Program-made: the position numbers and the translations under genes
Source: a virus
Virus record (IMG/VR): IMGVR_UViG_3300043621_000039
Span: 1 to 61,890 of that record
Direction: 5' to 3' (one strand)
Length of the DNA stretch: 61,890 nt
Notes under the pieces: model-generated
The model's database searches: none
What the model saw: the letters and a program-made list of their open reading frames with translations, nothing else
What the model was told of the DNA's origin: nothing
Part shown: piece after piece, positions 1-61,890 of the stretch
How positions within the stretch are numbered: the first letter of the stretch is position 1
Layout of the letters: each line of letters opens with the position of its first letter

Positions 1-127
1 AGTGGGAGGATCCTAATCCCGGTCTGCCCATGTGGGAGTGGATGGGGGTCGAGCAGCACGAGTACCGCGAGGCCAAGCTTGCGTATCGCCAGGGCGGCTG
101 GAAACGCTGGATGCCGTGCTATCCGGG
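1..127. repeat. Terminal direct repeat, left copy (circular-assembly overlap)
   Basis: These 127 bases are identical to 61764-61890. The overlap restores an intact reading frame across the junction. A length of exactly 127 is a common assembler k-mer, so this is most simply an artefact of writing out a circular contig. It does not show what the packaged DNA ends look like. Confidence 0.95.
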
Positions 128-524
128 TGCTTCCGAACTCACCCGGGCGATCCGATCGGCAGGCGCTCAGGTGTGGCTGTGCACCACCAGACCGTACCTC
201 CGGCTCGATAACGTGGACCCGGACACGCGGGAGTGGCTGCGGCGTAACGGGATCGTCTATGACGCTGTGCTGTTCGATCGGCTGGAGACCAAGGGATCCA
301 AGTACCAGGAGCTATACGCACAGGCCGGATCTCGCGTAGCGTGTGTGGTCGATGACCTTCCTGAGATGGTGGAGGCAGCGGCACGGATCTGGTACGCCGA
401 TCGAGTGATCCTCCGAGATCAGCCCTACAACAAGCACTTCCTCTGGCCGCGTCGGGCCAGCAATTTGACTGGTCTACGTGGACAGGTCCTCAACGATCTC
501 AAGATTTGGGAGCAGGAGCAGTGA
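1..524 (+). CDS. HAD-family phosphatase, C-terminal portion (gene wraps around the contig ends)
   Basis: This is the 3' part of a gene that starts at 61646. Joining the two contig ends gives one 213-residue protein. The first two bases here complete a Glu codon and the frame continues at base 3. The N-terminal part carries DIDGTLGD, the HAD nucleophile motif. This part has the threonine motif CTTRPY and the acidic motif VVDDLPE, so the HAD active-site set looks complete apart from an unassigned lysine. Size and motif spacing fit 5'(3')-deoxyribonucleotidase-like enzymes that dephosphorylate nucleotides, in keeping with the nucleotide-metabolism genes that follow. A polynucleotide phosphatase role is possible. 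The apparent internal start at base 30 is only a consequence of the contig cut. Confidence 0.85.
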   Translation, partial: WEDPNPGLPMWEWMGVEQHEYREAKLAYRQGGWKRWMPCYPGASELTRAIRSAGAQVWLCTTRPYLRLDNVDPDTREWLRRNGIVYDAVLFDRLETKGSKYQELYAQAGSRVACVVDDLPEMVEAAARIWYADRVILRDQPYNKHFLWPRRASNLTGLRGQVLNDLKIWEQEQ

Positions 525-526
525 CG

Positions 527-1066
527 ATGGAGTACACGGCAGAGCTAGGTGACGATACGCCGTTGGAGGTCGCGCTCTTCGGTCTGGCTCGCAGCCTACC
601 GGATTGGGTACCGGCGCTCTGGGGCGGCGACCGATTGATCCTGGATCTGGGACCGGGCACCAAATTCATCGCCGGTGTGACGCGTCTGGAGTGGCCGGAC
701 TGGGATGCCGATCGGGATCTTCTGTCGGCCTATCCGACGAACTCCGTGGGCGGCATCTTCTGCATCAACCTGTTGGAGCACCTGGCCGACCCCCGTCCGC
801 TGATTCTGGATATGGGACGGGTGCTGGCTCCCGGCTGCTCCGCCACGATCTTCGTTCCGCACGCTACCTCCAACATGTACCTGCAGGATCTCGACCACAA
901 GACGCCGTTCGTGTTGGATACCTGGAAGAACTTCCTGGATCCACACCCCTTCTATGAGAAGGGCCATGTGCCGGGGCACCGGCTCCGGATTGGCGCCAAC
1001 TTCGTGTTCGGCGTGAAGGATGAGAACGTTGGTATCGTCACCCAGCTCATCAAGGAGGACGCGTGA
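527..1066 (+). CDS. Class I SAM methyltransferase-like protein
   Basis: About 179 residues. LILDLGPG near residue 40 resembles the SAM-binding glycine loop of Rossmann methyltransferases. The later stretch NLLEHLADP followed by GRVLAPG matches the region after motif III of methyltransferase type 11 proteins. The substrate is not evident, and a small molecule, nucleotide or sugar is as likely as DNA, because no DNA-methylase catalytic motif (such as DPPY) is visible. I chose ATG at 527 because AGGAG lies 8 bases upstream. GTG at 521, overlapping the previous stop, is an alternative. The gene sits between a HAD phosphatase and a short-chain dehydrogenase in a tightly overlapping operon. Confidence 0.6.
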   Translation: MEYTAELGDDTPLEVALFGLARSLPDWVPALWGGDRLILDLGPGTKFIAGVTRLEWPDWDADRDLLSAYPTNSVGGIFCINLLEHLADPRPLILDMGRVLAPGCSATIFVPHATSNMYLQDLDHKTPFVLDTWKNFLDPHPFYEKGHVPGHRLRIGANFVFGVKDENVGIVTQLIKEDA

Positions 1067-1749
1067 TGCGGCGGCTGATGATTCTCGGTGGTACGTCTGG
1101 GATCGGTCGGGAGTTCTTTGAGTACACCATGATAGAGAGCTTCCAGTTTGCTGAGGTCAACATCTACGGCCGGGAGGATTTCGACATCCGCGATGAGGCA
1201 GCGCTGCGCGAGGCAATCGCTGCGGCGACCCCTACGGATGTGGTCTATTCCGTTGGGATCAATGAGCTTGACTGGATCAAGGACTTGCACCAGCTGACCT
1301 TCCGCTCGCTGATGGAGGTCAATGTCTGGGGGTTCCTCTCTACGATCCAGCAGCTGCAGGCCGTGCGGACCGGTGTCCCGATGAACGTGGTGGCGGTGAC
1401 CTCTGACGCGGCCTGGCGACCGATGCGGACCTCTGCGGCCTACTGCGCTTCCAAGGCCGCGCTTGAGATGGCGGTCCGGGTCGCATCCCGCGAATTGGCC
1501 GGGATGGGATGGCGCGTGAATGCGGTAGCGCCCGGAAAGGTCGAGGGCACCCCCATGACGCGATACGTGGATCAGCGCGTGCCGGAGGTTCGCGGATGGT
1601 CTGTAGAGGCAGCGGAGACAAAGGAGCTAGGCTCGACTCCATTGGGACGAAAGATCACCAAGCGCGAGGTCGCTGAGGTGATCTTTGCGGTGCTGAACGG
1701 TCCGGCTGCACAGACCGGCGAGATCGTCGCCGTCAATGGTGGGAGGTAA
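1066..1749 (+). CDS. Short-chain dehydrogenase/reductase (SDR)
   Basis: A 227-residue protein with a full classical SDR signature. GGTSGIG near residues 8-14 binds NAD(P). A serine in the TSDAAW stretch near residue 112 and YCASK near residue 126 give the catalytic Ser-Tyr-Lys set. The C-terminal VNGG resembles the end of FabG-like enzymes. It should be a working NAD(P)-dependent oxidoreductase. The substrate is unknown. Such enzymes are uncommon in phage genomes. Its coupling to methyltransferase-like and phosphatase genes suggests a small-molecule or nucleotide modification step. ATG at 1066 overlaps the previous stop by one base and has GGAGG 7 bases upstream. Confidence 0.88.
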   Translation: MRRLMILGGTSGIGREFFEYTMIESFQFAEVNIYGREDFDIRDEAALREAIAAATPTDVVYSVGINELDWIKDLHQLTFRSLMEVNVWGFLSTIQQLQAVRTGVPMNVVAVTSDAAWRPMRTSAAYCASKAALEMAVRVASRELAGMGWRVNAVAPGKVEGTPMTRYVDQRVPEVRGWSVEAAETKELGSTPLGRKITKREVAEVIFAVLNGPAAQTGEIVAVNGGR

Positions 1750-1753
1750 GCGG

Positions 1754-2173
1754 ATGAGAGCCGCGCAGCGTATCACGGTCCGGCTGGTCCAGGAGTTCAT
1801 CGAGCAATTCCTGGAGAAGAACAAGGACTACACCTCCAAGCCGATGCCAGGGTTCCCGGAAGGCTTCGAGAACGCAGACGTACTTGGGATCCAGGGCCAG
1901 TTCGCCGAGCTATGGCGGAAGATCTGGAAGCTCCGCAAGTCGCTGTGGGAGGGCGAGGAGTTGGTTGGGGAGCAGCCGCGTGAGGTTCTGATGGATCTCA
2001 TCGGGCACTGCTTCCTGGCCATCGACATGATCGACCGCGCGGTTGAAGAGAAGCGGTCCAACACACCGGTCAAGCTGAACGAGACCCCCATTTCCTGTGG
2101 TAGCAAGTGCGTCGGAGATAGCCACTCCTATGTTGGAAGCTGCCTGTATCGCCAGGAAGAACCTAGGCCATGA
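1754..2173 (+). CDS. MazG-like / DUF1599-like nucleotide pyrophosphohydrolase
   Basis: About 139 residues, mostly helical. The pattern KNKDY near the N-terminus, then a long amphipathic helix with GQFAELWRKIWKLRK, then EVLMDLIGHCFLAIDM, is like the all-alpha NTP pyrophosphatase group (MazG, DUF1599), which hydrolyses (d)NTPs to monophosphates. The metal-binding acidic residues cannot be assigned with certainty by eye. A Cys/His-rich tail of about 30 residues follows the helical core. The start at 1754 has GGGAGG 7 bases upstream. It lies in an operon with uracil-DNA glycosylase and dCTP deaminase, which fits dNTP-pool control. Confidence 0.55.
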   Translation: MRAAQRITVRLVQEFIEQFLEKNKDYTSKPMPGFPEGFENADVLGIQGQFAELWRKIWKLRKSLWEGEELVGEQPREVLMDLIGHCFLAIDMIDRAVEEKRSNTPVKLNETPISCGSKCVGDSHSYVGSCLYRQEEPRP

Positions 2174-2745
2174 TGCTGGCAGAGATCTATGACGCGTACC
2201 GGGAGGACTCCAAGTTTGACCACCTCCGGCGAGACGGGGTGCCGCTAGTCCCGGGTGAGGGCAGCGCCAATCCTAAGGTGCTGATCGTGGGTGAGGCACC
2301 CGGAGCGGTGGAGAACGTGCAAAAACGGCCCTTCGTTGGAGCTAGCGGTGTTGCACTACGGTCCCTGATCTCTGACGTAGCCGGACTGGAGCCGGAAGAC
2401 TACTTCATCACCAACACGGTGAAGTACTGGCCGGGACCTGGGAACCGGACGCCGGACTGGCAAGAGGTCGAGGCCTCCACTCCGTACCTCCGCGAGGAGT
2501 ACATTGCGCTTTGCTGCCCGCCGGTGATCCTCGCTGCGGGCAGCGTGGCGCTCTCCGTCTTCCGGCCGGAGGGCGAGACTCGCAGTATCCTGCAATGCGC
2601 CGGTAAGCCGATCTCTCTCAAGGGCAGTCGGACGCTTTGGCCGATGGTGCATCCTGCGTACGCGCTGCACCACAAGCCGTATCGTGACACGATGGAGGGG
2701 CACTGGGAGACCTTCGGTGCCTGGTTCAGGAAGGAGTTCTGGTGA
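2170..2745 (+). CDS. Uracil-DNA glycosylase, family 4-like
   Basis: A 191-residue protein with GEAPGAVEN and RPFVGASG near residues 42-60, NTVKYWPGPGNRTP near residue 85 and HPAY near residue 165, which are the motifs A and B of family 4/5-type glycosylases. It should remove uracil from DNA. The cysteines that hold the iron-sulfur cluster in typical family 4 enzymes are missing at the expected places. The reaction would protect or repair phage DNA when dUTP rises through the dCTP deaminase encoded just downstream. The start overlaps the previous stop (ATGATG; either ATG is possible). Confidence 0.75.
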   Translation: MMLAEIYDAYREDSKFDHLRRDGVPLVPGEGSANPKVLIVGEAPGAVENVQKRPFVGASGVALRSLISDVAGLEPEDYFITNTVKYWPGPGNRTPDWQEVEASTPYLREEYIALCCPPVILAAGSVALSVFRPEGETRSILQCAGKPISLKGSRTLWPMVHPAYALHHKPYRDTMEGHWETFGAWFRKEFW

Positions 2746-3092
2746 GCGACTACGAATGGATTCCCGCTCCTGAAACCAGGCGTTTGGGACAGGGCCGACT
2801 TCGGCTCAGCCCTGAGGAGGTCAAGTGGATCCAGCTCAAGTGGGAAAAGATCCGCAAGTCCCAGCAGATCGCTGACGAAGCCAGTAACCGCTGGAACCGT
2901 CTGAACGGCGAGATCAACCGCTGGATGGATGATACCGGCATCATCGATATCGTGCAGCGGACTTCTACCAAGTCCAAATCCCTCCCGCTCAGGGATGCGC
3001 TGGAGACCGGTAAGTGGCATGCGGCGGAGTCCCAGCGTCACATCGATGACCTGAACCTCTTCCTGCGGCTGAAAGAGTTGGAGGTTCTGTGA
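2742..3092 (+). CDS. Hypothetical helical protein
   Basis: A 116-residue protein with GTG start overlapping the uracil-DNA glycosylase stop. It is highly charged and rich in helix-forming residues, with two long amphipathic segments (about residues 28-60 and 85-116) that could form a coiled coil. I recognise no family. It lies between uracil-DNA glycosylase and dCTP deaminase with overlaps on both sides, so it is co-translated with them. Confidence 0.7.
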   Translation: MSDYEWIPAPETRRLGQGRLRLSPEEVKWIQLKWEKIRKSQQIADEASNRWNRLNGEINRWMDDTGIIDIVQRTSTKSKSLPLRDALETGKWHAAESQRHIDDLNLFLRLKELEVL

Positions 3093-3640
3093 TGTGGAAC
3101 GATCGGATGATCCTCGATGCGTTGAAGGGTGACCCGCCAATCGTCTACACGCCGGATCTGGTGGAGCAGCGCTACGGCCCCATCATGGAGCGCCAGGTCC
3201 AGCCGTGCTCTCTGGACGTCCGGATCGGTGAGGAGTTCATCCATCACCCGTCCGGCGAGCGGGTAGAGCTGGATGAGTTCTTCGCCTTCACGCTGCTGCC
3301 CGGTGAGTGCGTCCTGGCTAGCGTCCTGGAGCGGATGAACCTGCCGTCGCACGTCGCGGCGCGGATCGAGGGCAAGTCAACCTGGGCAAGGGAATTCCTC
3401 ACGGTCCACTCCGCCGGATTCATTGATGCGGGGTTCTGCGGCGACATCACGCTGGAGCTCAAGAACGATGGCCGGAAGGTCCTGGTTCTCAAGCCGGGTG
3501 ACGTCATCGCTCAGCTGTCGTTTCTGAACCTAGACGCACCGGCCGAGCGCCCGTACGGTAGTCCCGGGCTGGACTCCCACTATCAGGGTCAGGAGGGGGC
3601 AACGCCGTCATGGCGATCCGTATCAAGCGTTGGCGATTGA
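3092..3640 (+). CDS. dcd: dCTP deaminase
   Basis: A 182-residue protein of the dCTP deaminase/dUTPase superfamily. It has SLDVRIG near residue 40, GKSTWAREFLTVH near residue 90, AGFIDAGFCGDITLELKN with the catalytic glutamate, and LKPGDVIAQLSF, followed by the aromatic-rich closing tail. The reaction is dCTP to dUTP, supplying dUMP for thymidylate made by the ThyX encoded at 9.6 kb. The downstream uracil risk is matched by the uracil-DNA glycosylase upstream. ATG at 3092 has GGAGG 7 bases upstream. The 3' end overlaps the next small gene by 31 bases in another frame. Confidence 0.92.
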   Translation: MWNDRMILDALKGDPPIVYTPDLVEQRYGPIMERQVQPCSLDVRIGEEFIHHPSGERVELDEFFAFTLLPGECVLASVLERMNLPSHVAARIEGKSTWAREFLTVHSAGFIDAGFCGDITLELKNDGRKVLVLKPGDVIAQLSFLNLDAPAERPYGSPGLDSHYQGQEGATPSWRSVSSVGD

Positions 3641-3801
3641 TGAAGATGAACCACCATACCTGGGTTGAGGTTTCGCTGACACCGCAGGAGGGGAAGCGGC
3701 ACTACTGGACCCGTAAGGGAGCGCTCGACCAGCAACTGCGGCTGAACGCCAGTATGCTGGCCTGCAACCAGAAGTGGCGTTACTTCGTCCGGCTGCGATG
3801 A
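3610..3801 (+). CDS. Small hypothetical protein
   Basis: 63 residues, basic, with two Trp-Lys clusters (RWRLMKMNHHTWVEV and KWRYFVRLR). An AGGAGGGGG ribosome site lies about 10 bases before the ATG, inside the end of the dCTP deaminase gene. No family recognised. Opposite-strand open frames here have no start signals and are not supported. Confidence 0.6.
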   Translation: MAIRIKRWRLMKMNHHTWVEVSLTPQEGKRHYWTRKGALDQQLRLNASMLACNQKWRYFVRLR

Positions 3802-3905
3802 TCTGCCGGCTGTTCCAAAGATGTTGCGACTGCGGCGGATGGCTCTGTCTCGTCTGGATATTTGGCGATGAAGAGCGCGAGCACCGGAGGTTCTGCGGCA
3901 AATGA
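3798..3905 (+). CDS. Small cysteine-rich protein
   Basis: 35 residues starting with ATGA overlap on the previous stop. Cysteines at CCDCGGW and CGK suggest one small zinc-binding knuckle. Translational coupling on both sides is the main evidence that it is real. Function unknown. Confidence 0.5.
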   Translation: MICRLFQRCCDCGGWLCLVWIFGDEEREHRRFCGK

Positions 3906-4045
3906 AATGCGAACACTGCGGCAAGGCCCTGGTTGAGGTCGATAACCCGATGCGTCGTGAGGTCCGCCATCGGCGCGGTGAAGAAGTCAGTTGCCCGGAG
4001 TGGAGGCGGGTGAACGCTATATCGGCAGATTCATCATCAGAGTAG
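3902..4045 (+). CDS. Small zinc-ribbon-like protein
   Basis: 47 residues overlapping the previous gene by four bases. CEHCGK near the N-terminus and a further Cys at SCPEW could form a zinc ribbon, though a fourth ligand would have to be His. The last ten residues are Ser-rich and acidic. Function unknown. Confidence 0.5.
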   Translation: MKCEHCGKALVEVDNPMRREVRHRRGEEVSCPEWRRVNAISADSSSE

Positions 4046-4055
4046 TCTTCAGGTC

Positions 4056-4451
4056 ATGGCGACGAATGATGCTGAATACCAAAGACGTCACAAGAAGGTT
4101 CGCGGGCTGCGAGGTTTGGCCAATCAGCATAATTGTCAATGCGGCAAACGCGCCTGTGACTGGTCGCATATCCATGGGACTAATCCGGAGGAGGTCGAGA
4201 ACTATCAGCCGATGTGCCGCTCATGCCACCAGAAGTATGACTTGCCGGATGAGGTCAAGGCGCGCCAGTTAGCGGAGCGGCAAAGGGTTGAGTCGACTCC
4301 GGTATTCAAGGGCTGGAGTCCGGAGCGCAGAGAGGCTCAACGGCAGAGGATGCTAAAGAAGTGGTCCGATCCCGAAGCGAAAGCGCGGCAGTCAGAGCGA
4401 GCCTCGCGCGACAAGCCCTGGACGGGCAGATGGGGGGTGCCCGGTGATTGA
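4056..4451 (+). CDS. HNH endonuclease (probably a homing-type enzyme)
   Basis: 131 residues. The core is a CxC knuckle followed by WSHIHGTN, then NYQPMCRSCHQKYD, the H-N-H metal-binding finger with two structural CxxC-type pairs. A basic tail follows. It would nick or cut DNA. It lies alone, with a weak ribosome site, directly upstream of a DNA polymerase gene that is both frame-broken and split. Free-standing HNH genes are frequent invaders of phage polymerase genes, so a link is plausible but not shown. A packaging role is unlikely at this distance from the terminase genes. Confidence 0.85.
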   Translation: MATNDAEYQRRHKKVRGLRGLANQHNCQCGKRACDWSHIHGTNPEEVENYQPMCRSCHQKYDLPDEVKARQLAERQRVESTPVFKGWSPERREAQRQRMLKKWSDPEAKARQSERASRDKPWTGRWGVPGD

Positions 4452-4458
4452 GAAGCAT

Positions 4459-5368
4459 ATGAAGTTTGTGAGCATCCATCACCACAATTAGCACGTTCTC
4501 GTATCTCGATGCGCTCGGTACGCCTGCCGAGCATGCGCAGATTGCTGCCGAATACGGCATGACGGCTCTCGCCGAGACAAACCATGGCAACACCTCCGGG
4601 CACGTACAGCACGAGAAGGCCTGTAACCGAGCGGGTATCAAGCCACTCTTCGGTCTGGAGGCCTACACTGCGACCGGCGAGCAGGAGGCGCGGAAGTTCC
4701 ACCAGACGATCCTGGCGATGAACCAGGACGGCCTGGCGAATCTCTATCGGATGGTGAGCGAATCCTGGAAGGCGTTCTACAAATGGCCAACGGTGACAGG
4801 GAAGAACTTCGCCCAGTACCAGGAAGGTCTCATTGCGACATCGGGCTGTGCAGATTCGCTACTCAGCTGCAGCTTACTTGGTGGGAAATCAATCCCACCG
4901 GAAGACGCCAGTTGGGAGCGTGCCCTGGATGTGGCAGGCCGCTTCAAGGACCTGATGGGGGACCGGTACTACCTGGAGTGCCAGATCTTCCCGGAGCTGC
5001 CCCGTGCCCTGGAGCTCAATGCCTCTTGGGAGAGGATGGGCCGGGAATTGGGTGTCCCGCTCGTTGCCACGTGCGATGTCCATACCCCTGAGCCTGGACT
5101 GCATAAGGTCCGCGCTACCCTACACGCAGCCGGGCGAGGCTCCGCAACGATCGCCCAACAAATGGAGGGCTGGGAGTATGAGGTCCCGGACTACATACCA
5201 CGCTCCGATGCGGAGGTTTATGAGCGGCTGTGTCGTGCCGGGCTATCGCCATCTGCGGCGGCAGAGGCGTGCCGGAACACGGCCGCCATTGCGGAGAGAT
5301 GCAACGTAGTCCTGCCCAAGGCTCCCCGTTTCGAGTACCCCGCAACCGCAGAGGAGATGAAGTGGTGA
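4459..5368 (+). CDS. dnaE: DNA polymerase III alpha, PHP-domain part (frame broken near its start)
   Basis: From 4490 to 5368 one frame encodes a clear PHP domain: FSYLDALGTP, TNHGN, GLEAYTA and CDVHTPE match the metal-binding blocks that open bacterial DnaE. The natural start is ATG at 4459, giving MKFVSIHHH, which matches the family N-terminus. That frame hits TAG at 4489 after ten codons. The rest is in the +1 frame. Four bases, AATT (4486-4489), sit between the codons for HHH and STFSYLD; removing them restores the expected HHHSTFSYLD. Without a shift, the first usable ATG is 4559, losing the HxH metal ligands. The frame ends with a stop at the border of the PHP and polymerase domains, and the core continues at 5661. 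Confidence 0.75.
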
Positions 5369-5571
5369 AGTATCTGGCATGGGCTCCAAGGGTCGAGGGC
5401 CGACCGTACAGCGAAAAGGTAGATGACGCGGTCCGGGAGTCGGCTGGATTCCTGCTGGATTCCAAGTATCCGTTGCCCGGATGGGTCGCCGGTAACCGCT
5501 TGGGCGGCCAGCTGACGATGAGCAGCGAGCGCTTTCCTGGATCCGTAGCGGTCTGGGTCTGGGAGGCCTGA
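5365..5571 (+). CDS. Hypothetical protein inserted between the two polymerase halves
   Basis: 68 residues with GTG start overlapping the end of the PHP-part gene and GAGGAG 8 bases upstream. It is rich in Trp, Gly and Val, with a C-terminal hydrophobic strand (SVAVWVWEA). I recognise no family and no DnaE homology. It lies exactly where an unbroken DnaE would run from the PHP to the palm domain. It could be a hitch-hiking gene or a peptide that bridges the two polymerase parts; nothing in the sequence decides this. Confidence 0.65.
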   Translation: MKYLAWAPRVEGRPYSEKVDDAVRESAGFLLDSKYPLPGWVAGNRLGGQLTMSSERFPGSVAVWVWEA

Positions 5572-5664
5572 ATGATCAAGGAAGAGAGACAACTGTTGGC
5601 GTATATGGCTTTCCTCTTCCTGTTGGCGCTGGGTTGCTTCATCCTAGCAGGGCTGATAGCATGA
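5572..5664 (+). CDS. Small single-pass membrane peptide
   Basis: 30 residues: a charged N-terminus (MIKEERQ) and one hydrophobic segment of about 20 residues. Start ATG follows the previous stop directly with GGGAGG upstream; its stop overlaps the ATG of the polymerase core (ATGA). Function unknown. Confidence 0.55.
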   Translation: MIKEERQLLAYMAFLFLLALGCFILAGLIA

Positions 5665-7955
5665 GCACGCCGATCGAGCCGGTTGAACTCCTCTGGGCGT
5701 GGCTGCGGGAGGGCTGGAAGTACCGAGTCAGCCAGGGGTGGGACCCGGCTCGCAACGGCGTAGAGAACTACGTGCAGCAGATCAACGCTGAGATGGATCT
5801 CATTGTTCCCAAGGGATTCGTCTCGTACTTCCTCATGGTGTCGGATGGGATCCGCTGGGCGAAGGATCACGGCATTGCGGTCGGTCCGGGTCGTGGTTCG
5901 TCCGCCGCGTCGGTCTGCTGCTGGCTACTTCGTATCACCGAGCCAGACCCACTCGACTTCCCGCTGACGGACTTCTCCCGCTTCATCGACCCCACCCGTG
6001 AGGACCTGCCTGACATCGACGTGGACTTTGAGGATGAGCGCCGGCACGAGGTCCGCGCTTACTTTGAGGCCAAGTACGGCAGGGATTACGTTGGCAACAT
6101 TGGCACCTTCACCAAGTACAAGGGGAAGAACTCCCTGAAGGACGTCCAGGTGGTGCACCGGGCGGAGCAGGGTCCGGCGTTCCGCTCTGACATTGAGCGG
6201 CTGAAGGGGATGCTGGTGGAGCGCTCGGGCGGTGACTCCCGCGCGGACGCGGCCCTGATGGATACTATCCAGATGTTCGAGGGTGCACAGGAGATCTTCG
6301 CCAAATACCCAGAAGAGATTGGGATTGCGGTCACGCTGGAGGGCAACTACCGCTCGATGTCGACGCACTCCGCCGGTGTCGTCGTCACAACGCAGCCGAT
6401 CGCTGAGATCACCGCGCAGTACACACGGGTCGTGAAGGGCCGCGAGATCACTGCGGTTGCGGTCGACAAGTATGATGCCGAGTACCTCAACCTGATGAAG
6501 ATGGATCTGCTTGGGCTGACTACTATGGGGATGCTGGCGAAGGCCCTGCGGTTCGCCGGGATGACGCTGGAGGAACTGTACCGGCTCCCGCTCGATGACC
6601 CGGCGACGATCGCTGCATTCCACGCCAATGACGTGATCGGCATCTTCCAGTTCGAAGGTCGTGCCACCCGGCTGGTGGGTCGAGATTTGCGGCCTGACAA
6701 CATATTCGAGCTGATCGACGTGAACGCGCTCTCCCGGCCTGGACCGCTCTTCTCCGGTACCACAGCCGAGTACATCAAGGTGAAGCACGGTGAGATGGAG
6801 CCTTCCCCGCTGCACCCGGTGATCGATAAGATTGCTGAGCAGACCAAGGGCCAGATCATCTACCAGGAGCAGATTCTCCATGCCCTCGCACAGTTTGGTG
6901 GTCTCCCGGTCCGGAAGGTGCACGACATCCGCCGGATCATCTCCAAAAAACTGGGCGAGGCTGCCTTCAACTCCTCCTTCGAAGCGTTCGCGGAAGGTGC
7001 CGCGTCGCTGCATGGTGCGTCGCGTGAGCTATCGCAGGAGGTCTGGGGCCGGGTCGTGACGTCCGCGTCCTATGCGTTCGTCTACTCGCACTCGCTGGCC
7101 TACACCATCATCGGGTACTGGTCGCAGTACATGAAAGTCAATCACCCCACCGCTTTCTACGCAGCACAGCTCTCCAAGATCAAGCAGGATAAGTGGCCCA
7201 AGCTGATCCGCGACGCGGAGGCGCACGGGGTGCGGGTCGAGGGCGTGGACCTCAAGCACTCCGGCGATACCTGGGCGCCCACGCCGGACGGCCGTGTGGT
7301 GGCAGGGTTCCTGCAGCTGGAGGGCGTAGGACCGGCGCTCTCCGTCACCATCATGGAGGACCGCGAAGCGCGCGGGCCGTTCCGGAACGCCCAGGACCTG
7401 TTGCGGGTCAAGGGAATCGGGGAGGCCAAGCTAGCCAAGATGATCCCGCAGATCGAGGGGGATGACCCGTTCGGGCTGTTGCGGGTCAAACTATCCCTGG
7501 ACTCCGTCCGCGAGGCAATCGCCAACCGGTCGATCCCGCTCCCGGTTCCGAACGCGGACAGCGACAAGATCCTGGACGCCAAGGCTGACAGCACGATCTA
7601 CTTCGTGGGGATGGTAAAGCTCAAGGAATACAAGGATGTCCTGGAGGATGAGCGCTCCCGGACCGGTGACGATATGGAGACGATCCGCGCTCGCGTCAAG
7701 CGTCCGGACCTGGCGACCTCCTGCGTGCTGCACTCCTATGACGACGGTGGGGAGGATGTGTACGTCCGTATCACCCGGTATGACTTCCCCAAGTACCGCA
7801 AGGCTCTGGAAGAGATCCGGGAGGACCTGGACGTGATCTGGGTGGAGGCGCGGAAGTCCTCCGGTGGGTTCGGAGCCTCCATCTACGTCAAGCGGCTGAT
7901 TGTAATCGATCCAGAGGATGACGATGAGGAGAACGAAGATGACGATGGTACCTAG
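5661..7955 (+). CDS. dnaE: DNA polymerase III alpha, polymerase core
   Basis: 764 residues lacking the PHP domain. GPGRGSSAAS (about residue 75), PDIDVDF (two palm aspartates near residues 118-120) and LMKMDLLGL (third aspartate near residue 282) give the full C-family catalytic triad. GIFQFEG, SRPGPL, YQEQ and YSHSLAYTIIGYW follow in the usual order, then a helix-hairpin-helix near VKGIGEAKLAKM. Together with the PHP part at 4459-5368 the total of about 1,066 residues is normal for one DnaE chain. ATG at 5661 overlaps the previous stop. It should be the replicative polymerase of the phage, working with the primase-helicase at 12.9 kb. Confidence 0.93.
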   Translation: MSTPIEPVELLWAWLREGWKYRVSQGWDPARNGVENYVQQINAEMDLIVPKGFVSYFLMVSDGIRWAKDHGIAVGPGRGSSAASVCCWLLRITEPDPLDFPLTDFSRFIDPTREDLPDIDVDFEDERRHEVRAYFEAKYGRDYVGNIGTFTKYKGKNSLKDVQVVHRAEQGPAFRSDIERLKGMLVERSGGDSRADAALMDTIQMFEGAQEIFAKYPEEIGIAVTLEGNYRSMSTHSAGVVVTTQPIAEITAQYTRVVKGREITAVAVDKYDAEYLNLMKMDLLGLTTMGMLAKALRFAGMTLEELYRLPLDDPATIAAFHANDVIGIFQFEGRATRLVGRDLRPDNIFELIDVNALSRPGPLFSGTTAEYIKVKHGEMEPSPLHPVIDKIAEQTKGQIIYQEQILHALAQFGGLPVRKVHDIRRIISKKLGEAAFNSSFEAFAEGAASLHGASRELSQEVWGRVVTSASYAFVYSHSLAYTIIGYWSQYMKVNHPTAFYAAQLSKIKQDKWPKLIRDAEAHGVRVEGVDLKHSGDTWAPTPDGRVVAGFLQLEGVGPALSVTIMEDREARGPFRNAQDLLRVKGIGEAKLAKMIPQIEGDDPFGLLRVKLSLDSVREAIANRSIPLPVPNADSDKILDAKADSTIYFVGMVKLKEYKDVLEDERSRTGDDMETIRARVKRPDLATSCVLHSYDDGGEDVYVRITRYDFPKYRKALEEIREDLDVIWVEARKSSGGFGASIYVKRLIVIDPEDDDEENEDDDGT

Positions 7956-8163
7956 GATGAGTGACGAGAACTGGGACCTGACACCGTTGCAGCACCTGGA
8001 TCGAGCCGATGAGTTGCTGGAGGTGATACCGGTCGCCGGTGACGTCATCGAGCACCATCTGCAGGTGATCTACCTCGCAGCTCGACACTCCACACTCGCG
8101 GTTGTGAAGTACGGCCGGAGCACTATCGGCAGTAGTTCTGGATCGGATAACCTCGACACCTAA
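7939..8163 (+). CDS. Hypothetical protein
   Basis: About 74 residues. The start at 7939 has GAGGAG 7 bases upstream inside the end of the polymerase gene; ATG at 7957 is a possible shorter start. The sequence is acidic with a predicted helix (HLDRADELLEVIPVAGDVIEHHL) resembling a small helical bundle. No family recognised. Confidence 0.6.
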   Translation: MTMVPRMSDENWDLTPLQHLDRADELLEVIPVAGDVIEHHLQVIYLAARHSTLAVVKYGRSTIGSSSGSDNLDT

Positions 8164-8174
8164 GGAGGGACCAA

Positions 8175-8723
8175 ATGGCAAGATTTCCCGATCGTCGGCA
8201 TTGGGACGGTAGAACTGTTCACGTCACCACCAATACCTATGCCGACCGCCGGAGCGTGGAAGCCGGCATGACGCCGGAGACTGCAGGAGCGCTGGCAAAC
8301 CTGCTGCGTTCCCATACCGGTCTGGCGAACCTGCTGAGCCCGTTGCCGGATGAACTGCAGGAGCTGATGGTGGCGCTCGACTACGTCATGGTGGCCGACC
8401 CGTCATCGGTCGCCGCGCACCGGCGCATGGAGGCCTCAAAGGGCATGGATCCCGCTGAGTCCAATCCTCCGGCGCTTCCGCGACCGTTACGGGATACCGA
8501 CACCATCCGGACGATTCCGCACCGCTACGTGGAAGCTAGCCGGGCGGGGCACTGTGGTCACGAACTTGAGAATGGTTCGCTGTGCTCGGCTCGACCGCAG
8601 GATCACGAGGGGTACGAGGAACCGACCGACCCAGGGCTGCGGGCGCTGCGGAAGCGGCGGACGACGGAGGCCGGGCAACGGCTCGGCACCCGATACGGAC
8701 CAACAGGAGAGTTCTATGGGTAA
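8175..8723 (+). CDS. Hypothetical protein with possible C-terminal zinc site
   Basis: 182 residues with a strong TAAGGAGGGACC ribosome site. The middle (residues 30-75) is helical and leucine-rich. Near residue 125, GHCGHE and LCSARPQDHEG place two Cys and three His in a pattern seen in small actinophage zinc-binding tails. Function unknown. It overlaps the first of three related membrane-protein genes. Confidence 0.7.
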   Translation: MARFPDRRHWDGRTVHVTTNTYADRRSVEAGMTPETAGALANLLRSHTGLANLLSPLPDELQELMVALDYVMVADPSSVAAHRRMEASKGMDPAESNPPALPRPLRDTDTIRTIPHRYVEASRAGHCGHELENGSLCSARPQDHEGYEEPTDPGLRALRKRRTTEAGQRLGTRYGPTGEFYG

Positions 8724-8946
8724 TCCAGAGCGTGACTGGGGTCGGCCGTCCTGGCCGACCGGTGGTGGAGGCTCGGGCCGGAAGGGTCCGAAGATCACCT
8801 ACCACGGCGGAGCCAAACCGCCCAAGAAGGGCTCAGGCAGCTCCGGCAACAGCTTCATCGCGTTCGCCGCTCTGTTGGTGGGAACGCCAGCCCTGATAAT
8901 CCTCTTCATCATCGGGTATCTACTTCACGGGAACGGTGTGGTATGA
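8716..8946 (+). CDS. Small membrane protein, tandem paralog 1
   Basis: 76 residues. The N-terminal half is Gly/Lys/Pro-rich and basic (HGGAKPPKKGSG), followed by one hydrophobic segment near residues 48-68 and the short tail GYLLHGNGVV. AGGAG lies 6 bases before the ATG. The basic part, the membrane segment and the GYLLHG tail recur in the next gene and, more weakly, in the one after. A positively charged cytoplasmic tail with one membrane anchor could bind DNA or the membrane surface; no function is known. Confidence 0.7.
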   Translation: MGNPERDWGRPSWPTGGGGSGRKGPKITYHGGAKPPKKGSGSSGNSFIAFAALLVGTPALIILFIIGYLLHGNGVV

Positions 8947-9173
8947 CGAATTCTAACCCTGGTGGTCGCGGCGGTCAGCGTCGCCGGATCCAGACCAACA
9001 AGCCGCAAGGCAAGACCTCGCACCGGACCGGCGGGGGCGCCAAGCCTCCCAAGAAGTCCAGCGGTGGCGGCAGCAAGTCGATGGTGGTGATCGCGGTGTC
9101 CCTGCTGGCGGTTCCGGCGACCGTCATCCTCTCGGTGGTCGGGTACCTGCTGCACGGCCACGGCGTGATCTGA
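8943..9173 (+). CDS. Small membrane protein, tandem paralog 2
   Basis: 76 residues, same length and plan as the preceding gene: basic Gly-rich N-terminus with GGGAKPPKKSSGG, one membrane segment, and GYLLHGHGVI at the end. It overlaps the previous gene by ATGA. The similarity indicates tandem duplication. Confidence 0.7.
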   Translation: MTNSNPGGRGGQRRRIQTNKPQGKTSHRTGGGAKPPKKSSGGGSKSMVVIAVSLLAVPATVILSVVGYLLHGHGVI

Positions 9174-9174
9174 G

Positions 9175-9363
9175 ATGGCGAAGAAGGCAAAGCCGCCACC
9201 TCACACCTGGGGAGGCAGACCGCCAGCCCCAGGAAGGCATCATGACTCCGGTAGCAGTAGCACCGGATCCCGAACCATGGCCTGGGTGGCAGTTGCCATC
9301 TTCGCTCCCGGACTGGTCGCATTCCTCGCCGCGTTGGGCTACGTCGTGAGGGGGCACCTGTGA
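9175..9363 (+). CDS. Small membrane protein, tandem paralog 3
   Basis: 62 residues. A Lys/Pro-rich start (MAKKAKPPP), a Gly/Ser/His stretch, one membrane segment and the ending GYVVRGHL make it a more diverged third member of the tandem set. The start follows the previous stop by one base. Confidence 0.65.
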   Translation: MAKKAKPPPHTWGGRPPAPGRHHDSGSSSTGSRTMAWVAVAIFAPGLVAFLAALGYVVRGHL

Positions 9364-9458
9364 CCTGGACGCTGTACTTCCAACTGATGGGCCTGATCCT
9401 GGTGTCCGGATTCATGATCGCATTCATCATCCAGGTCGCGAAGGGCGGGAAGCCATGA
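9360..9458 (+). CDS. Very small membrane peptide
   Basis: 32 residues with GTG start overlapping the previous stop and its own stop overlapping the next ATG. One hydrophobic segment (LMGLILVSGFMIAFII) and a basic tail. Supported by coupling on both sides. Confidence 0.5.
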   Translation: MTWTLYFQLMGLILVSGFMIAFIIQVAKGGKP

Positions 9459-9637
9459 AGCTTGGCAAGGTGACGACCCGGAAACTGTTGGAGGAGTTGC
9501 GATTGCGTGGCGACCTCGCCATGGTAGCCATGCCGACCACTCCACGCGGCGCGGACGGTGCGGTGCTGTCCGCACTCGCCGGAGCGACGCTGAAGAGCTG
9601 CTGCGACGAGACCTTGGAGGCTCGCCGTGGCGAGTAA
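9455..9637 (+). CDS. Small hypothetical protein with TTRKLLEELRLR motif
   Basis: 60 residues. The N-terminal helix VTTRKLLEELRLRGDL is nearly the same as one in the 81-residue protein at 16146 (ATTRELLEELRLR), so the two are related. The rest is Ala-rich. It overlaps thyX by 11 bases. Function unknown. Confidence 0.6.
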   Translation: MKLGKVTTRKLLEELRLRGDLAMVAMPTTPRGADGAVLSALAGATLKSCCDETLEARRGE

Positions 9638-10760
9638 AGAGTGCCCCACCTGCTGGTCGCATGACCCCAAGCTCCACCCGGCAACTCAGGCGGAGGGCGA
9701 GGTTACCCACATCTGCCCGGACCCGTTCCATGGCAGTCGCGAACTCGTGCGAGCGGCTGACGCTGCCCAGTACGTCCGGGAGCCGATTCCGGAGGACCAG
9801 CGTGGCCAGATCCGGGTGCGGCTGCTGAACGCGACCCCGGACCCGCTCGGCTCGATCGCAGCGCTCTGCGAGCAGTACAAGGGCAATGTGATCCGGTCGC
9901 TCTCCGAGGTCACTGATGAGCAGCGCCGGGCCTGCCTCGATGACATGGCGTCCACAGTCCTCAATGGGCCGCTGGAGGCAGCCCAGTTCCACTTCCAGAT
10001 CGAGGGCGTGACCCGCTCGATCACGCACCAGATGGTGCGGTCGCGTGCCTCGTTCTTCGCCCAGGAGTCGCTGCGGTTCGCGGTGCCGGAGGGCGACTGG
10101 TTCAAAGAGGTCCCAATACCCGCGTCGATCCATGGTGCGCGGGCGATCATGGAGCGTTACGACGGTGCGCTGAGCGTCAACCAGCAGGAGCTTTCCCAGG
10201 TCCTGATGCTGGACGCTTGGGAGGACGCCATGATCAATGCGCAGACTGCCTATGAGCGACTCATCGAGTTGGGTATGCCGGCAGAGGAGGCGCGTGGCGT
10301 ACTCCCGCATGATATGCCGACCCGGATCCACTGGGTCTGCGATCTGCGGACGCTGCTCGCGGACGCCGGGAAGCGGACCTGCACGCAGGCGCAGTTCCCC
10401 TGGCGGATGATCTTCGCCGGTATCGCCAACACGCTCCGGAGCTACAACGGCAAGATGTATGACTCGCCGGACGGACGCGGTCCGGACAGTTGGCAGTTCC
10501 ACTTGCTGGCTGACAAGCTCCGGCCGGTCTGCTACCAGACCGGATCGTGCGGCTTCATGGCCCAGTTCGATCGGTCCTGCTCGATCCGGTCCCGCGTGGA
10601 TGCGTTCGCAGCCAACGGAATCCCCTCATCGAACTGGGGCACGACCGGGCAGTGGGACGTGGCCGGAGCAGAGCCGGGTACCGACCCGGGAGGCATCAAT
10701 CCGCTGCTGCCCATCAGCAACTCCGAATGGGCGCTGAACCCCGGGGCGGCACGGTCATGA
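9627..10760 (+). CDS. thyX: Flavin-dependent thymidylate synthase ThyX with N-terminal zinc knuckle
   Basis: 377 residues, clearly longer than the usual 220-250. The ThyX signature RHRx7S appears as RSRASFFAQES near residue 138, with Ser in place of the central His, inside SITHQMVRSRASFFAQESLRF, which otherwise matches the family. The enzyme would methylate dUMP to dTMP using FAD and methylene-tetrahydrofolate. A Cys/His cluster (CPTCWSHDP and HICPDPFHG) precedes it and may bind zinc. The last 80 residues contain further cysteines and an unassigned extension. GTG at 9627 has GGAGG 7 bases upstream. Confidence 0.85.
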   Translation: MASKECPTCWSHDPKLHPATQAEGEVTHICPDPFHGSRELVRAADAAQYVREPIPEDQRGQIRVRLLNATPDPLGSIAALCEQYKGNVIRSLSEVTDEQRRACLDDMASTVLNGPLEAAQFHFQIEGVTRSITHQMVRSRASFFAQESLRFAVPEGDWFKEVPIPASIHGARAIMERYDGALSVNQQELSQVLMLDAWEDAMINAQTAYERLIELGMPAEEARGVLPHDMPTRIHWVCDLRTLLADAGKRTCTQAQFPWRMIFAGIANTLRSYNGKMYDSPDGRGPDSWQFHLLADKLRPVCYQTGSCGFMAQFDRSCSIRSRVDAFAANGIPSSNWGTTGQWDVAGAEPGTDPGGINPLLPISNSEWALNPGAARS

Positions 10761-10897
10761 GGCCTTCCGCTCTGATCGGTACGCTGCTCAGCGCAGCACT
10801 GGTCGTGGCCCTGCTGTGGGCGCTCGGTCCGGAGACCGTCGCGGCCCTGGCGCACGGCATGTTCAGCTGGGTCATCGACTTCATCAACGCACTGTAA
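10757..10897 (+). CDS. Small membrane peptide
   Basis: 46 residues, ATGA-coupled to thyX. One hydrophobic N-terminal segment (about residues 5-23) and a second weakly hydrophobic amphipathic helix ending VIDFINAL. No family recognised. Confidence 0.55.
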   Translation: MRPSALIGTLLSAALVVALLWALGPETVAALAHGMFSWVIDFINAL

Positions 10898-10909
10898 GGG
10901 CTGGGGCAT

Positions 10910-11161
10910 ATGGGAAAGCATTGGACCATGGTTATCCAGATGAAGGAAGTCCACGAGTCGGAGCCGATCCGGGACGGCAACCACTACGCGGTGAAGGTCC
11001 CGCAGGGGATCGGCACTTCCGTAGTTGCTATGACCGAGCGCCGGGTGCTCGACCGGCTGGCGCTGACGGTCTCCGCTGAAACAGAGGCGGAGGCCTATGA
11101 CCGGGCCATCCGGCTGCTGGAAGTTAATCGTCCAGCGCCCGGTCCGAGCATCGCGGGTTAA
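10910..11161 (+). CDS. Hypothetical protein
   Basis: 83 residues with a GGGCTGGGGC ribosome-site region just upstream. Alternating strand-like segments (YAVKVPQGI, VVAMTER) followed by a helix (EAEAYDRAIRLLEVN) suggest a small alpha/beta domain. No family recognised. Confidence 0.6.
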   Translation: MGKHWTMVIQMKEVHESEPIRDGNHYAVKVPQGIGTSVVAMTERRVLDRLALTVSAETEAEAYDRAIRLLEVNRPAPGPSIAG

Positions 11162-11164
11162 CCC

Positions 11165-11317
11165 ATGCGCGCTCGCTTCGAGCGCCGGGCAGCGCCCAGC
11201 CCCTCATTCAACCGTGGATGGAGGCTGGGCGTTGTTGTCGGTGCAGCAGTCCTGATTGTGGCCCTAACGGCCGTACTCCTAGCTTTGGTAGGGAAGGTGT
11301 GGGATGTCTACTCCTGA
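11165..11317 (+). CDS. Small membrane protein
   Basis: 50 residues: an Arg-rich N-terminus (MRARFERRAAP), then one membrane segment of about 22 residues and a short tail. It overlaps the next gene by 14 bases in another frame. It continues the series of single-pass proteins in this part of the genome. Confidence 0.5.
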   Translation: MRARFERRAAPSPSFNRGWRLGVVVGAAVLIVALTAVLLALVGKVWDVYS

Positions 11318-11519
11318 CGACGAGAAGAACCCTGAGGTTGAGGTGCGGTTCCCGACTGAGGAACCTCCCGCTTCGGAAGAGTGGGAAAATGTGACCTGGC
11401 ACTACTCCGACCGGCGAATCCCGTTCCCCTGGGGCCTGTTCATCTTCATGACGCTGCTAGTCGTGCTCTGCGCGCTCGGGATCGGCTGGGCCGGGCAGCG
11501 CCTAGGGTGGTGGCTGTGA
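11304..11519 (+). CDS. Small membrane protein
   Basis: 71 residues. Acidic N-terminal half (DDEKNPEVEVRFPTEEP), then one membrane segment near residues 44-62 and a Trp-rich end (GWAGQRLGWWL). No family recognised. Confidence 0.6.
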   Translation: MSTPDDEKNPEVEVRFPTEEPPASEEWENVTWHYSDRRIPFPWGLFIFMTLLVVLCALGIGWAGQRLGWWL

Positions 11520-12001
11520 TGTCGTTCGATCCAGACGCCATAGAGCAGTCCAAGCGGGACGCCCGGGAGTTCGGCGGGTTGCAGTTCCGCCACCTCAGCA
11601 AGGAGGAACTGGTTTGGAGGATGTGCTGCGCACGAGGCTGCGGGTATCCCGCTGCGATGCAGATGCCACAGCCCAGGATGAGTAACGATGACCTGCCGAC
11701 CTGGAGGACGCTGTGCAGCCGGCACTTCATCCAGGTGGTATTCCTGATGGACGCGTTCTTGGGCGACCCGTCCCCGGCCACCGAGGCAGCCCGATTCGCT
11801 GAAGCGCTTGGTATTGTTGGGGATGCGCTGCGGAACTGGAAGGAGGACGTGACCGCAGTCTTTAACCCTGCTTCGTCGCGCTGCTCTCGCTGTGGCGGTG
11901 GTTTCGTGGCCGAGACGCAGGGCATGTTCGTTGGTCGTCGGTACGTCCACACCTGTGGGGTAACCGCGCGCGATGCGCGGTCTGCGGGCGACCGTGAGTG
12001 A
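11519..12001 (+). CDS. Hypothetical zinc-finger-like protein
   Basis: 160 residues. Two Cys clusters are visible: CCARGCGYP with a later CSRH, and CSRCGGGF with HTC near the C-terminus, each compatible with one zinc. The middle is helical. ATG at 11519 overlaps the previous stop by one base. It overlaps the RuvC-like gene downstream, suggesting co-expression with replication or repair functions. Confidence 0.65.
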   Translation: MSFDPDAIEQSKRDAREFGGLQFRHLSKEELVWRMCCARGCGYPAAMQMPQPRMSNDDLPTWRTLCSRHFIQVVFLMDAFLGDPSPATEAARFAEALGIVGDALRNWKEDVTAVFNPASSRCSRCGGGFVAETQGMFVGRRYVHTCGVTARDARSAGDRE

Positions 12002-12542
12002 GGCCTGGATGGATCCTGAAGCCGCGTTGGGGCTGTGGGGCGGAGAGGACGATGCCTCCTCGTACCAGGTCCTGTCTGTGGATCCGGGTGGCACCACCGG
12101 TTGGGCCGTCTTTTCGGTGCACCCAGACGCCATGGGACCAGACCCGGACATCCCGGTGCTGGGGAACGTCGAGTGGTGGACCGCCGGGGAGGTCACCGGG
12201 AACCAGGACGGTCAGTGTGACGAACTCATTGCCCTGATTGCCGAATGGCCGTCCGCCCGGCTCGTGACGGAGCGCTTCAAGCTCCGGCAGATGAACGCAG
12301 AGCTGTCACCGGTCGAGGTGAACGCTATCCTGCGTTGGGCGGTCCGACCGCGCTATTGGGTGGTGCAGAACCCAGATCTCGCAATGGGTACCGTGACCGA
12401 TGACCGGCAGAAGGCCTGGGGCTTCTGGCTTCCGGGGAAGGAGCATGCCCGAGACGCCATCAAGCACAACATCACCTACCTGAAGCGCGTCAAGGAGCGC
12501 GCCGTGCTCGCGGGAAGGGCGAGGTTCAATGGTAAAGCGTAA
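11994..12542 (+). CDS. RuvC-like Holliday junction resolvase
   Basis: About 182 residues with an RNase H fold signature: LSVDPGGTTGWAVF holds the first catalytic Asp, VTERF the Glu, and HARDAIKHNI the C-terminal His/Asp pair. The order and spacing match phage RuvC-like resolvases, which cut branched DNA before packaging. GTG at 11994 was chosen because it overlaps the previous stop slightly; ATG at 12009 is also possible. Confidence 0.8.
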   Translation: MSEAWMDPEAALGLWGGEDDASSYQVLSVDPGGTTGWAVFSVHPDAMGPDPDIPVLGNVEWWTAGEVTGNQDGQCDELIALIAEWPSARLVTERFKLRQMNAELSPVEVNAILRWAVRPRYWVVQNPDLAMGTVTDDRQKAWGFWLPGKEHARDAIKHNITYLKRVKERAVLAGRARFNGKA

Positions 12543-12702
12543 GCGGCGCAAGGGTTTCTGGTGCACGCAGCGGCTGCACGAGGCTCGGATGGTGGAGGGG
12601 CTAGGGCTCTGTTCGGCCTGCCTAGGTTGGATTGATGACCCCCGGCATACCTCGATCGGCCCGGTCGTGCGGGGCGTATCGTTCGTGCTACGCCTCCGTT
12701 AA
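12529..12702 (+). CDS. Small basic cysteine-containing protein
   Basis: 57 residues starting inside the end of the resolvase gene with GAGG upstream. Very basic start (MVKRKRRKGFW) and cysteines at WCTQ and CSACLG. It could bind nucleic acid with one zinc; function unknown. Confidence 0.5.
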   Translation: MVKRKRRKGFWCTQRLHEARMVEGLGLCSACLGWIDDPRHTSIGPVVRGVSFVLRLR

Positions 12703-12720
12703 CGGATCGGATTTTTTATC

Positions 12721-12909
12721 ATGACTCAAACCATTACAGCGCCCGGGAAGCCGGGTAGACCGGCTATCGGTCCCAAGGCGCAGACCCATATTCCGCAGGA
12801 TGAGATGGACTTCCTGCTACAGGAAGCTAGGTCGTTGGAGGTCCCATATGCGGATGTGCTACGGGAGGTCATCGCCGCAGGCATCGCTGCGCGGCGGGGT
12901 GGAGCGTGA
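12721..12909 (+). CDS. Ribbon-helix-helix (CopG-like) DNA-binding protein
   Basis: 62 residues. A short strand (QTHIPQDE) followed by two helices (MDFLLQEARSLEV, YADVLREVIAAGIAA) fits the ribbon-helix-helix fold of CopG/Arc repressors. The N-terminus has a GRPAIG AT-hook-like stretch. It lies directly upstream of, and overlaps, the primase-helicase gene, in the position where CopG-like proteins control replication genes on plasmids. An 18-base T-rich gap and no clear ribosome site precede the ATG. Confidence 0.65.
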   Translation: MTQTITAPGKPGRPAIGPKAQTHIPQDEMDFLLQEARSLEVPYADVLREVIAAGIAARRGGA

Positions 12910-15374
12910 CGCGTCGGCACCTCCATTCGGTTCAGCCGTTGTCGGAGGTCCAGCCATACGCGTTCGCCGCTACGCACTACTTCAACGCCGGTTGGAGTCC
13001 TTTGCCGCTGCCACCCGGCGAGAAGTCATGGCCCCCAACGGGATACACCGGCGGTAAGGGTCGCTCGGCGGAGCCGGAAAAGGTGCAGCACTGGATCCGG
13101 ACCAAGCCCAACGGGAACATCGCGCTGCGGATGCCGCCGAACCTGCTGGGGATTGACGTCGATGCCTACTCAGGGAAGGATGGCGCCGCGACGCTCGCCG
13201 CTGCAGAGGCAGATTGGGGAGAGCTACCGCCGACCTGGCGATCAACCTCAAGGACGGATGGGGTTTCAGGCATTCGGCTGTTCCGGGTACCGGAGGGACT
13301 GCTGTGGCCAGGCAAGCTGCCGCATGGCGGAGGGATCGAGCTATGCCGCTGGGACCACCGCTATGTGATCGTCGCACCGTCGATCCACGACAAGACCGGA
13401 GACCAGTATCACTGGTTCAATCCGTTGGGGGAGCAGACTACCGGCGCTGCTGTCGAGAATGGCGAGTGGGAGTTTCCCGCGCTCGATGAGCTAGCAACGC
13501 TGCCGGAGGCATGGGTTGCCGGTCTCACCGCTGGTAAGAAGTGGATCGAGCGGGAAGAGGAGGACCTGGATCCGGGCGAGGTAGCCCAGTGGATCAAGGA
13601 CCGTCCAGATGGTGATATGTGCTCCAAGATGGAGCGCACGCTGGACGCCTGGATGGCGAAGATCTCGGCCGCCGGAGAGGACGGAGGCGCGCACGACGCT
13701 GCGCGGGACGGTGCCTGGTCTGTATTGCGTGATGCGGCGGCAGGGCACTCCGGTGTGCAGCACGCGCTCCGGAAGATCATGCTAGCGCACAAGGAGGCGC
13801 TCAGGCTCCGGCGTCCAGAGTCCTCCGGTTCCGAGTGGGCCTCGATGAAAGCGCGTGGGGTCCGGAAGGTTGCTGCGGAAGGTCCCACCGATGACGATGA
13901 CCCCTGTGAGATGGGGGAGGTCTCGCGTCCAGCCGCGCGTCGCAATCGCGGTTCGGATGGGATGGACTTCGAGCGGGACGATATCGGCAACGGGCAACGG
14001 TTCGCCCTGCAGTGGCGGGATGAGGTCCGCTGGGTGCCGGCCTACGCGTGTTGGTATATCTGGAGAGACCGGGTATGGGAGCCGGACACCACTGAAGAGA
14101 TCGTCCGGATGGCGACCAAGACGGTACGGGGGATGCTGGCTGAGGCCCAGTTCATCGAGGATCTCAAGGAGCGCGCCGCGTTCCGGAAGTTCGTCCGGTC
14201 CTCCTCCAACCGGGGGAAGCTGCTTGCCATGCTAGATATGGCGAAGGGCAACAAGGGGATCACGGTACCGGCGGAGACCTTCGATACCGATACCGGTCAG
14301 CTGGTGTGTCCTAACGGGACTGTAGAACTCCCACTCGAATTCTCCGGAGGCGCGGTGCGCCGGGTGCGTTCGGTCCAGGAGCACTACAACACGATCGAGA
14401 CTGGAACAGCGTACGTGGAGGGCGTGCGGTTCCCAGAGTGGGAGAAGTTCCTGGCCAAGTTCCAGCCGGATGAGGAGGTCCGTGCCTGGCTGCAGAAGCT
14501 GGCAGGGTACTCGCTGCTAGGGCGTAATCCGCGCCGACTTATGGTGGTATGCATGGGAGAAACCTCCACCGGTAAGACCACCTTCGCAGAGGCGGTCTCG
14601 GGCGCTCTGGGGGCGTATGCGGGTTCCGCCAACATGACGATCTTCCGCGACAACCAGGACGAGAGGCCACGTCCAGACCTGATCCGGGTGCTACCGAAGC
14701 GGTTCGTCTACGCGGAGGAGGCCTCGCGGAGCTGGCACCTGCACCCAGACCAGATCAAGCGGCTGACCGGCGGGGCGCCGGTGACCGCGCGGACCTTGCA
14801 GGCCAAGGTCTACGTGGATATGGTGCCGCGCTTCACGCCCTGGCTGCTGACGAACGCCGCGCCAACTATCGAGGGGGCTGACGCAGCGCTCTGGCGACGG
14901 ATGGTGGTGGTGCCGTTTGATGTCGAGATCCCCAAAACGGAGGAGGATGCGCGGTTCGCCGCGTCGCTCGCGACGGGGGAGGGTCGGCAGGCCGTCCTCG
15001 CGTGGCTCGTGGAGGGGTATCAGGCCTACCTTGCGGATCCGGACTCGGTGCAGGAGATCCCGATGCGGGCCGTGGCAGCTAACCGGCGGTTCCGCTCGGA
15101 GGTGTCGGACCTGGCGCAGTGCCTGGAGGACATGTGCGAATTCGGGGATGATGAGTACCGCGTGGAGCCGGCAAAGCTCTATCGCGCCTACAAGATGTGG
15201 TGCGATGAGAATGGGGTCGCCGGGAGGGATGTGCTGACGTCTACGAAGATGGGGAGGGAGTTGACGGGGCGTGGGCATCAGAAGAAAACTTGGAAGATCG
15301 ACGGGCGGCCGATCTGGTTCAGAACGGGGCTCCGATTGCGGCCTGATTGGGCCCGCGTTGTAGGCGCGGGGTAG
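12906..15374 (+). CDS. Primase-polymerase / D5-type SF3 helicase
   Basis: 822 residues. The N-terminal 250 residues look like a prim-pol domain: GIDVDAY near residue 82 supplies metal-binding aspartates and GIELCRWDHRYVIVAPS follows. The C-terminal part is a P4/D5-type SF3 helicase: Walker A GETSTGKTT near residue 551, Walker B-like RFVYAEEA near 598, sensor LLTNAAP near 647 and an arginine finger in WRRMVVVPF. This fusion is typical of phage and plasmid replication initiators that both unwind and prime at an origin. It is flanked by a ribbon-helix-helix gene upstream and an iteron region downstream. Confidence 0.9.
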   Translation: MTRRHLHSVQPLSEVQPYAFAATHYFNAGWSPLPLPPGEKSWPPTGYTGGKGRSAEPEKVQHWIRTKPNGNIALRMPPNLLGIDVDAYSGKDGAATLAAAEADWGELPPTWRSTSRTDGVSGIRLFRVPEGLLWPGKLPHGGGIELCRWDHRYVIVAPSIHDKTGDQYHWFNPLGEQTTGAAVENGEWEFPALDELATLPEAWVAGLTAGKKWIEREEEDLDPGEVAQWIKDRPDGDMCSKMERTLDAWMAKISAAGEDGGAHDAARDGAWSVLRDAAAGHSGVQHALRKIMLAHKEALRLRRPESSGSEWASMKARGVRKVAAEGPTDDDDPCEMGEVSRPAARRNRGSDGMDFERDDIGNGQRFALQWRDEVRWVPAYACWYIWRDRVWEPDTTEEIVRMATKTVRGMLAEAQFIEDLKERAAFRKFVRSSSNRGKLLAMLDMAKGNKGITVPAETFDTDTGQLVCPNGTVELPLEFSGGAVRRVRSVQEHYNTIETGTAYVEGVRFPEWEKFLAKFQPDEEVRAWLQKLAGYSLLGRNPRRLMVVCMGETSTGKTTFAEAVSGALGAYAGSANMTIFRDNQDERPRPDLIRVLPKRFVYAEEASRSWHLHPDQIKRLTGGAPVTARTLQAKVYVDMVPRFTPWLLTNAAPTIEGADAALWRRMVVVPFDVEIPKTEEDARFAASLATGEGRQAVLAWLVEGYQAYLADPDSVQEIPMRAVAANRRFRSEVSDLAQCLEDMCEFGDDEYRVEPAKLYRAYKMWCDENGVAGRDVLTSTKMGRELTGRGHQKKTWKIDGRPIWFRTGLRLRPDWARVVGAG

Positions 15375-15749
15375 TCGCTCCGCTAGGGGTGGGGGTAGTC
15401 GCTCCGCTACCCCCAACCCAGATACTCAACCCAGATACCCGAGTAAAGAATGTTTTTAGTACCGGTGAGTAACGGCAGAGTTGAAGATCGTTTAGGGGGC
15501 CGGTATCTGGGTTGGTAGCTGAGTTGAAGCTGAGTTTTCACTCAACCCAGATACCGGATGTATTACCTGGTAGAAGTGGGTATTTACAAGATCGGGTATC
15601 TGGGTATCTGGGTTTACGGGAAAGAAGATAGAGATTCGTAAAAAACAGGGGTTCTACCCCGGTACGTTTACGTAGGGGCTAAGTCTGACCGTCAACCCAG
15701 ATACCCAGATACCCCTACTTCGATAGGAATTGAGTAGAAGGGCTGTACA
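15375..15749. other. Noncoding region, candidate replication origin
   Basis: No plausible gene lies here. The region follows the primase-helicase gene and is packed with direct and inverted copies of AACCCAGATACC (listed separately). It also contains a perfect hairpin of GGGGGTAG and CTACCCCC (15391-15414), two copies of AGCTGAGTT (15517 and 15528), and locally AT-rich stretches near 15445 and 15620-15650. These are the usual parts of an iteron-type origin. Replication activity is inferred, not shown. Confidence 0.65.
15415..15715. repeat. Iteron array: eight copies of AACCCAGATACC in both orientations
   Basis: Forward copies start at 15415 (last base differs), 15428, 15544, 15694 and 15703. 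Reverse-complement copies (GGTATCTGGGTT) start at 15502, 15595 and 15603. The tandem pair at 15594-15614 is the exact reverse complement of the pair at 15694-15714, giving a perfect 21-base inverted repeat with 79 bases between its arms. The copies at 15502 and 15544 form another perfect 12-base inverted pair. No other gene-free region of the genome shows this motif. Confidence 0.85.
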
Positions 15750-15983
15750 ATGCCAGGTGACAAGCGTGAGGTGGACAGTTGGTCCGAGTCGGAATTTGGA
15801 CTTGGTGATGGCTTTATCGATCCAATTTCGAGGGCTGAAAGGTCGATGCCGCCACACCAGGCATTGGCTGAGATTTACTCGCTGCCCCACAGTTTTGATG
15901 GGTCCAGTGAGGCCGGGATGGTGCCGCCTGAAGAGACGCCGGTGCCTCGGTTGTTGCCGGGTGAGAAGGAGAGCGACCGGTGA
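15750..15983 (+). CDS. Small acidic hypothetical protein
   Basis: 77 residues, first gene after the iteron region, with GAAGGG about 8 bases before the ATG. Acidic and proline-rich (VPPEETPVPRLLPGEKES). A competing longer frame starting at 15730 is Arg-rich and lacks a ribosome site, so this frame is preferred. No family recognised. Confidence 0.5.
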   Translation: MPGDKREVDSWSESEFGLGDGFIDPISRAERSMPPHQALAEIYSLPHSFDGSSEAGMVPPEETPVPRLLPGEKESDR

Positions 15984-16159
15984 AGGTCAGACGCTGCGCT
16001 GAACTGGAACGGCACGAGCCACACGTTTGGAAGGATGGGTGGCGTGACTTGGATTGCCCCGGGCTGAAGCACAGGTCCACTGTTCGTGGGCGTCCGCGTT
16101 CAAGGCCAGTAGCCGCAGTCTCGCCGCTGGAGGAGGCTCGGCGCCATGAGCAAGTCTGA
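15980..16159 (+). CDS. Small Cys/His protein (paralog of 17223)
   Basis: 59 residues, GTG start overlapping the previous stop. RCAELERHEPHVW then DCPG gives a C-H-H-C pattern also seen in the protein at 17223 (RCDKLKRHDPHPW, ECPG), with a similar basic Arg/Ser/Pro tail. Probably a small zinc-binding protein. Confidence 0.55.
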   Translation: MKVRRCAELERHEPHVWKDGWRDLDCPGLKHRSTVRGRPRSRPVAAVSPLEEARRHEQV

Positions 16160-16391
16160 CAAGGTGCGGTCCTCACTGGGGTTCCGCAATGACCAAGCCA
16201 ATCTGGGGCTAGCGACGACGCGCGAACTGTTGGAGGAACTGCGTCTGCGCGCTGGGCACCACCCGAGCCTCTGTACTCAAAGCCAACTGGAGGTCCGGCG
16301 CACGATCGAGGAGGCGCTGGACCTGTACCTGCTGCCTGGCGTGCTGCCGGAGGACTTTCTGGAGTACAGGACCTGGACCCCAAATGGATGA
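16146..16391 (+). CDS. Hypothetical helical protein (paralog of 9455)
   Basis: 81 residues with GGAGGAGG upstream. Contains ATTRELLEELRLR, shared with the protein at 9455, then a second helix (QLEVRRTIEEALDLYLLPGVLP). The two-helix plan could be a small dimerising domain. Function unknown. Confidence 0.65.
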   Translation: MSKSDKVRSSLGFRNDQANLGLATTRELLEELRLRAGHHPSLCTQSQLEVRRTIEEALDLYLLPGVLPEDFLEYRTWTPNG

Positions 16392-16572
16392 GATCGAGGT
16401 GGATATGCAGGGCCAGACGGCCCTGCTTCACATCAAGACGCCGGACGGGCTGGAATGGGTGGCCGCAGCGGTTCTGAGTGAGCTGCACCCAGTCGACCAT
16501 GAGGCACCGACGCGACGGATCGAGCCGGAGGAGGAGTTGCGGTTGATGGAGTTCAAGGTGGTGGTCCCGTGA
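16384..16572 (+). CDS. Small hypothetical protein
   Basis: 62 residues, acidic, with a predicted beta-rich first half (IEVDMQGQTALLHIKTPDG). It overlaps the preceding gene by eight bases and the following one by four. No family recognised. Confidence 0.55.
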   Translation: MDEIEVDMQGQTALLHIKTPDGLEWVAAAVLSELHPVDHEAPTRRIEPEEELRLMEFKVVVP

Positions 16573-16673
16573 GGTGGATACGGCTCCGATTGCTACGGCT
16601 CCGATTCTGCTGGAGGCACAAGACGTTCTGGACCTACGCTTGTAGGTCCTGCCAGAGATTGAGGTATCAGTGA
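16569..16673 (+). CDS. Very small basic protein
   Basis: 34 residues with GTG start overlapping the previous stop and its stop overlapping the next GTG. Arg/Leu/Trp-rich with three cysteines (FCW, ACRSC). Supported only by the tight coupling. Confidence 0.35.
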   Translation: MRWIRLRLLRLRFCWRHKTFWTYACRSCQRLRYQ

Positions 16674-17143
16674 AGTCATCCCACAAGTACTACCTGCTGG
16701 AGTTCAGGCACTGGAGCGCTTGGAAGTCGCTCGGGTGGAGGATCTGGCACCGGACCCATAACCGGTGGATGGACCTTCGCGCAGTCCTGGCGGGAGCGTG
16801 TAACGCCAGGACCTGGGATCCAGAGGCGCAGAGCTATTCCGGCGGGTACCCGCACTGGCGCTGTGGCAAGCGGCGCGGTCACGCGGATGGCACCGACGCG
16901 TATAGCGCGGGGCGGCGGCTGCACCGGTTCCACAACTCTGTGTGGGAGGGACCGGGCCATCAGGTGGAGTACGCGCCAATTCCGGTGCTGGGACTGGAGG
17001 AGCACTCGCGGACCATGGACCAGATCCTGCCGTTCCGCAAGCTCACCAGCTACCGGCACGGGATTGATACCATGAGGCGTGCCAGGCTGGTGCGACGGTC
17101 CTATGAACGGGCGTACGCGAAGCAGCGCGCCGAGCGGTCATGA
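16670..17143 (+). CDS. Hypothetical Trp/His-rich protein
   Basis: 157 residues, GTG start. Very rich in Trp, Arg, His and Tyr. PHWRCGKRRGH and a later LHRFHN resemble a small Cys/His zinc site seen in actinophage proteins of unknown function. The C-terminal 25 residues are strongly basic. Function unknown. Confidence 0.6.
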   Translation: MKSSHKYYLLEFRHWSAWKSLGWRIWHRTHNRWMDLRAVLAGACNARTWDPEAQSYSGGYPHWRCGKRRGHADGTDAYSAGRRLHRFHNSVWEGPGHQVEYAPIPVLGLEEHSRTMDQILPFRKLTSYRHGIDTMRRARLVRRSYERAYAKQRAERS

Positions 17144-17223
17144 CACCGCGCCGTGAGGCATTCCTGTGGGTTGCTATCGCAGCGGTGCTACTTCTCGCGT
17201 ACCTCTGCGGGGCGGTGGTCTGA
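17140..17223 (+). CDS. Very small membrane peptide
   Basis: 27 residues: MTPRRE then a single hydrophobic segment to the end. ATGA coupling to the genes on both sides supports it. Confidence 0.45.
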   Translation: MTPRREAFLWVAIAAVLLLAYLCGAVV

Positions 17224-17390
17224 TGGCGTACGTACCGACTAAGCGCTGCGACAAGCTCAAGCGGCACGACCCGCACCCCTGGACCGAGGACAAGGGCAGC
17301 TTCAAGCGCGAGTGCCCGGGGCGTACCACGACCAAGCTGCCCTCGCGCAGCCGTCGAGGCCAACGAGGAGAGCCAAAGCAGGGAAGTTGA
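17223..17390 (+). CDS. Small Cys/His protein (paralog of 15980)
   Basis: 55 residues. RCDKLKRHDPHPW and ECPG form the same C-H-H-C pattern as the protein at 15980, followed by a basic Ser/Arg tail. ATG overlaps the previous stop by one base. Confidence 0.55.
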   Translation: MAYVPTKRCDKLKRHDPHPWTEDKGSFKRECPGRTTTKLPSRSRRGQRGEPKQGS

Positions 17391-17400
17391 GCCCCGGTAC

Positions 17401-17429
17401 TAGCCGCAGTCCTCTGCGGTCGGGAGAAT
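17401..17429 (+). promoter_or_regulatory. Promoter-like element (TAGCCGCAGT ... GAGAAT)
   Basis: TAGCCGCAGT at 17401-17410, a 13-base gap, then GAGAAT at 17424-17429. It is one mismatch from the element found at about eight other sites. A transcript from here would begin near 17436, before the TTG start at 17473. CCGCAG and CTGCGG (17403-17418) also form a small hairpin inside it. Confidence 0.5.
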
Positions 17430-17472
17430 GGGTCTCGAAGGGGCAAACGCCAACCGAGAAGGAACCATAGCT

Positions 17473-17946
17473 TTGAGTAACGGACTTGAGGACCTGCTGG
17501 CCAAGCTTGAGAGAGTCGAGGTGCAGGTCCTGGATCTCAATGGCGGAAACGTCAAGTGCCCGCTCTGCGGTGAGCGCCACCTGGACCGACCGAAGGGTGC
17601 TGGCAAGGTCGACACCAGCCGGGACGTGTTCCGGACGCCGGAGGACGTGCTGTCGCTCGACTCCAGCACCACGCTCGACCTCGCGGTGGGTGCGGCCGCC
17701 GGAGCCTCCAACAACGTCACGAATGGGACGGATGCGAAGCGGGTCAGGCTGCTCCAGGAGCAGGCGCACCTCTGGCTGGCCATCAGCCAGGCGCTCGGCG
17801 AGCGTGAGTGGCAGCGGGACCGACCGAAGGTGCAAGCCGACAAGGACCGCTACGGCAAGTCGTCAGATACTGACCAGACGGAGCAGGTGGATCCGCCGAA
17901 CCAGACCGACGCCATTTTCAACGGCTCGATCCCCCGCGAGGGCTGA
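17473..17946 (+). CDS. Hypothetical protein with zinc knuckle
   Basis: 157 residues. CPLCGERH near residue 40 is a zinc-ribbon half; a second half is not obvious. The C-terminal third is charged and probably disordered. I chose TTG at 17473 because the upstream AACCGAGAAGGAACC resembles the leader AACCGAAGGGACC used at other starts, and because the -10 box of the promoter-like element covers the upstream ATG at 17428. If that promoter is not used, ATG 17428 would add 15 residues. Function unknown. Confidence 0.55.
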   Translation: MSNGLEDLLAKLERVEVQVLDLNGGNVKCPLCGERHLDRPKGAGKVDTSRDVFRTPEDVLSLDSSTTLDLAVGAAAGASNNVTNGTDAKRVRLLQEQAHLWLAISQALGEREWQRDRPKVQADKDRYGKSSDTDQTEQVDPPNQTDAIFNGSIPREG

Positions 17947-17951
17947 CCGGC

Positions 17952-17980
17952 TAGCGGCAGTCTGAACGGCGGTTTAGACT
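17952..17980 (+). promoter_or_regulatory. Promoter-like element (TAGCGGCAGT ... TAGACT)
   Basis: TAGCGGCAGT at 17952-17961, 13 bases, TAGACT at 17975-17980. This is the best match to the recurring element. The first credible start codon downstream is at 18757, so it appears to drive a long noncoding RNA or leader. Confidence 0.65.
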
Positions 17981-18111
17981 GCTTTGTGAAGGGGTTGGCA
18001 GCCCTCGATCTTCCTGCTGGTTCCCCCACACAGCTCGAAGAAAAGCCAACGGTCCTACCGCAAGGATCGTGGCGCGCTGCTGGTGGATCGAAGTTCTGGC
18101 GCTAGATGACT

Positions 18112-18224
18112 CGGATCAGGCCCCCTTGGGTGGTGAGCTCAAGGCACGGGACCAGACCTAGTACGCGTGGGACTTCGTGGAGGGCGTACGACCTCCTAGT
18201 GCGGTTCGATTCCGTACGATCCGC
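18112..18224 (+). ncRNA. Possible tRNA-like element (weak)
   Basis: A T-arm TGCGG-TTCGATT-CCGTA lies at 18200-18216. The next seven bases (CGATCCG) can pair six of seven with CGGATCA at 18112-18118. No canonical D-arm is visible, and the interior holds a perfect six-base stem GTACGC/GCGTAC. Length would be about 112, too long for a standard tRNA. Confidence 0.25.
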
Positions 18225-18360
18225 GAAGGATGGTGCTCAGCATCCTGGGAAGGGCTCTGGAGGTCGGACCCCCGCAACCGGAGTATCCTGGAAGACCAGC
18301 GCGCGATGGTCACTGAGAAGTTCGTCGTCCACGGTTTCGCGGCAGTGGCTTCGAGCGGGG

Positions 18361-18473
18361 AGCAAGGTAGCTCAGGTGCCTTACCGGGACCAGGAAGAGC
18401 AGCCCAGACCTCCGAGTCATGAGGATGGCGCGGAGTTAGGGGTCAGATGTGGGTTCGAATCCCACCCTTGCTG
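18361..18473 (+). ncRNA. tRNA-like RNA with enlarged D-loop and anticodon arm
   Basis: The acceptor stem is perfect: AGCAAGG (18361-18367) pairs with CCTTGCT (18466-18472). TAGCTCAG and AGAGCA mark a tRNA D-arm, but with a loop of about 23 bases. The T-arm GTGGG-TTCGAAT-CCCAC is perfect. In place of a 17-base anticodon arm there are about 38 bases that can fold as GACC/GGTC then CTCCG/CGGAG. No seven-base loop with U33 is evident, so no anticodon can be assigned. No CCA is encoded. Confidence 0.5.
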
Positions 18474-18599
18474 CGAGGGCTCCGGCCCTTGAAAACCAGT
18501 TGGCATCTGGCGCTGAGGGTAACGACACAGCTCAGACCTTGCTGGTCACCGGACGGTAGGGTGGAAGCCAACCGTGGCGTATCGGAGAGACGATAGGAG

Positions 18600-18632
18600 G
18601 GGGACCTGCTTCTGATGTGAGGGCAGGTCCCC
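18600..18632 (+). terminator. Strong hairpin, possible terminator
   Basis: GGGGACCTGC (18600-18609) pairs perfectly with GCAGGTCCCC (18623-18632) around a 13-base loop. No T-run follows, so termination is uncertain. A second, weaker hairpin (AACCAAAGC with GCTTTGTGGTT) follows at 18634-18660. Confidence 0.5.
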
Positions 18633-18756
18633 TAACCAAAGCGTCGGTAGCTTTGTGGTTGGTATCCGTACTGCGATCGCTGAAGGAACTCCGTTTACGG
18701 TGCATCCGACGAGAGCCATACGTAACCGCGCCAAACGAAACGAAGGGGCCAGGAAG

Positions 18757-18927
18757 ATGACGCAGGAACGCCGGACCGCATATGACCGTCTGGAGAGTCG
18801 GATGAATCACGTACCGCGCCACGGGGTGCGACTCCGGACCACTCCCGCGCGCTGGCTGCACTCGGCGCTCCGCTCTGCGGGCGACTTCCTGTGGGGCGCG
18901 TTCCAGCCCATCGCCAATGCAGTGTGA
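18757..18927 (+). CDS. Small hypothetical protein
   Basis: 56 residues, basic, with amphipathic C-terminal helix (DFLWGAFQPIANAV). ACGAAGGGGCCAGGAAG directly before the ATG is a close match to the recurring start-associated leader CCGAAGGGACCAG, which supports this start. The 116 bases upstream back to the hairpin at 18632 contain no other gene. Confidence 0.55.
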   Translation: MTQERRTAYDRLESRMNHVPRHGVRLRTTPARWLHSALRSAGDFLWGAFQPIANAV

Positions 18928-19111
18928 GCAGGACCGTCCTGGAGGTCCGTGGTACCCCTGGTGGGCGTACCATGTGCAGACCAACCTCCTGGACGCGCGG
19001 GTAGTCCCCGTCTGCTCCCGGCTCGCGCACCACGTTGAGGTACTGACGTACCCGCACCGCGTCACAGGGAAGTGGGGCGCTTGCCGGATCCAGGACCGTG
19101 GGGAGTACTGA
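18917..19111 (+). CDS. Small hypothetical protein
   Basis: 64 residues, overlapping the previous gene by 11 bases and the next by one. Trp/Tyr-rich (GGPWYPWWAYH) with three cysteines and several histidines. No family recognised. Confidence 0.5.
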   Translation: MQCEQDRPGGPWYPWWAYHVQTNLLDARVVPVCSRLAHHVEVLTYPHRVTGKWGACRIQDRGEY

Positions 19112-19239
19112 TGCCGGCTCCATCGAAGTGGTGCCGGTGCGGACGCCGGACCGATAAGCGTCGCCGGATCTGTTGCAAGCCCTGCTGGAACGAGGAGGGT
19201 CGGCACAGCCGGGACTGCCTGGGACGTCCGCAGAAGTAG
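19111..19239 (+). CDS. Small cysteine-rich basic protein
   Basis: 42 residues. CRCGRR, ICCKPCW and DCLGR give six cysteines, enough for one or two zinc sites, in a strongly basic context. GGGAG lies upstream. Probably a nucleic-acid or protein-binding zinc knuckle; function unknown. Confidence 0.55.
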   Translation: MPAPSKWCRCGRRTDKRRRICCKPCWNEEGRHSRDCLGRPQK

Positions 19240-19249
19240 ACTCCCGACC

Positions 19250-19438
19250 ATGGTAAGCGCACGAGGTGGCAAGTACGGGTTTGTGTATCGGTCCCGGCAC
19301 CGCGCGTACCGGGGCATGGCCGGTAAGGGCCTCAGCAAGACGGCTAGAGCCAAGATAGCCAATGCGGGGCGGACGCACGCTGCTCGGTCCCGTATGGCCA
19401 AGAAGGCAGCGCGTACCCGCAAGCGGCGCGGGAAGTAG
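19250..19438 (+). CDS. Small highly basic DNA-binding-like protein
   Basis: 62 residues, about a third Lys or Arg. Repeated KxARxR patterns (KTARAKIANAGRTHAARSR, KKAARTRKRR) resemble histone-tail-like nucleoid proteins. It may coat or condense phage DNA. No clear ribosome site precedes the ATG. Confidence 0.55.
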   Translation: MVSARGGKYGFVYRSRHRAYRGMAGKGLSKTARAKIANAGRTHAARSRMAKKAARTRKRRGK

Positions 19439-19496
19439 TCTCAACCCATGGCGAAGGGCAGGCCGCTCAGTGCGGCCCACAAGGCAGGAGATAGCA

Positions 19497-19700
19497 GTGG
19501 AGCCGTTGGAACTGGTCTACGCGCGGGAGCTGGCGGAGGAAATCCGCAGCAACACCAAGCTCCGGCACCGACTCAACATGGATGAGGGCTCGGAGTCCGA
19601 ACTGGTGACGAACGAGGACGGGCTGGTGGGAATCAGCTTCACCGACCGGAACGGCATTCGGTTTGGTATGGAGATCATGCCGATTGGCGAGAAGGTCTGA
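19497..19700 (+). CDS. Small hypothetical protein
   Basis: 67 residues from GTG at 19497, with AGGAG 6 bases upstream; the open frame extends further upstream but without a start signal. Acidic, with a helix (ARELAEEIRSNTKLRHRL) followed by two predicted strands. No family recognised. Confidence 0.6.
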   Translation: MEPLELVYARELAEEIRSNTKLRHRLNMDEGSESELVTNEDGLVGISFTDRNGIRFGMEIMPIGEKV

Positions 19701-19703
19701 TCC

Positions 19704-19733
19704 TCGCGGCAGTGCGACCGGGGGCGGTAGCGT
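19704..19733 (+). promoter_or_regulatory. Promoter-like element driving a leaderless start
   Basis: TCGCGGCAGT at 19704-19713, 14 bases, TAGCGT at 19728-19733. The ATG of the next gene is at 19740, seven bases after the -10 box, where transcription would begin. The mRNA would therefore be leaderless. Confidence 0.55.
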
Positions 19734-19739
19734 CGCGGC

Positions 19740-20249
19740 ATGACGCAACCTAACCCGGTACGTACGCTGGAATCCCACGCGGTGCATGATCAGACCGATG
19801 GCCCGCTCGCGGTCATGGTCGAGAACTGCGACCACTACATGATCTCCATCAAGACCAACTCGCGGTATATCGAGTATGTCGAGCAGTGCCGCGACTGCAG
19901 GTGGATCGATCCGGTCAGCCTGACCTGGTGGGCAGAGAACGCCATCAAGCTCAGCATCGGTGAGCGAGCGCAACGGATTGCGGTTGCTACGGAGACCGAG
20001 CCGTTTGCCTTCGCGCAGTCGCGCAGTGCCGCCACTGACGGCACGGAGGACCTGGACCTTGATGAGGTCCTGGGGCAGGCGCTGGGCGCAGCCTCGATGT
20101 GCTGGAACCCCAGGCCCCACACGCAGGAGTTTGATTCGACCCGTGCCAGGGCCATTTGGACGGCTTTGAAGGCAGAGGTTGAGCGGATGATGGGTCTGGC
20201 ACGACAGGAGGCTGTGGAGGAGTTGGAAACCACAAACCTCCCGCGTTAG
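19740..20249 (+). CDS. Hypothetical protein
   Basis: 169 residues. N-terminal half has a Cys/His set (ENCDHYM, QCRDCRW) that may bind zinc; the middle (TEDLDLDEVLGQALG) is acidic; the C-terminal helix is long and Glu-rich. The ATG coincides with the expected transcription start of the promoter-like element upstream, with no ribosome site, as in leaderless actinobacterial genes. Function unknown. Confidence 0.65.
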   Translation: MTQPNPVRTLESHAVHDQTDGPLAVMVENCDHYMISIKTNSRYIEYVEQCRDCRWIDPVSLTWWAENAIKLSIGERAQRIAVATETEPFAFAQSRSAATDGTEDLDLDEVLGQALGAASMCWNPRPHTQEFDSTRARAIWTALKAEVERMMGLARQEAVEELETTNLPR

Positions 20250-20276
20250 CGGCAGCATTGCTGGGACGGTTACCAT
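20247..20276 (+). promoter_or_regulatory. Promoter-like element (TAGCGGCAGC ... TACCAT)
   Basis: TAGCGGCAGC at 20247-20256 overlaps the stop codon of the previous gene; 14 bases later is TACCAT (20271-20276). It would give a leader of about 28 bases ending in a GAGGAGG ribosome site for the gene at 20310. Confidence 0.55.
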
Positions 20277-20309
20277 CAAGTCCACGTAACCGCTCTGAGG
20301 AGGAACGCA

Positions 20310-20819
20310 ATGCGATATGCAGGTCCTGATGACGGCCAATGGGTCTCCAGGCAACCCGATCCGCTGGGAGCGCCGGAGCCATATTGGCAAAAGCGCAAGC
20401 CCAAGCGCTGGCCCTGGGTCCTAGTCGGACTCGCAGTTCTGCTTCTGGTGGGGTGCACAGGGATGTGGGCCATCCTGAGTGGCGCAGGTCCCTCCAACAA
20501 CGGGATCGACGTTCCGGCCGCAACCTCTGCCGCCGGAGTGCCGAAGGCCGGTGCCGCCCCCAAGGGCAATGCCTTGCCTAATACTGTTGGCGAGGGAATG
20601 TGGCGCGTTGGTAAGGACATCCCAGCCGGGAAGTACCGCACCAACGGAGCGAGTGATCCGGACTTCCCGCTCTGCTACTGGCACGTCGCAGCCGATGACG
20701 GTGATGACCACATCAAGACGCAGGGCGTGAACGACAGCCCGAACCAGCCCGGTCTGGTGACCCTCAAGACCGGCCAGTATTTCAAGACCTCCGGCTGCAA
20801 GGACTGGGTGAAGCAATAG
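20310..20819 (+). CDS. Membrane-anchored lipoprotein-like protein, possible superinfection-exclusion factor
   Basis: 169 residues. A proline-rich, basic N-terminus of about 32 residues is followed by a membrane segment ending in LLLVGC, which resembles a lipobox, though the N-terminus is longer than a normal lipoprotein signal. The outer domain has GKDIPAGKYRT, CYWHV and a closing GCKDW, a pattern known from secreted lipoproteins of Streptomyces and mycobacteria. A surface lipoprotein made by a phage often blocks entry of other phages; that role is inferred. It has its own promoter-like element and a GAGGAGG ribosome site. Confidence 0.65.
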   Translation: MRYAGPDDGQWVSRQPDPLGAPEPYWQKRKPKRWPWVLVGLAVLLLVGCTGMWAILSGAGPSNNGIDVPAATSAAGVPKAGAAPKGNALPNTVGEGMWRVGKDIPAGKYRTNGASDPDFPLCYWHVAADDGDDHIKTQGVNDSPNQPGLVTLKTGQYFKTSGCKDWVKQ

Positions 20820-20875
20820 CGACCTGCGCGGTATAGTCTTGTGAGTAGTCTCGTTTTCCGTCTGGAGGCCAATAA

Positions 20876-21211
20876 ATGACTACAGCAAGACGAGACTTCG
20901 ATATCCCAGCCGGACAGACGTTAGAGTTCGTGGTGGATGTCGTGGGAGGTCCGGCGAATCTGACTGGATATGTTGGATCGATGATGATCAGAGAGCTGCG
21001 CTCGGATGCGGTTCCCGTAGCGACGATCCCTCCTGCGGCAATCACCGTCAATTCGGGTACCCGCCAGGTCAAGGTCACCATCCCCAGCAGCGAGACCGAG
21101 GATTACACTTTCCGTCGTGGGGTGTACGACTTGATCATCACCGGCGCTGGTGGGGACGAGTGGCGGCTGGTTGAAGGTCGGATTACCACCTCAATGGCAG
21201 TGACTAGGTAG
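20876..21211 (+). CDS. Predicted baseplate or fibre-associated protein (BppU N-terminal-like)
   Basis: 111 residues, beta-rich. DFDIPAGQTLEFVVDV, then LTGYVGSMMIRE and GVYDLIITG, resemble the N-terminal domain of baseplate upper proteins that attach receptor-binding parts to siphovirus tails. TATAGT at 20832-20837 and GGAGG before the ATG suggest a separate transcript for this structural group. The assignment is by pattern only. Confidence 0.5.
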   Translation: MTTARRDFDIPAGQTLEFVVDVVGGPANLTGYVGSMMIRELRSDAVPVATIPPAAITVNSGTRQVKVTIPSSETEDYTFRRGVYDLIITGAGGDEWRLVEGRITTSMAVTR

Positions 21212-21220
21212 GGAGCTGAA

Positions 21221-21634
21221 GTGGCTGAAGTCGTCTACAACCGGGGCAAGTACCTCCTTGCCCGGCAGCACGTGCAGGCCATTGCGTGGCGGGCGACTCT
21301 CATTATCGGCACCACGACTGGTACGCTCGACCCGGACCTCAACACGGTCGCGGACCTAGACGCGGTATCCGGCGTGTCGATCCACACCGAGCGCCTCACC
21401 CCGGCCTCCGTGGTCTATACCGAGAACGATACCAACGACCGGCTGGAAATCGACTGCGCCAACCTGACGTTCGCAGCGGCTCCCGGCGTGACTGCGGTCG
21501 GCCTGGTGTTCTACCACGAGCAGGCCGCAGCGGACGCGACCCGCGAGCTGATATCCATGCATAACACAGGGTTCCCGGTGCCGGTCGACGGCGGCCTGGT
21601 GGTCACCGTCACCGACTTCCTGCGAAACAGCTAG
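21221..21634 (+). CDS. Predicted virion structural protein
   Basis: 137 residues, GTG start. Strand-rich, with an N-terminal helix (YNRGKYLLARQHVQAI). The arrangement next to fibre-like genes and the lack of charged helices suggest a virion part. Phage proteins of this length and look often sit between tail fibre genes. No specific family recognised. Confidence 0.5.
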   Translation: MAEVVYNRGKYLLARQHVQAIAWRATLIIGTTTGTLDPDLNTVADLDAVSGVSIHTERLTPASVVYTENDTNDRLEIDCANLTFAAAPGVTAVGLVFYHEQAAADATRELISMHNTGFPVPVDGGLVVTVTDFLRNS

Positions 21635-21643
21635 GGGCCAGAC

Positions 21644-22201
21644 ATGCCGAATCAGGGCTGGACTAGCCTGCTCGTCTCCCAGCAGGCTGATGGTGCTGCT
21701 GTTACAACGAACCTGGCTGACACGTCGATGCTGAACGCGCAGGCTAAATTCACGCTGCCTGCTGGATCCCTGACCTATATCGGCCAGGGCCTGCGGATCC
21801 GGGCTATGGGCCGTATCTCCAACATCATCACCACTCCGGGCACCCTGACGCTACGGGTCAAGTTCGGATCGGTCATTGTGGCTGCTAGCTCGGCTATGCA
21901 ACTCAACGCGGTGGCCAAGACCAACGTGACGTGGGTGCTGGACTGGGATTTGGTAGTCCGAGGCGCACCCGGCACCGCTTGTACCCTGATGCATTCCGGG
22001 GCGTGGCAGTCGGAGTCCGTGGTTGGCTCACCGGTCCCCGGAACCGGTGGATCGGGATCGTTCCTGATCCCTACGGTCACACCGGCTGTGGGAACCAGCT
22101 TCGATTCCACGGTTGCCAATGTGGTCGACCTGACCGCGAACTTCTCCCTGACCGGAAACAGCCTGACCTGCCACACATACAAGCTCGAATCGCTCAACTA
22201 G
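21644..22201 (+). CDS. Predicted tail fibre or minor structural protein
   Basis: 185 residues, almost wholly beta-strand in character, rich in Thr, Val and Gly (for example TPGTLTLRVKFGSVIVAASS). It resembles the jelly-roll tail and fibre proteins common in siphovirus modules. It shares general style with the protein at 43771. Function in host binding is inferred. Confidence 0.55.
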   Translation: MPNQGWTSLLVSQQADGAAVTTNLADTSMLNAQAKFTLPAGSLTYIGQGLRIRAMGRISNIITTPGTLTLRVKFGSVIVAASSAMQLNAVAKTNVTWVLDWDLVVRGAPGTACTLMHSGAWQSESVVGSPVPGTGGSGSFLIPTVTPAVGTSFDSTVANVVDLTANFSLTGNSLTCHTYKLESLN

Positions 22202-22211
22202 GGGGCTCGGC

Positions 22212-22532
22212 ATGGGCGTTCCGCAGCCATCAGTCTCCCCGGTGATGCAGGAGTTCGGGGACTACGTTGGTAAGTACATCCGAATCACAGTAACTTTCGA
22301 TAACGCGACCCGGGTGCTGTCCGGCATCACCGTCTTTCGGGACGCTGGTTGCCAGTTCAACAAGATCCTGATCGGCCTGGGCGAGGATGGCGTGCCGGAT
22401 CACTCCTCGCGGACCTTCACCGTCCCCACCGGCACGACCGTCCTCAACCCGGCGCAGATGAATGCGGTGCGGGCCAACGGGATGAACACGATCGAGGAAT
22501 TCGAGTCGTTCCAGATCACTGCTGGGCGTTAG
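22212..22532 (+). CDS. Predicted structural protein
   Basis: 106 residues. Two beta-rich halves, with YIRITVTFDN and SRTFTVPTGTT. It lies between fibre-like genes with short gaps. No family recognised. Confidence 0.45.
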   Translation: MGVPQPSVSPVMQEFGDYVGKYIRITVTFDNATRVLSGITVFRDAGCQFNKILIGLGEDGVPDHSSRTFTVPTGTTVLNPAQMNAVRANGMNTIEEFESFQITAGR

Positions 22533-22544
22533 GGGTCGGCCCCA

Positions 22545-24569
22545 GTGGGGAACCTGTTGCTGGACGCCAGCTCACCGGGGTCGGTCTGGAATGCGTCCGG
22601 CGATCCGTCCACGGGTTCGTTCACGCCGCCTGCCAAATCTCTTCTGGTAGTCTGGCTGCGGTATAACACCGGAACGGGTAACACGCCGACCGATCCGACT
22701 GTCACCGACAGCCTTGGGGTCCACCTCACCTATACGCTGGTAGCCCACAACCGCAACCCAGAGGTCTCGACCGCCGTCGATGGCGCGCTCGCCGTGTGGA
22801 CCGCTCCGGTACTGACTTCAGCAGCGATGACGGTGACGGCGCACGAGACTGACGCGGCGACCGGTGCGGCGATCCTGGTGCAGGTCTGGACCGATGACTC
22901 CGGCGCCATCCCGGGAACTGGCGCTGTGGTGGAGAACGCCTCCGCGTCCGCTATCACGTCTGTGGCGCAGGGGTTCACCGCCACAGCCACTGGATCCCGT
23001 GGTCTGATTGCGCTTTCTGACTTCAATGCGGCAGGCGTACCGGCTGCCGGCTCGGGCTGCACTGTGACCGGTGGCGACGCGGCGGACCAAGGCGCAACCC
23101 TCGCCTACTGCTGCGCGCTCCGGTCCACAGCGGATGGCGTGGCCGGTGCCACCACCACCATGAACCTCACCATCGCATCGACTACTGACGCGCGTTGGAT
23201 AGCCCTGGAGGTCACCCCGGCTCCGGCCCCGCTGCTGGGGAGCACAGTTGCGTCCTGGTGGCCCGGAGCAGGCCCCAACCCGGTCATGCGGTTCCGGCCG
23301 GACCCGTTCGACTCCACCTTGCCCTCCATCACCGAGGCAGCGGTCACGATCGACCCGGCTCTGGCGACCTGGGTGGCCGTGGCCGTGGTCCCGACGCCCC
23401 AGCCGGTCCTGCTCACCTTGACTCCGGCGAATGCGGTTACCTGGTCTGCGGTCCCGCTCACCCCCGTACCGCAACCGGTCGCGCTGACGCTGACGCCCGC
23501 AACCGCTACCTGGGCGGCCCAGCCGGTAGTGGCGACTCCAGTGGTAGCCCTGACTCCGGCCGCAGCGACCTGGACGGCCGTAGCGGTTTCTCCAGCCCCG
23601 CAGCCGGTGGCGTTGACGCTCACTCCGGCCGTGGCTACCTGGGCTGCGGTCGCGGTTACTCCCACGCCCGGCCAAACGGCACGCACTTTGACGCCTGCTA
23701 CAGCCACGTGGACGGCCGTAACCGTCGCACCGGTACCGGGCGTCACCGCTGTCACCTTGACACCCGCTACGTTGGCCTGGACGGCTGTTGCAGTCATCCC
23801 AACACCTGGGCCGACCGCGCGGACTATCACCCCGGCCACAGCTACGTGGGTTGCGGTGGTCGTGACGCCGGTCCCGCAGCCGGTTTCCCGCACGCTCACG
23901 CCCAGTACGGCGTCTTGGCAAGCGGTTCCGGTCTCCCCGGTACCCGGAAGCGTGGCAATTACTCTGACGCCCGCTCCGGCCTCCTGGACGGCAGTTCCGG
24001 TGGCGCCGGTCGTGCTAGGCGGGGTGAGCCTGGTACCTGCGACCCTGACCTGGTCTGCGGTACCGGTTACGCTTACCCCTGGGCAGGTCTCGCGGACCCT
24101 CACACCGGCAACAGCGACCTGGACCGCAGTACCGGTCTCGGCGCTGCCGACCGTGGCGCTCACTCCGGCGCTCGCTACCTGGTCAGCTCGACCGCTCGCG
24201 CTAGCTCCAGGATCTGTGGCCCTCACGTTGGTTCCGGCCACGCTATCCTGGACGGCACGACCGTTAGGCGTGCCAGTCGCGCTGCAGCTGACTCCTGCTG
24301 GTATGGTCTGGGTTGCGGTTCCGCTGGGAATCCCTGGCGCGGTAACCGAGCGGCTGCCAGCAGACGTCATCGCCTACCTGACGCAGCACTTCTCGGTGAC
24401 GCCTGAGTTGCTGTTGGCGTACCTGGGGGATGGGAGGCTGGTAGTGGATATTACCGGGGGCGGAATCCTGTACCTCAACATTCCCAACACGCCGACTGAT
24501 CCGGCTGCGGCCACGGTAACTTACCAGGACCCAGATTCGATCAGGACTGAGCTAACCGAGGAGGCGTGA
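22545..24569 (+). CDS. Repeat-rich tail fibre-like protein
   Basis: 674 residues, GTG start. Residues 1-230 are a beta-rich Thr/Gly/Ala domain. From about residue 262 to 595 there are roughly 15 degenerate repeats of 20-23 residues built on TLTPATATWTAVAV followed by a Pro-rich link such as TPVPQPV; Trp and the AV-V pattern are the best kept positions. The C-terminal 70 residues (ERLPADVIAYLTQHF onward) form a separate acidic cap. Such repeats suggest a long beta-structured stalk or solenoid. The repeats keep the opposite strand open over 1 kb, which explains long antisense frames here that are not genes. Confidence 0.7.
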   Translation: MGNLLLDASSPGSVWNASGDPSTGSFTPPAKSLLVVWLRYNTGTGNTPTDPTVTDSLGVHLTYTLVAHNRNPEVSTAVDGALAVWTAPVLTSAAMTVTAHETDAATGAAILVQVWTDDSGAIPGTGAVVENASASAITSVAQGFTATATGSRGLIALSDFNAAGVPAAGSGCTVTGGDAADQGATLAYCCALRSTADGVAGATTTMNLTIASTTDARWIALEVTPAPAPLLGSTVASWWPGAGPNPVMRFRPDPFDSTLPSITEAAVTIDPALATWVAVAVVPTPQPVLLTLTPANAVTWSAVPLTPVPQPVALTLTPATATWAAQPVVATPVVALTPAAATWTAVAVSPAPQPVALTLTPAVATWAAVAVTPTPGQTARTLTPATATWTAVTVAPVPGVTAVTLTPATLAWTAVAVIPTPGPTARTITPATATWVAVVVTPVPQPVSRTLTPSTASWQAVPVSPVPGSVAITLTPAPASWTAVPVAPVVLGGVSLVPATLTWSAVPVTLTPGQVSRTLTPATATWTAVPVSALPTVALTPALATWSARPLALAPGSVALTLVPATLSWTARPLGVPVALQLTPAGMVWVAVPLGIPGAVTERLPADVIAYLTQHFSVTPELLLAYLGDGRLVVDITGGGILYLNIPNTPTDPAAATVTYQDPDSIRTELTEEA

Positions 24570-24841
24570 TGGAATCTGAAAGCCTCAACACTGAGGGCCT
24601 GACTCAGGTCGGAGAGTTCGATACCCGCGTACTCCGCACCGCGAGTGTGGATGAGGACTACCACAACGCCATGGTGGCCGGAGCGGTCTGGGCGTTCAAT
24701 CTGATGGCGCAGTTCTGCAAGGCACAGCTGGAGATTTCCGGCCCGTACGATGACACCAGGCCGATTGAAATTATGATCAGCTGGACGGCGGATAAGATTC
24801 GGGAAGTCCAGTTCCCAGCTACGGAGGAACCAAATGCCTAA
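24569..24841 (+). CDS. Hypothetical protein
   Basis: 90 residues from the ATG overlapping the previous stop, with GAGGAGG upstream. Acidic, with a central amphipathic helix (NAMVAGAVWAFNLMAQF). It lies just upstream of the terminase genes. No family recognised. Confidence 0.6.
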   Translation: MESESLNTEGLTQVGEFDTRVLRTASVDEDYHNAMVAGAVWAFNLMAQFCKAQLEISGPYDDTRPIEIMISWTADKIREVQFPATEEPNA

Positions 24842-25481
24842 CTTCCCGCAGGAGGTGCGTGACAAGCGAGCCCTCGAAGGCCCCAAGGTCCAGAGCGGCG
24901 GCAACACCAAGCCTGACGCGGCCTGGATTGAAGAGGTCCTGGCAGCTGGCGAGCTGCACCTGCCGGATGAGTCGACACGTCCCCCAGGGTTCCTGTATGA
25001 CATCCTGTATCAGTGGGAGGGGTACGCGGATGAAGTCAATATCGAATTCTTCGAGTCGTTCTGGCGTGGCAAGCCAACTGACAGGCGTTGCAACGGAACT
25101 GCCTACATCCGTGATATGCGCGGGTCTTACGTCGTGGACTGCGAGTGGGAGCGGCTCCGGCGACCCTGCCTAGCGCGTCCGGCGAGCGGCGCGGTGATCT
25201 GCCACGCACACGGCGCGAAGATCCCTGTGGTGAAGGCCGCAGCGCAGCGCGTGCTGGCCCAGGCCTCTGAGGTCGTGGCGCTCCGACTCGTTGGCCTGAC
25301 TGCGTATGCGGATGAGATGCAAAATCCGATCGACCACAAGGACCGGATATCCGCATCCAACTCTGTGCTGGACCGGGTGGGGATCAAGGGCGGTATCGAG
25401 GTCGAGGTCACCACGCCTGGTTTCAAGAAGGTCATGGAGACCATGTTCGGTGACGATAGTGCGGACCCTGATGGCGACTGA
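24834..25481 (+). CDS. Probable terminase small subunit
   Basis: 215 residues. The centre has Cys/His residues (RRCNGTAY, RRPCLARP, VICHAHGAKIP) and is followed by a helical part (VVKAAAQRVLAQASEVVALRL) like the oligomerising core of small terminases that recognise phage DNA for packaging. Position one gene before the large terminase supports the call. Sequence motifs alone would not prove it. Confidence 0.6.
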   Translation: MPNFPQEVRDKRALEGPKVQSGGNTKPDAAWIEEVLAAGELHLPDESTRPPGFLYDILYQWEGYADEVNIEFFESFWRGKPTDRRCNGTAYIRDMRGSYVVDCEWERLRRPCLARPASGAVICHAHGAKIPVVKAAAQRVLAQASEVVALRLVGLTAYADEMQNPIDHKDRISASNSVLDRVGIKGGIEVEVTTPGFKKVMETMFGDDSADPDGD

Positions 25482-25731
25482 GGAGCAGCGCGAGTGGACC
25501 AGGAAGATGGACGCGCTGATCCAGGAGGGCCTGACGTTGCTGGGGCAGGACCCCAATTCCCAATTGGGGGATTGGTTGACTGTCATCAGCGCGCCGTACC
25601 TGAACGAGGAGGGCCATCTGACGTCTGGCTACTCGATAGCATTCAGCGGGAACCTGTTGGAACACAACGCTTTAGGGCTGCTCGCTAAGGGCGAGGGCCT
25701 GCTGATGCGGGATGAGGACGACGATGAGTAG
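25471..25731 (+). CDS. Hypothetical protein between the terminase genes
   Basis: 86 residues, ATG overlapping the previous gene by 11 bases and ending inside the start of the large terminase gene. Acidic C-terminus (MRDEDDDE). No family recognised. Confidence 0.6.
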   Translation: MATEEQREWTRKMDALIQEGLTLLGQDPNSQLGDWLTVISAPYLNEEGHLTSGYSIAFSGNLLEHNALGLLAKGEGLLMRDEDDDE

Positions 25732-27232
25732 CCTGCTGCTCAACACTCCGGCCCCATCCCGCAAACTGCTGCGGAGTACCTGGGCGCAGACGTCCTGGAC
25801 TCCGCACGCGCTACAGCAGGAGATGCTGTTCACCAGGATCCGCAACCAGGTAGCCGCGTTCGGACGCCGAGCCGGCAAGAGCCAGGTTGGCGGAATGAAG
25901 CTGGTTCCGGAGTGGTTCCGTGCCATGATTGAGCTGGAGGAGTTGATCGCCAAGGGCCTGCGGCGTGAGTTCTGGATCGTTGGGCCGACCTACTCTGACG
26001 CGGAGAAGGAGTTCAGAGTCTGTTGGAACGCGTTGGAGCGCCTGGGAATCCCGCTCGACCATCCGGGGAGCTACAACAACCCCGAAGCGGGCCAGATGAG
26101 AATTCAGTCGCTTGGTGGTCGGTTCATCGTCCACGCGAAATCGGCCCAGTACCCACAGACGTTGGTTGGCGAGGGCCTATCTGGCGTTGTATTCTCCGAA
26201 GCGGCGAAGTTGAAGCCTTCAGTCTGGATCAAATACATTCGACCGACCCTGGCCGACTTCGGCGGATGGGCATTCTTCGGATCTACCCCTGAGGGCCGGA
26301 ACTGGTTCTATGACTTGTGGGAGCAGGGCCAGGACCCTAGCCGGACCGACTGGATGTCATGGCGCGCTCCGGCTTGGATCAACCCCTACGTCTACCCGGA
26401 CGGCGTGAACCCCATCCTGCTGGATGCAGCGAAGCGCGCTCGCCGCGCTGGCCGTCTGGAGGAGTGGATCTCACAGATCGAGCACTACGACAACGATCGG
26501 GAGCTACCGCCTAGCCCGCTTGGGATTGACCCTGAGATCTGGAGCCTGTTCCGCGATCAGTCGACTGAGATGTTCAACCAGGAGATTGAAGCGCTCTTCA
26601 ATGAGTTCGCCGGACGGGTCTTCAAGGACTTCGATGAAGAGATTCACGTTACAGAGCAGGAGTTCCGGCCGGACTGGGCTACCTACGCGGCGAGCGACTA
26701 CGGCTTCACCAACCCGTTCGTTTGGCTGCTGGTCCAGGTTGATCCGCACCGGGAGCGGATGCACATCCTGAACGAGTATTACGAGACCGGGAAGACCACC
26801 GGCGAGGCTGTGATGGAGATCAAGGGTCGTGGGCTGGCGCCGCGTACGCTACGGGAGTTCTTCCCTGACCCAGCCGAGCCGGACCGGACCCGTGAGGTGT
26901 CGAATCTGTTGCAGGTCAAGGCCGGTCGGAATACTGGGATCATGCTGGAGGATAGGCTTGAGTGGATCCGTCGGTTCCTCAAAGAGCATCCGGCTGGAGG
27001 CGGTCCACGACTGACGGTCCACAGGCGTTGCAAGGAAACCATCCGGGAGTTCGGCCAGTACAAGTATCCGGATGCGGTGAAGGCAATGGAGCGAGGCCAT
27101 GCAGCTCCGGAGCTACCGGAAAAGAAGGATGACCACACCCCAGAAGCGTTGGGGCGCTTGATGAGTGGACTATTCGGCAAGCCATTCCGCTCTGTAGCCA
27201 ACCCACAGGGCAAGATGAAGGTAAGGAAATGA
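25724..27232 (+). CDS. Terminase large subunit
   Basis: 502 residues. ATPase motor: Walker A-like FGRRAGKS near residue 46 and GVVFSEAAK near residue 153, where the usual Asp-Glu of Walker B is Ser-Glu. Nuclease domain: SDYGFTNPFVW near residue 322 supplies an RNase H-type metal Asp, with further acidic residues downstream. It would cut and translocate phage DNA into the prohead. ATG at 25724 is favoured over 25712 because it starts with MSSLLL and overlaps least. Confidence 0.9.
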   Translation: MSSLLLNTPAPSRKLLRSTWAQTSWTPHALQQEMLFTRIRNQVAAFGRRAGKSQVGGMKLVPEWFRAMIELEELIAKGLRREFWIVGPTYSDAEKEFRVCWNALERLGIPLDHPGSYNNPEAGQMRIQSLGGRFIVHAKSAQYPQTLVGEGLSGVVFSEAAKLKPSVWIKYIRPTLADFGGWAFFGSTPEGRNWFYDLWEQGQDPSRTDWMSWRAPAWINPYVYPDGVNPILLDAAKRARRAGRLEEWISQIEHYDNDRELPPSPLGIDPEIWSLFRDQSTEMFNQEIEALFNEFAGRVFKDFDEEIHVTEQEFRPDWATYAASDYGFTNPFVWLLVQVDPHRERMHILNEYYETGKTTGEAVMEIKGRGLAPRTLREFFPDPAEPDRTREVSNLLQVKAGRNTGIMLEDRLEWIRRFLKEHPAGGGPRLTVHRRCKETIREFGQYKYPDAVKAMERGHAAPELPEKKDDHTPEALGRLMSGLFGKPFRSVANPQGKMKVRK

Positions 27233-27233
27233 G

Positions 27234-28814
27234 ATGGCGCTGAGTCCGTATTCCACAGCCACAGCCCTTGGCCGCCCGGTTCCGTCCTACGTCACGGATC
27301 CAGAGGACATCGAGCGCGTACGCGCCTACGGGACCTATGAGGACATCTGGAATAACGTGCCAGAGGCCTTCGCGCTGCTGCTGCGCGCGGAGGATGATCC
27401 TTTGGCGCGCCGGTACGTTCCGGTGGTGCGCGAGATCCTGGAGGCCACGAACCGGTACCTGGCCCAGGATATGGAGACCACCTGGACACCAATCCCTGGG
27501 TTCCCGGCTCCGTCCGATCAGGACATGCTGGACTTCCGTGGCCGCCTCGATGGGTTCTGGGCGCGCGAAGAGATCGGCATCAAGTTCCTGTCCTCCAAGC
27601 GCTGGCTGCTGATCAAGGGCGACGGGCTGCTCCATATCACGGCTGATCCCTCCAAGCCGGATGGCTCGAAGGTCCGGCTGACGGAGATCGAGCCTGAGCA
27701 GTACTTCCCGATCTGGGATCCGGCGGACGGTGAGCGGATCGTTGGCTGCTACCTGGTTTCCGTGGTGCTGGATGATGAGGATGAAGAGATCGTCCAGCGT
27801 ATCGAGTACCGGAAGATCCGCAACGAGGTCGAGTCGCAGCAGTACGTGACGCCGGTCGGCAGCATTTTCTACCGGCTGGGGTTCTTCGAGCCAGATGCTT
27901 GGGATGCGCGGAACCTCGAAGAGAGCGAGCTGAAGCCAGTCGACGCGCCAGCCTGGGCGATTCCTGCCGAGCCTCCGGTACAGGACCCGTTGGTTGGGTT
28001 CCCGCTGGCCGCCAAGATCACGTCCCTGCCGGTCTACCGGATGCGGAACCGGCGGCGTGGCGGGAAGGCCGGGCGCTTTGGTACGTCTGAGATCCAGGGC
28101 CTGGAGACCGTGTTTGCCGGCATCATCCAGAATACCACGGATGAGGACCTGGCGGTGGCGCTCACCGGTCTGGGTGTCTACTACACCGATTCCGGAAAGT
28201 CCCGGGACAGTAATGGGGCGGAGATCGACTGGGAGATTGGCCCTGCATCCGTTGCAGAGCTGGAGAAAGACTCCAAGTTCGGTCGGGTGCCCGGCATCAC
28301 CTCCGTCCAGCCGATTCAGGAGCACATCGACTACCTGATGAAGACTGCGCGCGGAGCGAACGCGGCTCCAGAGATCGCATCCGGCCGGACCGAGAGCAGC
28401 GCGCAGATTTCCGGCGTAGCGCTGCGAATCCAGTTCATGCCGACGCTCGCCGCCAACATGGAGCGCGAGGAGGAAATGGCATCCGTCTGGACCCACCTGC
28501 TGTTCGACCTTCTCACAATGTGGTTCCCGGTCTACGAGGGCTGGGCTCCGCTCCCGCTACAGCCGGGCATGGTATTCGGTGACCCGCTACCGCCGGACCG
28601 TGTGGCCGTGGTGACGGAGGTGACAACCCTTGTGACGTCTGGGGTTGTGACCAAGGAATGGGCCGCTAGCTACCTCGCTGAGAAACTGGGGTATGACTTC
28701 CCAGCCAACATGGTGGCAGACGCGCAGGCGGAGCAGCAGGCAGCGCTGGATGCTGAGGGCGCACGGATAGCAGCTGCAGCCGGTCAGGTGCCGAGTGGCG
28801 ATCCCGCAGCCTGA
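27234..28814 (+). CDS. Portal protein
   Basis: 526 residues, directly after the large terminase. Acidic, alpha/beta, with a long helical C-terminal part (NMEREEEMASVWTHLLFDLL) like the crown and stem helices of SPP1 gp6-type portals. Size, order and a C-terminal Ala-rich tail fit. It forms the dodecameric DNA gate of the capsid. It overlaps the MuF gene by 20 bases. Confidence 0.85.
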   Translation: MALSPYSTATALGRPVPSYVTDPEDIERVRAYGTYEDIWNNVPEAFALLLRAEDDPLARRYVPVVREILEATNRYLAQDMETTWTPIPGFPAPSDQDMLDFRGRLDGFWAREEIGIKFLSSKRWLLIKGDGLLHITADPSKPDGSKVRLTEIEPEQYFPIWDPADGERIVGCYLVSVVLDDEDEEIVQRIEYRKIRNEVESQQYVTPVGSIFYRLGFFEPDAWDARNLEESELKPVDAPAWAIPAEPPVQDPLVGFPLAAKITSLPVYRMRNRRRGGKAGRFGTSEIQGLETVFAGIIQNTTDEDLAVALTGLGVYYTDSGKSRDSNGAEIDWEIGPASVAELEKDSKFGRVPGITSVQPIQEHIDYLMKTARGANAAPEIASGRTESSAQISGVALRIQFMPTLAANMEREEEMASVWTHLLFDLLTMWFPVYEGWAPLPLQPGMVFGDPLPPDRVAVVTEVTTLVTSGVVTKEWAASYLAEKLGYDFPANMVADAQAEQQAALDAEGARIAAAAGQVPSGDPAA

Positions 28815-30498
28815 GCCGAAAGACTGGGCGCTCTCCAACGCGCAGATCCTGCGGATCACTGACCGCGAGGTCCTGGCGATGCTCCGTGCTGCCTATCGCA
28901 CGATCAGCGCGGAGCTGAATGATCTAATCGCCAAGGACTCACCGCTGATCTCCGCCGGAGTGCAGCGCGCGCAGATGGAGCAGACCCGCGCTCGGCTACT
29001 CGCTGAGCAGGCCAACGTATTCCGGAGGCTTGGCGACATAGTGAGCGCGCGGAGGCTCGATGCGGCCTCCCGTGCACAGCGGCTAAGCGCTGCGGCAGAC
29101 GCGGCCTTGCTCGCCCTCGTAGGGAAGGCTAAGGAGGCGCAGTTTCTCTATCAGAGCGCGCTCCAGGCCAGCCAGGCAGGGATCGATGCAGCGTTGGCGC
29201 GTATGCGGTTGAGCGCGCTTCCGCTCAGCCAGCGCATCTACAATTCCTCGGTCTGGATGAACGATCGGCTAGGGAAGCTCATCAACGAGACCTTGGTGTC
29301 CGGTCTGAACGCACGGGAGTTCGCCAAGAAGGCGCGGGACTGGTTCAACCCCAACACGCCGGGCGGAGTTCGGTACGCTGCAATGCGGTTGGCGCGAACG
29401 GAGATCAACAACTCCTTCCATGCCACCAGCGCGGAGAAGTATGCGACCACGCCGTGGATCACCAAGGTTGAGTGGAACCTTTCTGGTAGTCACCCCAAGC
29501 CGGACGAGTGCAACGTGCTGGCGGCGGCAAGTCCGTATGACAGCGACGAGACTCCAGCTCGACCGCACCCGCAGTGCATGTGCTACATCACCCCGGTATC
29601 CATCGATGAGGATGAGTTTGTGGAGAACTTTCTCGCCGGTGACTATGATGAATACCTGGATGGCGAGCTGGAGAAGAATGGTTGGAATGTAACAGATTCA
29701 GAGGGCACTACCCCGGCAGAGCGTCTTGGTCCAAAGCAGGTTCTCCGACCCAAGACAACTGGGTCTGACGCCACTGAATGGGTGGCTTCGCAGATGCGGG
29801 ACGGACACCGCAGAGATGGAATCAATAAGCAGACTGATTTCAACGATCCTGTTGACAACATCCTACGGGAGACTGGAAAGCACCAAGGATTCGATGCGCT
29901 GCCGTCCTACAGCGACCTGAATAAAGAGGTCGCAAAGGGCGGAGTGGAGCTACATCGAGGCGTTATTCCGTTTAGTGGACCTCCAGAGGTCAAAGCGGAA
30001 ACCATCATCGATCGGTTCCGTTCCGGGGCTTATGAGCCGGGAACTGGTATCTACGGCAACGGTTTCTACTTCTCAGTATCAAAGCGTGTAGCGGATTACT
30101 TCGCTGGACCCAAGAAGGCGCTTAAGGGTGGCATTTCATTCCGTGCAGTGCTGCGGAAAGACGCCAAGGTCATCGAGTACGGCCAACTCCAGAAGGATAT
30201 GAAGGAGTGGCGCAAGCTTGCGCTGGAGAACTCTCCGGACCTGGGGGATCTATTCGGCAAGCTGGACTTCCAGACCCCAGAGGGAATGATTCCGCCCTCC
30301 ATGATCGATACGTTTATGGACCCGGGCCGGTTCGCCGCGCTGATGGGCTATGACGCAATTCTCGTGACGGGGCAACAGGATGGCGCTCCATTCGTCAAGG
30401 GTGAGCCGAGCGCCAAGAACAGCGCGGGCGGAAAGTTCTCCGCGCATGACCAATATGTCATCCTGAACCGCTCTGCAATCTTCCTGGAGGCGTTGTGA
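28795..30498 (+). CDS. MuF-like head protein fused to an ADP-ribosyltransferase-like domain
   Basis: 567 residues, GTG start. Residues 1-150 are a helical head-binding part. Residues 170-285 carry the MuF core (RLARTEINNSFHATSAEK, then PHPQCMCYITPV). After a charged linker, residues 380-567 look like a mono-ADP-ribosyltransferase: LHRGV near residue 386, then GIYGNGFYFSVSKRVADYF near 421-440, a layout shared with bacterial toxins and PARP-like folds. MuF proteins ride in the capsid and can be ejected with DNA, so the enzyme may modify a host target at infection onset. The last catalytic glutamate is not certain by eye. The C-terminal third appears less GC-rich than its neighbours. Confidence 0.75.
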   Translation: MAIPQPEPKDWALSNAQILRITDREVLAMLRAAYRTISAELNDLIAKDSPLISAGVQRAQMEQTRARLLAEQANVFRRLGDIVSARRLDAASRAQRLSAAADAALLALVGKAKEAQFLYQSALQASQAGIDAALARMRLSALPLSQRIYNSSVWMNDRLGKLINETLVSGLNAREFAKKARDWFNPNTPGGVRYAAMRLARTEINNSFHATSAEKYATTPWITKVEWNLSGSHPKPDECNVLAAASPYDSDETPARPHPQCMCYITPVSIDEDEFVENFLAGDYDEYLDGELEKNGWNVTDSEGTTPAERLGPKQVLRPKTTGSDATEWVASQMRDGHRRDGINKQTDFNDPVDNILRETGKHQGFDALPSYSDLNKEVAKGGVELHRGVIPFSGPPEVKAETIIDRFRSGAYEPGTGIYGNGFYFSVSKRVADYFAGPKKALKGGISFRAVLRKDAKVIEYGQLQKDMKEWRKLALENSPDLGDLFGKLDFQTPEGMIPPSMIDTFMDPGRFAALMGYDAILVTGQQDGAPFVKGEPSAKNSAGGKFSAHDQYVILNRSAIFLEAL

Positions 30499-30671
30499 AC
30501 GCGGACCTAAGCCGCGAGGTCGGTCGCATCATGGGCAAGGCAAATCCGGCTCCAGTTCCACAGCAGCGCGCTCGGATTATCAACGCGCTGGAGACTGCAG
30601 ATTCGATCTCGGATCTGCCTGTGGATATCCAGGAATTGTTGAAAGATATGAAGCTCTCCGTTGGCAGGTAG
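30495..30671 (+). CDS. Small protein coupled to the MuF-ADP-ribosyltransferase gene
   Basis: 58 residues, GTG start overlapping the MuF stop (GTGA). Charged helical sequence with IQELLKDMKLSVG at the end. No family recognised. Because it is translationally tied to a predicted toxin-like enzyme, it could be a chaperone, cargo-loading factor or inhibitor of that enzyme; this is inference from position only. Confidence 0.5.
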   Translation: MNADLSREVGRIMGKANPAPVPQQRARIINALETADSISDLPVDIQELLKDMKLSVGR

Positions 30672-30680
30672 AGTTGCGGT

Positions 30681-30709
30681 TAGCGGGCAGCTACGAAGTC
30701 CGGTATGAT
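30681..30709 (+). promoter_or_regulatory. Promoter-like element before the capsid genes
   Basis: TAGCGGGCAGC (one extra G compared with the consensus) at 30681-30691, 12 bases, TATGAT at 30704-30709. It would start a transcript about eight bases before the scaffold ATG at 30724, with GAGGAG partly in between. A separate capsid promoter would raise capsid expression over portal. Confidence 0.5.
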
Positions 30710-30723
30710 GCGAGGAGAAAAGC

Positions 30724-31365
30724 ATGGCCACCCCCGAAGGTGATGGCGCCCAGAGCGGCGCGGATGGTACCCAGAGTGGTACCGGTACTGCCACCGGGAC
30801 CCAGACCGGCACCCAGAATTCCAACCCTGGAACAGGTACCCAGAGTGGTACTGGAGTGACGCTGACCGACCTGGATGTCGCACGCCAGGAGGCCCAGTCA
30901 TACCAGGAAAAGATGAAGGCTGCCGATAAGCGGGCGAGTGACTACGAAGCACAGCTGAAGCAGCTGCGTGACAAGGACCTCCCTGCGACTGAGAAGTTGC
31001 AGCGCGACTACGAGGCTGCCGTTCAGCAGGTGGAGACTTTCAGGGAAACCAACGGAAAGTTGGCGTTGGAGAACGCATTCCTGTCTGACAACACCTACGA
31101 GTGGCAGAACCCCAAGCGCGCCCTGCAGCTGATCGACCGGAGCGGCGTGGAGATCGGGGATGACGGAGCGGTGAAGGGCCTCAAGGAGGCTCTGAAGGCG
31201 CTGGCGACTTCCGACCCCTACCTGCTGAAGGCCAAGACCGAGGACCCACCTCCGCCCGGCGGAACGGTTCCGGGCAACAACGGCAGTACTGGTGGCGCGA
31301 CCCCGGACCACAAGAGTCTGGTGGGGCGTTTCCCGGCACTCTCTACACGGGTCCGGCGTAGCTAG
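30724..31365 (+). CDS. Scaffolding protein
   Basis: 213 residues. Low-complexity N-terminus of repeated TGTQSGT units, then a coiled coil (residues 45-115, SYQEKMKAADKRASDYEAQL) and a basic C-terminal tail (PALSTRVRRS). This plan, and the position between MuF and the major capsid genes, fits siphovirus scaffolds that template prohead assembly. Confidence 0.75.
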   Translation: MATPEGDGAQSGADGTQSGTGTATGTQTGTQNSNPGTGTQSGTGVTLTDLDVARQEAQSYQEKMKAADKRASDYEAQLKQLRDKDLPATEKLQRDYEAAVQQVETFRETNGKLALENAFLSDNTYEWQNPKRALQLIDRSGVEIGDDGAVKGLKEALKALATSDPYLLKAKTEDPPPPGGTVPGNNGSTGGATPDHKSLVGRFPALSTRVRRS

Positions 31366-31400
31366 ATCCGCAACTACAACACCTTCGGAAGGAGGACCTG

Positions 31401-31793
31401 GTGAGTCGTTTCGACAAGGTGGACCCCTTTGATGGCAGCTTCCGCGCGAAGCTCTTTGCTGCGATTGCGGCCGTTGATGTGGGCAAGATCCGTGCGGTGT
31501 CGCTGAACGCTTCCGGGCGTGTCGTGATCGGTGGTGCGGGCCTGGTTGATATCCGTGGCTTGATCGTCCCCACGGAAGCCATGCCCGCCGGAGCCGCTAT
31601 CGACGTCATGACTGACGGCGAGATCGGTGACGCCACGGAGACCGCCGGTACTGCGTTCATCGCGGGCACGCTGGTCTACTGCCACATCGACGGAACGGTG
31701 GATGACACCGCCGCGTCCGGCAAACCGGTGGGGTTCACGGTTGAACTCAACCGTCTCATCGTCCGCTGCTCGTCCGCGCTGACCGCGACCTGA
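31401..31793 (+). CDS. Predicted capsid decoration protein
   Basis: 130 residues, GTG start with AAGGAGG upstream. Compact Gly/Ala/Val-rich beta fold with repeated AGxA turns, as in the DUF2190-like and other decoration proteins that stabilise mature heads. It lies between the scaffold and major capsid genes. Confidence 0.6.
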   Translation: MSRFDKVDPFDGSFRAKLFAAIAAVDVGKIRAVSLNASGRVVIGGAGLVDIRGLIVPTEAMPAGAAIDVMTDGEIGDATETAGTAFIAGTLVYCHIDGTVDDTAASGKPVGFTVELNRLIVRCSSALTAT

Positions 31794-31810
31794 GAGGAGG
31801 GTAACCAGCC

Positions 31811-32965
31811 ATGGCAAAGGGTTATTCAGCCAAAGCCGATATCCTCACCCGTACCCGTGACGGGCAGGATCTCAATGCGGTCTGGGACGCCTACCAGGCG
31901 GCCCTGGACAGCTTCAACGACGCGCGGCAGCCGCTCATCGACCTCCTTTCCAGCCCGGTCAACGGGATCGTGGATGAGGCCGGAGCGCCCGGCAGCGAGC
32001 GCTTCGAGCTGGCGACGGAATTCGGCATCCCGCAGTCGATCCGGCCCGCGCCGGTCGTCACTTCCCGGGCGTACCCGTTCGATTGGTACGACCTTCGGCA
32101 GGGCTACACCTGGCGGTTCCTCACCAAGGCAACCACCCGGCAGCTCGATGCGGTGATGCAGCAGGCGCTGGAGGCGGAGAACGCCCTGGTGTTCGAGCAG
32201 GTCACCAAGTCGCTCTTCAACAACGTCAACCGAACCGCCACGCTGGACGGTATCGCCACGCCGTTCACGGTCGTGTCGCTCTATAACGCGGACTCCAGCT
32301 ACATCCCGCCGTACAAGGGCCTCACGTTCGCCGGTTCGCACAACCACTACCTCTCGTCCGGCGCGAACGCCGGGCAGGTGGCTTTCGACCCGCAGGACTT
32401 CCTGGACCTGGCGCTGACCATCGAGCACCACGGCTTCAACCGCTCGCAGGGTTACAACATCATCTTCCTGATGAACCCTGCGGACGCCACCGCTTCGGTC
32501 GTGCGGTACGTCCGCAACCAGGCGTTCGTCTCCGGCGGTGCGTCCACGGTGGTCTCCCTGTACGACTTCATCCCCACCACTGCCTCCAACCTCTCGCTGC
32601 TCCTGCCGCCCGGCTACACCCTCGTGGGTGGCCTGGCTCCGCAGCAGTTCGCGGGCCTGGAGGTCGTCGGTACCTGGGGTCCGTACATGTTCATCCAGGA
32701 CTACCAGATTCCGGCGGGTTACGTGGTGGCTGCGGCCACTGCCGGCCAGTCGTCGCAGCTCAACATCGTGGGTATCCGCGAGGACGAGCAGCCTGGGCTG
32801 CAGGGCCTGATCCTCAAGCCCGGCAACCAGCAGGCGTACCCGCTGATCGACTCCTTCTTCATCCGGGGTCTGGGTGCTGGCGTCCGCCAGCGCGGTGCGG
32901 CCGCAATCATGAAGCTCGACAACACCGGTGGCGCCTACACGGTGCCCGCCTCGATGGTCTGGTAA
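31811..32965 (+). CDS. Major capsid protein
   Basis: 384 residues after an excellent GAGAGGAGGG ribosome site. Features of the HK97-type shell: an N-terminal helix-rich region, a long central domain, and a C-terminal stretch GLGAGVRQRGAAAIMKLDNTG. High use of preferred GC-ending codons indicates strong expression. Order after scaffold and before head-tail genes supports it. Confidence 0.85.
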   Translation: MAKGYSAKADILTRTRDGQDLNAVWDAYQAALDSFNDARQPLIDLLSSPVNGIVDEAGAPGSERFELATEFGIPQSIRPAPVVTSRAYPFDWYDLRQGYTWRFLTKATTRQLDAVMQQALEAENALVFEQVTKSLFNNVNRTATLDGIATPFTVVSLYNADSSYIPPYKGLTFAGSHNHYLSSGANAGQVAFDPQDFLDLALTIEHHGFNRSQGYNIIFLMNPADATASVVRYVRNQAFVSGGASTVVSLYDFIPTTASNLSLLLPPGYTLVGGLAPQQFAGLEVVGTWGPYMFIQDYQIPAGYVVAAATAGQSSQLNIVGIREDEQPGLQGLILKPGNQQAYPLIDSFFIRGLGAGVRQRGAAAIMKLDNTGGAYTVPASMVW

Positions 32966-32974
32966 GGAGGCGTC

Positions 32975-33412
32975 ATGAGTATGAAGGTGGACTACAGCAC
33001 GCCCCTCACCGAAGAGGAGCGGGCATACCTGGAGGCGCGCGGCGCAACCGGGGAGATCGAGCGAGCGGACGCCATCAATGGCGTCACCAATCCTCCGCCG
33101 TATGGCGAGGGCGACGGCACCGGCCTCAAGATGCAGCCGCTGTTGACCTCTGAGGCTGCGGCTGGGGAGAAGGAGCGCCTGATGGCGCGGCTGGCCCAGA
33201 TCGAGGCCGATGAGGCCAAGGCTGACACGGTTGACGACGAGACGCTGCCTCCGTACGAGGAGTGGAACTTCAGCGCTCTCAAGGCTGAGATCGACGCTCG
33301 GAACGAGGGCCGCGACGTCAAGATGCCCAAGACTGGATCGGCAGCCGACCTGGCCGCCCGGCTCCGACAGGACGACGAGCAGGAGCAGGACCCGGCCACC
33401 CAGCAGGTCTGA
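32975..33412 (+). CDS. Hypothetical head-region protein with SAP/HeH-like C-terminus
   Basis: 145 residues. Acidic N-terminal half. FSALKAEIDARNEGRD followed by GSAADLAARLRQ looks like a small SAP or HeH helix-extension-helix motif often found in phage head-to-tail region proteins. The end is Asp/Glu/Gln-rich. Function unknown. Confidence 0.6.
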   Translation: MSMKVDYSTPLTEEERAYLEARGATGEIERADAINGVTNPPPYGEGDGTGLKMQPLLTSEAAAGEKERLMARLAQIEADEAKADTVDDETLPPYEEWNFSALKAEIDARNEGRDVKMPKTGSAADLAARLRQDDEQEQDPATQQV

Positions 33413-33422
33413 TTCCAACGGA

Positions 33423-33457
33423 GAGGCCGGGGCACATCACGAGGGTGCTCCGGCCTC
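33423..33457 (+). terminator. Strong hairpin after the capsid genes
   Basis: GAGGCCGGGGCAC (33423-33435) pairs with GTGCTCCGGCCTC (33445-33457), 13 base pairs with one G-T pair and a 9-base loop. No T-run follows. It could limit read-through or protect the capsid mRNA end. Confidence 0.55.
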
Positions 33458-33483
33458 GCCCCTAAGCGCAGGAGGGCGGACCC

Positions 33484-33804
33484 GTGGCTACGGCGGAAGA
33501 GATTGCGGCCTTCCGGCTGCTGATCGATGAGGGCGATGATGTTGAGCCTTACAGCGATCTCAGTCTCAACATGCGGATCGATGCGGCGCTCTCGTCACAA
33601 GCGCTCGCGGCAGAGATTTGGATGGAGAAGGCTGCCAGCTACGCGTCGCTGGTGAACGTCTCGGAGTCTGGATCCTCGCGCTCGATGAGCGACCTCCACA
33701 AGAACGCACTCGCCATGGCGAAGGGCTTTGGTGCGGTGGATCCGACCGGCCCTGAAGCCGCAGGGGTCCGTGGCGTCCGTATGAAGAAGTTGACGCGCAG
33801 ATGA
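33484..33804 (+). CDS. Head-tail adaptor protein
   Basis: 106 residues, GTG start with AGGAGGG upstream. Helical (AEEIAAFRLLIDE, then SLNMRIDAALSSQALAAEIWMEKA), in the usual first position after the capsid genes for the connector that docks under the portal. Assigned by position and helical pattern. Confidence 0.65.
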   Translation: MATAEEIAAFRLLIDEGDDVEPYSDLSLNMRIDAALSSQALAAEIWMEKAASYASLVNVSESGSSRSMSDLHKNALAMAKGFGAVDPTGPEAAGVRGVRMKKLTRR

Positions 33805-34166
33805 TTGCGACTGCAGAGCTGAAGGCCCAGCGTCGAATAACCGCTGCCTTCATCGCGGCGGATGCGCAGACGATCGTGCTGCTCCGGCGGAGCCGAACCC
33901 CAGACGGAGCCGGGGGAATCGAGACAGGGCCGCAGGTCGAGCAGGCGCCACAGACCTTTCGGCTGCTACCGCAGGAGGATGGCGCCACCGCGCGCACTAA
34001 CGCGGATGGTGAGAGCGCTACGCCGGAGTACATGCTGCAGGGATACTGGGACGCCAACATGCAGCGTTTCGATGAGTTCGTGATCGGGGACCGGCGGTAT
34101 CAAATCGTCTACATCGATGATCGCCAGTATGAGATCAAGGGGGAGGCAACCTACTGTGGGGAGTAG
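33801..34166 (+). CDS. Head closure-like protein
   Basis: 121 residues, ATGA overlap. Beta-rich with FDEFVIGDRRYQIVYIDDRQYEIKGEA near the end, a pattern of head-closure proteins that seal the capsid before tail joining. Order supports the call. Confidence 0.6.
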   Translation: MIATAELKAQRRITAAFIAADAQTIVLLRRSRTPDGAGGIETGPQVEQAPQTFRLLPQEDGATARTNADGESATPEYMLQGYWDANMQRFDEFVIGDRRYQIVYIDDRQYEIKGEATYCGE

Positions 34167-34518
34167 CAGCTTCACCTTCGATACCTCCAAGTTCAAGGAC
34201 TTGAAGGCCATGGACCGGCGGCTGAACCGTGCGATCTTCGGAGTGGCGAAGTACTGGGATGGCCGGGTCGAGGCCCATATGAAGCACAAGGCTCCCTGGA
34301 CCGACCGGACCACCAACGCCCGCAACGGTCTGTTCGCCAAGGCCTACCAGAAGGCCAAGGGCCTTTACGCCATCATCCTGGCGCACTCGGTGACCTACGG
34401 GATCTATCTGGAACTGGGAACCCGGTACATGCGGGCTCGCCCGATCATCATCCCCACCATGCGGATCTACGCACCGAAAGTGATGCGGACGCTGACGAAG
34501 ATCCTGGATCGGCTATGA
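34156..34518 (+). CDS. Tail completion / neck protein (HK97 gp10-like)
   Basis: 120 residues from GTG at 34156. VTYGIYLELGTRYMRARPIIIPTM is a hallmark of HK97 gp10-like neck proteins. It overlaps the gene before by 11 bases and the gene after by 4. Confidence 0.72.
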   Translation: MGSSSFTFDTSKFKDLKAMDRRLNRAIFGVAKYWDGRVEAHMKHKAPWTDRTTNARNGLFAKAYQKAKGLYAIILAHSVTYGIYLELGTRYMRARPIIIPTMRIYAPKVMRTLTKILDRL

Positions 34519-34928
34519 GAGCCACGGTGCGGGACCTCATTGTGGCGAGCGCGCCGTTGACAGCCATCATTCCATCGTACAGGTGGTATCAAGCCGGAGC
34601 GGTCATCGATATCCCTAACAAGCCGTTCGCAATCCTCCGTTGGCTTGCGCCGGTATCCGGGAACGCCTCCGGCAGCTTCGCGCACCAGCTCCGCGTTGAC
34701 ATCCATGACGTTCGGGGCAGCTATAAGCGGATCGACGGACTCTTGGGTGGTCCGTACCGGACTGGCGGGATCTACCCAATCCTCAACGGGATTATGGGCG
34801 TGACTGGAGCTGATGGGTATGTGGCGCAGGCCGATTACCTGGGAGACTCCGGTGACCAGGAGGACCTGGACTACAAGTCCAACTACAAATTCAGCAGCTG
34901 GCAGATCCTTGGGAGGGTCACCTCATGA
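34515..34928 (+). CDS. Tail terminator protein
   Basis: 137 residues. Alpha/beta with LRVDIHDVRGSYKRIDGLL in the middle, like the tail terminator family that caps the tail tube. Position just before the major tail protein group supports it. Confidence 0.65.
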   Translation: MRATVRDLIVASAPLTAIIPSYRWYQAGAVIDIPNKPFAILRWLAPVSGNASGSFAHQLRVDIHDVRGSYKRIDGLLGGPYRTGGIYPILNGIMGVTGADGYVAQADYLGDSGDQEDLDYKSNYKFSSWQILGRVTS

Positions 34929-35215
34929 CACCGACGGACCGGGCAGCCCACGCGGCTACCGCAGACTACATCGAGTACCTGGGCGAAGCGCCGCACGGCA
35001 CCGCGTTCCTCAGCTCCCACACCATCCCGAAGGGGGACGCGCTGTGGAAGCGAAACAAGGTCGAGGACGCCAAGGATGCGGTGTGGGAGCGCGACCCGCA
35101 GGGACCGGGCATCGGCCAGAAGGGCAATCGGATGCTGCTGTCGGTCGAGGACCTGACGCCTGCAATGGTGTCGGTCCTGGAGAAGACGCCCGGCTTCAAG
35201 CGGGTCAGCGAGTAG
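34925..35215 (+). CDS. Hypothetical protein in the head-tail region
   Basis: 96 residues. Ends at TAG (35213-35215), which overlaps the first codons of a Com-like zinc domain in another frame that lacks a start codon. Charged, with LWKRNKVEDAKDAVWERD as a likely helix. No family recognised. Confidence 0.65.
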   Translation: MTPTDRAAHAATADYIEYLGEAPHGTAFLSSHTIPKGDALWKRNKVEDAKDAVWERDPQGPGIGQKGNRMLLSVEDLTPAMVSVLEKTPGFKRVSE

Positions 35216-35394
35216 AACTCCGCTGCCCAGAGGGGATCAAGTTCGGTGAGATCCTCGGTGGGGAGTTGGAGTTCAAGTGCCGCAGCGCTCGCTGTGGCGC
35301 CGAACCGGGAGTGTTGGTGCTACACAGATTCACCGCAACCGGCACGTTCATCGGGACCAAGCGGTACCGAGTGATTGAAAGCAGGAAGGAGTAG
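35212..35394 (+). CDS. Com-like zinc-ribbon protein with no canonical start codon
   Basis: About 60 residues. ELRCPEGIKFGE, KCRSARCGAEPGV and VLHRF match the Com-like zinc-ribbon proteins often found in actinophage structural regions. The frame opens with GTA (35212) where relatives would be expected to start with an ATG or GTG, and no ATG, GTG or TTG lies nearby in frame. Either it is made by a -1 frameshift from the preceding gene, uses an unusual start, or was disabled by a G-to-A change at 35214 that also created the upstream TAG. Confidence 0.5.
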   Translation, partial: VELRCPEGIKFGEILGGELEFKCRSARCGAEPGVLVLHRFTATGTFIGTKRYRVIESRKE

Positions 35395-35396
35395 TC

Positions 35397-35939
35397 ATGG
35401 CGCTAGCAATCCACCGCTTGCCCTACGGTTTGCGGGACATCAAGGTGGCCACGCTTGACAATGCGGGCGTGAAGGGGACGCTGGTCGACCTCCCGGCCGC
35501 ACAGACGCTGGAGTTCACCGAGGAAACCTCCTCGCAGGTACTGCGGGGCGACGACGCGGTCATCGCACAGCGAGTCACCATCGACGCGGTCAACTGGACG
35601 CTGGATGCCGGCGGCATCAGCTTCGAGGCCTACGTGGTCATTGCCGGTGGCGTCGTCAGCTCGACCGGTACCACGCCGTCCGTGGTGAAGAAGTGGCGCC
35701 GGATGGGAACCGACGCATACCCTGACTTCTTCCTGGAGGGCCAGTCCATGTCGGAGTCGGCTGGAGACCACCACATGGTCTTCCACCGCTCCAAGGCGAC
35801 GCAGATCGCAGGGACCATGCAGGACCAGGAGTTCTGGGTCTCGCACGCGGAGGGCAACGCCATCGCAACGCTCACCGCAGCGAACGTCGGCGCGGTCTGG
35901 GACATGGTTGCCAACGAGACGGTCGCAGCGATCGTCTAG
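35397..35939 (+). CDS. Major tail protein
   Basis: 180 residues after AGGAAGGAG. Beta-rich with a glycine-rich loop (VVIAGGVVSSTGTT), then DFFLEGQSMSESAGDHH, typical of siphovirus tail-tube proteins that polymerise around the tape measure. Strong GC-ending codon use indicates high expression. A terminator-like hairpin follows. Confidence 0.8.
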   Translation: MALAIHRLPYGLRDIKVATLDNAGVKGTLVDLPAAQTLEFTEETSSQVLRGDDAVIAQRVTIDAVNWTLDAGGISFEAYVVIAGGVVSSTGTTPSVVKKWRRMGTDAYPDFFLEGQSMSESAGDHHMVFHRSKATQIAGTMQDQEFWVSHAEGNAIATLTAANVGAVWDMVANETVAAIV

Positions 35940-35949
35940 CCTTCGAGCT

Positions 35950-35999
35950 ACCGGGCGTGCCTTTCGTAGCGGGGCACGTCCGGTTCGGAGCTTTTACTC
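35950..35999 (+). terminator. Intrinsic terminator after the major tail protein
   Basis: ACCGGGCGTGCC (35950-35961) pairs with GGCACGTCCGGT (35973-35984), 12 pairs with one G-T, followed shortly by GAGCTTTTAC. Confidence 0.7.
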
Positions 36000-36043
36000 T
36001 AACGACTCTAACTGCTACTCTTAAACGCCAATAGGAGCACAGG

Positions 36044-36685
36044 ATGCCAGGCGAAAACGACGAGAAGCGCATGGGCGATTACACCCTTGCTGAGCTCAAC
36101 CAGATGACCACCGGCGAGTACGCGAACGCCAGTGCCCATGGCTTTCACAAGCCGGTGAAGTCGCCGGGTGCCGCCCTCGTGGTGGAGCTTCCCGAGCAGA
36201 TCACCCTCCCCAGCGCAGTCCCGCAGCCCGTGAGTACGCCGGAGCCGGACCCCAATGCCTGGGCAAATGCCAAGAGCCGCCAGGGCAAGGACTTCACCTG
36301 CCCGTCCGGTCAGACCTGCCGACTTAAGCCTCTCGATCCTGAGAGGTTGCTACAGGCCGGAATCCTGGATAAGGTCACCAGGCTCGAAGGTCTCGCGGAT
36401 GTGCTGATTCAGGCGGCAGAGGGCCAGCCGCCTACTATGGCCAAGATTCCGTCCCGCGAGGAGCTGTGGATGCTTCTCAAAACCATCAACGAACTCATCC
36501 CGTTGGCGGTTGAGCAGCCGACCGTCTGGGCGATCCCTGACATCGATGACCCGGTTGTTGAGAACCGGATCCGTCAGGCGGACCGGATCTATGTCGATGA
36601 CATCGACTTGGATGACCGGGTGGCCATCCTGGAGGAGGCGCTGAAGGGGCTGCGCCTCCTGGACCGATTTCGTAACCCCGGATAG
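36044..36685 (+). CDS. Tail assembly chaperone, short form
   Basis: 213 residues. Acidic, with RLEGLADVLIQAAEG and DDRVAILEEALKGLRLL at the end. Located between the major tail protein and the tape measure gene, where siphoviruses encode chaperones that guide tape-measure assembly. AATAGGAG precedes the ATG. Its 3' end overlaps the frame of the second chaperone part, which is probably reached by frameshifting. Confidence 0.75.
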   Translation: MPGENDEKRMGDYTLAELNQMTTGEYANASAHGFHKPVKSPGAALVVELPEQITLPSAVPQPVSTPEPDPNAWANAKSRQGKDFTCPSGQTCRLKPLDPERLLQAGILDKVTRLEGLADVLIQAAEGQPPTMAKIPSREELWMLLKTINELIPLAVEQPTVWAIPDIDDPVVENRIRQADRIYVDDIDLDDRVAILEEALKGLRLLDRFRNPG

Positions 36686-36917
36686 TCTGCTGCGGGCCTG
36701 GACCATGTCACAGTCGATGAATCGACCCTATTCGCAACTTGTTGGTATGTCTGGACTTGAGGCGTACGCGCTCGATGCGGCGGTGACGCGGTGGGGGATG
36801 GCTTTTGACGCTGCTATCAAGAACGCCGGTGCGGACGCAAAGACCCGCGCGGAGGCGGAGCGCAAGGTACAGACTGTGATCCGTAAATGGATCCCCAGCA
36901 CGCGCGAGTACCGATAG
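36645..36917 (+). CDS. Tail assembly chaperone extension, probably frameshift-expressed
   Basis: This frame opens after TGA at 36642 and reads TDFVTPDSLLRAWTMSQSMNR, typical chaperone sequence that begins upstream of its own ATG at 36705. It is +1 (equivalently -2) relative to the first chaperone frame, so the joint product needs a shift between 36645 and 36682. AACCCCGG just before the TAG at 36683 is a candidate +1 site, and AAGGGGC at 36644-36650 a candidate -2 site. Most phages use -1 here. Confidence 0.7.
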   Translation, partial: RGCASWTDFVTPDSLLRAWTMSQSMNRPYSQLVGMSGLEAYALDAAVTRWGMAFDAAIKNAGADAKTRAEAERKVQTVIRKWIPSTREYR

Positions 36918-36932
36918 CAGAAGGGAGCTGAG

Positions 36933-39758
36933 ATGGCATTTGACCTGGGGACAGCCAAGGGTGAAATCGTTCTGGACTATGATGGCGATAGGGCCGTCGC
37001 CAGGGCCGAGCATGACATCAACAAGCTCGAAAGGAAGTCCAAGGATGCCGACAAGTCCATAGGGCGACTGGGAAAGACGCTCTCTGTACTCGGAAGTGGA
37101 CTGAAGCTTGCCGGCCTGGTGACTAGTCTGGCTGCTGCTGCAACACAAGCTGCCGCGCTCGGTATTCAGCTGCTTGGCACCATTCCATCCCTGGTTTCAA
37201 TGCTGTCGCTTTCCGCTGCGTTGCCGGGAGCTTTCGCCGGTGCGGTAGCGGCTATCGGCGTACTCAAGGCAGCTCTTTCCGGCGTGGGAGAGGCGCTCAA
37301 GGCAGCCTTTGATACGGAGAATCCAGAGAAATTCAACAAGGCGCTGGAAAAGCTCAGCCCGAATGCGCAGAAGTTCGCCAAGGCCGTGAAGGATGCAGTG
37401 CCCGGCCTCAAGGGTGTCCAGCAGGGCATCCAGGATGCATTCTTCAGCAACAAGCTCCAGGAGCTACTCCCGAGATTGGTGAGTGGACTCAACAGCATTC
37501 GGCCTAGTCTGAATGGGCTCGCGGCTGATTTTGGTGCGCTGACGAAGCAGGTTGCCGGATTCATTCTGGACTCTGACTTGAGCTGGGAGTTCATCGATAA
37601 TGCGGTTGTCAGCCTCCGGACCCAGCTGGCGAAGGTCGCGCCCAGTATCACGCCGATCCTTGTGGGCCTGCGGAGCGTTGGCGAGGTAGGCCTGCCGCTT
37701 TTGGATCGGATGGGGACTGCTGTTGCGACTTTGGCCGGTAAGTTTGGCGCCTGGCTGAATCAGATTGCGGCCGATGGTCGATTGCAGCAATGGATCGATA
37801 CCGCTCTGGTGACGTTCCAGCAGCTTGGCGGAATCATCAAGAATGTCTTCTCCATTCTGAATTCTGTAATCCAGGCTGCGCAAGCGACTGGTGGTGGACT
37901 CCTTGGGACGCTACAGGAGATCACCGGGCAATTCGCTGCCTTCCTGAAGAGCGCAGAGGGAGCCTCCGCCATTCGGTCGCTCTTCAGTGGAATCTTGGAG
38001 GTTGCCAGGGCTCTGGCACCTTCCGTCATGATCCTGGTGAAGGCGCTCGCCGGAGCGCTGGGACCAGCTTTCTCCCGGATTGGTAAAGAGCTAGGCCCGC
38101 TGCTGTTGCAGGTGGTCAAGGCACTAGCTCCAGCCTTTGCGCCTTTGGCGAGTGCGATTGCTGACCTGTTGATTGCAATTGCCCCGCTCATTCCGCCGAT
38201 CGCTGAGCTGGTTGCGATCATTGCTACCGGCCTAGCCGGTGCGATCTCGGCACTGGCTAAGGCGCTGGGTCCGACCATTAAGCTGCTTGCCGGCGGATTT
38301 ATGAAGGCCTTGCAGAAGCTTATGCCTTTGGTGCAGGAGTCGCTGACTAAGGCCCTGCCGATTGCTGCTGAGGCCGGTCTCAAACTGGCAGAGGCCCTGG
38401 CTCCGTTGATTCCGGCAATTGTGGAATTCGCTACGGCGCTTGCTGATACATTGATGCCGGTCATGCCGGAACTGCTCGACGCGGTGGTGCAGCTGATTCC
38501 CCCGTTGGTGGAGTTGGCTACGCTATTCGCTGAGCAATTCGCCGGAGCCCTGCGCGCCATCATCCCATTCCTGCCGAAGATCATCGGCTTCATCGTCGGG
38601 ATGCAGGGCGCCATCATGGGAGTCCTGAAGTTCATCATCCAATTCGTGACGTTCATGGTGAAGTTTGGTGAGGTGCTGCGGAATCTTCCTAGCCTGATCG
38701 CCGGAGCCGCATCCGCGCTGGGTGGAATCCTGGTTGGGGCATTCAGCAAGCTTTGGAGTGGCATCAAGGCATTCGGCAGCCAGCTGGCAGGATTCTTCTC
38801 GGCGCTCCCTGGGCAGATCATGAGCTTCCTTTCCAGCCTCCCGGAAAGGCTGGGGAATTTCTTCCGCAAGGCTTTGATGGGGGTAGCGACGATTGTTGGC
38901 ACGACACTCGGGCTGATTGTTGGAATTGTGGTGAAGCTGCCGCCCAAGATCATCGCCGCGTTGATCCAGCTGGGTCCAAAGCTCTGGGCCTGGGCGACTT
39001 CTGCCTGGGAGGGCGTGAAGAAGCGCTTCAGCGATGGGCTAGCGCGGGCTGAGGCTATCGCTAAGTCGCTGCCGGGGCGGATCACCCGCGCTATCTCGGC
39101 GCTAGGAAGCATGATCGCAAATCTGGCACGAGCGGCCTGGAATGCGCTAGTCTCCGCCTTCAACTCCGGCCGTGCGCGGGCTGAGTCGAGCGCTCGTGCA
39201 TTGCCAGGTCGGATCCGGTCGGCGCTCGGGAACATCGGGGGCATCCTGATCTCTTCCGGGCGCAATCTGATCAATGGCTTGATCCAGGGTATTGGCTTCG
39301 GAATCAGCCGTGTGCTGGGAATGGTTCGGGATCTGGCGAACCGGGTACGGGACGCATTCAACAACGCATTGTCGATTTTCTCACCGTCCAAGGTGATGTT
39401 TGAGTCCGGCGTCAACGTCGATGAGGGCGTCATCGAGGGCATGAAGTCCAAGCTTCGTGACGTTGGAAATATGGCCAAGAGGCTCGCCGCTTCCGTTATC
39501 AATCCAACCGTCGCGCTACCAGCGGGCGCAGCCGGAGCCCTCAGCGTCGGTGTGGCGGCAGCACCTCGCCCGGCACCGTCCACAGGCGCACCGGGTCAGG
39601 GCCGGAAGTTCGGTCCATACAACCTCGTGGTCGACGGCGGCGTGATCGCCTCCATCGTGATCGATACGATCACCGGGAACCCAACGGTAGTCTCCAAAGC
39701 AGCGGATGAGGGAACCAGGGCCGACTCCTGGGCTGGATCGGGAAGGAGAGGCCGATAA
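36933..39758 (+). CDS. Tape measure protein
   Basis: 941 residues. Hydrophobic, Ala/Leu/Ile-rich helical sequence with many membrane-like segments in the centre (for example residues 395-560) and basic turns. The early KLERKSKDADKSIGRLGK coiled-coil start and the C-terminal FSPSKVMFESG are hallmarks of tape measures. At about 1.5 angstrom per residue it predicts a tail of roughly 140 nm. No embedded peptidase or lysozyme motif is obvious. Confidence 0.92.
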   Translation: MAFDLGTAKGEIVLDYDGDRAVARAEHDINKLERKSKDADKSIGRLGKTLSVLGSGLKLAGLVTSLAAAATQAAALGIQLLGTIPSLVSMLSLSAALPGAFAGAVAAIGVLKAALSGVGEALKAAFDTENPEKFNKALEKLSPNAQKFAKAVKDAVPGLKGVQQGIQDAFFSNKLQELLPRLVSGLNSIRPSLNGLAADFGALTKQVAGFILDSDLSWEFIDNAVVSLRTQLAKVAPSITPILVGLRSVGEVGLPLLDRMGTAVATLAGKFGAWLNQIAADGRLQQWIDTALVTFQQLGGIIKNVFSILNSVIQAAQATGGGLLGTLQEITGQFAAFLKSAEGASAIRSLFSGILEVARALAPSVMILVKALAGALGPAFSRIGKELGPLLLQVVKALAPAFAPLASAIADLLIAIAPLIPPIAELVAIIATGLAGAISALAKALGPTIKLLAGGFMKALQKLMPLVQESLTKALPIAAEAGLKLAEALAPLIPAIVEFATALADTLMPVMPELLDAVVQLIPPLVELATLFAEQFAGALRAIIPFLPKIIGFIVGMQGAIMGVLKFIIQFVTFMVKFGEVLRNLPSLIAGAASALGGILVGAFSKLWSGIKAFGSQLAGFFSALPGQIMSFLSSLPERLGNFFRKALMGVATIVGTTLGLIVGIVVKLPPKIIAALIQLGPKLWAWATSAWEGVKKRFSDGLARAEAIAKSLPGRITRAISALGSMIANLARAAWNALVSAFNSGRARAESSARALPGRIRSALGNIGGILISSGRNLINGLIQGIGFGISRVLGMVRDLANRVRDAFNNALSIFSPSKVMFESGVNVDEGVIEGMKSKLRDVGNMAKRLAASVINPTVALPAGAAGALSVGVAAAPRPAPSTGAPGQGRKFGPYNLVVDGGVIASIVIDTITGNPTVVSKAADEGTRADSWAGSGRRGR

Positions 39759-40687
39759 TGGCTCGCAGTGAGCGGCAGGTACCAAACGTCTACTTCGGAC
39801 GTCCGGGCAAGCTGGTGACGCTCCCGTGGCCGCGCGGAGACCTGGACCGGACCTATGACCGACAGACGTTCGACTTCATCACCGGCTCAGGGTACCACCA
39901 GGTCTCGTCGCTGAGCGCGGGATCTCGCACCTACACGATCCAATGGAACGCTCTGCATCTGGATAGCTTCATCAAGTTGGGGCAGTACCGGATCGGTGCG
40001 AACGGTCCCGGTCCCTGGGTGCTGATCGATCCGTCTGCGCCGAATCTGTTGCCTACCAACATTGGTGCAGCGTCCGGCCTGTTCGCCAACAATACCCAGA
40101 TGGTGGTTGGTGCGGTAACGAACGGCGTGCCAGGATCCAATAGCCTTCCGGCCTTCATCCACCGGACGGAGGGCTACCGCTCGATGAAGTGGGCGTTCAC
40201 TACCGGACCGATTGATACCAACCCAATCTTCGAGATGACTCCCATGTATCGCAGCTGGTTCGGCCAGCCCGTGGTGCCCGGATTGTCATACTCGTTCTCG
40301 TCCTGGTTGACGGTTGATGGGGTCGTGGAGACCAACGCAACCGTCGCCATCAAGATGATCTGGACTGATGCGGCCGGAGCGACGCTGTCGACCTCCTCCG
40401 GCGGAGACACCTCCATCACGACCTGGACCAAGCTCACCGTCACCGCTACGGCACCAGCCGGTGCGGTCTATGCCAAGCCGGTCTATGTCGCGCTTGGATC
40501 GTCGTTGGCCGTCAACGGAATCATCTACATCGATGAGCCGCTGTGGGAGCAGGATAGCGTCGTAAACGTCTGGGCGCCATCCACAGGGATCCGCCCGGTC
40601 GAGATCGTGGAGCTGAAGGAGGTTGTGCCGTTTGAGGCGCGCTTCAGGACCGCAGTCTCAATGACGCTACGGGAGTTGGCACGATGA
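39758..40687 (+). CDS. Distal tail-like minor tail protein
   Basis: 309 residues, first gene after the tape measure, the usual place of the distal tail (Dit) hub. The middle 150 residues (about 90-250) resemble a carbohydrate-binding beta-sandwich inserted in the hub: GLSYSFSSWLTVDG, then WTKLTVTATAP and IYIDEPLWEQ. The last 40 residues return to tail-hub style. Confidence 0.7.
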   Translation: MARSERQVPNVYFGRPGKLVTLPWPRGDLDRTYDRQTFDFITGSGYHQVSSLSAGSRTYTIQWNALHLDSFIKLGQYRIGANGPGPWVLIDPSAPNLLPTNIGAASGLFANNTQMVVGAVTNGVPGSNSLPAFIHRTEGYRSMKWAFTTGPIDTNPIFEMTPMYRSWFGQPVVPGLSYSFSSWLTVDGVVETNATVAIKMIWTDAAGATLSTSSGGDTSITTWTKLTVTATAPAGAVYAKPVYVALGSSLAVNGIIYIDEPLWEQDSVVNVWAPSTGIRPVEIVELKEVVPFEARFRTAVSMTLRELAR

Positions 40688-43600
40688 CAGATCTTGATGA
40701 CGCACTAAATACCAGCACTCCCATGTTCCACCCGGTCACGATCAACGCTGACTGGATGGAGCTGCCGCCCGGCGTGTCGGTCGGCGGAGTTGATTCGCTT
40801 CGTGACTTGGGGCAACAGGTTGGACCGTCTGGATATCAGGTCTCGCAGTCCTTTGACGACGGTCTACCGGATCCGGTCACCATGACGATGTCTGCCGACG
40901 CGTCCGGCTCGATGGGAACTGACCTGATCGGACGTCCGGCCAACATTGCAACTACCTTGCCGGCGTTCCGGTCCACGACGTCTGGATTTGGTACGGCTAC
41001 GGCGATCCCGGTCACCATGCCCAGCGACCTGATCTCTTCAGACTACGCGATTGTTGCCATCACCGTCAATGGCACAGAGCCGGTGTTTGAGGGCACCTAC
41101 GGCGAGGGTGACCCGGCGCGGAGTTGGCAGCTGCTAGCCACGGTTGCGGATTCCACCTACATAACATACGTGTTTGGCAGGGCGCACTTCCTGACGACGC
41201 TGGCGCCGACCTTCAAAATGCTGACCTCCAACCCATTCACCTGGGCAGTGGTGGGAATCGGCTCCGGCCTAACCGGCGGACCGTCAAACGTCTGGATGCG
41301 ACCAGGAACGGTGACGACGAAGGTCGAGACCGTCACAGGGACCTCCCACACTGGGCCGCTCGCCACGTTGCCGTCGCGCGGGTACCTCCTGGGCGTATTC
41401 GCTACTGCGGCAGCCTCAGGGCCATGGACACCGGCTGGAACAGGTGTGGAGCTAGTAGAGAACGTTGCTGGAACCGCAGCGCTACAGCTGGTGCGTTCAC
41501 CGTGGACTGATACGGATGGGGGCAGCTACCAGATCTCATCGACCACGACCGGCTCGACCGGTGTTGGGATGATGGTAACAATCCCGCTGATCCTGAAGGA
41601 TCGGCAGGCTATGGATGCCATGGCATTCTTCAGCCCCTTCAACGATGCCTCGCCGGTGAAGGACTTCGAGCACGACACAGCGCCGGTCGAGACGACGGTG
41701 AACGTGGTCTCACCGGTCGGCGTGATCGGGACGTCCGTCTTCAAGGGCCAGATGTCAGATCTGACGCTCAATGGTCGGATTGCCTCGATGCAGGCTGTCA
41801 GCAAGACCAGGATTGAACTCGACAAGGCCTCCACGCTGCCGACCGTGTTCGGTCGGCGGGAGAACTGCAGCACGGATTGGTTGGCTAGCTGGCTTCTGGC
41901 GCAGGGCGGCCAGTATATCGGCGTGGCCCCATCCCCGCAGACCCGTTGGTGGGCTCCGGCGCACGGCTCGCTACACGCCCACATGGATGGGCCGAACGGA
42001 TACGCCACCTCGATCTCTTACTACGCGGACCGGACGCCCAAGGGACCGTGGTCCAATTACCCGGCCATCACGGATGGACCGTTCCTGAAGGCCATGTTCG
42101 GGCAGGAGACGGACCCCCGAACTGACTACAACTTTTGGGGCGCTGACAAGAAGCAGTGGGCCACCGAAGTCCCTGGCATGGTCGGAGAGTTCAACGACAT
42201 CCTGAGCTTGAAGAACTCCGTGGGGCGGTTGACGTTTTGGCTTCGCGGAGACGCGAATGATGTGTTGCCAGACTCCTGGTCCGGGACCGGTCTGACCGAT
42301 GACCGCCTGGTGAACGTGACGATCACCTCCAATGACGGACACGGGCACAACAACTTCATGAGCTTCCGGGTCGACTCGTCCCGTAGGCCGCAGTCCTTCC
42401 TGGAGAATGGATTCATCCTAACCGGCGGTGACATGCCGACCGATGGTCTGTGGCACTTCTTTGGATTCGCTTGGGATTACGCGAACGGTCTGACGAAGAC
42501 CAGGCGTGACAACGTAACCTGGACCACCACTGGTTACGTCCCGCTGCCGTTGGCGTCAAGTGAGGCAGACGTAATGGGCTTGGGCGGTAGCGTGACGCTG
42601 TCGATCCAGGCCCGGCTTCCAATTGCTGAGATTCAGCTGGAGTCCGGACCGAACATGTACTCGGAGCTGTTCACGCGGTTCTATCCAACGCCTACCGCGC
42701 CGAGCCGGAACGTCACCTATCGCCCCACCAACCAGCGAATCGAAGCGGTGGCAGAGGTTACTCCGCAGCAGGGCTGGGCTGCGCTGCACGAACTGGCGAA
42801 GTCGACATTGTCAAGCCTGCGAGTGAATGAGGCTGACAATGTTGAAATGGTTCCGCTGGACTACTTTGGCGAGACCGCACAGATGACGGTCGAGGCCTAT
42901 AACGTCATCAGCACTGATGTGAATGCCAGCGAACTAGGCGTTACCACAGACGCCTCCAAGACGCGAAACTTTGTCACTGTGGAATTCCCAGAGACAAGAG
43001 TCGATACCAACCGAGCGCCGATTATCTCCATTAGCTCATCGATCGAGATCCCGCGTGGCATCACCTTCATGACGTTCGCGCTCGACAATCAGGTGGCGGA
43101 GGTACACGGTGCTATCGATCCGTATGGATCGACTTCCTGGTTGGTAAACAAGCTGACCTCTGCACAGATCGCAGCGCCTGCAACGATTCCCAATGACAAC
43201 ATCATGACGGTGAACGCGGCTAATGATGGCACCGGAACCGTTTACATTGGCTCCGGATTCACCGCCTATGTCGTGGGATGGACGAACTCCACAGTCAAGA
43301 TCCGGTTCACCAACAACACCGGAGTCATCAAGTACCTAGCGAACAATGGCGATCAGGTACCATTCCTGCGGATCCTGGGATATGTGATCCGGACCTCAGA
43401 GGCGTACGAATCGGTGCGGGATGCGGGCTCGGTGGCGAAGCGCCGGGAGCGCGCGTTGACCTCGCAGATCCGTTGGGTGCAGCGACGCGAGGAGGCGAGC
43501 GTGCTGGCATCAAACATGGTGACGGTGCTCTCCCGGCCACGTCCGCAGCTCAAGGTGCAGGTGATGGGGGATCCACGCCGCAAGCCGGGTCAGCTGATAC

Positions 43601-43767
43601 GTCTGGCGGATACTGAAGGTACGGCGGCAGATGGCACCTGGCGGATCCTCGCGGTTGATCATATCGGCAATGGTCCCATGTACGTCCAAGATCTCAGTCT
43701 GGTTCACGTAGGCGACGTTGGCGTCTGGGATGAATCGAACTGGGATGACGCGGTTTGGGGAGTGTAG
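40684..43767 (+). CDS. Large minor tail protein (tail-associated, Tal-like)
   Basis: 1,027 residues, second gene after the tape measure. The N-terminal part resembles tail-tip hub proteins. Residues 430-680 resemble a concanavalin/LamG-like sandwich (SVTLSIQARLPIAEIQLESG). The final part (RRKPGQLIRLADTEGTAADGTWRILAVDH) matches the tail-tip ring. It likely forms the tail tip and contacts the cell surface. Confidence 0.75.
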   Translation: MTDLDDALNTSTPMFHPVTINADWMELPPGVSVGGVDSLRDLGQQVGPSGYQVSQSFDDGLPDPVTMTMSADASGSMGTDLIGRPANIATTLPAFRSTTSGFGTATAIPVTMPSDLISSDYAIVAITVNGTEPVFEGTYGEGDPARSWQLLATVADSTYITYVFGRAHFLTTLAPTFKMLTSNPFTWAVVGIGSGLTGGPSNVWMRPGTVTTKVETVTGTSHTGPLATLPSRGYLLGVFATAAASGPWTPAGTGVELVENVAGTAALQLVRSPWTDTDGGSYQISSTTTGSTGVGMMVTIPLILKDRQAMDAMAFFSPFNDASPVKDFEHDTAPVETTVNVVSPVGVIGTSVFKGQMSDLTLNGRIASMQAVSKTRIELDKASTLPTVFGRRENCSTDWLASWLLAQGGQYIGVAPSPQTRWWAPAHGSLHAHMDGPNGYATSISYYADRTPKGPWSNYPAITDGPFLKAMFGQETDPRTDYNFWGADKKQWATEVPGMVGEFNDILSLKNSVGRLTFWLRGDANDVLPDSWSGTGLTDDRLVNVTITSNDGHGHNNFMSFRVDSSRRPQSFLENGFILTGGDMPTDGLWHFFGFAWDYANGLTKTRRDNVTWTTTGYVPLPLASSEADVMGLGGSVTLSIQARLPIAEIQLESGPNMYSELFTRFYPTPTAPSRNVTYRPTNQRIEAVAEVTPQQGWAALHELAKSTLSSLRVNEADNVEMVPLDYFGETAQMTVEAYNVISTDVNASELGVTTDASKTRNFVTVEFPETRVDTNRAPIISISSSIEIPRGITFMTFALDNQVAEVHGAIDPYGSTSWLVNKLTSAQIAAPATIPNDNIMTVNAANDGTGTVYIGSGFTAYVVGWTNSTVKIRFTNNTGVIKYLANNGDQVPFLRILGYVIRTSEAYESVRDAGSVAKRRERALTSQIRWVQRREEASVLASNMVTVLSRPRPQLKVQVMGDPRRKPGQLIRLADTEGTAADGTWRILAVDHIGNGPMYVQDLSLVHVGDVGVWDESNWDDAVWGV

Positions 43768-43770
43768 GGA

Positions 43771-44337
43771 ATGACTTATACAATTGGTCTTCCGATTCAG
43801 GGCCAGCCGATTTCATCCGGCAACTATGGCATCAAGGTCCGAGATGCCATCAATGATCTGGACACCCGGGTCGCCCTGATCGAGGCCGCACAGTCTCTGC
43901 CGCTATCGGTACGCAATACCGGAAACACCAACACAGTAACGGGTACGGCTAATACCTGGACTAACCTGCCGACCAACCCCTGGCCCACCACACAGATGAC
44001 GAACCCATCTGCGGACTTCGATCTTTACTGCTTGGTGAACTTTGGTTGTTGGCTGACGAATACGACTGGATCTCTTCGGATGGGCGTGCTGCTAACGGGC
44101 GGTATTTCGGCCGGTCCAGATCCGGGTGTAAACTCCGTTGCAGGCTGGGGTATGATGCCGCTAGAGAGCACGGCCGGGTTGCAGTCGCAGCATGCCGGTG
44201 CGTTCTCGATCGTCATTCCTGCCGGAGCGGCAGCGGTAACCTTTACAGCACAGTCACAGCGCTCGGTAGCCTCCGGTACCCAGAGCGTCAACTATCCCAC
44301 CATCGAGGTCACACCGATTCGCTTCCAGCCCAGCTAA
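43771..44337 (+). CDS. Minor tail / receptor-binding-like protein
   Basis: 188 residues. A short helical N-terminus (VRDAINDLDTRVALIEAAQ) for trimer formation or attachment, then a beta-rich C-terminal domain, the common plan of small siphovirus tip proteins. It ends at the lysis region. Confidence 0.65.
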   Translation: MTYTIGLPIQGQPISSGNYGIKVRDAINDLDTRVALIEAAQSLPLSVRNTGNTNTVTGTANTWTNLPTNPWPTTQMTNPSADFDLYCLVNFGCWLTNTTGSLRMGVLLTGGISAGPDPGVNSVAGWGMMPLESTAGLQSQHAGAFSIVIPAGAAAVTFTAQSQRSVASGTQSVNYPTIEVTPIRFQPS

Positions 44338-44346
44338 GGAGGAGCG

Positions 44347-44493
44347 TTGACGACAGTTCAGGTGCCGCCCGAGCCGCCAGAGGCACCGGAAGGGCCGGTG
44401 CCCACGGAGGGACCGGACAGCACTGAGGGGGATGGGCCGGACGGCATCCCACCCGCCTATCCCCAGGAGGAGCAACCAGATGGCGCAGAGTAA
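44347..44493 (+). CDS. Small Pro/Glu-rich protein
   Basis: 48 residues from TTG at 44347 with AAGGAGGAG immediately upstream. Almost entirely Pro, Glu, Gly and Asp, hence disordered and acidic. Its end overlaps the endolysin start by 14 bases. It may merely couple translation of the endolysin to the tail genes. Confidence 0.5.
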   Translation: MTTVQVPPEPPEAPEGPVPTEGPDSTEGDGPDGIPPAYPQEEQPDGAE

Positions 44494-45328
44494 GGAATTC
44501 CCACAGTACAAGTGGGTGCAGGCCAAGTCCTACACCAAGAACCGTGTCTCCGCTGCCTACCCGGATGTGATCTTCATCCACACCACGGAGGGCAGCGAGG
44601 GGCTGGTCAGTGCCGAGAATGGTGCGGCGTATGACGCGCGCCGTTCGGACGGGACCTCAACGCACTTCTTTGTGGACCAGAACTCCACGATCCAGTGTGT
44701 GCTGACGACGGATGAGGCGCACGCCGCGCGCCGGACCGGCAACGACAAGGGGATCCAGATCGAGGTCTGCGGCAAGGCCGCGCAGTCCAAGACGCAGTGG
44801 GCGGATCCGGCCAGCCGTGGCGCCGTCAACCAGGCTGCTGATGTCGGGGTGGCGATCCGGAAGAAGTACGGCAAGTCCAGGTTCCCGTTGCGGAACCTGA
44901 CTCCGGCGGAGCTGCGAGCCGGCAAGAATGGGTTCGCAGAGCACTACGATGCCACCAAGGCCTTCCCTTCGGACGGCGGAGACCACACCGATCCAGGCCC
45001 GAACTTCCCGTGGGGCCTACTCTTCGACCTCATCGAGCAGAAGGAGCGTGCCGTGACGGCACCCAAGCCGCTCAAGCAGCACAAGGTACTCGCCCTCGAT
45101 GGGCTTTCGCTGCCGGAGCTCAAGTACGGCATGAAGGACAGCGACTACAAGGGTTATTGGAACATTTCCAAGATGCAGGACCTCCTGGGCGTGCCGGTGG
45201 ACGGCGACTACGGCGCCCAGACTGCTGCGGCGGTCAAGGCCAAGGTCAAGAAGGGCGACGGCAAGACCGTGGACCTGGATGACTGGATGGTCATCTACGG
45301 CCTGTCGACTGTGGATCCGCCTAAGTAG
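44480..45328 (+). CDS. Endolysin: N-acetylmuramoyl-L-alanine amidase
   Basis: 282 residues. An amidase_2 domain: FIHTTEG near residue 30 supplies the first zinc His, HFFVDQNSTI and GIQIEVCG follow, and DHTDPGPNFPW near residue 169 holds the second His and the Asp-type ligand. The C-terminal 75 residues resemble a peptidoglycan-binding repeat (MQDLLGVPVDGDYGAQTAAAV). It cleaves the bond between muramic acid and the stem peptide at lysis. No signal peptide, so holin release is expected. ATG 44480 follows CAGGAGGAG. Confidence 0.92.
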   Translation: MAQSKEFPQYKWVQAKSYTKNRVSAAYPDVIFIHTTEGSEGLVSAENGAAYDARRSDGTSTHFFVDQNSTIQCVLTTDEAHAARRTGNDKGIQIEVCGKAAQSKTQWADPASRGAVNQAADVGVAIRKKYGKSRFPLRNLTPAELRAGKNGFAEHYDATKAFPSDGGDHTDPGPNFPWGLLFDLIEQKERAVTAPKPLKQHKVLALDGLSLPELKYGMKDSDYKGYWNISKMQDLLGVPVDGDYGAQTAAAVKAKVKKGDGKTVDLDDWMVIYGLSTVDPPK

Positions 45329-45393
45329 TCCGGAACCTCCAAGGCCCCAGACCCCGGCCAAAGCTTCCGAATGAGAGATATGGCGGAATATGA

Positions 45394-45663
45394 GTGAGCG
45401 ACCGAGAGACTCAACGCCTCAAGACCTGGGTATTTATCCGTCACAACCTATCCTGGCTATTCGGATGGGGCCTGGTGGCATACGAGGCCATGCAACCGGG
45501 GGAACCGCGCGAAGCAATACTTATCCTAGCAGGATCGGTGATCCTGTATCCGTTGGGGGAGGTGGCAGGATCGTCAGCGATCGCAGCGGTAACCGCACGC
45601 CGATCTGGTGGCGACGAGTCGTCTACGCCGTCACAGGAGCCAGCGCCCTCGCAGCAGTCGTAA
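45394..45663 (+). CDS. Holin-like membrane protein
   Basis: 89 residues from GTG at 45394. Two hydrophobic segments (WLFGWGLVAYEAM and AILILAGSVILYPLG) and a Ser/Pro/Gln-rich tail. A competing frame starting at ATG 45390 lacks membrane segments and looks like a shadow. Position between endolysin and a three-segment holin suggests a lysis role. Confidence 0.6.
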   Translation: MSDRETQRLKTWVFIRHNLSWLFGWGLVAYEAMQPGEPREAILILAGSVILYPLGEVAGSSAIAAVTARRSGGDESSTPSQEPAPSQQS

Positions 45664-45746
45664 TTGCGATTGCGAAGGGCGGATTGGGGTAAGACGTACC
45701 TGCCCAAGTAGGGCTGGCTACGATAGCCCGCAAGGAGGGCAAGGAA

Positions 45747-46112
45747 ATGAGCTGGAAGACGCACGGTAAGACCATCATGGAATTGTTGGGAGCGCTGGTG
45801 ATGGCGGGAGTCGTCGCGTACCAGTATGTTGCGGATCAGGGCGTGACCCTGAGCGAGTGGGTCATGGTACTGATCGCGGTCGCCGGTGTTCTGAACGTCT
45901 GGGCAGCTTCCAACATCCCCGGCTTCGACAAGGCCAAGTTGCTGGTCTCAGGGATCTTCGTGGTCCTCAACCTGCTGGTGGGAATGCTGACAGACTCCCA
46001 TCTCACCGGCGATGAGGTCATGCTGCTGGTGATCCAATTCCTGTCTACGCTTGGAGTTGCGGGCGCTCCGGCGGTCGTGCACCAGGAGCTTCGAGGCACG
46101 GTAACCCGCTAG
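45747..46112 (+). CDS. Holin
   Basis: 121 residues with three membrane segments (about residues 10-29, 37-55 and 65-83) and a final hydrophobic stretch, after AAGGAGGG. Short charged ends. With the endolysin two genes upstream this fits a holin that permeabilises the membrane and times lysis. It is the last gene before the long regulatory gap. Confidence 0.75.
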   Translation: MSWKTHGKTIMELLGALVMAGVVAYQYVADQGVTLSEWVMVLIAVAGVLNVWAASNIPGFDKAKLLVSGIFVVLNLLVGMLTDSHLTGDEVMLLVIQFLSTLGVAGAPAVVHQELRGTVTR

Positions 46113-46142
46113 TAGCGGCAACCAGGAGATCGACGGTACCGT
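46113..46142 (+). promoter_or_regulatory. Promoter-like element overlapping a palindrome
   Basis: TAGCGGCAAC at 46113-46122, 14 bases, TACCGT at 46137-46142. The -10 box lies in the centre of AGATCGACGGTACCGTTGAT, a nearly perfect palindrome that could be an operator for this promoter. Confidence 0.5.
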
Positions 46143-46234
46143 TGATCTCATCGGCGCGGAGGATACTTCAGGGACACAGGTTGGTCCCTTCGGACCTGGG
46201 GCCTCCTCCGCTAGCCCGTGAGTTTGCCGGGCTG

Positions 46235-46304
46235 AACGGCCGGATGGCTAGGGGAGACCTCTCATCTTCCCTGACGGATAGCCATCCGGCCGTTTGCGTT
46301 TTCT
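46235..46304 (+). terminator. Intrinsic terminator
   Basis: AACGGCCGGATGGCTA (46235-46250) pairs perfectly over 16 bases with TAGCCATCCGGCCGTT (46279-46294), followed by TTGCGTTTTC. It should end late transcription after the holin gene, or attenuate the upstream promoter-like element. Confidence 0.85.
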
Positions 46305-46390
46305 CGGGATGTAGGACATATTTTGGAGTTGTCCCGAGATCCGGGATTTTGGCCAAAGAATTTTTCAGACCCCTGTGTACTACAAAATCC

Positions 46391-46436
46391 CTGGTAAACG
46401 CCAATTCCTACGAACCTGGTTCCGGTGTATTGGGGC
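46391..46436. repeat. Regulatory repeat, copy 1
   Basis: About 30 of 33 bases match the copy at 49151, including ACGAACCTGGTTCC. Outer arms CCAAT and ATTGG can pair. Part of it (CAATTCCTACGAA, 46402-46414) is the reverse complement of TTCGTAGGAATTG found before the starts at 50567 and 55811, so one protein could bind all four. Confidence 0.65.
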
Positions 46437-46467
46437 TTGCCCCGCGTAGGGGATGGTTCCGGTGGCG

Positions 46468-46517
46468 TAGTCTGATGACGTGCCCCGGACCGATGGGGCG
46501 AACCGAAGGGACCGAAA
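46468..46517 (+). promoter_or_regulatory. Promoter and start-associated leader of the gene at 46518
   Basis: -10 box TAGTCT (46468-46473), hairpin GCCCC/GGGGC (46482-46499), then AACCGAAGGGACC ending five bases before the ATG. First of the recurring leaders. Confidence 0.6.
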
Positions 46518-47369
46518 ATGACCACTCGCAAGCGCGTCGCCCACACCGCCAGCTTCCTGCAGACCTTCCACACCGGTCAGACCACCGCCGCTCGGCGCGA
46601 GGCAGCTGGCGCGGAGGGCTCCGAGCCGTTCGCCGCTCCGGCTGACGCTGAGGCGGTGGCTTTCGTCATGGCAATCGACCCTGGAAAGACTACGGGCGTC
46701 ACCTTCGCGCAGCCGACCCGGCCTGGGTTCTACTTCGCGGAGTACCGGGGAGTCAAGGTGCTGCACGGCAACGGGATGCTGACTGAGCCGCAGGCCAAGT
46801 ACGTCGTGGGAATCGCGCTCGACCGTGAGGGCGTCACCGATGAAATGCTGGAGAGCTTGAAGGTCCGGCTGGAGCAGGGCTTCGCGAAGTACGCAGCGAG
46901 CCAGTTCATCACTCGCTATAAGGACCTGCCCCGCAAGGCTGCTCCGGCCACCACCTCTGCCCCGGAGAAGGTCACCGAGGACGGGATCTATGTGGACCGG
47001 GAGACCGGACGCATCTTCAAGGTCCAGCGCAATAAGGCTCAGGGTACCGGGACCCGTCTCTACGCCAAGCAGCTTTCGATTGAGTTCACCCGGAATGGCG
47101 AGCGGGAAGAGCGCGAGGATGGACTGCTGGACATGGACTTCAACGGAGTCCCCCAGCACGTCAACGGTAAGCCCCAGGTTCAGATGCACTGGGAGTACGT
47201 CTCCGGCCTGGTCTACCGGATCAAGCCCGAGTGGCGGCTGCGGCCGGAGCAGGCCAAGGAGTGGGGCGTGCTCTACGGGTCCTGCGTCCGGTGCCACCGG
47301 GACCTCACCAAGGAGGAGTCGATCGGCCGGATGATGGGCGATACCTGCGCCAGCAGGCAGGGCTTCTGA
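46518..47369 (+). CDS. Hypothetical protein with C-terminal zinc finger (DUF6011-like end)
   Basis: 283 residues. Basic start. MAIDPGKTTGVTF near residue 52 resembles the first strand of RuvC-like folds, but later catalytic residues are not evident. Residues 150-195 (GIYVDRETGRIFKVQRNKAQGTG) resemble a domain found in other actinophage early proteins. The C-terminus YGSCVRCHRDLTKEESIG with a later Cys is a small zinc finger of DUF6011 style. Expressed from its own promoter and leader. Function unknown. Confidence 0.65.
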   Translation: MTTRKRVAHTASFLQTFHTGQTTAARREAAGAEGSEPFAAPADAEAVAFVMAIDPGKTTGVTFAQPTRPGFYFAEYRGVKVLHGNGMLTEPQAKYVVGIALDREGVTDEMLESLKVRLEQGFAKYAASQFITRYKDLPRKAAPATTSAPEKVTEDGIYVDRETGRIFKVQRNKAQGTGTRLYAKQLSIEFTRNGEREEREDGLLDMDFNGVPQHVNGKPQVQMHWEYVSGLVYRIKPEWRLRPEQAKEWGVLYGSCVRCHRDLTKEESIGRMMGDTCASRQGF

Positions 47370-47417
47370 TGGAGATTGCGGCGCTGGGCAGATCTTCCGC
47401 CCGGCTTCCCAATGGAG

Positions 47418-47472
47418 TAGCGTCATCAGTGAACGGGTCGAGAGAGCGCCCCGCCAACCGAAGGGACCAGTC
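47418..47472 (+). promoter_or_regulatory. Promoter and start-associated leader of the gene at 47473
   Basis: -10 box TAGCGT (47418-47423), hairpin GGGTCGAGAGAGCGCCCC (47435-47452) with an AGAGAG loop, then AACCGAAGGGACCAG (47456-47470). Confidence 0.6.
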
Positions 47473-48624
47473 ATGACGGACCACCTGGGATTCACCAAGG
47501 ACGACGGCACTGAGGTCACCGCCGAGCAGCAGCGGACGATGGCCGAGAAAATCGGAAAGCTGGTGGCGATGAGCGAGGATGAGTCGCTCCCGGCTGCGGC
47601 CCGCGCCAGCTACGCCGAGAAGGCAGAGCACCTGATGCGGGAGTACCGGGTCAACGAGGAACGGGTCATCAGCACCGCAGGATCCTCCATCTTCCCGGCT
47701 GCCTTCGAGATCGTGCTGATCTACGGGAACGGTCGCTGGTACCAGAGTGAGTTCCAGGATAGCTATACCCGGATCTGGCGCGAGGTCGCCAACCACGCCG
47801 GTCTCAAGTCGCACGTCCAGTACCAGTACGACGACGAGCAGGACACGCGGTCCGTGGTGGCGGTTGGGTTTGGGTATGAGATGGACATCCGGCTGGCCCA
47901 GTTCCTCTGGACCTCCGCTCACCTCACCTTCGCGACGCGGATCGACGCCAAGGTGGACCCCAACCTCTCGGACCAGTTGAACTGCTACTTCATGCGGGGG
48001 AGCGGCATGGAGCGGAACGATATCGCCAACGCGCTCTGGAGTTCGGCGTATACCGATGGCGCGGCGCACGGCAAGGTGCAGAAGCTTTACCTGGCGGAGT
48101 GCGTGGCGCGCGGCGAGACTCCCTCCGTTGGGGGCAAGGGCTTTCAGGCCAAGCGCTACCGCAAGGCGTATGCGGAAGGCTTCGGTGACCAGTTCGGATG
48201 GCGCCTGCGGGACGCTCGCAGCGCGGTAGATGCCAAGTCTGGCGGTCTGGTTCTGGCCGGACGCGAAGAGCGCGTGGCGGAGGCCTATTACGAGGCGTAC
48301 CCCAAGCGCCGTCCGATGAACGAGGAGCAGATGGCTGCGCAGCAGGCGGAGTCGGATGCTTACTGGGCCGCCAGGGATGAGGAGGAGCGGAAGTGCCGGG
48401 AGTCCGGCAAGTGCTCCAAGACCAAGAATGGCTGTCGCACGCATCGGGCGGTCGAGGTCACGGTGGCGCAGCGCGCTCGGTGGGACCGGGAGTGCAAGGC
48501 ACCGGAGCGTACGGCCGGACGACGCGCAGGAGCTGCGGCTGCGAGCGCCGTGGAGTTCCGGCGTACCGCAGGAGAGCGCGCGCAGCACGCAGAGGCTGCG
48601 CCGAGCCGGGTGCAGATCGGCTGA
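47473..48624 (+). CDS. DUF2786-type protein
   Basis: 383 residues. The N-terminal helix pair (KIGKLVAMSEDESLPAAARASYAEKAEHLM) matches DUF2786, a domain of unknown function common in actinobacteria and their phages. A central 140-residue alpha/beta region follows. The C-terminal 100 residues are charged, with a Cys set (KCRESGKCSKTKNGC) and an Arg/Ala-rich tail. Function unknown. Own promoter and leader. Confidence 0.7.
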   Translation: MTDHLGFTKDDGTEVTAEQQRTMAEKIGKLVAMSEDESLPAAARASYAEKAEHLMREYRVNEERVISTAGSSIFPAAFEIVLIYGNGRWYQSEFQDSYTRIWREVANHAGLKSHVQYQYDDEQDTRSVVAVGFGYEMDIRLAQFLWTSAHLTFATRIDAKVDPNLSDQLNCYFMRGSGMERNDIANALWSSAYTDGAAHGKVQKLYLAECVARGETPSVGGKGFQAKRYRKAYAEGFGDQFGWRLRDARSAVDAKSGGLVLAGREERVAEAYYEAYPKRRPMNEEQMAAQQAESDAYWAARDEEERKCRESGKCSKTKNGCRTHRAVEVTVAQRARWDRECKAPERTAGRRAGAAAASAVEFRRTAGERAQHAEAAPSRVQIG

Positions 48625-48630
48625 ACGAGA

Positions 48631-48677
48631 GCGGGGGTGGACCCGGACGGACCGAGATTCCCCCGGGCCCACCCCGC
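48631..48677 (+). terminator. Hairpin, possible terminator
   Basis: GCGGGGGTGGACCCGG (48631-48646) pairs with CCGGGCCCACCCCGC (48663-48677) with one or two mismatches. No T-run follows. Confidence 0.5.
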
Positions 48678-48711
48678 ACCACATCTAACCCGTCTAGCTC
48701 CAAGGAGAGCC

Positions 48712-49098
48712 ATGGAAGAGCGCATCACCAAGGGCGACGTAGAGACTGCCGCACAGCGGCTTAACGTGGCGGCAGAGGCGCTGGGGCTCCAGCGTCGATT
48801 CAGGGTCTACTTCGGATCGGCCGGGAACGGGATCCCGCACCGGCTGGAAGAGACGCACCCCGAACTCTCGCACCCCATCTCAACGCCGATCGGCGGCAGC
48901 TACCGTGACGCGGAGCGGTACCTGCGAGCGATGCTGCACGCTCTGGAGTCTGCGAAGCATGATCGCGACTACCGGCGCGAGGCCACGCTGGGCGCACCGG
49001 TGAATTCGTTGCTGCCGATCCTCCCGACTGCGGAGGGGGTGCGGAACGTCTCAGCGGCGGAAGCGGTTGCGATGATCCGGCCTCATCCTTTTGGATGA
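48712..49098 (+). CDS. Hypothetical protein
   Basis: 128 residues after CAAGGAGAG, without the recurring leader. An N-terminal helix (ETAAQRLNVAAEALGL), a strand pair, then helix (DAERYLRAMLHALESAK). No family recognised. Confidence 0.65.
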   Translation: MEERITKGDVETAAQRLNVAAEALGLQRRFRVYFGSAGNGIPHRLEETHPELSHPISTPIGGSYRDAERYLRAMLHALESAKHDRDYRREATLGAPVNSLLPILPTAEGVRNVSAAEAVAMIRPHPFG

Positions 49099-49103
49099 TC
49101 TTT

Positions 49104-49147
49104 CGCTCCGGTGTCCATAAATTTAATTTCAGGATGCCGGAGCGTTT
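49104..49147 (+). terminator. Hairpin, possible terminator
   Basis: CGCTCCGG (49104-49111) pairs perfectly with CCGGAGCG (49137-49144), followed by TTT. The loop is long and AT-rich. Confidence 0.55.
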
Positions 49148-49150
49148 GGC

Positions 49151-49195
49151 CTGGTAGACGCCAATCCATACGAACCTGGTTCCAGGTATGGATTG
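49151..49195. repeat. Regulatory repeat, copy 2 (perfect inverted repeat)
   Basis: CAATCCATAC (49162-49171) and GTATGGATTG (49186-49195) are perfect inverted arms around GAACCTGGTTCCAG, which itself contains CCTGGTTCCAGG when flanks are counted. Shares about 30 of 33 bases with 46391-46423. Located upstream of the promoter at 49238. A likely operator. Confidence 0.65.
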
Positions 49196-49237
49196 AAAGA
49201 TCTTGGATTTTGATGGGGAAAACTCGCCAAGTTGGAG

Positions 49238-49290
49238 TAGATTCATTGGCGAAGGGCCGAGAGAGCGGCCCACCGCCGAAGGGACCAGCC
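49238..49290 (+). promoter_or_regulatory. Promoter and start-associated leader of the gene at 49291
   Basis: -10 box TAGATT (49238-49243), perfect hairpin GGGCCGAGAGAGCGGCCC (49254-49271), then CCGAAGGGACCAG before the ATG. Confidence 0.65.
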
Positions 49291-50022
49291 ATGATCGACC
49301 TCACCGCTACCGACCTAACCACCAAGACCGCTGTTGAGCTTCGCTCGATCGGATCGCAGGCCGGAGTCAAGGGTGCCGCGAAGGCCCGCAAGTCCGATCT
49401 GCTGGCAGCGCTTCTTCCGATCCAGGACGAGCAGCGCGCCGCGAAGCAGCCCAAGATCGAGGTCGCCAAGCGCTCCAACCTGTGCGGCGTCTGCGGCAAG
49501 CGCCGGATCGGCACGACCGGCCAGGACCCCAAGAGCGCCAAGCTAGCGGACCTCTGCGGGCTGTGCTTCGATGAGGGCGGCTGGGAGAACTCCCACAGCG
49601 ACTCCAACCATGACGGCATCCTGTCCACGCCTGAGGCGGACCGGACGCCGGAGCAGCTGGCGGAGATCGACGGTTGCTGGATCTGCTTCCCGCAGCTGAA
49701 CCTGGCGCAGGCGGAGCCCACCGGCCGCAGTCGGGCCGGAATGGTCATCCTGGCGAAGGGCGACGAGACCCACAAGTCGCAGACCTTCAAGGCGCACGCG
49801 GAGGCGGCTGGCTGGAAGGTCTCGATCCTGGGCTCCGTCGTCAGCGATGAGGATGGCGAAGAGATCGAGCGCTACGTCGCCACCGCGAAGCGGGGCAAGG
49901 ACCGGATGACGATGGCGTGGGACGGCCGAGCGTATGACTACGCGGGCAGCTCCGCTTTCCTGAACGGCAAGTCCCGCAAGGTCCGGAACCTCAAGGAGGC
50001 CACGCGGCTCTTGGTGGCCTAG
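49291..50022 (+). CDS. Hypothetical protein with SAP/Rho-N-like and zinc-binding regions
   Basis: 243 residues. Residues 1-50 (TAVELRSIGSQAGVKGAAKARKSDLLAALL) resemble a SAP or Rho-N nucleic-acid-binding helix pair. Two Cys sets follow, CGVCGKRR with CGLC near residues 65-95, and CWIC near residue 130, which may bind zinc. The last 90 residues are alpha/beta. Probably DNA- or RNA-binding. Own promoter and leader, and a GNRA-looped terminator directly after it. Confidence 0.65.
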   Translation: MIDLTATDLTTKTAVELRSIGSQAGVKGAAKARKSDLLAALLPIQDEQRAAKQPKIEVAKRSNLCGVCGKRRIGTTGQDPKSAKLADLCGLCFDEGGWENSHSDSNHDGILSTPEADRTPEQLAEIDGCWICFPQLNLAQAEPTGRSRAGMVILAKGDETHKSQTFKAHAEAAGWKVSILGSVVSDEDGEEIERYVATAKRGKDRMTMAWDGRAYDYAGSSAFLNGKSRKVRNLKEATRLLVA

Positions 50023-50029
50023 TACGGAA

Positions 50030-50057
50030 CGAGGGAGCCGGGCAACCGGCTCCCTCG
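50030..50057 (+). terminator. Perfect hairpin with GCAA tetraloop
   Basis: CGAGGGAGCCGG (50030-50041) and CCGGCTCCCTCG (50046-50057) pair over 12 bases around GCAA. Very stable; followed within 10 bases by the next -10 box. Confidence 0.75.
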
Positions 50058-50065
50058 CACTGGGG

Positions 50066-50100
50066 TATACTGCCGGTAAGACCAATCGAAGGGACCAGCC
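50066..50100 (+). promoter_or_regulatory. Promoter and start-associated leader of the gene at 50101
   Basis: -10 box TATACT (50066-50071) then AATCGAAGGGACCAG (50084-50098). No AGAGAG hairpin here. Confidence 0.6.
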
Positions 50101-50400
50101 ATGAACTTCCAGACCTCCCACACCAAGTCCAACGCCGTACTCATCGCCCAGGCAATCTCAGGGAATCTGGAGGATGAGTTCGGCTCCGTCTACCTCACCG
50201 AGAACGAGGATGACGACTCACACCTCAAGGCGGTTGGCGCCGAGCTATCGCACGGTACGGCCGGAACGGAGAGCTTCGAGGTTCTGGCGTCGGACGGTCA
50301 GGTATACCGCGTCTGCGTAGTGCCGATCCCCACCGAGCGTTCCTCGGAGTTCACTGAGAAGGCCCAGGCAGAACTCTTCCGGCCGGTGCCGGCATGCTGA
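50101..50400 (+). CDS. Hypothetical protein
   Basis: 99 residues, acidic centre (ENEDDDSHL), then strand-rich second half (FEVLASDGQVYRVCVVPI). No family recognised. Supported by leader and codon use. Confidence 0.65.
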   Translation: MNFQTSHTKSNAVLIAQAISGNLEDEFGSVYLTENEDDDSHLKAVGAELSHGTAGTESFEVLASDGQVYRVCVVPIPTERSSEFTEKAQAELFRPVPAC

Positions 50401-50519
50401 AGCCGGTCGAGCAGATGACGGTCGCGGAGCTGGATGAAGAGATCGCATACCGCGAGCGCGCCGGGAAGACTGCTGGGCTACGGTACCGGCGACTCAGGGT
50501 CGCACGAGGCGTCAAGTAA
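50394..50519 (+). CDS. Small hypothetical protein
   Basis: 41 residues overlapping the preceding gene by seven bases. One helix (MTVAELDEEIAYRERAGK) then a basic tail. Supported only by coupling. Confidence 0.45.
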   Translation: MLKPVEQMTVAELDEEIAYRERAGKTAGLRYRRLRVARGVK

Positions 50520-50535
50520 AACCCCACCTATTTAG

Positions 50536-50566
50536 TTCGTAGGAATTGACCGAAGGGACCAAGATC
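50536..50566 (+). promoter_or_regulatory. Start-associated leader with TTCGTAGGAATTG motif
   Basis: TTCGTAGGAATTG (50536-50548) followed by ACCGAAGGGACC. The first motif recurs at 55781 in the same position before a start and inverted at 46402. Confidence 0.55.
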
Positions 50567-51370
50567 GTGACCACCAACGTACCCAAGGGCGCGAACCGCG
50601 CGAGCGCCGCAGCCCGGACCCGCAAGCATGCCCAGCGCACCCTGCTGCCGCCCAAGCCGGGCGTAGTCGCGGAGGCTCGGGAAGCCATCGCAGAGGCGGC
50701 TGCTAGCGCCCCTAGCTCCAACGCAGAGGCTCTGGATGACCGGAGCGTGGGGAAGGCCAGGGCCTTCGCTGCGAAGGCCGGAGAATTGGGTTGGAGCGTG
50801 CTGAAGGAGGTCCGGGGCGGAGCCGCAGAGGTTACCGTGACGCGCGGCTCCGAGACGGTCGTGCAGGCGTGGAGGGGTGGGGTCTGGCAGTATGACGCGT
50901 CGATCTATGCCTACGGTGACCGGACCACCAAGCCTCGCAATGCGTCCGGCGCGATCAAGCTGCTGGGTCGCTCTGAGGTGGCCGCGAGCGCGGAGGCCTC
51001 CAAGGTCCAGACCAACCGGCACTTCCGCAAGGCGGAGCCCAAGGATATCCAGCAGACCCTGGAGAAGGCTCAGCGAGCGCTCCCGTTCGATCCTGAACTG
51101 GCGACCGATGAGGAGATCAGCGGGATCCTTGCGGGGCAGGCGCTGGTGTGGTATAACCGGATCGGCCGCAGCAATGACTCGGCGATCGTGGGCCGCTCCG
51201 GTGTCCGCATCACGTACCTGCCGGATGGCCAGCGGGTCGCCAACTTCTGCTGCCCGGTGACGGGGTTCCGCTCTTGCCTGGTGACGGCGATCCTCAAGGT
51301 AGGTCGTGGCCGGTCTCTTGTCACCAAGGGCAGCCCCACCGAAGGCTCGGCGCTGGTGGAGGTCTCCTGA
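50567..51370 (+). CDS. Hypothetical protein
   Basis: 267 residues from GTG at 50567, chosen because CCGAAGGGACC precedes it at the usual distance. Basic Ala-rich N-terminus (residues 1-50), then a compact domain (LGWSVLKEVRGGAAEVTVTRG with a later GGVWQYDAS), then a second domain with PDGQRVANFCCPVTGFRS near the end. Similar two-domain proteins occur in actinophage early regions; function unknown. Confidence 0.65.
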   Translation: MTTNVPKGANRASAAARTRKHAQRTLLPPKPGVVAEAREAIAEAAASAPSSNAEALDDRSVGKARAFAAKAGELGWSVLKEVRGGAAEVTVTRGSETVVQAWRGGVWQYDASIYAYGDRTTKPRNASGAIKLLGRSEVAASAEASKVQTNRHFRKAEPKDIQQTLEKAQRALPFDPELATDEEISGILAGQALVWYNRIGRSNDSAIVGRSGVRITYLPDGQRVANFCCPVTGFRSCLVTAILKVGRGRSLVTKGSPTEGSALVEVS

Positions 51371-51618
51371 TGCTCAGCCACGACCTCGCGCAAGCGCTGC
51401 TCGCCAGGCGCAACAACGATATCCAGTTCGTCGTGGAGGTGGCTGAGGAGGGCCACGATGACGGAGACTTCCACACCACCGAGATGAATGATGACCGGGA
51501 ACGGGTCCGTTCTGGCGGAACGGACCTGGACGTCATCGGCTATGACGCGGAGAACGATTTCATCATCATCAAGCTAGGCACCATTTTCCTGGGGGATCCA
51601 GACGCTCCCGCCAAGTAG
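51370..51618 (+). CDS. Small hypothetical protein
   Basis: 82 residues, one-base overlap with the previous stop. Acidic, with N-terminal helix and a C-terminal hydrophobic strand (DFIIIKLGTIFLG). No family recognised. Confidence 0.6.
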   Translation: MLSHDLAQALLARRNNDIQFVVEVAEEGHDDGDFHTTEMNDDRERVRSGGTDLDVIGYDAENDFIIIKLGTIFLGDPDAPAK

Positions 51619-51628
51619 AATTCCCTCC

Positions 51629-52084
51629 ATGAGCGGTGAGACCCAAGCCCAGGAGTCCGGCTGGACCATTGACACGTTGAAGGCGCTCGTGGATGAACGC
51701 GAGCGCCATCAGCGTGAGTTGTCGGCGGAACGCGACCGGCGGTATGCTGAGGTGGCTGAGGAGCGCGAAAAGGCGCTCAAGATCAAGGAGGAGGCGGACA
51801 AGGCCGCTCTTACCCTGCAACGGATTGACCAGACCTATAAGGATGAGCAGGGCAACAAGCTGCGCGAGCAGATCAACTCCGAGCGCAACACCTATGTCAC
51901 CGGGGACCAGCTAGCGGCTGCGGTCCGAGAGATGACTGGGAAGATCCAGCCTCTCACAGACTTCGTCTCTGGACAGAATAGCGTCAAGGCGAGTAACCAG
52001 GACGGACGATCCACAATCGTGATATTGATCTCTATTGCGGTTGCAGTGATTAGTCTGGTGGCCCTTATCCTGAGCCAGAGTTAA
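51629..52084 (+). CDS. Coiled-coil protein with C-terminal membrane anchor
   Basis: 151 residues. Residues 20-85 are a strong coiled coil (ERERHQRELSAERDRRYAEV). The last 22 residues are one membrane segment, making a tail-anchored protein with the coil in the cytoplasm. TAGAAT at 51616-51621 lies seven bases before the ATG and no ribosome site is present, so it may be transcribed as a leaderless message. Similar proteins occur near lysis or early genes of actinophages, function unknown. Confidence 0.65.
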   Translation: MSGETQAQESGWTIDTLKALVDERERHQRELSAERDRRYAEVAEEREKALKIKEEADKAALTLQRIDQTYKDEQGNKLREQINSERNTYVTGDQLAAAVREMTGKIQPLTDFVSGQNSVKASNQDGRSTIVILISIAVAVISLVALILSQS

Positions 52085-52126
52085 AATAGTTGGGGATTCA
52101 AGTAGCCATTCCGGCAACTAATGGCG

Positions 52127-52185
52127 TAGACTGGTGTCCAGAGGGGAAAGCGTGAGAGACTCTCCCCCAACCGAAGGGACCAGAA
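52127..52185 (+). promoter_or_regulatory. Promoter and start-associated leader of the gene at 52186
   Basis: -10 box TAGACT (52127-52132), a GGGGA...TCCCC hairpin (52143-52167) whose loop contains GTGAGAGAC, then CAACCGAAGGGACCAG before the ATG. Confidence 0.6.
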
Positions 52186-52629
52186 ATGACCCCCACCGCT
52201 CGCAAGGCCCGGAACGGCCGGATTGCCGCCCTCACCGTTTTCGGTGCTGGTTCGCTGGCTTCGCTGGCCGCCAACCTGATGGCCTCCAACCACACCCCGG
52301 TCGGAATGGTCGTTGGCGCTTTCCCGGCGCTGATGCTGCTGGGCTCGCTTTACCTGCTGGAGAACTCCACGACCCACCCCCGCTGGGTCCGCTGGGCGAT
52401 TGCGCCGGTGATCCTGATCGCCGCGTGGATGAGCTACTGGCACGTGGTCGAGGTCGTGCTGAGCGCGGGCGAGGGTGCCCTCACCGCCCACCTCTTCCCG
52501 TTCATCATCGACCTCCCGATGGCCATCGCATCGGCCGCGCTCCGACCGGCTCCGGTGAAGCGTCCGGCACGTCGTCGTCCGGCTGCGAAGCGGGCCAGTG
52601 CTCCGGCCAAGCTCAAGATCGCCAACTGA
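52186..52629 (+). CDS. DUF2637 (SpdA-like) membrane protein
   Basis: 147 residues with four membrane segments (about residues 13-33, 38-57, 66-84 and 98-115) and a very basic tail (PVKRPARRRPAAKRASAPAK). The plan matches DUF2637 proteins of actinobacterial plasmids and phages, some linked to plasmid spread. The basic tail could touch DNA at the membrane. Own promoter and leader; terminator hairpin follows. Confidence 0.7.
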   Translation: MTPTARKARNGRIAALTVFGAGSLASLAANLMASNHTPVGMVVGAFPALMLLGSLYLLENSTTHPRWVRWAIAPVILIAAWMSYWHVVEVVLSAGEGALTAHLFPFIIDLPMAIASAALRPAPVKRPARRRPAAKRASAPAKLKIAN

Positions 52630-52641
52630 GAGATCGACCGG

Positions 52642-52669
52642 TGGGACCTCCCAGCCAGGGGAGGTCCCA
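52642..52669 (+). terminator. Perfect hairpin, probable terminator
   Basis: TGGGACCTCCC (52642-52652) pairs with GGGAGGTCCCA (52659-52669) over 11 bases around a six-base loop; TTAG follows. Confidence 0.65.
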
Positions 52670-52675
52670 TTAGCG

Positions 52676-52723
52676 TATAGTCACCATTGGCCGAGAGAGC
52701 GGCCCCAACCGAAGGGACTGGAA
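52676..52723 (+). promoter_or_regulatory. Promoter and start-associated leader of the gene at 52724
   Basis: -10 box TATAGT (52676-52681), perfect hairpin GGCCGAGAGAGCGGCC (52689-52704), then CAACCGAAGGGACTGG before the ATG. Closely matches the leader at 49238. Confidence 0.65.
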
Positions 52724-52915
52724 ATGAGCCCGGACCGAAAGCGTCGGCACCGCATCCGGCGCGGATATATGAACCAGCCCGCTGAAGGCCACTACGCGGA
52801 CTGCGTTCCGTGCGGTCACACCGGAGGTCTCTTCAAGACCCGGGACCAGGCTACGTCCCAATACGAGGAGCACAAGCGGACCGGTAAGTCGCTGCGGGAC
52901 GGGGAGTGGAAATGA
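52724..52915 (+). CDS. Small zinc-binding-like protein
   Basis: 63 residues. Basic start (KRRHRIRRGYM), CVPCGHTG and a distal EEHKRTGK give a C-C-H-H-like set resembling actinophage proteins that bind one zinc. It overlaps the helicase gene downstream by four bases and starts its transcript. Confidence 0.6.
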   Translation: MSPDRKRRHRIRRGYMNQPAEGHYADCVPCGHTGGLFKTRDQATSQYEEHKRTGKSLRDGEWK

Positions 52916-54861
52916 CGGTCCGGGTGGAGCGCGGAGGGAACCGCATCCTGCTTGCTAGCGAGGGGCCCACACCAGGCCTCTCCTCCTCCATTCCTGGCGC
53001 GTACTTCCGGAAGGATAAGCTTTGGAGCCTTCCGTTGGATCTCAGCACCTGCTTCCTGCTCCGCGAGCGGTTCGGATCCCGACTGGTGATCGGTCCGCTT
53101 CTGACCTCGTGGGCCAAGGCCGAGAAGGCTAAGCGCGCCAGCCTTGAGTCCACGGCCGGGGCTGCCGATGCGGATCTGCGGGTACTCCCTCAGGTGGCTC
53201 CCCGCCTCCACGCAGCCATGGGTACGCGGACCTATCAGCGCGCCGCAGCACGGTTCATCGCTGACGCGCTCGGGCGTGACGGCCGGAGGCGTGCCCTGGT
53301 GGCGGACACGGTCGGCCTGGGCAAGACCGCTGAGGCCATGGCTGGGATCCTGGAGTCCGGCGTCCCAGGTCCGTACCTGGTGGTCTGCCCGATGGGCGCG
53401 GTGGAGCTGACCTGGCGACCGGAGATCACCCGCTGGCTTGGCCCGGACGCGGAGGTCATCACGCTCCCGGTCGGGAAGGCCAAACGGGATGAAGTGCTCC
53501 GCGAGCTGAGTGTGCAGGAACCGGCTTCGCTCCAACGTACGTGGGTTATCGTGCATCCGGCCATCGTCCGTACCCAGACGTGGTGGATCTGCGCTCTCTG
53601 TGGCGATCAGACCAAGTACACGGTTCGGCCTACGGCTGAGTTGGACTGCGGCCACGAGAAGGATCGTGGAACCAAGGTCAAGCACGAGCACTCGTTCCCC
53701 CATCTTTTCGGGATGGAGTGGGGCGCACTCGTCGCGGATGAGTCGGACCAGATCCTGATCCGCAAGACCGGTACGCCGAACCTGCAGCGACGCGGTATGG
53801 AGATGCTGCGAGATCTGGTGCGGCTTGATGGGATCCGGCTGGCGATGAGCGGTACGCCGTTCCGCTCCAAGCCGCATCAGATCTGGAGCACGCTCAACTG
53901 GCTCGATCCGGTCGAGTGGGGCGGCAAGTGGCGCTTCATCCAGAAGTACTGGAACACCGGAGGCTACTCCGGTTATGAGATCATCAAGGATGGCTTCATT
54001 GAGGAGCGCGAGCCGATGATGCTTGATGAGCTGCGGTCTGTGATGATCCGGCGGACCCGTGAAGAGGTCCGGGCAGACCTGCCTGAAAAGCTCTATCCCT
54101 CCAATGTCGATCCGGAGACCTCCGGTCTGACCGCAGGTATCTACCTGCCGATGAACGCCAAGCAGCGCAAGGCCTATGACTCCATCGTCAAGGATGGCGA
54201 GGCAACCATCGACGGCGGAACCCTTAGCCCGCTTGGGGTCCTGGCTGAGATGACCCGAATGAAGCAGTTTGCCAGTGCCGAAGGTATCCTGGTGAACGGG
54301 GAGTTCCAGCCGATCGCTGCCGGCAACAAGTATGACTGGATCCTGGAGTTCTTGGAGCAGCTGGGGTTCCCGGATCGCCCGGCAACTAAGCTGGTGATTG
54401 CTAGCCAGTTCACCAAGCTACTTAACGTTTTCCGTGACGGGGTTGGTAAGGCGTTCAACCACTATATCCAGCAGGGATCAATCACCGGCGAGCAGACCGG
54501 GTTGGCCCGTAAGAAGTTGGTTGACAGGTTTGAAGATGTGGACTCCGATCTCTCGTTGCTGTGGATCAACACCAAGGCCGGAGGCTCCGCCATCACGCTG
54601 GACGCTGCCGACTCGATGGTGGTGATCGATGAGACCTATGTGGATGACGAGCAGCAGCAGCTTGAGGGGCGGATCGATAACCGCAACCCAGAGCGGAAGA
54701 TCGTTCCCAGGTCCTACTACTACCTGCGGTCCAGCGACTCGATCGAAGAGCTGATTGCAGTCCAGAACGCACAAGCGAAGGCTCGCGGGCAGCGGATGCT
54801 AGACGGAGCCTCCATCGCCAAGCTGGCCCGCGAAGGAAAGTTGCAGAAGGGCAAGCGATGA
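52912..54861 (+). CDS. SNF2-like superfamily 2 helicase
   Basis: 649 residues. Motif I DTVGLGKT near residue 133, motif II ADESDQ near residue 275, motif III SGTPFRSKP near 307, motif V-like KAGGSAITLDAAD near 558 and motif VI QLEGRIDNRNPER near 583. An insertion between motifs Ia and II carries CALCGDQTKY with a later DCGHE, a likely zinc site. SNF2-type phage helicases remodel DNA in replication or recombination. ATG 52912 overlaps the previous stop. It is co-transcribed with the small zinc protein upstream. Confidence 0.88.
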   Translation: MTVRVERGGNRILLASEGPTPGLSSSIPGAYFRKDKLWSLPLDLSTCFLLRERFGSRLVIGPLLTSWAKAEKAKRASLESTAGAADADLRVLPQVAPRLHAAMGTRTYQRAAARFIADALGRDGRRRALVADTVGLGKTAEAMAGILESGVPGPYLVVCPMGAVELTWRPEITRWLGPDAEVITLPVGKAKRDEVLRELSVQEPASLQRTWVIVHPAIVRTQTWWICALCGDQTKYTVRPTAELDCGHEKDRGTKVKHEHSFPHLFGMEWGALVADESDQILIRKTGTPNLQRRGMEMLRDLVRLDGIRLAMSGTPFRSKPHQIWSTLNWLDPVEWGGKWRFIQKYWNTGGYSGYEIIKDGFIEEREPMMLDELRSVMIRRTREEVRADLPEKLYPSNVDPETSGLTAGIYLPMNAKQRKAYDSIVKDGEATIDGGTLSPLGVLAEMTRMKQFASAEGILVNGEFQPIAAGNKYDWILEFLEQLGFPDRPATKLVIASQFTKLLNVFRDGVGKAFNHYIQQGSITGEQTGLARKKLVDRFEDVDSDLSLLWINTKAGGSAITLDAADSMVVIDETYVDDEQQQLEGRIDNRNPERKIVPRSYYYLRSSDSIEELIAVQNAQAKARGQRMLDGASIAKLAREGKLQKGKR

Positions 54862-55025
54862 TTGTGTTGGTACTTCTGGGGATCACGGCCTGGTTCAGCT
54901 TCGAGATTGGTCGACGTTGGGAGGTCGGTGAACGCGAGGAGCAGTTGGAAAGGCTGGAGGAGCAGAAGGAGCGGCGTGGCCGTCGTGGCACAGTCCGATT
55001 GAGGCCATTGCGTATCAGAAGGTGA
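54858..55025 (+). CDS. Small membrane protein with charged coil
   Basis: 55 residues, ATGA-coupled to the helicase. One short N-terminal membrane segment (IVLVLLGITAWFSF), then a Glu/Arg-rich helix and basic tail. Function unknown. Confidence 0.5.
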   Translation: MIVLVLLGITAWFSFEIGRRWEVGEREEQLERLEEQKERRGRRGTVRLRPLRIRR

Positions 55026-55055
55026 CAGCGGCAGTTCTCTGGCGCGTAGTAAGGT
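55026..55055 (+). promoter_or_regulatory. Promoter-like element (CAGCGGCAGT ... TAAGGT)
   Basis: CAGCGGCAGT at 55026-55035, then either TAGTAA (55047) or TAAGGT (55050, 14-base gap). It precedes the gene at 55094. Confidence 0.5.
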
Positions 55056-55093
55056 AACCGAGTACCCAATCCAGGCGAGTGAGGGAAGACGCA

Positions 55094-55642
55094 ATGACTG
55101 CACCGGCTGAGGAATACGAAGAGATGGACTACACGTACGTGCTCGGTAAGGAGGCGACTCCGCTGCAGGCACGGATGGCGGATTGGCTGCGCTCGGAGGA
55201 GGTCGGTTACGACCCCAACGCCGCGAAGTCCAAGCTGGACGCCTTCAACGAGGGCGTGCGGCTCGCCGTGGCGCACCGGATGAACTACCAGTCGTCCACG
55301 CACAACCGCGAGGCCACCGAGATCGAGCGGACCGAGCGTGCGGCGGAGCGCGCGAAGCAGGCCGCCGAGCGGGAGCAGGCCAAGGCCCAGCGCGAAGCTG
55401 CGAAGCAGAACGCCGCCAATGCCAAGGCCGCTGCGGCTGCCACGGCTCCGGTCGAGGAGGCTGCCCCGGCGGCACCGGCTGCCAAGCCCGTCAAGCGTGG
55501 CCGTGCGGCAGCCAAGCCCGCTCCGGCTCCGGCGGCTGCGGCTCCGGCTCCGGCCCCTGCGGGGCGCCCGGCAGCGCGGCGCGCTCCGGCTCGGCGTGCG
55601 GCTCCGGCGGCTGCTGCGACCGCTGGCGAGGCACCGTTCTGA
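55094..55642 (+). CDS. Ala/Pro/Lys-rich protein with helical N-terminus
   Basis: 182 residues from ATG 55094 (GAGGGAAG upstream). Residues 1-75 are a compact helical part with DYTYVLGKEATPLQARM; residues 75-110 are a charged helix; the rest is a long Ala/Pro/Arg/Lys-rich tail like histone H1 or Lsr2-type linker tails. The tail suggests DNA binding. The final GEAPF is reminiscent of SSB tips but is not acidic enough to call. Confidence 0.6.
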   Translation: MTAPAEEYEEMDYTYVLGKEATPLQARMADWLRSEEVGYDPNAAKSKLDAFNEGVRLAVAHRMNYQSSTHNREATEIERTERAAERAKQAAEREQAKAQREAAKQNAANAKAAAAATAPVEEAAPAAPAAKPVKRGRAAAKPAPAPAAAAPAPAPAGRPAARRAPARRAAPAAAATAGEAPF

Positions 55643-55649
55643 TCTGACC

Positions 55650-55675
55650 CCTGGTCGCCGGGAACGGCGGCCAGG
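55650..55675 (+). terminator. Hairpin with GGAA tetraloop
   Basis: CCTGGTCGCCG (55650-55660) pairs with CGGCGGCCAGG (55665-55675), 11 pairs with one G-T, around GGAA. It ends the preceding gene's transcript just before the tRNA-like RNA. Confidence 0.65.
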
Positions 55676-55678
55676 TTC

Positions 55679-55779
55679 GGGGAGGTAGCTCAACGGAGAG
55701 AGCACCGACCGGCGGTGTGGGAGCTGGCGCCCTAGACCGCATGGGTTGGAGGGTTGGGGTTCGAATCCCCACCTCCCCA
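55679..55779 (+). ncRNA. tRNA-like RNA with extended anticodon arm
   Basis: Acceptor stem GGGGAGG (55679-55685) pairs perfectly with CCTCCCC (55772-55778). D-arm TA-GCTC-AACGGAGA-GAGC is canonical in size. T-arm TGGGG-TTCGAAT-CCCCA is perfect. The next helix CCGAC/GTTGG fits an anticodon stem, but it encloses 35 bases instead of 7, which can extend as GCGGT/ACCGC and GGG/CCC with loop AGCTGGCG. No anticodon with U33 can be placed. Total about 100 bases; no CCA encoded; discriminator A. Confidence 0.6.
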
Positions 55780-55780
55780 C

Positions 55781-55810
55781 TTCGTAGGAATTGCTCCGAA
55801 GGGACCGAAT
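55781..55810 (+). promoter_or_regulatory. Start-associated leader with TTCGTAGGAATTG motif
   Basis: TTCGTAGGAATTG (55781-55793) then CTCCGAAGGGACC before the ATG at 55811. Immediately follows the tRNA-like RNA, so both may be on one transcript. Confidence 0.55.
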
Positions 55811-56059
55811 ATGCACCGCCACGCCGAACCGCTACCACTCCTCACCGCCCTACCGCATATCGGGCCGTTGGAGGAGTTCTACATCACCCTGCCCGAACTC
55901 CCGGCGCACGAGGTGGTGTTGCAGCACGTTAGCTCCAACGCTCCCCAGCGAACCGACCCGCGTTGGGCCCGAGCGGTGGCCATACTCGGCGGACTGCTCC
56001 TGATTGGAGCAGGGGTGTTCCTCGCGGCGATCGGCGCGTGGATGGAGTTCAGGCTATGA
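55811..56059 (+). CDS. Membrane protein
   Basis: 82 residues from ATG 55811, the start supported by the leader; the open frame upstream overlaps the tRNA-like RNA and is not coding. A His/Pro/Leu-rich N-terminal half and one membrane segment (VAILGGLLLIGAGVFLAAIG). Function unknown. Confidence 0.6.
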   Translation: MHRHAEPLPLLTALPHIGPLEEFYITLPELPAHEVVLQHVSSNAPQRTDPRWARAVAILGGLLLIGAGVFLAAIGAWMEFRL

Positions 56060-56148
56060 GCGCGGTGCTGAACTTCCTGGGAATCGTCTTGTTGGGGATC
56101 TCCCTGACTGTGGGCGTCATCGCCATCATCCGTGCGGTGCTGAAATGA
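56056..56148 (+). CDS. Very small membrane peptide
   Basis: 30 residues, one membrane segment from residue 5 to 26. Overlaps the genes on both sides by four bases. Confidence 0.5.
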   Translation: MSAVLNFLGIVLLGISLTVGVIAIIRAVLK

Positions 56149-57272
56149 GCCTGCCGATCCTGCGGACCTCCGAGCGGAAGGCCTTCAAGCGCTGCCAGCG
56201 ACGCTGGTGGTGGGGCTACAGGGAGGGCTACGTTCCGGTTGGTACGGAGTCGACTCCGCTGTGGTTCGGTACCGGCATCCACATCGCACTGGCTGAGTGG
56301 TACCTGCCGGGCGTAGCGCGGGGACCGCATCCGGCAGAGACCTTTGAGGCCTTCGCCAAGGACACCATGCGATCTGTGAAGATGGCGAGCGCCACTGAAG
56401 AGCGCGTTGCGGAGTACGCGGACGGTGCGGAGCTTGGCGTCAAGTTGATGGATCTCTACGTCAAGGAGTACGGCAAGGACTCCTCCTGGCACTTCATCCA
56501 GGCCGAGAAAACGTTCAGCATCGCAGTCCCCTGGCCGGATAACACTCGGCAGACCGCCTATGTGGTGGACGAGCAGTCCGGCACCATGGTGGAGTACAAA
56601 GGGACCTATGACGGCGTCTATCGGGACCTAGTGGACGGCCGCATCAAGCTGCTGGAAACCAAGAGCGCCAAGGCGATTCAGACTGGGCACCTGGCGATCG
56701 ATGACCAGGCCGGCAGCTACTGGGCCGTGGCTACTGCATCGCTCCGCAGCGAAGGCCTCATCAAGCCGGATGAGTCGATCGCAGAGATCAACTACAACTT
56801 CGTTCGCAAGGCGCTACCGGATGAGCGACCGAAGGATCCGCAGGGCTACGCTACCAACAAGCCTGTCAAGCTGGATTATGGTACCGTGCTTGGATTTGAG
56901 CCAGGCCCGGCGCTGAACAAGATGACCATACCCAAGCTAGAAGAGTTGGCCCGCTCGCGGGGACTCGTGGTGCTAGGCGAACGATCGAAGGTCCAACCGC
57001 CTCCGATCTTCGAGCGCTTCCCGGTGCATCGGACCTCTGCGGAGCGTGTCACGCAGCTCCGGCGGATCCAGTCGGAAGCGGTCCAGATGCAGCTGATCCG
57101 TGACGGGGTCATCGAGATGACCAAGAGCCCAACCCGGGACTGCAATTGGGATTGCGGTTACTACGGGGTCTGTGAGTTGGAGGAGAGACAGGGCGACTGG
57201 AAGGAGTTGGCCCGGGTATCGATGCGGCGTCAGGACCCTTACGCCGATCACCGCAAGTCAGCTGAGGAGTAA
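56145..57272 (+). CDS. Cas4/RecB-like PD-(D/E)XK exonuclease with predicted iron-sulfur cysteines
   Basis: 375 residues. TYDGVYRD near residue 155 and LLETKSAK near 173 give the D...ExK nuclease core, and QAGSYW near 187 is the conserved Q-motif. FKRCQRRWWW near residue 16 and CNWDCGYYGVC near residue 331 supply four cysteines in the Cas4/AddB arrangement for a [4Fe-4S] cluster. It should degrade DNA ends. Together with the Sak4-like ATPase and SSB-like protein downstream it forms a single-strand annealing or recombination module, as in other phages. There is no CRISPR array here. Confidence 0.88.
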   Translation: MSLPILRTSERKAFKRCQRRWWWGYREGYVPVGTESTPLWFGTGIHIALAEWYLPGVARGPHPAETFEAFAKDTMRSVKMASATEERVAEYADGAELGVKLMDLYVKEYGKDSSWHFIQAEKTFSIAVPWPDNTRQTAYVVDEQSGTMVEYKGTYDGVYRDLVDGRIKLLETKSAKAIQTGHLAIDDQAGSYWAVATASLRSEGLIKPDESIAEINYNFVRKALPDERPKDPQGYATNKPVKLDYGTVLGFEPGPALNKMTIPKLEELARSRGLVVLGERSKVQPPPIFERFPVHRTSAERVTQLRRIQSEAVQMQLIRDGVIEMTKSPTRDCNWDCGYYGVCELEERQGDWKELARVSMRRQDPYADHRKSAEE

Positions 57273-57275
57273 GCC

Positions 57276-57443
57276 ATGGAGCCGGAAGTCAAGACATACG
57301 AGGGATATTGCGTCAAGTGCAAGGAGAAGCGGGAGTTTGAGGGCGTGGTGAACGTCGCCAAGTCCGGCAGCCTTATGGCCAAGGGTCCGTGCCCGGAGTG
57401 CGGGACGACGGTCTGCCGCATCATGCCGCGTCCTAAGGCATAG
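57276..57443 (+). CDS. DUF5679-like zinc ribbon protein
   Basis: 55 residues. YCVKCKEKREF and CPECGTTVCRIM form two CxxC pairs around a basic hairpin, matching DUF5679, a small zinc ribbon widespread in actinobacteria and their phages. Its stop overlaps a promoter-like element. Function unknown. Confidence 0.75.
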   Translation: MEPEVKTYEGYCVKCKEKREFEGVVNVAKSGSLMAKGPCPECGTTVCRIMPRPKA

Positions 57444-57468
57444 CGGCAGTCACCGTCCGGAGTAGAGT
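57441..57468 (+). promoter_or_regulatory. Promoter-like element (TAGCGGCAGT ... TAGAGT)
   Basis: TAGCGGCAGT at 57441-57450 (its TAG is the preceding stop), 12 bases, TAGAGT at 57463-57468. Upstream of the helix-hairpin-helix gene. Confidence 0.6.
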
Positions 57469-57510
57469 CCGATCTACGCAGGAATCATCAATGCCCCCAA
57501 GGAGGGTCTG

Positions 57511-57909
57511 ATGGAAGCGCAGAATGTAATCGCCACAAACGAGCGACGCAAGCCCAAGGTCGGGAAGCACGTCCGGAAGCAGGTAACCCATGAGCGGCAC
57601 TCGGAGCGGCTGGGACGTGCGCGCTCCGGAGCGGCGACCGGCACCACGCCGCACTTCAAGATGTGGATGGCCGACCTGAACCTCAAGCGAGCGCTGGAGA
57701 GCACCAAGCTCAGCCAGGTCGCCAAGAAGCACACGGTCCCAGCCCTCGCCCTGAGCTACACGCTGCTCCACGAGGGCGGCATCAAGAACGTCTACCGGTT
57801 GACGCAGGCTGACGCGCGGGACCTTCTGCGGATCTCGGGCATCGGCCCCAAGCGGCTCGAAGCGGTCAAGGCCGACCTCGCCAGCCGTCATGTTTCGGTT
57901 CGCTGGTAA
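57511..57909 (+). CDS. Helix-hairpin-helix DNA-binding protein
   Basis: 132 residues after AAGGAGGG. Basic N-terminal 50 residues, then a helical part, and near the end LLRISGIGPKRLEAVKADL, a helix-hairpin-helix that binds DNA backbone without sequence preference. Directly precedes the Sak4-like ATPase with a one-base overlap, suggesting a recombination accessory role. Confidence 0.7.
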   Translation: MEAQNVIATNERRKPKVGKHVRKQVTHERHSERLGRARSGAATGTTPHFKMWMADLNLKRALESTKLSQVAKKHTVPALALSYTLLHEGGIKNVYRLTQADARDLLRISGIGPKRLEAVKADLASRHVSVRW

Positions 57910-58793
57910 TGGCGACCGAGCGCGACGGTCTGACCACCGCTGATTTCGCAGCCGGTCTCTTCGATCTGACCGGCGCCACCGAGTACAAGAACATCATGAT
58001 CTACGGTGGGCCGGGAACCGGAAAGACTGTGCTCGCTGGGTCTGCACCGGGACGCATCCTGTTCCTCGCCGGGGAGCCAGGGTATATCTCCGCAGCGCGG
58101 CTCGGCGCGAACGGCACCGCTCGGCTAATCCCTGACAGCGCTACGGCGGTAGCGGCAGCTGCCTGGCTGGAGGACGGTAACGCCTCCCAATTTGACTTCC
58201 TGGTGATTGACGGTCTCGGGACGATTCAGAACAAGGCGTTGCTGAGCTACGCGGCAGAGGCCTGGGATGCCAACCCGGCCAAGCGGGTCCACAGAAACCT
58301 GCCTGACAAGCCGGACTACTTCAACGCCCAGAACTTCATCAAGAGCTGGGTGGCGCGGCTGATCGACCTCCCGATTCACACGATCTTCACCGCACACGCC
58401 ATGTTCCCAGAAGACAAGGAAACTGGCGATCAGCTGGTGTACCCTGCGATCCAGGGTAAGGGCTATGAGGTCTCCAGCTACGTCTGTGGAATGATGCATG
58501 CTGTTGGCTACATATCGCCTCGCATCAAGCAGACCGATGAGGGACCGGTCCAGGTTCGGCGGATCCTCTGGGAGAGCACCAAGGATCCCAAGACTGATAC
58601 CACCTACTTCGCCAAGGACCAGTTCAACGCCTTGGGGAGGTCGACGGACGTCCAGATGGGCGAGCTGATGCTGCCGGAGATCTTGCAGGTCATCGACTCC
58701 GGCCACCAGAACGAGACTCCGGCAGGGATCATCATCCCGCCGGTCGCAACGCCCGCGAGGCGGGCAGGCCGACGCGCACCAGCGCGTAGGTAG
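57909..58793 (+). CDS. Sak4-like RecA-fold ATPase
   Basis: 294 residues. Walker A GGPGTGKT near residue 33, Walker B FLVIDGLG near residue 97, then a helical region and a polar Ala/Arg-rich end. The length and order match Sak4, a phage single-strand annealing ATPase of the RecA family which works with an SSB. The SSB-like gene follows. Cas4-like nuclease is two genes upstream. Confidence 0.82.
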   Translation: MATERDGLTTADFAAGLFDLTGATEYKNIMIYGGPGTGKTVLAGSAPGRILFLAGEPGYISAARLGANGTARLIPDSATAVAAAAWLEDGNASQFDFLVIDGLGTIQNKALLSYAAEAWDANPAKRVHRNLPDKPDYFNAQNFIKSWVARLIDLPIHTIFTAHAMFPEDKETGDQLVYPAIQGKGYEVSSYVCGMMHAVGYISPRIKQTDEGPVQVRRILWESTKDPKTDTTYFAKDQFNALGRSTDVQMGELMLPEILQVIDSGHQNETPAGIIIPPVATPARRAGRRAPARR

Positions 58794-58843
58794 GCAATCT
58801 CGGCTAGCGCTGCGGCGCTTGGGATTGACACAGAGGAGAAATA

Positions 58844-59389
58844 ATGCCGAAGGCCAAATGGGGCGCCGGGGATGCTCCCCTGACCGCTGACGCCATTGAT
58901 GGCGCGGAACGGCAGGAAACCCAGAAGAGGTACAGCGGTCCCATGCCGCGCGCTGGGACGTACCGGTTCGTCATCAAGTCCCTGAAGCAGGGCGTCAGCA
59001 ACACCGGCAACGACAAGGTTATGGTGACTGCCATCCTGGACGGTACCTGGATGGAGAACCACAAGGAGTATGACGGCTGCCCGATCTGGGATCACCTGCC
59101 GATCATGGACAGCACCAAGGAGCGGGTCGCCAACTTCCTGGACGCCATCGGCGCCACCGGTGATGACCTGATGAACAAGGCCTTGGTGGACGAGCTGGGC
59201 TATATCACCAAGCTCGGCGCGGTGGGCGATCCTGCCGGCATCATTGTCTACATCAACGTGGAGCGCTCCAAGCCCACGAAGGAGTACCCGGACGTGTCGT
59301 TGAAGGTCGGCTTCAACGGCTACATCCCGGTGGACGATGATGAGAGCGGTGCCGCTGCGACGGCGGACGGCGACGAACCTCCATTCTAG
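58844..59389 (+). CDS. SSB-like / DUF669-like single-strand DNA-binding protein
   Basis: 181 residues after AGAGGAG. The core (PRAGTYRFVIKSLKQGVSNTG and a later MVTAILDGTW) fits the DUF669-type OB-like fold of phage ssDNA-binding proteins. The C-terminus ends in an acidic Gly/Asp stretch and DGDEPPF, the tip used by SSB proteins to recruit partners. It should protect ssDNA and assist the neighbouring Sak4-like ATPase. A terminator follows. Confidence 0.78.
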   Translation: MPKAKWGAGDAPLTADAIDGAERQETQKRYSGPMPRAGTYRFVIKSLKQGVSNTGNDKVMVTAILDGTWMENHKEYDGCPIWDHLPIMDSTKERVANFLDAIGATGDDLMNKALVDELGYITKLGAVGDPAGIIVYINVERSKPTKEYPDVSLKVGFNGYIPVDDDESGAAATADGDEPPF

Positions 59390-59410
59390 GCAGCGCGCAG
59401 TAAGCGGGAG

Positions 59411-59441
59411 GGGCCGGACCGGGGAAGCGGTCCGGCCCTTC
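59411..59441 (+). terminator. Intrinsic terminator
   Basis: GGGCCGGACCG (59411-59421) pairs perfectly with CGGTCCGGCCC (59428-59438), then TTCTC. Ends the recombination operon. Confidence 0.8.
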
Positions 59442-59452
59442 TCTAGTTCCGG

Positions 59453-59482
59453 TAGCGGCAGTGTAGATCCCAGGCGTAGTCT
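59453..59482 (+). promoter_or_regulatory. Promoter-like element (TAGCGGCAGT ... TAGTCT)
   Basis: TAGCGGCAGT at 59453-59462, 14 bases, TAGTCT at 59477-59482. Followed by AGGAGGGACC just before the ATG at 59508. It appears to drive the operon that continues through the contig junction to the nucleotide-metabolism genes. Confidence 0.6.
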
Positions 59483-59507
59483 GAGGTTTGGTATAGGAGG
59501 GACCACC

Positions 59508-59735
59508 ATGACACCTCAGATCCGAGTGCCGGATGTATCCGTCATGAAGGACGAGACGCTGATGCTGCATCTGGAGCTACGGCACGCTGACGAACTCCGG
59601 ATGGAGTTCAGGCCGGAGCCGGACCGCGATGAACGGCGGCTACACGCGAGCACCGAATGGCGGACGTTTCACGATGCGGTGCACCGGCTCCATGGCGAGG
59701 AATACGACCACGTTCACAATCCAGCGGAGAAGTGA
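59508..59735 (+). CDS. Small hypothetical protein
   Basis: 75 residues from ATG 59508, supported by AGGAGGGACC. Helical, with repeated His and acidic residues (LHLELRHADELRMEF, FHDAVHRLHGEEYDHVH). No family recognised. Confidence 0.6.
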   Translation: MTPQIRVPDVSVMKDETLMLHLELRHADELRMEFRPEPDRDERRLHASTEWRTFHDAVHRLHGEEYDHVHNPAEK

Positions 59736-60262
59736 TGGAGACCATACGCCCCAACCTAACCTTCGAGGATCACACCGAAGAGATATATCTGGTGAACGGA
59801 ACCGGCGAGGCCTACTCCACCAGACAGCAAGCGGAGCAGCAAGGTGGTCTCGAAGGGATCGATGCGGTTACGCTGCATCGTCCGTCGCTGCGGCCGGTTT
59901 ACGGCGGACCGACGCTGATCGAAGCGCTCTGGGCTGAGATGGATGCCATCATGGAGCGTCTGATGACCGGCCAGGCCGCAGACGACGAGTGCGGTCAGCT
60001 GGGGTACCACGGGGTGCCTCTCCCCTATGACAACTGCAACGATCCCTGTCAGCACGATGACAACGGAGACAAGTACCGCGCACAGGAGCTGGCGTGGGTG
60101 CTAGCCATAGTTACCAACGCATACGACCCATCAGTGGACCGTATCCGCAAGGAAGCCATGGAGCGCTGGAAGGCAGCCGAGCGCGAGGCAGCCCTCCAGG
60201 AGGAGGCGCTGAATCCAGACCAAGATGATATGTTTTCGAGACCGGAGGGTGCGGACCAGTGA
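59735..60262 (+). CDS. Hypothetical acidic protein with Cys/His region
   Basis: 175 residues from the ATG overlapping the previous stop. Residues 85-115 carry ECGQLGYHG and NCNDPCQHDDN, a possible metal site. The C-terminal part is a charged helix (KEAMERWKAAEREAALQEEAL). No family recognised. Confidence 0.6.
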   Translation: METIRPNLTFEDHTEEIYLVNGTGEAYSTRQQAEQQGGLEGIDAVTLHRPSLRPVYGGPTLIEALWAEMDAIMERLMTGQAADDECGQLGYHGVPLPYDNCNDPCQHDDNGDKYRAQELAWVLAIVTNAYDPSVDRIRKEAMERWKAAEREAALQEEALNPDQDDMFSRPEGADQ

Positions 60263-61104
60263 AGTTCAAGCGGGAAAAGCTCAAGCGAGCGGCGGTGCTC
60301 GGGTGTGGGCCGGCAGGTCTGTTCGCCACACATGCCTTGGTGGAGAAGGGCTGGCAGGTCACGGTCTACTCGAAGCGTCGGAAGAGCCACATGTTCGGCG
60401 CGCAGTACCTGCACCGGGCGATCCCCGGACTCACCAAGTCAGATCCGGTCGAGGTCGAGTACGCGCTGCTGGGCGGCACGCCGGAGGAGTACCGAGAGAA
60501 GATCTACGGACCCAACCAGGTCACGACTTCGGTGCAGATACTGAATAACAACCACCAGGCCTGGGATATCCGCGAGGCCTACGATGAGGCCTGGGAACGC
60601 TACTCGCATTTGGTGATCGAGGCTGACGTCACGTCAAAGTGGCTGGGCATCCACAGCTGGGAGGAGAGAGCTGAGCCTCTCACGCCGGTCGGTCTGGCGT
60701 CTCACCAGTATGACGTGGTGATCAGCTCGATCCCGATGGACCAGCTCTGCTACCAGCAGCATGAGTTCCACAGCACTTCGATCTGGGCGATTGGGGACGC
60801 GCCAGAGCGCGGGACCTATGCGCCGTATCGCGCGCCGGAGAACACGATCCAGTGCAGTGCCTCGCCGGACGTAGGATGGTACCGAGCCTCCAACGTATTC
60901 AGTCACGTGACGGTCGAGTGGCCCGGAAGAACCAAGCCCCCACTGCCGGGTATCGCCCAGGTCACCAAGCCTATTGCCAACAACTGCAACTGTTTCGACT
61001 GGGGCAGCGGCTTCCCATCCAAGTTCATCCGGGTCGGTCGGTACGGCCAATGGATCAAGGGCGTGCTGTCGCATCACGCGTACGAAACGGCGGCCTGGCT
61101 ATGA
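60259..61104 (+). CDS. FAD/NAD(P)-binding oxidoreductase-like protein
   Basis: 281 residues. AAVLGCGPAGLFATHALVEKG near residues 11-31 is a Rossmann dinucleotide-binding fold (GxGxxG) as in FAD-dependent oxidoreductases. DVVISSIPMDQL near residue 155 and a C-terminal GRYGQWIKGVLSHHAYE suggest a complete small flavoprotein of the GidA/thioredoxin-reductase-like type. No catalytic cysteine pair is clear. Substrate unknown. It opens the run that continues through HAD, methyltransferase-like and SDR genes. Confidence 0.7.
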   Translation: MKFKREKLKRAAVLGCGPAGLFATHALVEKGWQVTVYSKRRKSHMFGAQYLHRAIPGLTKSDPVEVEYALLGGTPEEYREKIYGPNQVTTSVQILNNNHQAWDIREAYDEAWERYSHLVIEADVTSKWLGIHSWEERAEPLTPVGLASHQYDVVISSIPMDQLCYQQHEFHSTSIWAIGDAPERGTYAPYRAPENTIQCSASPDVGWYRASNVFSHVTVEWPGRTKPPLPGIAQVTKPIANNCNCFDWGSGFPSKFIRVGRYGQWIKGVLSHHAYETAAWL

Positions 61105-61283
61105 TGAAGATCATCGCTGCGATCCTGTTGCTACTCCTGGGGATCGTCTCACAGTTCGGTGCGATCGTCAGCTGGTTCAAGGGCCATGACCACTCAGCGA
61201 TCGGCTGGATGCTGCTGGGATCGATCTCTCTGGGGTACGGCCTCATGCTCGCCCAGTCCGCATCCAAGTCGCTCCGCCGATGA
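61101..61283 (+). CDS. Small two-segment membrane protein
   Basis: 60 residues, ATGA-type overlap. Two hydrophobic segments (residues 4-22 and 34-50) with a short basic tail. Function unknown. Confidence 0.6.
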   Translation: MMKIIAAILLLLLGIVSQFGAIVSWFKGHDHSAIGWMLLGSISLGYGLMLAQSASKSLRR

Positions 61284-61468
61284 AGTGGAGATACAGCGTT
61301 ACCTGGATTGACGGAAGGCAGGAGGTCTGGGTTTCCAGCAGGCATTCCCGACCGACTGCTGAAGGTCTGACCATATACCTCAACGAGCACGGTCATGACA
61401 GACGCTTCGATGAGATCCATATCCCGCTTGATTCGGTACGGACCGTGTTCACCGAGGAGGTCCGATGA
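61280..61468 (+). CDS. Small hypothetical protein (paralog A)
   Basis: 62 residues. Ends with FDEIHIPLDSVRTVFTEEVR, matching GRIHVPLDNVSHYSPEEY in the next gene. Beta-rich. The two genes look like a tandem duplication. Confidence 0.6.
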   Translation: MKWRYSVTWIDGRQEVWVSSRHSRPTAEGLTIYLNEHGHDRRFDEIHIPLDSVRTVFTEEVR

Positions 61469-61656
61469 GGAGGGTGCATTTGGTCGTTTGGTTTCTCGGG
61501 CAGGACCGACCCAGCTACTTCACCGTGCCGGTTGGGGAGAGCTGGAGATTCGATACGCAGCACCGCGAACTCATCATCGGGAAGGGCATGGGACGGATCC
61601 ATGTCCCGTTGGATAACGTCAGTCACTACAGTCCGGAGGAATACCATGCGGAGTAA
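61465..61656 (+). CDS. Small hypothetical protein (paralog B)
   Basis: 63 residues, related to the previous gene by its C-terminal HVPLDNV pattern. GAGGAGG just upstream. Its stop overlaps the start of the HAD gene. Confidence 0.6.
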   Translation: MRRVHLVVWFLGQDRPSYFTVPVGESWRFDTQHRELIIGKGMGRIHVPLDNVSHYSPEEYHAE

Positions 61657-61890
61657 CGGGAGCGGCGTTCCTGTGGTGTCGCTTGACATCGATGGGACGC
61701 TGGGCGACTACCACGGCAACTTCCTGGAGTTCGCTCGGCGCTACTTCGCACACTCTCCACGGGAGTGGGAGGATCCTAATCCCGGTCTGCCCATGTGGGA
61801 GTGGATGGGGGTCGAGCAGCACGAGTACCGCGAGGCCAAGCTTGCGTATCGCCAGGGCGGCTGGAAACGCTGGATGCCGTGCTATCCGGG
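61646..61890 (+). CDS. HAD-family phosphatase, N-terminal portion (continues at base 1)
   Basis: Starts at ATG 61646 with CCGGAGG upstream. VVSLDIDGTLGDYHG holds the nucleophile and general acid aspartates of the HAD fold. The frame runs off the contig end and continues at base 1 after removal of the 127-base overlap, giving 213 residues in total. See the entry at 1-524 for the rest and for function. Confidence 0.85.
   Translation, partial: MRSNGSGVPVVSLDIDGTLGDYHGNFLEFARRYFAHSPREWEDPNPGLPMWEWMGVEQHEYREAKLAYRQGGWKRWMPCYP
61764..61890. repeat. Terminal direct repeat, right copy (circular-assembly overlap)
   Basis: Identical to bases 1-127. See the left copy. Confidence 0.95.

Follow-up and report, generated by a model that had tools for sequence, protein, structure and literature searches.

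A probable replication origin with PICI-like geometry behind a PrimPol-SF3 helicase gene in a phage related to those of Gordonia and Mycobacterium

The window studied here, the whole 61,890-nt stretch of a viral record, contains a small gene of the ribbon-helix-helix (RHH) type that overlaps a primase-helicase gene, followed by a gene-free stretch with short repeats, which raises the question of whether the phage starts its replication there and which of the two proteins would recognise the repeats. An earlier note had proposed an iteron-type origin with its initiator, in which the small RHH protein would limit copy number through the repeats. Judging by the sequence of this locus and of its relatives, the gene-free stretch at 15375-15749 is most likely the replication origin of the phage.

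The phage, described as soil-type, has TerL, portal, major head and tape-measure genes in the window, and its TerL matches those of Gordonia phages at 51%. No integrase, serine recombinase or ParA-type match was found in the window (the record may be incomplete), in agreement with the seemingly virulent character proposed before. A DNA-level search of the phage collection gave no match. As to prophage or plasmid copies, the genome contigs contained no full-length close relative (best full-length match 28%) and the plasmids no match covering 80%. A DnaE-type polymerase is encoded in two ORFs, at 4559-5368 (PHP part) and 5634-7955 (NTPase/finger/HHH part), the split falling at positions 330/334 of PHROG 405, with small ORFs between the halves. 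The window also has a gene for a FabG-like short-chain reductase (1063-1749) and, at 55679-55779, an Rfam tRNA match with the unusual length of 101 nt (51.7 bits, above gathering) for which ARAGORN reports none.

The first gene of the locus (12721-12909, + strand) codes for a 62-aa protein. The Pfam scan of this sequence alone gave zero matches and the single-protein search returned nothing. At the family level, its 14-member family matched RHH_1 and the family profile also matched VapB26 and pRN1 ORF56 in the PDB, and by these matches the previous description as CopG-like holds, the protein being CopG/ORF56-like. The top PDB matches of its AF2 model were two ORF56 structures at non-significant E values (0.14-0.17); two helices are visible in the monomer, to which DSSP assigns zero strands. 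As described before, this ORF overlaps the next one, by 4 nt (GTGA at 12906-12909).

This second gene (12906-15374, + strand) codes for the putative initiator, a PrimPol-D5_N-SF3 helicase of 822 aa. Pfam detected Prim-Pol (E=2e-23) and D5_N (E=2e-14), and PHROG 1156 matched over the full length (E=6e-170, residues 16-818), so that the prim-pol/SF3 helicase assignment of the earlier note is sustained. Viral D5-type PrimPol-helicases were the top PDB fold matches, and the sequence profile reached PDB 7ola/7om0 (E=3.5e-7), labelled 'DNA primase', which we take to be SaPI Rep. In the AF2 model (mean pLDDT 83, pTM 0.51) residues 735-807 at the protein end show a helix-strand-helix-helix-two strands succession, that is, a winged-helix arrangement, with helices at 735-743, 755-768 and 779-788 and a wing formed by strands 793-798 and 801-807. 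No other part of the primase is as poorly conserved as the predicted winged-helix domain (residues 736-822, encoded at 15111-15371, + strand), whose mean identity is 0.47 vs 0.60-0.74 elsewhere in the same 38 pairs. This domain would be the one that binds the iterons, an assignment that P4 alpha, as described in PMC4234260, supports.

Behind the primase gene there are exactly the 375 gene-free nucleotides reported before, the next plausible ORF beginning at 15750. They contain eight copies of AACCCAGATACC, five exact and three with one mismatch, five on the + and three on the - strand, to which we add a degenerate ninth. The array opens with iterons 1 (AACCCAGATACT, one mismatch, 15415-15426) and 2 (AACCCAGATACC, 15428-15439) on the + strand, followed on the - strand by iteron 3 (AACCCAGATACC, 15502-15513) and the degenerate iteron 4 (AACTCAGCTACC, two mismatches, 15514-15525), and again on the + strand by iteron 5 (AACCCAGATACC, 15544-15555) and, about 20 bp past it, a conserved CCTGGTAGAAG box (15566-15576), supported by the box-motif counts given below. 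Then come two inverted tandem pairs, iterons 6 (TACCCAGATACC, one mismatch, 15595-15606) and 7 (AACCCAGATACC, 15603-15614), 8 bp apart on the - strand, and iterons 8 (AACCCAGATACC, 15694-15705) and 9 (TACCCAGATACC, one mismatch, 15702-15713), 8 bp apart on the + strand, separated by an AT-richer spacer (15615-15693, AT 0.51 vs 0.38 in the record) that is a candidate unwinding element. Outside this stretch the 61,890-nt record has no copy within one mismatch of the word, and the reversed pattern had zero copies across the record. The locus thus has what is expected of an iteron-type origin, a repeat cluster beside an initiator gene beyond chance and an adjacent, moderately AT-rich region. The GC skew, a check suggested before, is positive to either side of the array; it does not switch there and gave no origin signal. 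At 15392-15415 a GC-rich hairpin GGGGGTAG...CTACCCCC was observed, and an 18-nt direct repeat straddles the primase stop codon. Elsewhere in the window one more region is rich in a 7-mer (CCGGAGC, 55445-55601), but it was judged to be Ala/Pro-rich coding low complexity and discarded.

The array could be something other than a set of protein-binding sites. In pRN1, the RHH gene orf56 also directly precedes a PrimPol-SF3-winged-helix gene, orf904, and the origin is a stem-loop of ~100 nt located downstream, specific binding of ORF904 being undetected (PMC4234260). Both operon order and protein architecture match in our window, where DNA folding of the gene-free stretch gave -81 kcal/mol (z=-8.8; the Rfam scan found no structural RNA match in it), so a long stem-loop could be the functional element, the repeats merely furnishing its two arms. 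However, in 15 loci the pairing was solid in the repeat pairs and patchy in the flanks. In the window the iterons are conspicuous, hairpin pairing is confined to them and the word recurs beyond the two arms (iterons 1-5), whereas no iteron structure was reported by the pRN1 authors (PMC4234260). Since the complementarity stops at the repeats, we favour protein sites and hold a pRN1-like stem-loop to be very improbable.

Searches of viral contigs gave L009 (70%), then L014-L090 and others, and arrays were found at the same place in homologues whose primases are 25-76% identical. In almost every close relative the primase gene is followed by a repeat array, the spelling of which varies: ACCCAGATACC in the window, L014 and L031, ACCCAGAGACC/G in L015 and L017, AC(C/T)CAGCTAC in L009, L016 and L079, CCCAGTTAC in L018 and L019, and ACCCGTCTGCC in L036, with unrelated words in more distant relatives. 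The word types range over GATA, GAGA, GCTA, GTTA and others while site order and spacing are conserved. The best 7-mer count was above all 300 dinucleotide shuffles (0/300) in 21 of 27 loci, a set that counts three near-duplicate contigs (L022, L029 and L033); the test failed in L024, L026, L028, L029, L030 and L035. In L009 its word (TACCCAGCTACC) also occurs once on its own, at 1288-1299, ~6 kb before the array.

The full order of sites is two + sites ~13 bp apart, - sites, one + site, a CCTGGTAGA box ~20 bp on, two - sites 8 bp apart, a spacer of some 80-110 nt and two + sites 8 bp apart; the core is a tandem pair (7-10 bp period), a spacer of ~55-130 bp and an inverted tandem pair. A word-independent test for a tandem pair followed 70-150 nt on by its inverted tandem pair was positive in 25 of 54 loci; among 1800 control windows it was positive in 15, and among 1080 shuffles in 4. 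The AT content of the spacer was above the locus average in all layout-positive loci, barely so in some, and 41 box-type motifs were found in the origin regions vs 7.2 expected. In L017 and L031 the CCTGGTAGA box is inverted relative to other loci.

Arrays were also found in named phages, among them two actinophages of the PHROG 1156 primase family, Madi and Hawkeye. Gordonia phage Madi has eight copies of ATTACGG behind the primase and an annotated RHH gene directly before it, so that the combination, thought before to be unusual for a seemingly virulent phage, is not so in this group. Mycobacterium phage Hawkeye has eight copies of GCGGAAC, Mycobacterium phage Madruga an array of CTGAAAC and Gordonia phage LuckyLeo one of CGGTACG. 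The primases of Madi and Hawkeye are homologous to that of the window, but only ~28-30% identical, their repeat words are different, and the arrays are not annotated as origins in the records examined. Some relatives (Fury, GTE8, WhoseManz, Nova and L028) had no clear array, it being absent or only weak in Zierdtviridae such as Fury, and in Nova.

These comparisons also bear on whether the array might serve transcriptional control, packaging or recombination instead of replication, as its position between two co-directional genes would allow. Against this, relatives differ in the genes that follow but keep the array behind the primase, 12300-16300 contained no promoter-like site, the window has no integrase match and the layout is that of known initiator-bound origins. 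We consider a role outside replication very improbable.

Among such known origins the closest in layout are those of the PICIs. There the initiator gene is immediately followed by the origin, in which AT-rich DNA stands between two sets of iterons, an organisation that according to the authors of that work in 2018 no other known bacterial replicon has (PMC6092414). The window also has its array 3' of a putative helicase initiator gene, with two iteron sets and an AT-rich middle as in PICI/SaPI elements, so that a layout then called unique to PICIs occurs here in tailed phages. Unlike PICI/SaPI elements, the window belongs to a tailed phage of ~62 kb that encodes capsid, tail, terminase and polymerase itself, its initiator has a fused PrimPol domain and there is an RHH gene in the operon. 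That the window itself is a PICI was rejected, TerL, portal, major head and tape-measure genes being present and no integrase being found, as opposed to an integrated satellite that has an integrase and lacks a full structural gene set of its own. The 7-mer test applied to phage P4 recovered crr, the annotated cis-required region, directly 3' of the primase-helicase alpha, with 8-bp repeats in both orientations, some of them 9 bp apart. The P4 primase is of the Toprim type (PMC4234260), whereas the window protein has a Prim-Pol (AEP) domain; moreover P4, unlike the window, has a separate ori 4.5 kb away, and the pairwise comparison of alpha with the window protein gave no significant match (E=0.16). 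The array of L139 (5864-6344), a distant relative, uses GTGAACAG, the type 1 repeat word of phage P4, despite the proteins of both being only 22% identical over part of their length. Overall, the recovery of crr and the retention of array position and layout behind homologous primases support the interpretation of the earlier note as an iteron-type origin with its initiator.

Short repeated sites are common targets of RHH proteins, and the small protein of the operon might be the one that binds the array, as an autoregulatory or partition (centromere-like) site like those of CopG-, Omega- and ParG-type proteins. A tandem period of 8 bp would fit such binding, and in 14 of the loci examined an RHH gene is found where the primase gene begins. 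Nevertheless, significant arrays are present in L054 (57 kb), L034 (61 kb) and L033 (62 kb), where no RHH match was found anywhere, while the two positive controls did match; furthermore, no copy of the array word was found upstream of the RHH gene, the array is behind the primase and not ahead of the operon, and there is no ParA match. Because of these array-bearing contigs with no RHH match, it is probably not the RHH protein that recognises the iterons, and we consider that reading unlikely; limitation of copy number through the repeats by this protein is accordingly unsupported. By analogy with pRN1 ORF56 it is more likely an autoregulator that represses its own operon. A weak candidate for its operator, based on conservation, is the CGGATCGGAT motif just 5' of the RHH start codon (12703-12712, + strand), of which the exact 10-mer is present as a single copy in the window and as a single copy each in L009, L018 and L031 at the same position, with variants in L014, L015, L019 and L079.

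Some arrays are mixed. The odd copy of the window (iteron 4) has the word of L009 and L016, CTCAGCTAC stands beside CCCAGATAC in the array of L031, and those of L009, L015 and L017 carry CCCAGCGAC, which is the trace expected if words are replaced gradually. Since relatives hold the arrangement of the repeats but differ in their spelling, comparison of the genomes points to fast change in how initiators recognise origins in these viruses. The statistics did not support the idea that the winged helix diverges along with the repeat word: a within-clade permutation test was not significant (424/2000), in the few pairs available those with the same word diverged in the winged helix as much as those with different words, and the sliding-window partial correlation was also high elsewhere (341-380). 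One suggestive example is L031, which at positions 761-800 is 62% identical to the window vs 39/38% for its sisters L017/L018. Residue 795, picked after the fact, splits perfectly by word class, with T/A for GATA, S for GAGA, Q for GTTA and I/R for GCTA words, and its contact in the wing of the winged helix may be part of a recognition code. In this large group of phages recognition could even be under selection to change, given that nine sites switch word together with the geometry held. Each lineage would then have an origin of its own, which might protect it from being exploited by satellites or from cross-replication with relatives infecting the same cell; we offer this tentatively, as an idea with more chance of being wrong than right.

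Beyond the anatomy of the array, its conservation and the change of its word between genomes, which are read directly from the DNA, we infer the following course of events at the origin at 15375-15749. The PrimPol-SF3 protein encoded just upstream would be the initiator, its C-terminal winged helix binding the nine short repeats. The SF3 domain would then assemble on the two inverted tandem pairs and melt the AT-richer spacer between them, the PrimPol domain would prime synthesis and the phage's own split DnaE-type polymerase (4559-7955) would continue it, while the RHH protein would repress the operon from which both proteins come and so time or limit the supply of initiator. As a whole we regard this explanation as probable.

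The literature searched, of partial coverage, contained no report of these arrays. The locus is best described as a putative origin whose geometry resembles that of PICIs, with an initiator of the PrimPol-SF3 kind and an RHH partner, carried by relatives of Gordonia and Mycobacterium phages. These arrays would provide testable origins for phages for which we found no report of start sites, with relatives that are easily grown in M. smegmatis and Gordonia, and they form a natural series in which the geometry of the origin is fixed and the recognised word varies.

Follow-up and report, generated by a model that had tools for sequence, protein, structure and literature searches.

Phage tRNA genes are usually seen as aids to codon usage or as substitutes for cleaved host tRNAs. 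RNase P and the CCA-adding enzymes recognise the acceptor stem and the elbow of a tRNA, and a tRNA-like element of the mascRNA type marks an RNA end for RNase P. Among the non-tRNA substrates of RNase P are the tRNA-like structures of plant viruses, the phage M3 and C4 RNAs and mRNAs (PMC11143913). Phage tRNAs that evade tRNA-targeting defences keep decoding anticodon loops (PMC10264068, PMC11555353), and phage tRNAs are at times embedded in the linkers of GOLLD RNA (PMC12286853). In the literature searched, which included few subscription papers or bioRxiv preprints, phage tRNAs without an anticodon were not described. Here, we describe two such tRNA-like RNAs, elements A and B, in a 61,890-bp stretch of viral DNA (the window). 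They very probably represent a phage RNA family in which selection maintains the top of the tRNA (acceptor stem, D-arm, T-arm and G18-G19/T-loop elbow) and in which capped hairpins freely take the place of the anticodon arm.

Detection and structure of the elements

The window contains no ordinary tRNA: ARAGORN called 0 tRNAs and 0 tmRNAs (no tmRNA tag gene), by which both identities were rejected, and the Rfam tRNA model (RF00005) matches elements A and B alone (Table 1). The match to element A has an E-value of 7.4e-8 in a single-genome search with a cut-off of 29 bits. A cmscan over the whole window listed element B and not element A, which was recovered once cmscan was run on the smaller locus. 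The initial annotation had placed a tRNA-like RNA at exactly the coordinates of element A, with a perfect 7-bp acceptor stem, a D-arm, a perfect T-arm and a 23-base D-loop, and all of these are borne out. The D-loop measures 6-9 nt in the other listed family members.

The same annotation described about 38 bases in place of the anticodon arm, which could fold as one longer hairpin with the stems GACC/GGTC and CTCCG/CGGAG. The arm is indeed oversized, but the gap between D-stem and T-stem is somewhat longer, 48 nt compared to about 22 nt in a normal tRNA. Likewise, CTCCG/CGGAG is present in the minimum-energy fold, whereas the closing stem is made by GCCC with a GGGG run and not by GACC/GGTC. 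This fold is a cloverleaf with the anticodon arm swapped for one long hairpin (-21.4 kcal/mol), and no standard fold with a valid anticodon was found. The fold energy of element A alone is unremarkable (z -1.5); the case for it is based on the covariance score and conservation in relatives, not on fold energy. Element B has the same design, with perfect outer arms and a fold z of -3.6. In neither element is CCA encoded after base 73. Compared to cultured phages, the region of element A showed no DNA similarity and that of element B chance-level matches at most.

Table 1. Features of the two loci in the window
Feature	Position	Strand	Remarks
Non-coding stretch (apparent), about 0.8 kb, element A mid-way	17947..18757	+	comparable stretch in G001 and G032
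GTTTCGCGGCA motif upstream of element A	18334..18344	+	common to G001 and G032
Element A, anticodon-less tRNA-like RNA	18361..18473	+	RF00005, 37.2 bits; perfect stems
Element A, acceptor stem	18361-18367 / 18466-18472	+	AGCAAGG/CCTTGCT, 7/7 paired
Element A, TA between acceptor and D-stem	18368-18369	+	
Element A, D-stem	18370-18373 / 18397-18400	+	GCTC/GAGC, 4/4 paired
Element A, enlarged D-loop	18374..18396	+	23 nt
Element A, replacement arm	18401..18448	+	GAGG-tetraloop hairpin and short variable linker, no anticodon loop
Element A, T-arm	18449-18465	+	GTGGG-TTCGAAT-CCCAC, 5/5 paired
Element A, position 73	18473	+	G
Conserved non-coding segment downstream of element A	18529..18603	+	78% identity to G001
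Terminator-like stable hairpin, 3' side of non-coding stretch	18600..18632	+	z -4.1 for 18474-18650
Stable hairpin upstream of element B	55650..55675	+	3' end 3 nt before element B
Element B, anticodon-less tRNA-like RNA	55679..55779	+	RF00005, 51.7 bits, E 3.3e-8
Element B, replacement arm	55704-55754	+	51 nt
Cas4-type exonuclease gene downstream of element B (site-B anchor)	56004..57272	+	phrog_1218, E 1e-100

Genomic context and distribution

Two related contigs, G001 and G002, were found via the primase and the helicase (70% and 77% amino acid identity). G001 carries elements at both sites and G002 at site B. Site A is occupied in three contigs, i.e. the window, G001, where the element is flanked by homologues of the same genes as in the window, and G032, where it adjoins the same downstream gene. 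The chance ORF that runs across the site-A non-coding stretch of the window has no homologue in the relatives. Apart from short segments, the stretches of the three phages align poorly; a hairpin analogous to the terminator-like one in the window was read in G001. A scan with GTTTCGCGGCA...GTAGCTC returned 13 stretches, with the element present in the two known relatives alone.

Other structures were observed in this part of the window. A possible third, degenerate tRNA-like sequence (18112-18225) precedes element A within its non-coding stretch, with the T-arm TGCGG-TTCGATT-CCGTA and a 6-bp acceptor CGGATC/GATCCG. Further downstream, a 34-nt non-coding segment (18642-18675) is 91% identical to G001 (L052 18896-18929) and looks like part of a D-arm, for which no full structure was found. 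Directly after the primase gene, a long inverted repeat with TATCTGGG-type units (15591-15724) surfaced as a chance match to a microRNA model and might be a replication or regulatory site.

The Cas4-type exonuclease encoded after element B was aligned and 80 viral loci were collected with this alignment; a tRNA-model search of 60 contigs with these loci gave 14 matches in 12 contigs. In a shuffled control of the scanner, one match was obtained in 400 trials (80 loci x 5), compared to 8 in 80 observed. Together with the window, G001, G002 and Streptomyces phage Yara, the scanned contigs hold 21 tRNA-model matches, sorted by reading the sequences into 14 without a 7-nt anticodon loop, five like ordinary tRNAs and two ambiguous ones (a 7-nt loop is possible in both G051 and G057). 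Yara, a cultured isolate, has two elements, one of them unannotated between genes 58 and 59 and sharing its acceptor with G051. A covariance model built without the replacement arms (R1) added one site-B member, in L282; the long insertion caused it to misplace both elements of the window.

Nine contigs carry an element at site B (the window, G001, G002, G031, G039, G042, G043, L282 (G041) and L270 (G030)), always on the same strand and a short distance upstream of the Cas4-type exonuclease gene. For the relatives recovered by the scan, 43-474 nt separate the end of the element from the start of the exonuclease match. The version in L270 has no D-arm, and a further contig, G084, has a Met-type tRNA near site B. 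The most stable hairpins upstream of the site-B elements exceed those of shuffled sequences (z -3 to -4), whereas no such excess is seen for the window, G001, G002 and G030 (z -0.3 to -1.9). Relatives lacking the element have a hairpin alone at that place. In Mycobacterium phage Zenon (L065), a GOLLD RNA (2004-2463; RF02032, 187.6 bits) is located at the site-B equivalent upstream of the Cas4-type exonuclease gene.

The primase, helicase and exonuclease relatives of the window phage are mostly phages of Actinobacteria; a scan of GTDB genomes with the exonuclease alignment gave no confirmed relative and hence no host. Unrelated phages appear to have such anticodon-less bodies as well, with 34 candidates retained after filtering, some of which look like false positives.

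Conservation of the body and exchange of the arm

For the covariation analysis, 15 bodies were aligned with the replacement arm cut out and the D-loop insert of element A also trimmed. Standard pairs are formed in 98.8% of the body-pair cells and two-sided changes occur in 13 of the 16 body pairs; the members were chosen by the tRNA model, which favours good pairing, but the two-sided change counts and the synteny do not follow from this selection alone. In total, 58 cells are double-changed, compared to 13.8 after shuffling (none of 500 shuffles reached the observed count) and 8-14 after sliding the 3' partner, by which pairing falls to 43-50%. Two body pairs, both G-C pairs of the T-stem, are invariant. 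At site B, the orthologous acceptors read GGGGAGG/CCTCCCC, GGGTAGG/CCTACCC and GGCGAGG/CCTCGTC, and the D-stem changes on both sides together from GCTC/GAGC to GCCT/AGGC. A14, the D-loop GG and the T-loop TTCRA are present in every aligned member.

The replacement arms behave differently. Between orthologues, their identity is 0.27-0.57, compared to 0.28-0.51 for shuffled sequence, while the bodies are 60-88% identical. Most arms consist of one hairpin with a small-loop cap followed by a short linker, the caps including the known stable tetraloops UUCG (G001, site B) and GCAA (G031, site B). The capped hairpins range from about 10 to 60 nt. A covarying body with unrelated arms is the pattern to be expected from selection on the body, with the arm acting only as a cap. 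Since distant relatives have the same body at the same positions with matching pairs of mutations, these RNAs are maintained tRNA mimics, not decayed genes. The acceptor, D and T arms and the conserved elbow residues of a canonical decoding tRNA are present, and the 5-bp anticodon stem with a 7-nt loop and U33 is absent. The tRNA top half with a conserved elbow, as in a tRNA-like RNase P element, is likewise present. We infer that the family members are unable to decode.

Possible roles

The elements are tentatively proposed to be cis-acting substrates of the host tRNA-processing enzymes. In the family, the acceptor and elbow are kept, and base 73 and the anticodon are not. A role in cis is favoured because a hairpin ends 0-4 nt upstream of the tRNA-like body at all eight site-B elements examined, so that RNase P cleavage would provide the upstream mRNA with a hairpin at its 3' end. 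Within the long co-directional transcript of the phage, the body would be released by RNase P acting at its 5' end and a 3' processing enzyme at the opposite end, by which the upstream mRNA would keep its abutting hairpin and the downstream exonuclease mRNA would gain a defined 5' end (tRNA punctuation). A comparable excision might process the longer non-coding RNA that holds element A. As decoding would no longer be needed, the arm could have drifted, being retained merely as a stable cap. Against punctuation, the site-B hairpins may be plain terminators, element A has no strong hairpin directly upstream (z +1.0) and the fixed position may reflect inheritance alone. Moreover, many relatives thrive without any element, indicating that it is evolutionarily dispensable; this is about equally compatible with an accessory role related to defence and with cis-processing.

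Such a defence-related role is the basis of the main alternative, which we regard as unlikely, namely that the RNAs are abundant, CCA-tailed decoys acting in trans. They would soak up defence enzymes of the acceptor end, such as the tail-cleaving nuclease Cas12a3, the toxSAS/CapRel pyrophosphorylases and the MenT/AbiE nucleotidyltransferases, and would not disturb translation as they have no anticodon. The parts kept in the family are those that such enzymes need. Cas12a3 engages the T-arm, acceptor and tail and remains able to cleave when the tRNA loops are removed step by step (PMC12851939), and FaRel2 modifies minihelices through acceptor base pairs (PMC11559606). If the RNAs were decoys, defences acting on the acceptor/CCA end would therefore fit better than anticodon nucleases (PMC12851939, PMC11559606); a decoy for the latter, which the initial annotation's idea of a bait for tRNA nucleases could include, is disfavoured, as the RNAs lack the cleavage target of these nucleases. 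The presence among relatives is patchy and the acceptor sequences differ between orthologues, as expected when chasing enzymes of variable acceptor specificity. However, the conserved position and the abutting hairpin suggest a role in cis, and a simple sigma-70 scan revealed no promoter-like site near element A. Since CCA is not encoded, the tail of a decoy would also need to be added. A search of ten window proteins against a defence library gave no convincing match. It is rather doubtful that the non-decoding bodies are counter-defence baits in which the arm was replaced to avoid both translation and cutting by anticodon nucleases.

Another possibility, quite unlikely in our view, might be that element A is a module of a larger, GOLLD-like non-coding RNA of about 750-800 nt, element B being a separate use of the body. 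In three phages, element A is found in the middle of about 0.8 kb of non-coding DNA; the upstream motif is common to all three and downstream segments are conserved in two, so that such a role is possible at site A. The relative Zenon has its GOLLD RNA at site B. Yet no such RNA is found at site B of the window, and the poor alignment of the three stretches outside short segments also argues against it. GOLLD and other large Rfam RNAs were rejected at site A, as no model, including RF02032, matches the window or the A loci of the relatives; RF02032 does detect the GOLLD RNA of Zenon.

It is very unlikely that the elements are aminoacylated, non-decoding carrier tRNAs feeding an amino acid to a tRNA-dependent enzyme. 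In favour of this reading, nothing is missing from their acceptor, elbow and D-arm, and certain synthetases rely mainly on the acceptor; against it, the main identity elements, base 73 and the first base pairs, differ among orthologues. Base 73 is A, T or C at site B and G, A or T at site A, which argues against a conserved aminoacylation identity. Furthermore, there is no G3-U70 pair in element A or B and no tRNA-dependent ligase among the window proteins tested.

That the elements are real tRNAs with a small intron or insertion removed before use is highly improbable, although such insertions do occur in other phage tRNAs. Excision of a single block restores a 5-bp stem and a 7-nt loop with U33 in 12 of the 30 tRNAs of a class with a CAGCAA motif (0.4 expected), so the test is able to detect real insertions. 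In this family, none of the 13 members gives a canonical anticodon arm (0.1 expected), by which a spliced intron was rejected. The modified tRNA with an insertion suggested in the initial annotation is not supported either, as the entire arm including the stem differs between orthologues, and in two members, with 17 nt from D-stem to T-stem, the arm is below the normal length. In contrast, its argument that intact outer stems speak against decay holds, since the orthologues maintain the stems via compensatory changes and no random mutations were found in the acceptor and T stems of related phages; its interpretation as a whole is partly supported. A decayed tRNA gene or chance cloverleaf is barely conceivable: the anticodon arm is lost and the D-loop of element A enlarged, but this reading is effectively refuted by the covariation and further opposed by the independent retention at sites A and B.

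The CAGCAA tRNAs form a separate gene class (L017, L039, L111, L130, L140, L151, L161, L245 and others), several of them in phages with large tRNA sets. They carry different anticodons and, close to the anticodon stem on its 5' side, an insertion of about 42-49 nt with a hairpin and the conserved CAGCAA (or CTGCAA) motif; these insertions are possibly a family of very small tRNA introns. Further observations are an insert of about 49 nt in the anticodon loop of tRNA-Lys(UUU)-like genes (L006/L022 and L019/L042) and a tRNA-like sequence (L031 1913-2008) in which the anticodon-region loop CTATCC is complementary to GGATAG in a long variable arm, a possible kissing pair.

Comparison with known systems

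The stable small RNAs of phage T4, species 1 and 2 (rnaC and rnaD), are comparable phage products and the T-arm of rnaC is perfect, but no full cloverleaf body was seen, and they were rejected as relatives as they have no RF00005 match. GOLLD RNAs are large non-coding RNAs of phages in which a tRNA may be embedded, and one occupies site B in Zenon, whereas the window has no GOLLD match. The mascRNA/MALAT1 element (RF01684) shares the principle of a tRNA top half without decoding, and element B matches its model weakly, below the cut-off (25.4 bits, E 0.77). Since mascRNA is eukaryotic and has small arms, homology is not claimed. The tRNA-like structures of plant viruses also are viral mimics of the acceptor side of a tRNA. 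However, they are pseudoknotted 3' ends of RNA genomes, while the elements described here are internal to the DNA of a phage and have true cloverleaf bodies.

Compared to canonical tRNAs (RF00005), the elements have the acceptor, D-arm, T-arm and elbow residues and score above the curated cut-off, but instead of a 7-nt loop on a 5-bp anticodon stem they carry an unrelated arm stretch, with 17-64 nt between D-stem and T-stem across the family. Like the phage tRNAs that evade defences, they might be phage-encoded, defence-linked tRNA genes; unlike those, they have no anticodon loop. As most of the tRNA-model matches (14/21) in these actinophage relatives with Cas4-type exonucleases are anticodon-less, this conserved non-decoding set suggests that phages also select the tRNA shape for its own sake. 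This raises the testable question whether the tRNA body is an RNA-processing signal or a bait for tRNA-targeting immunity.
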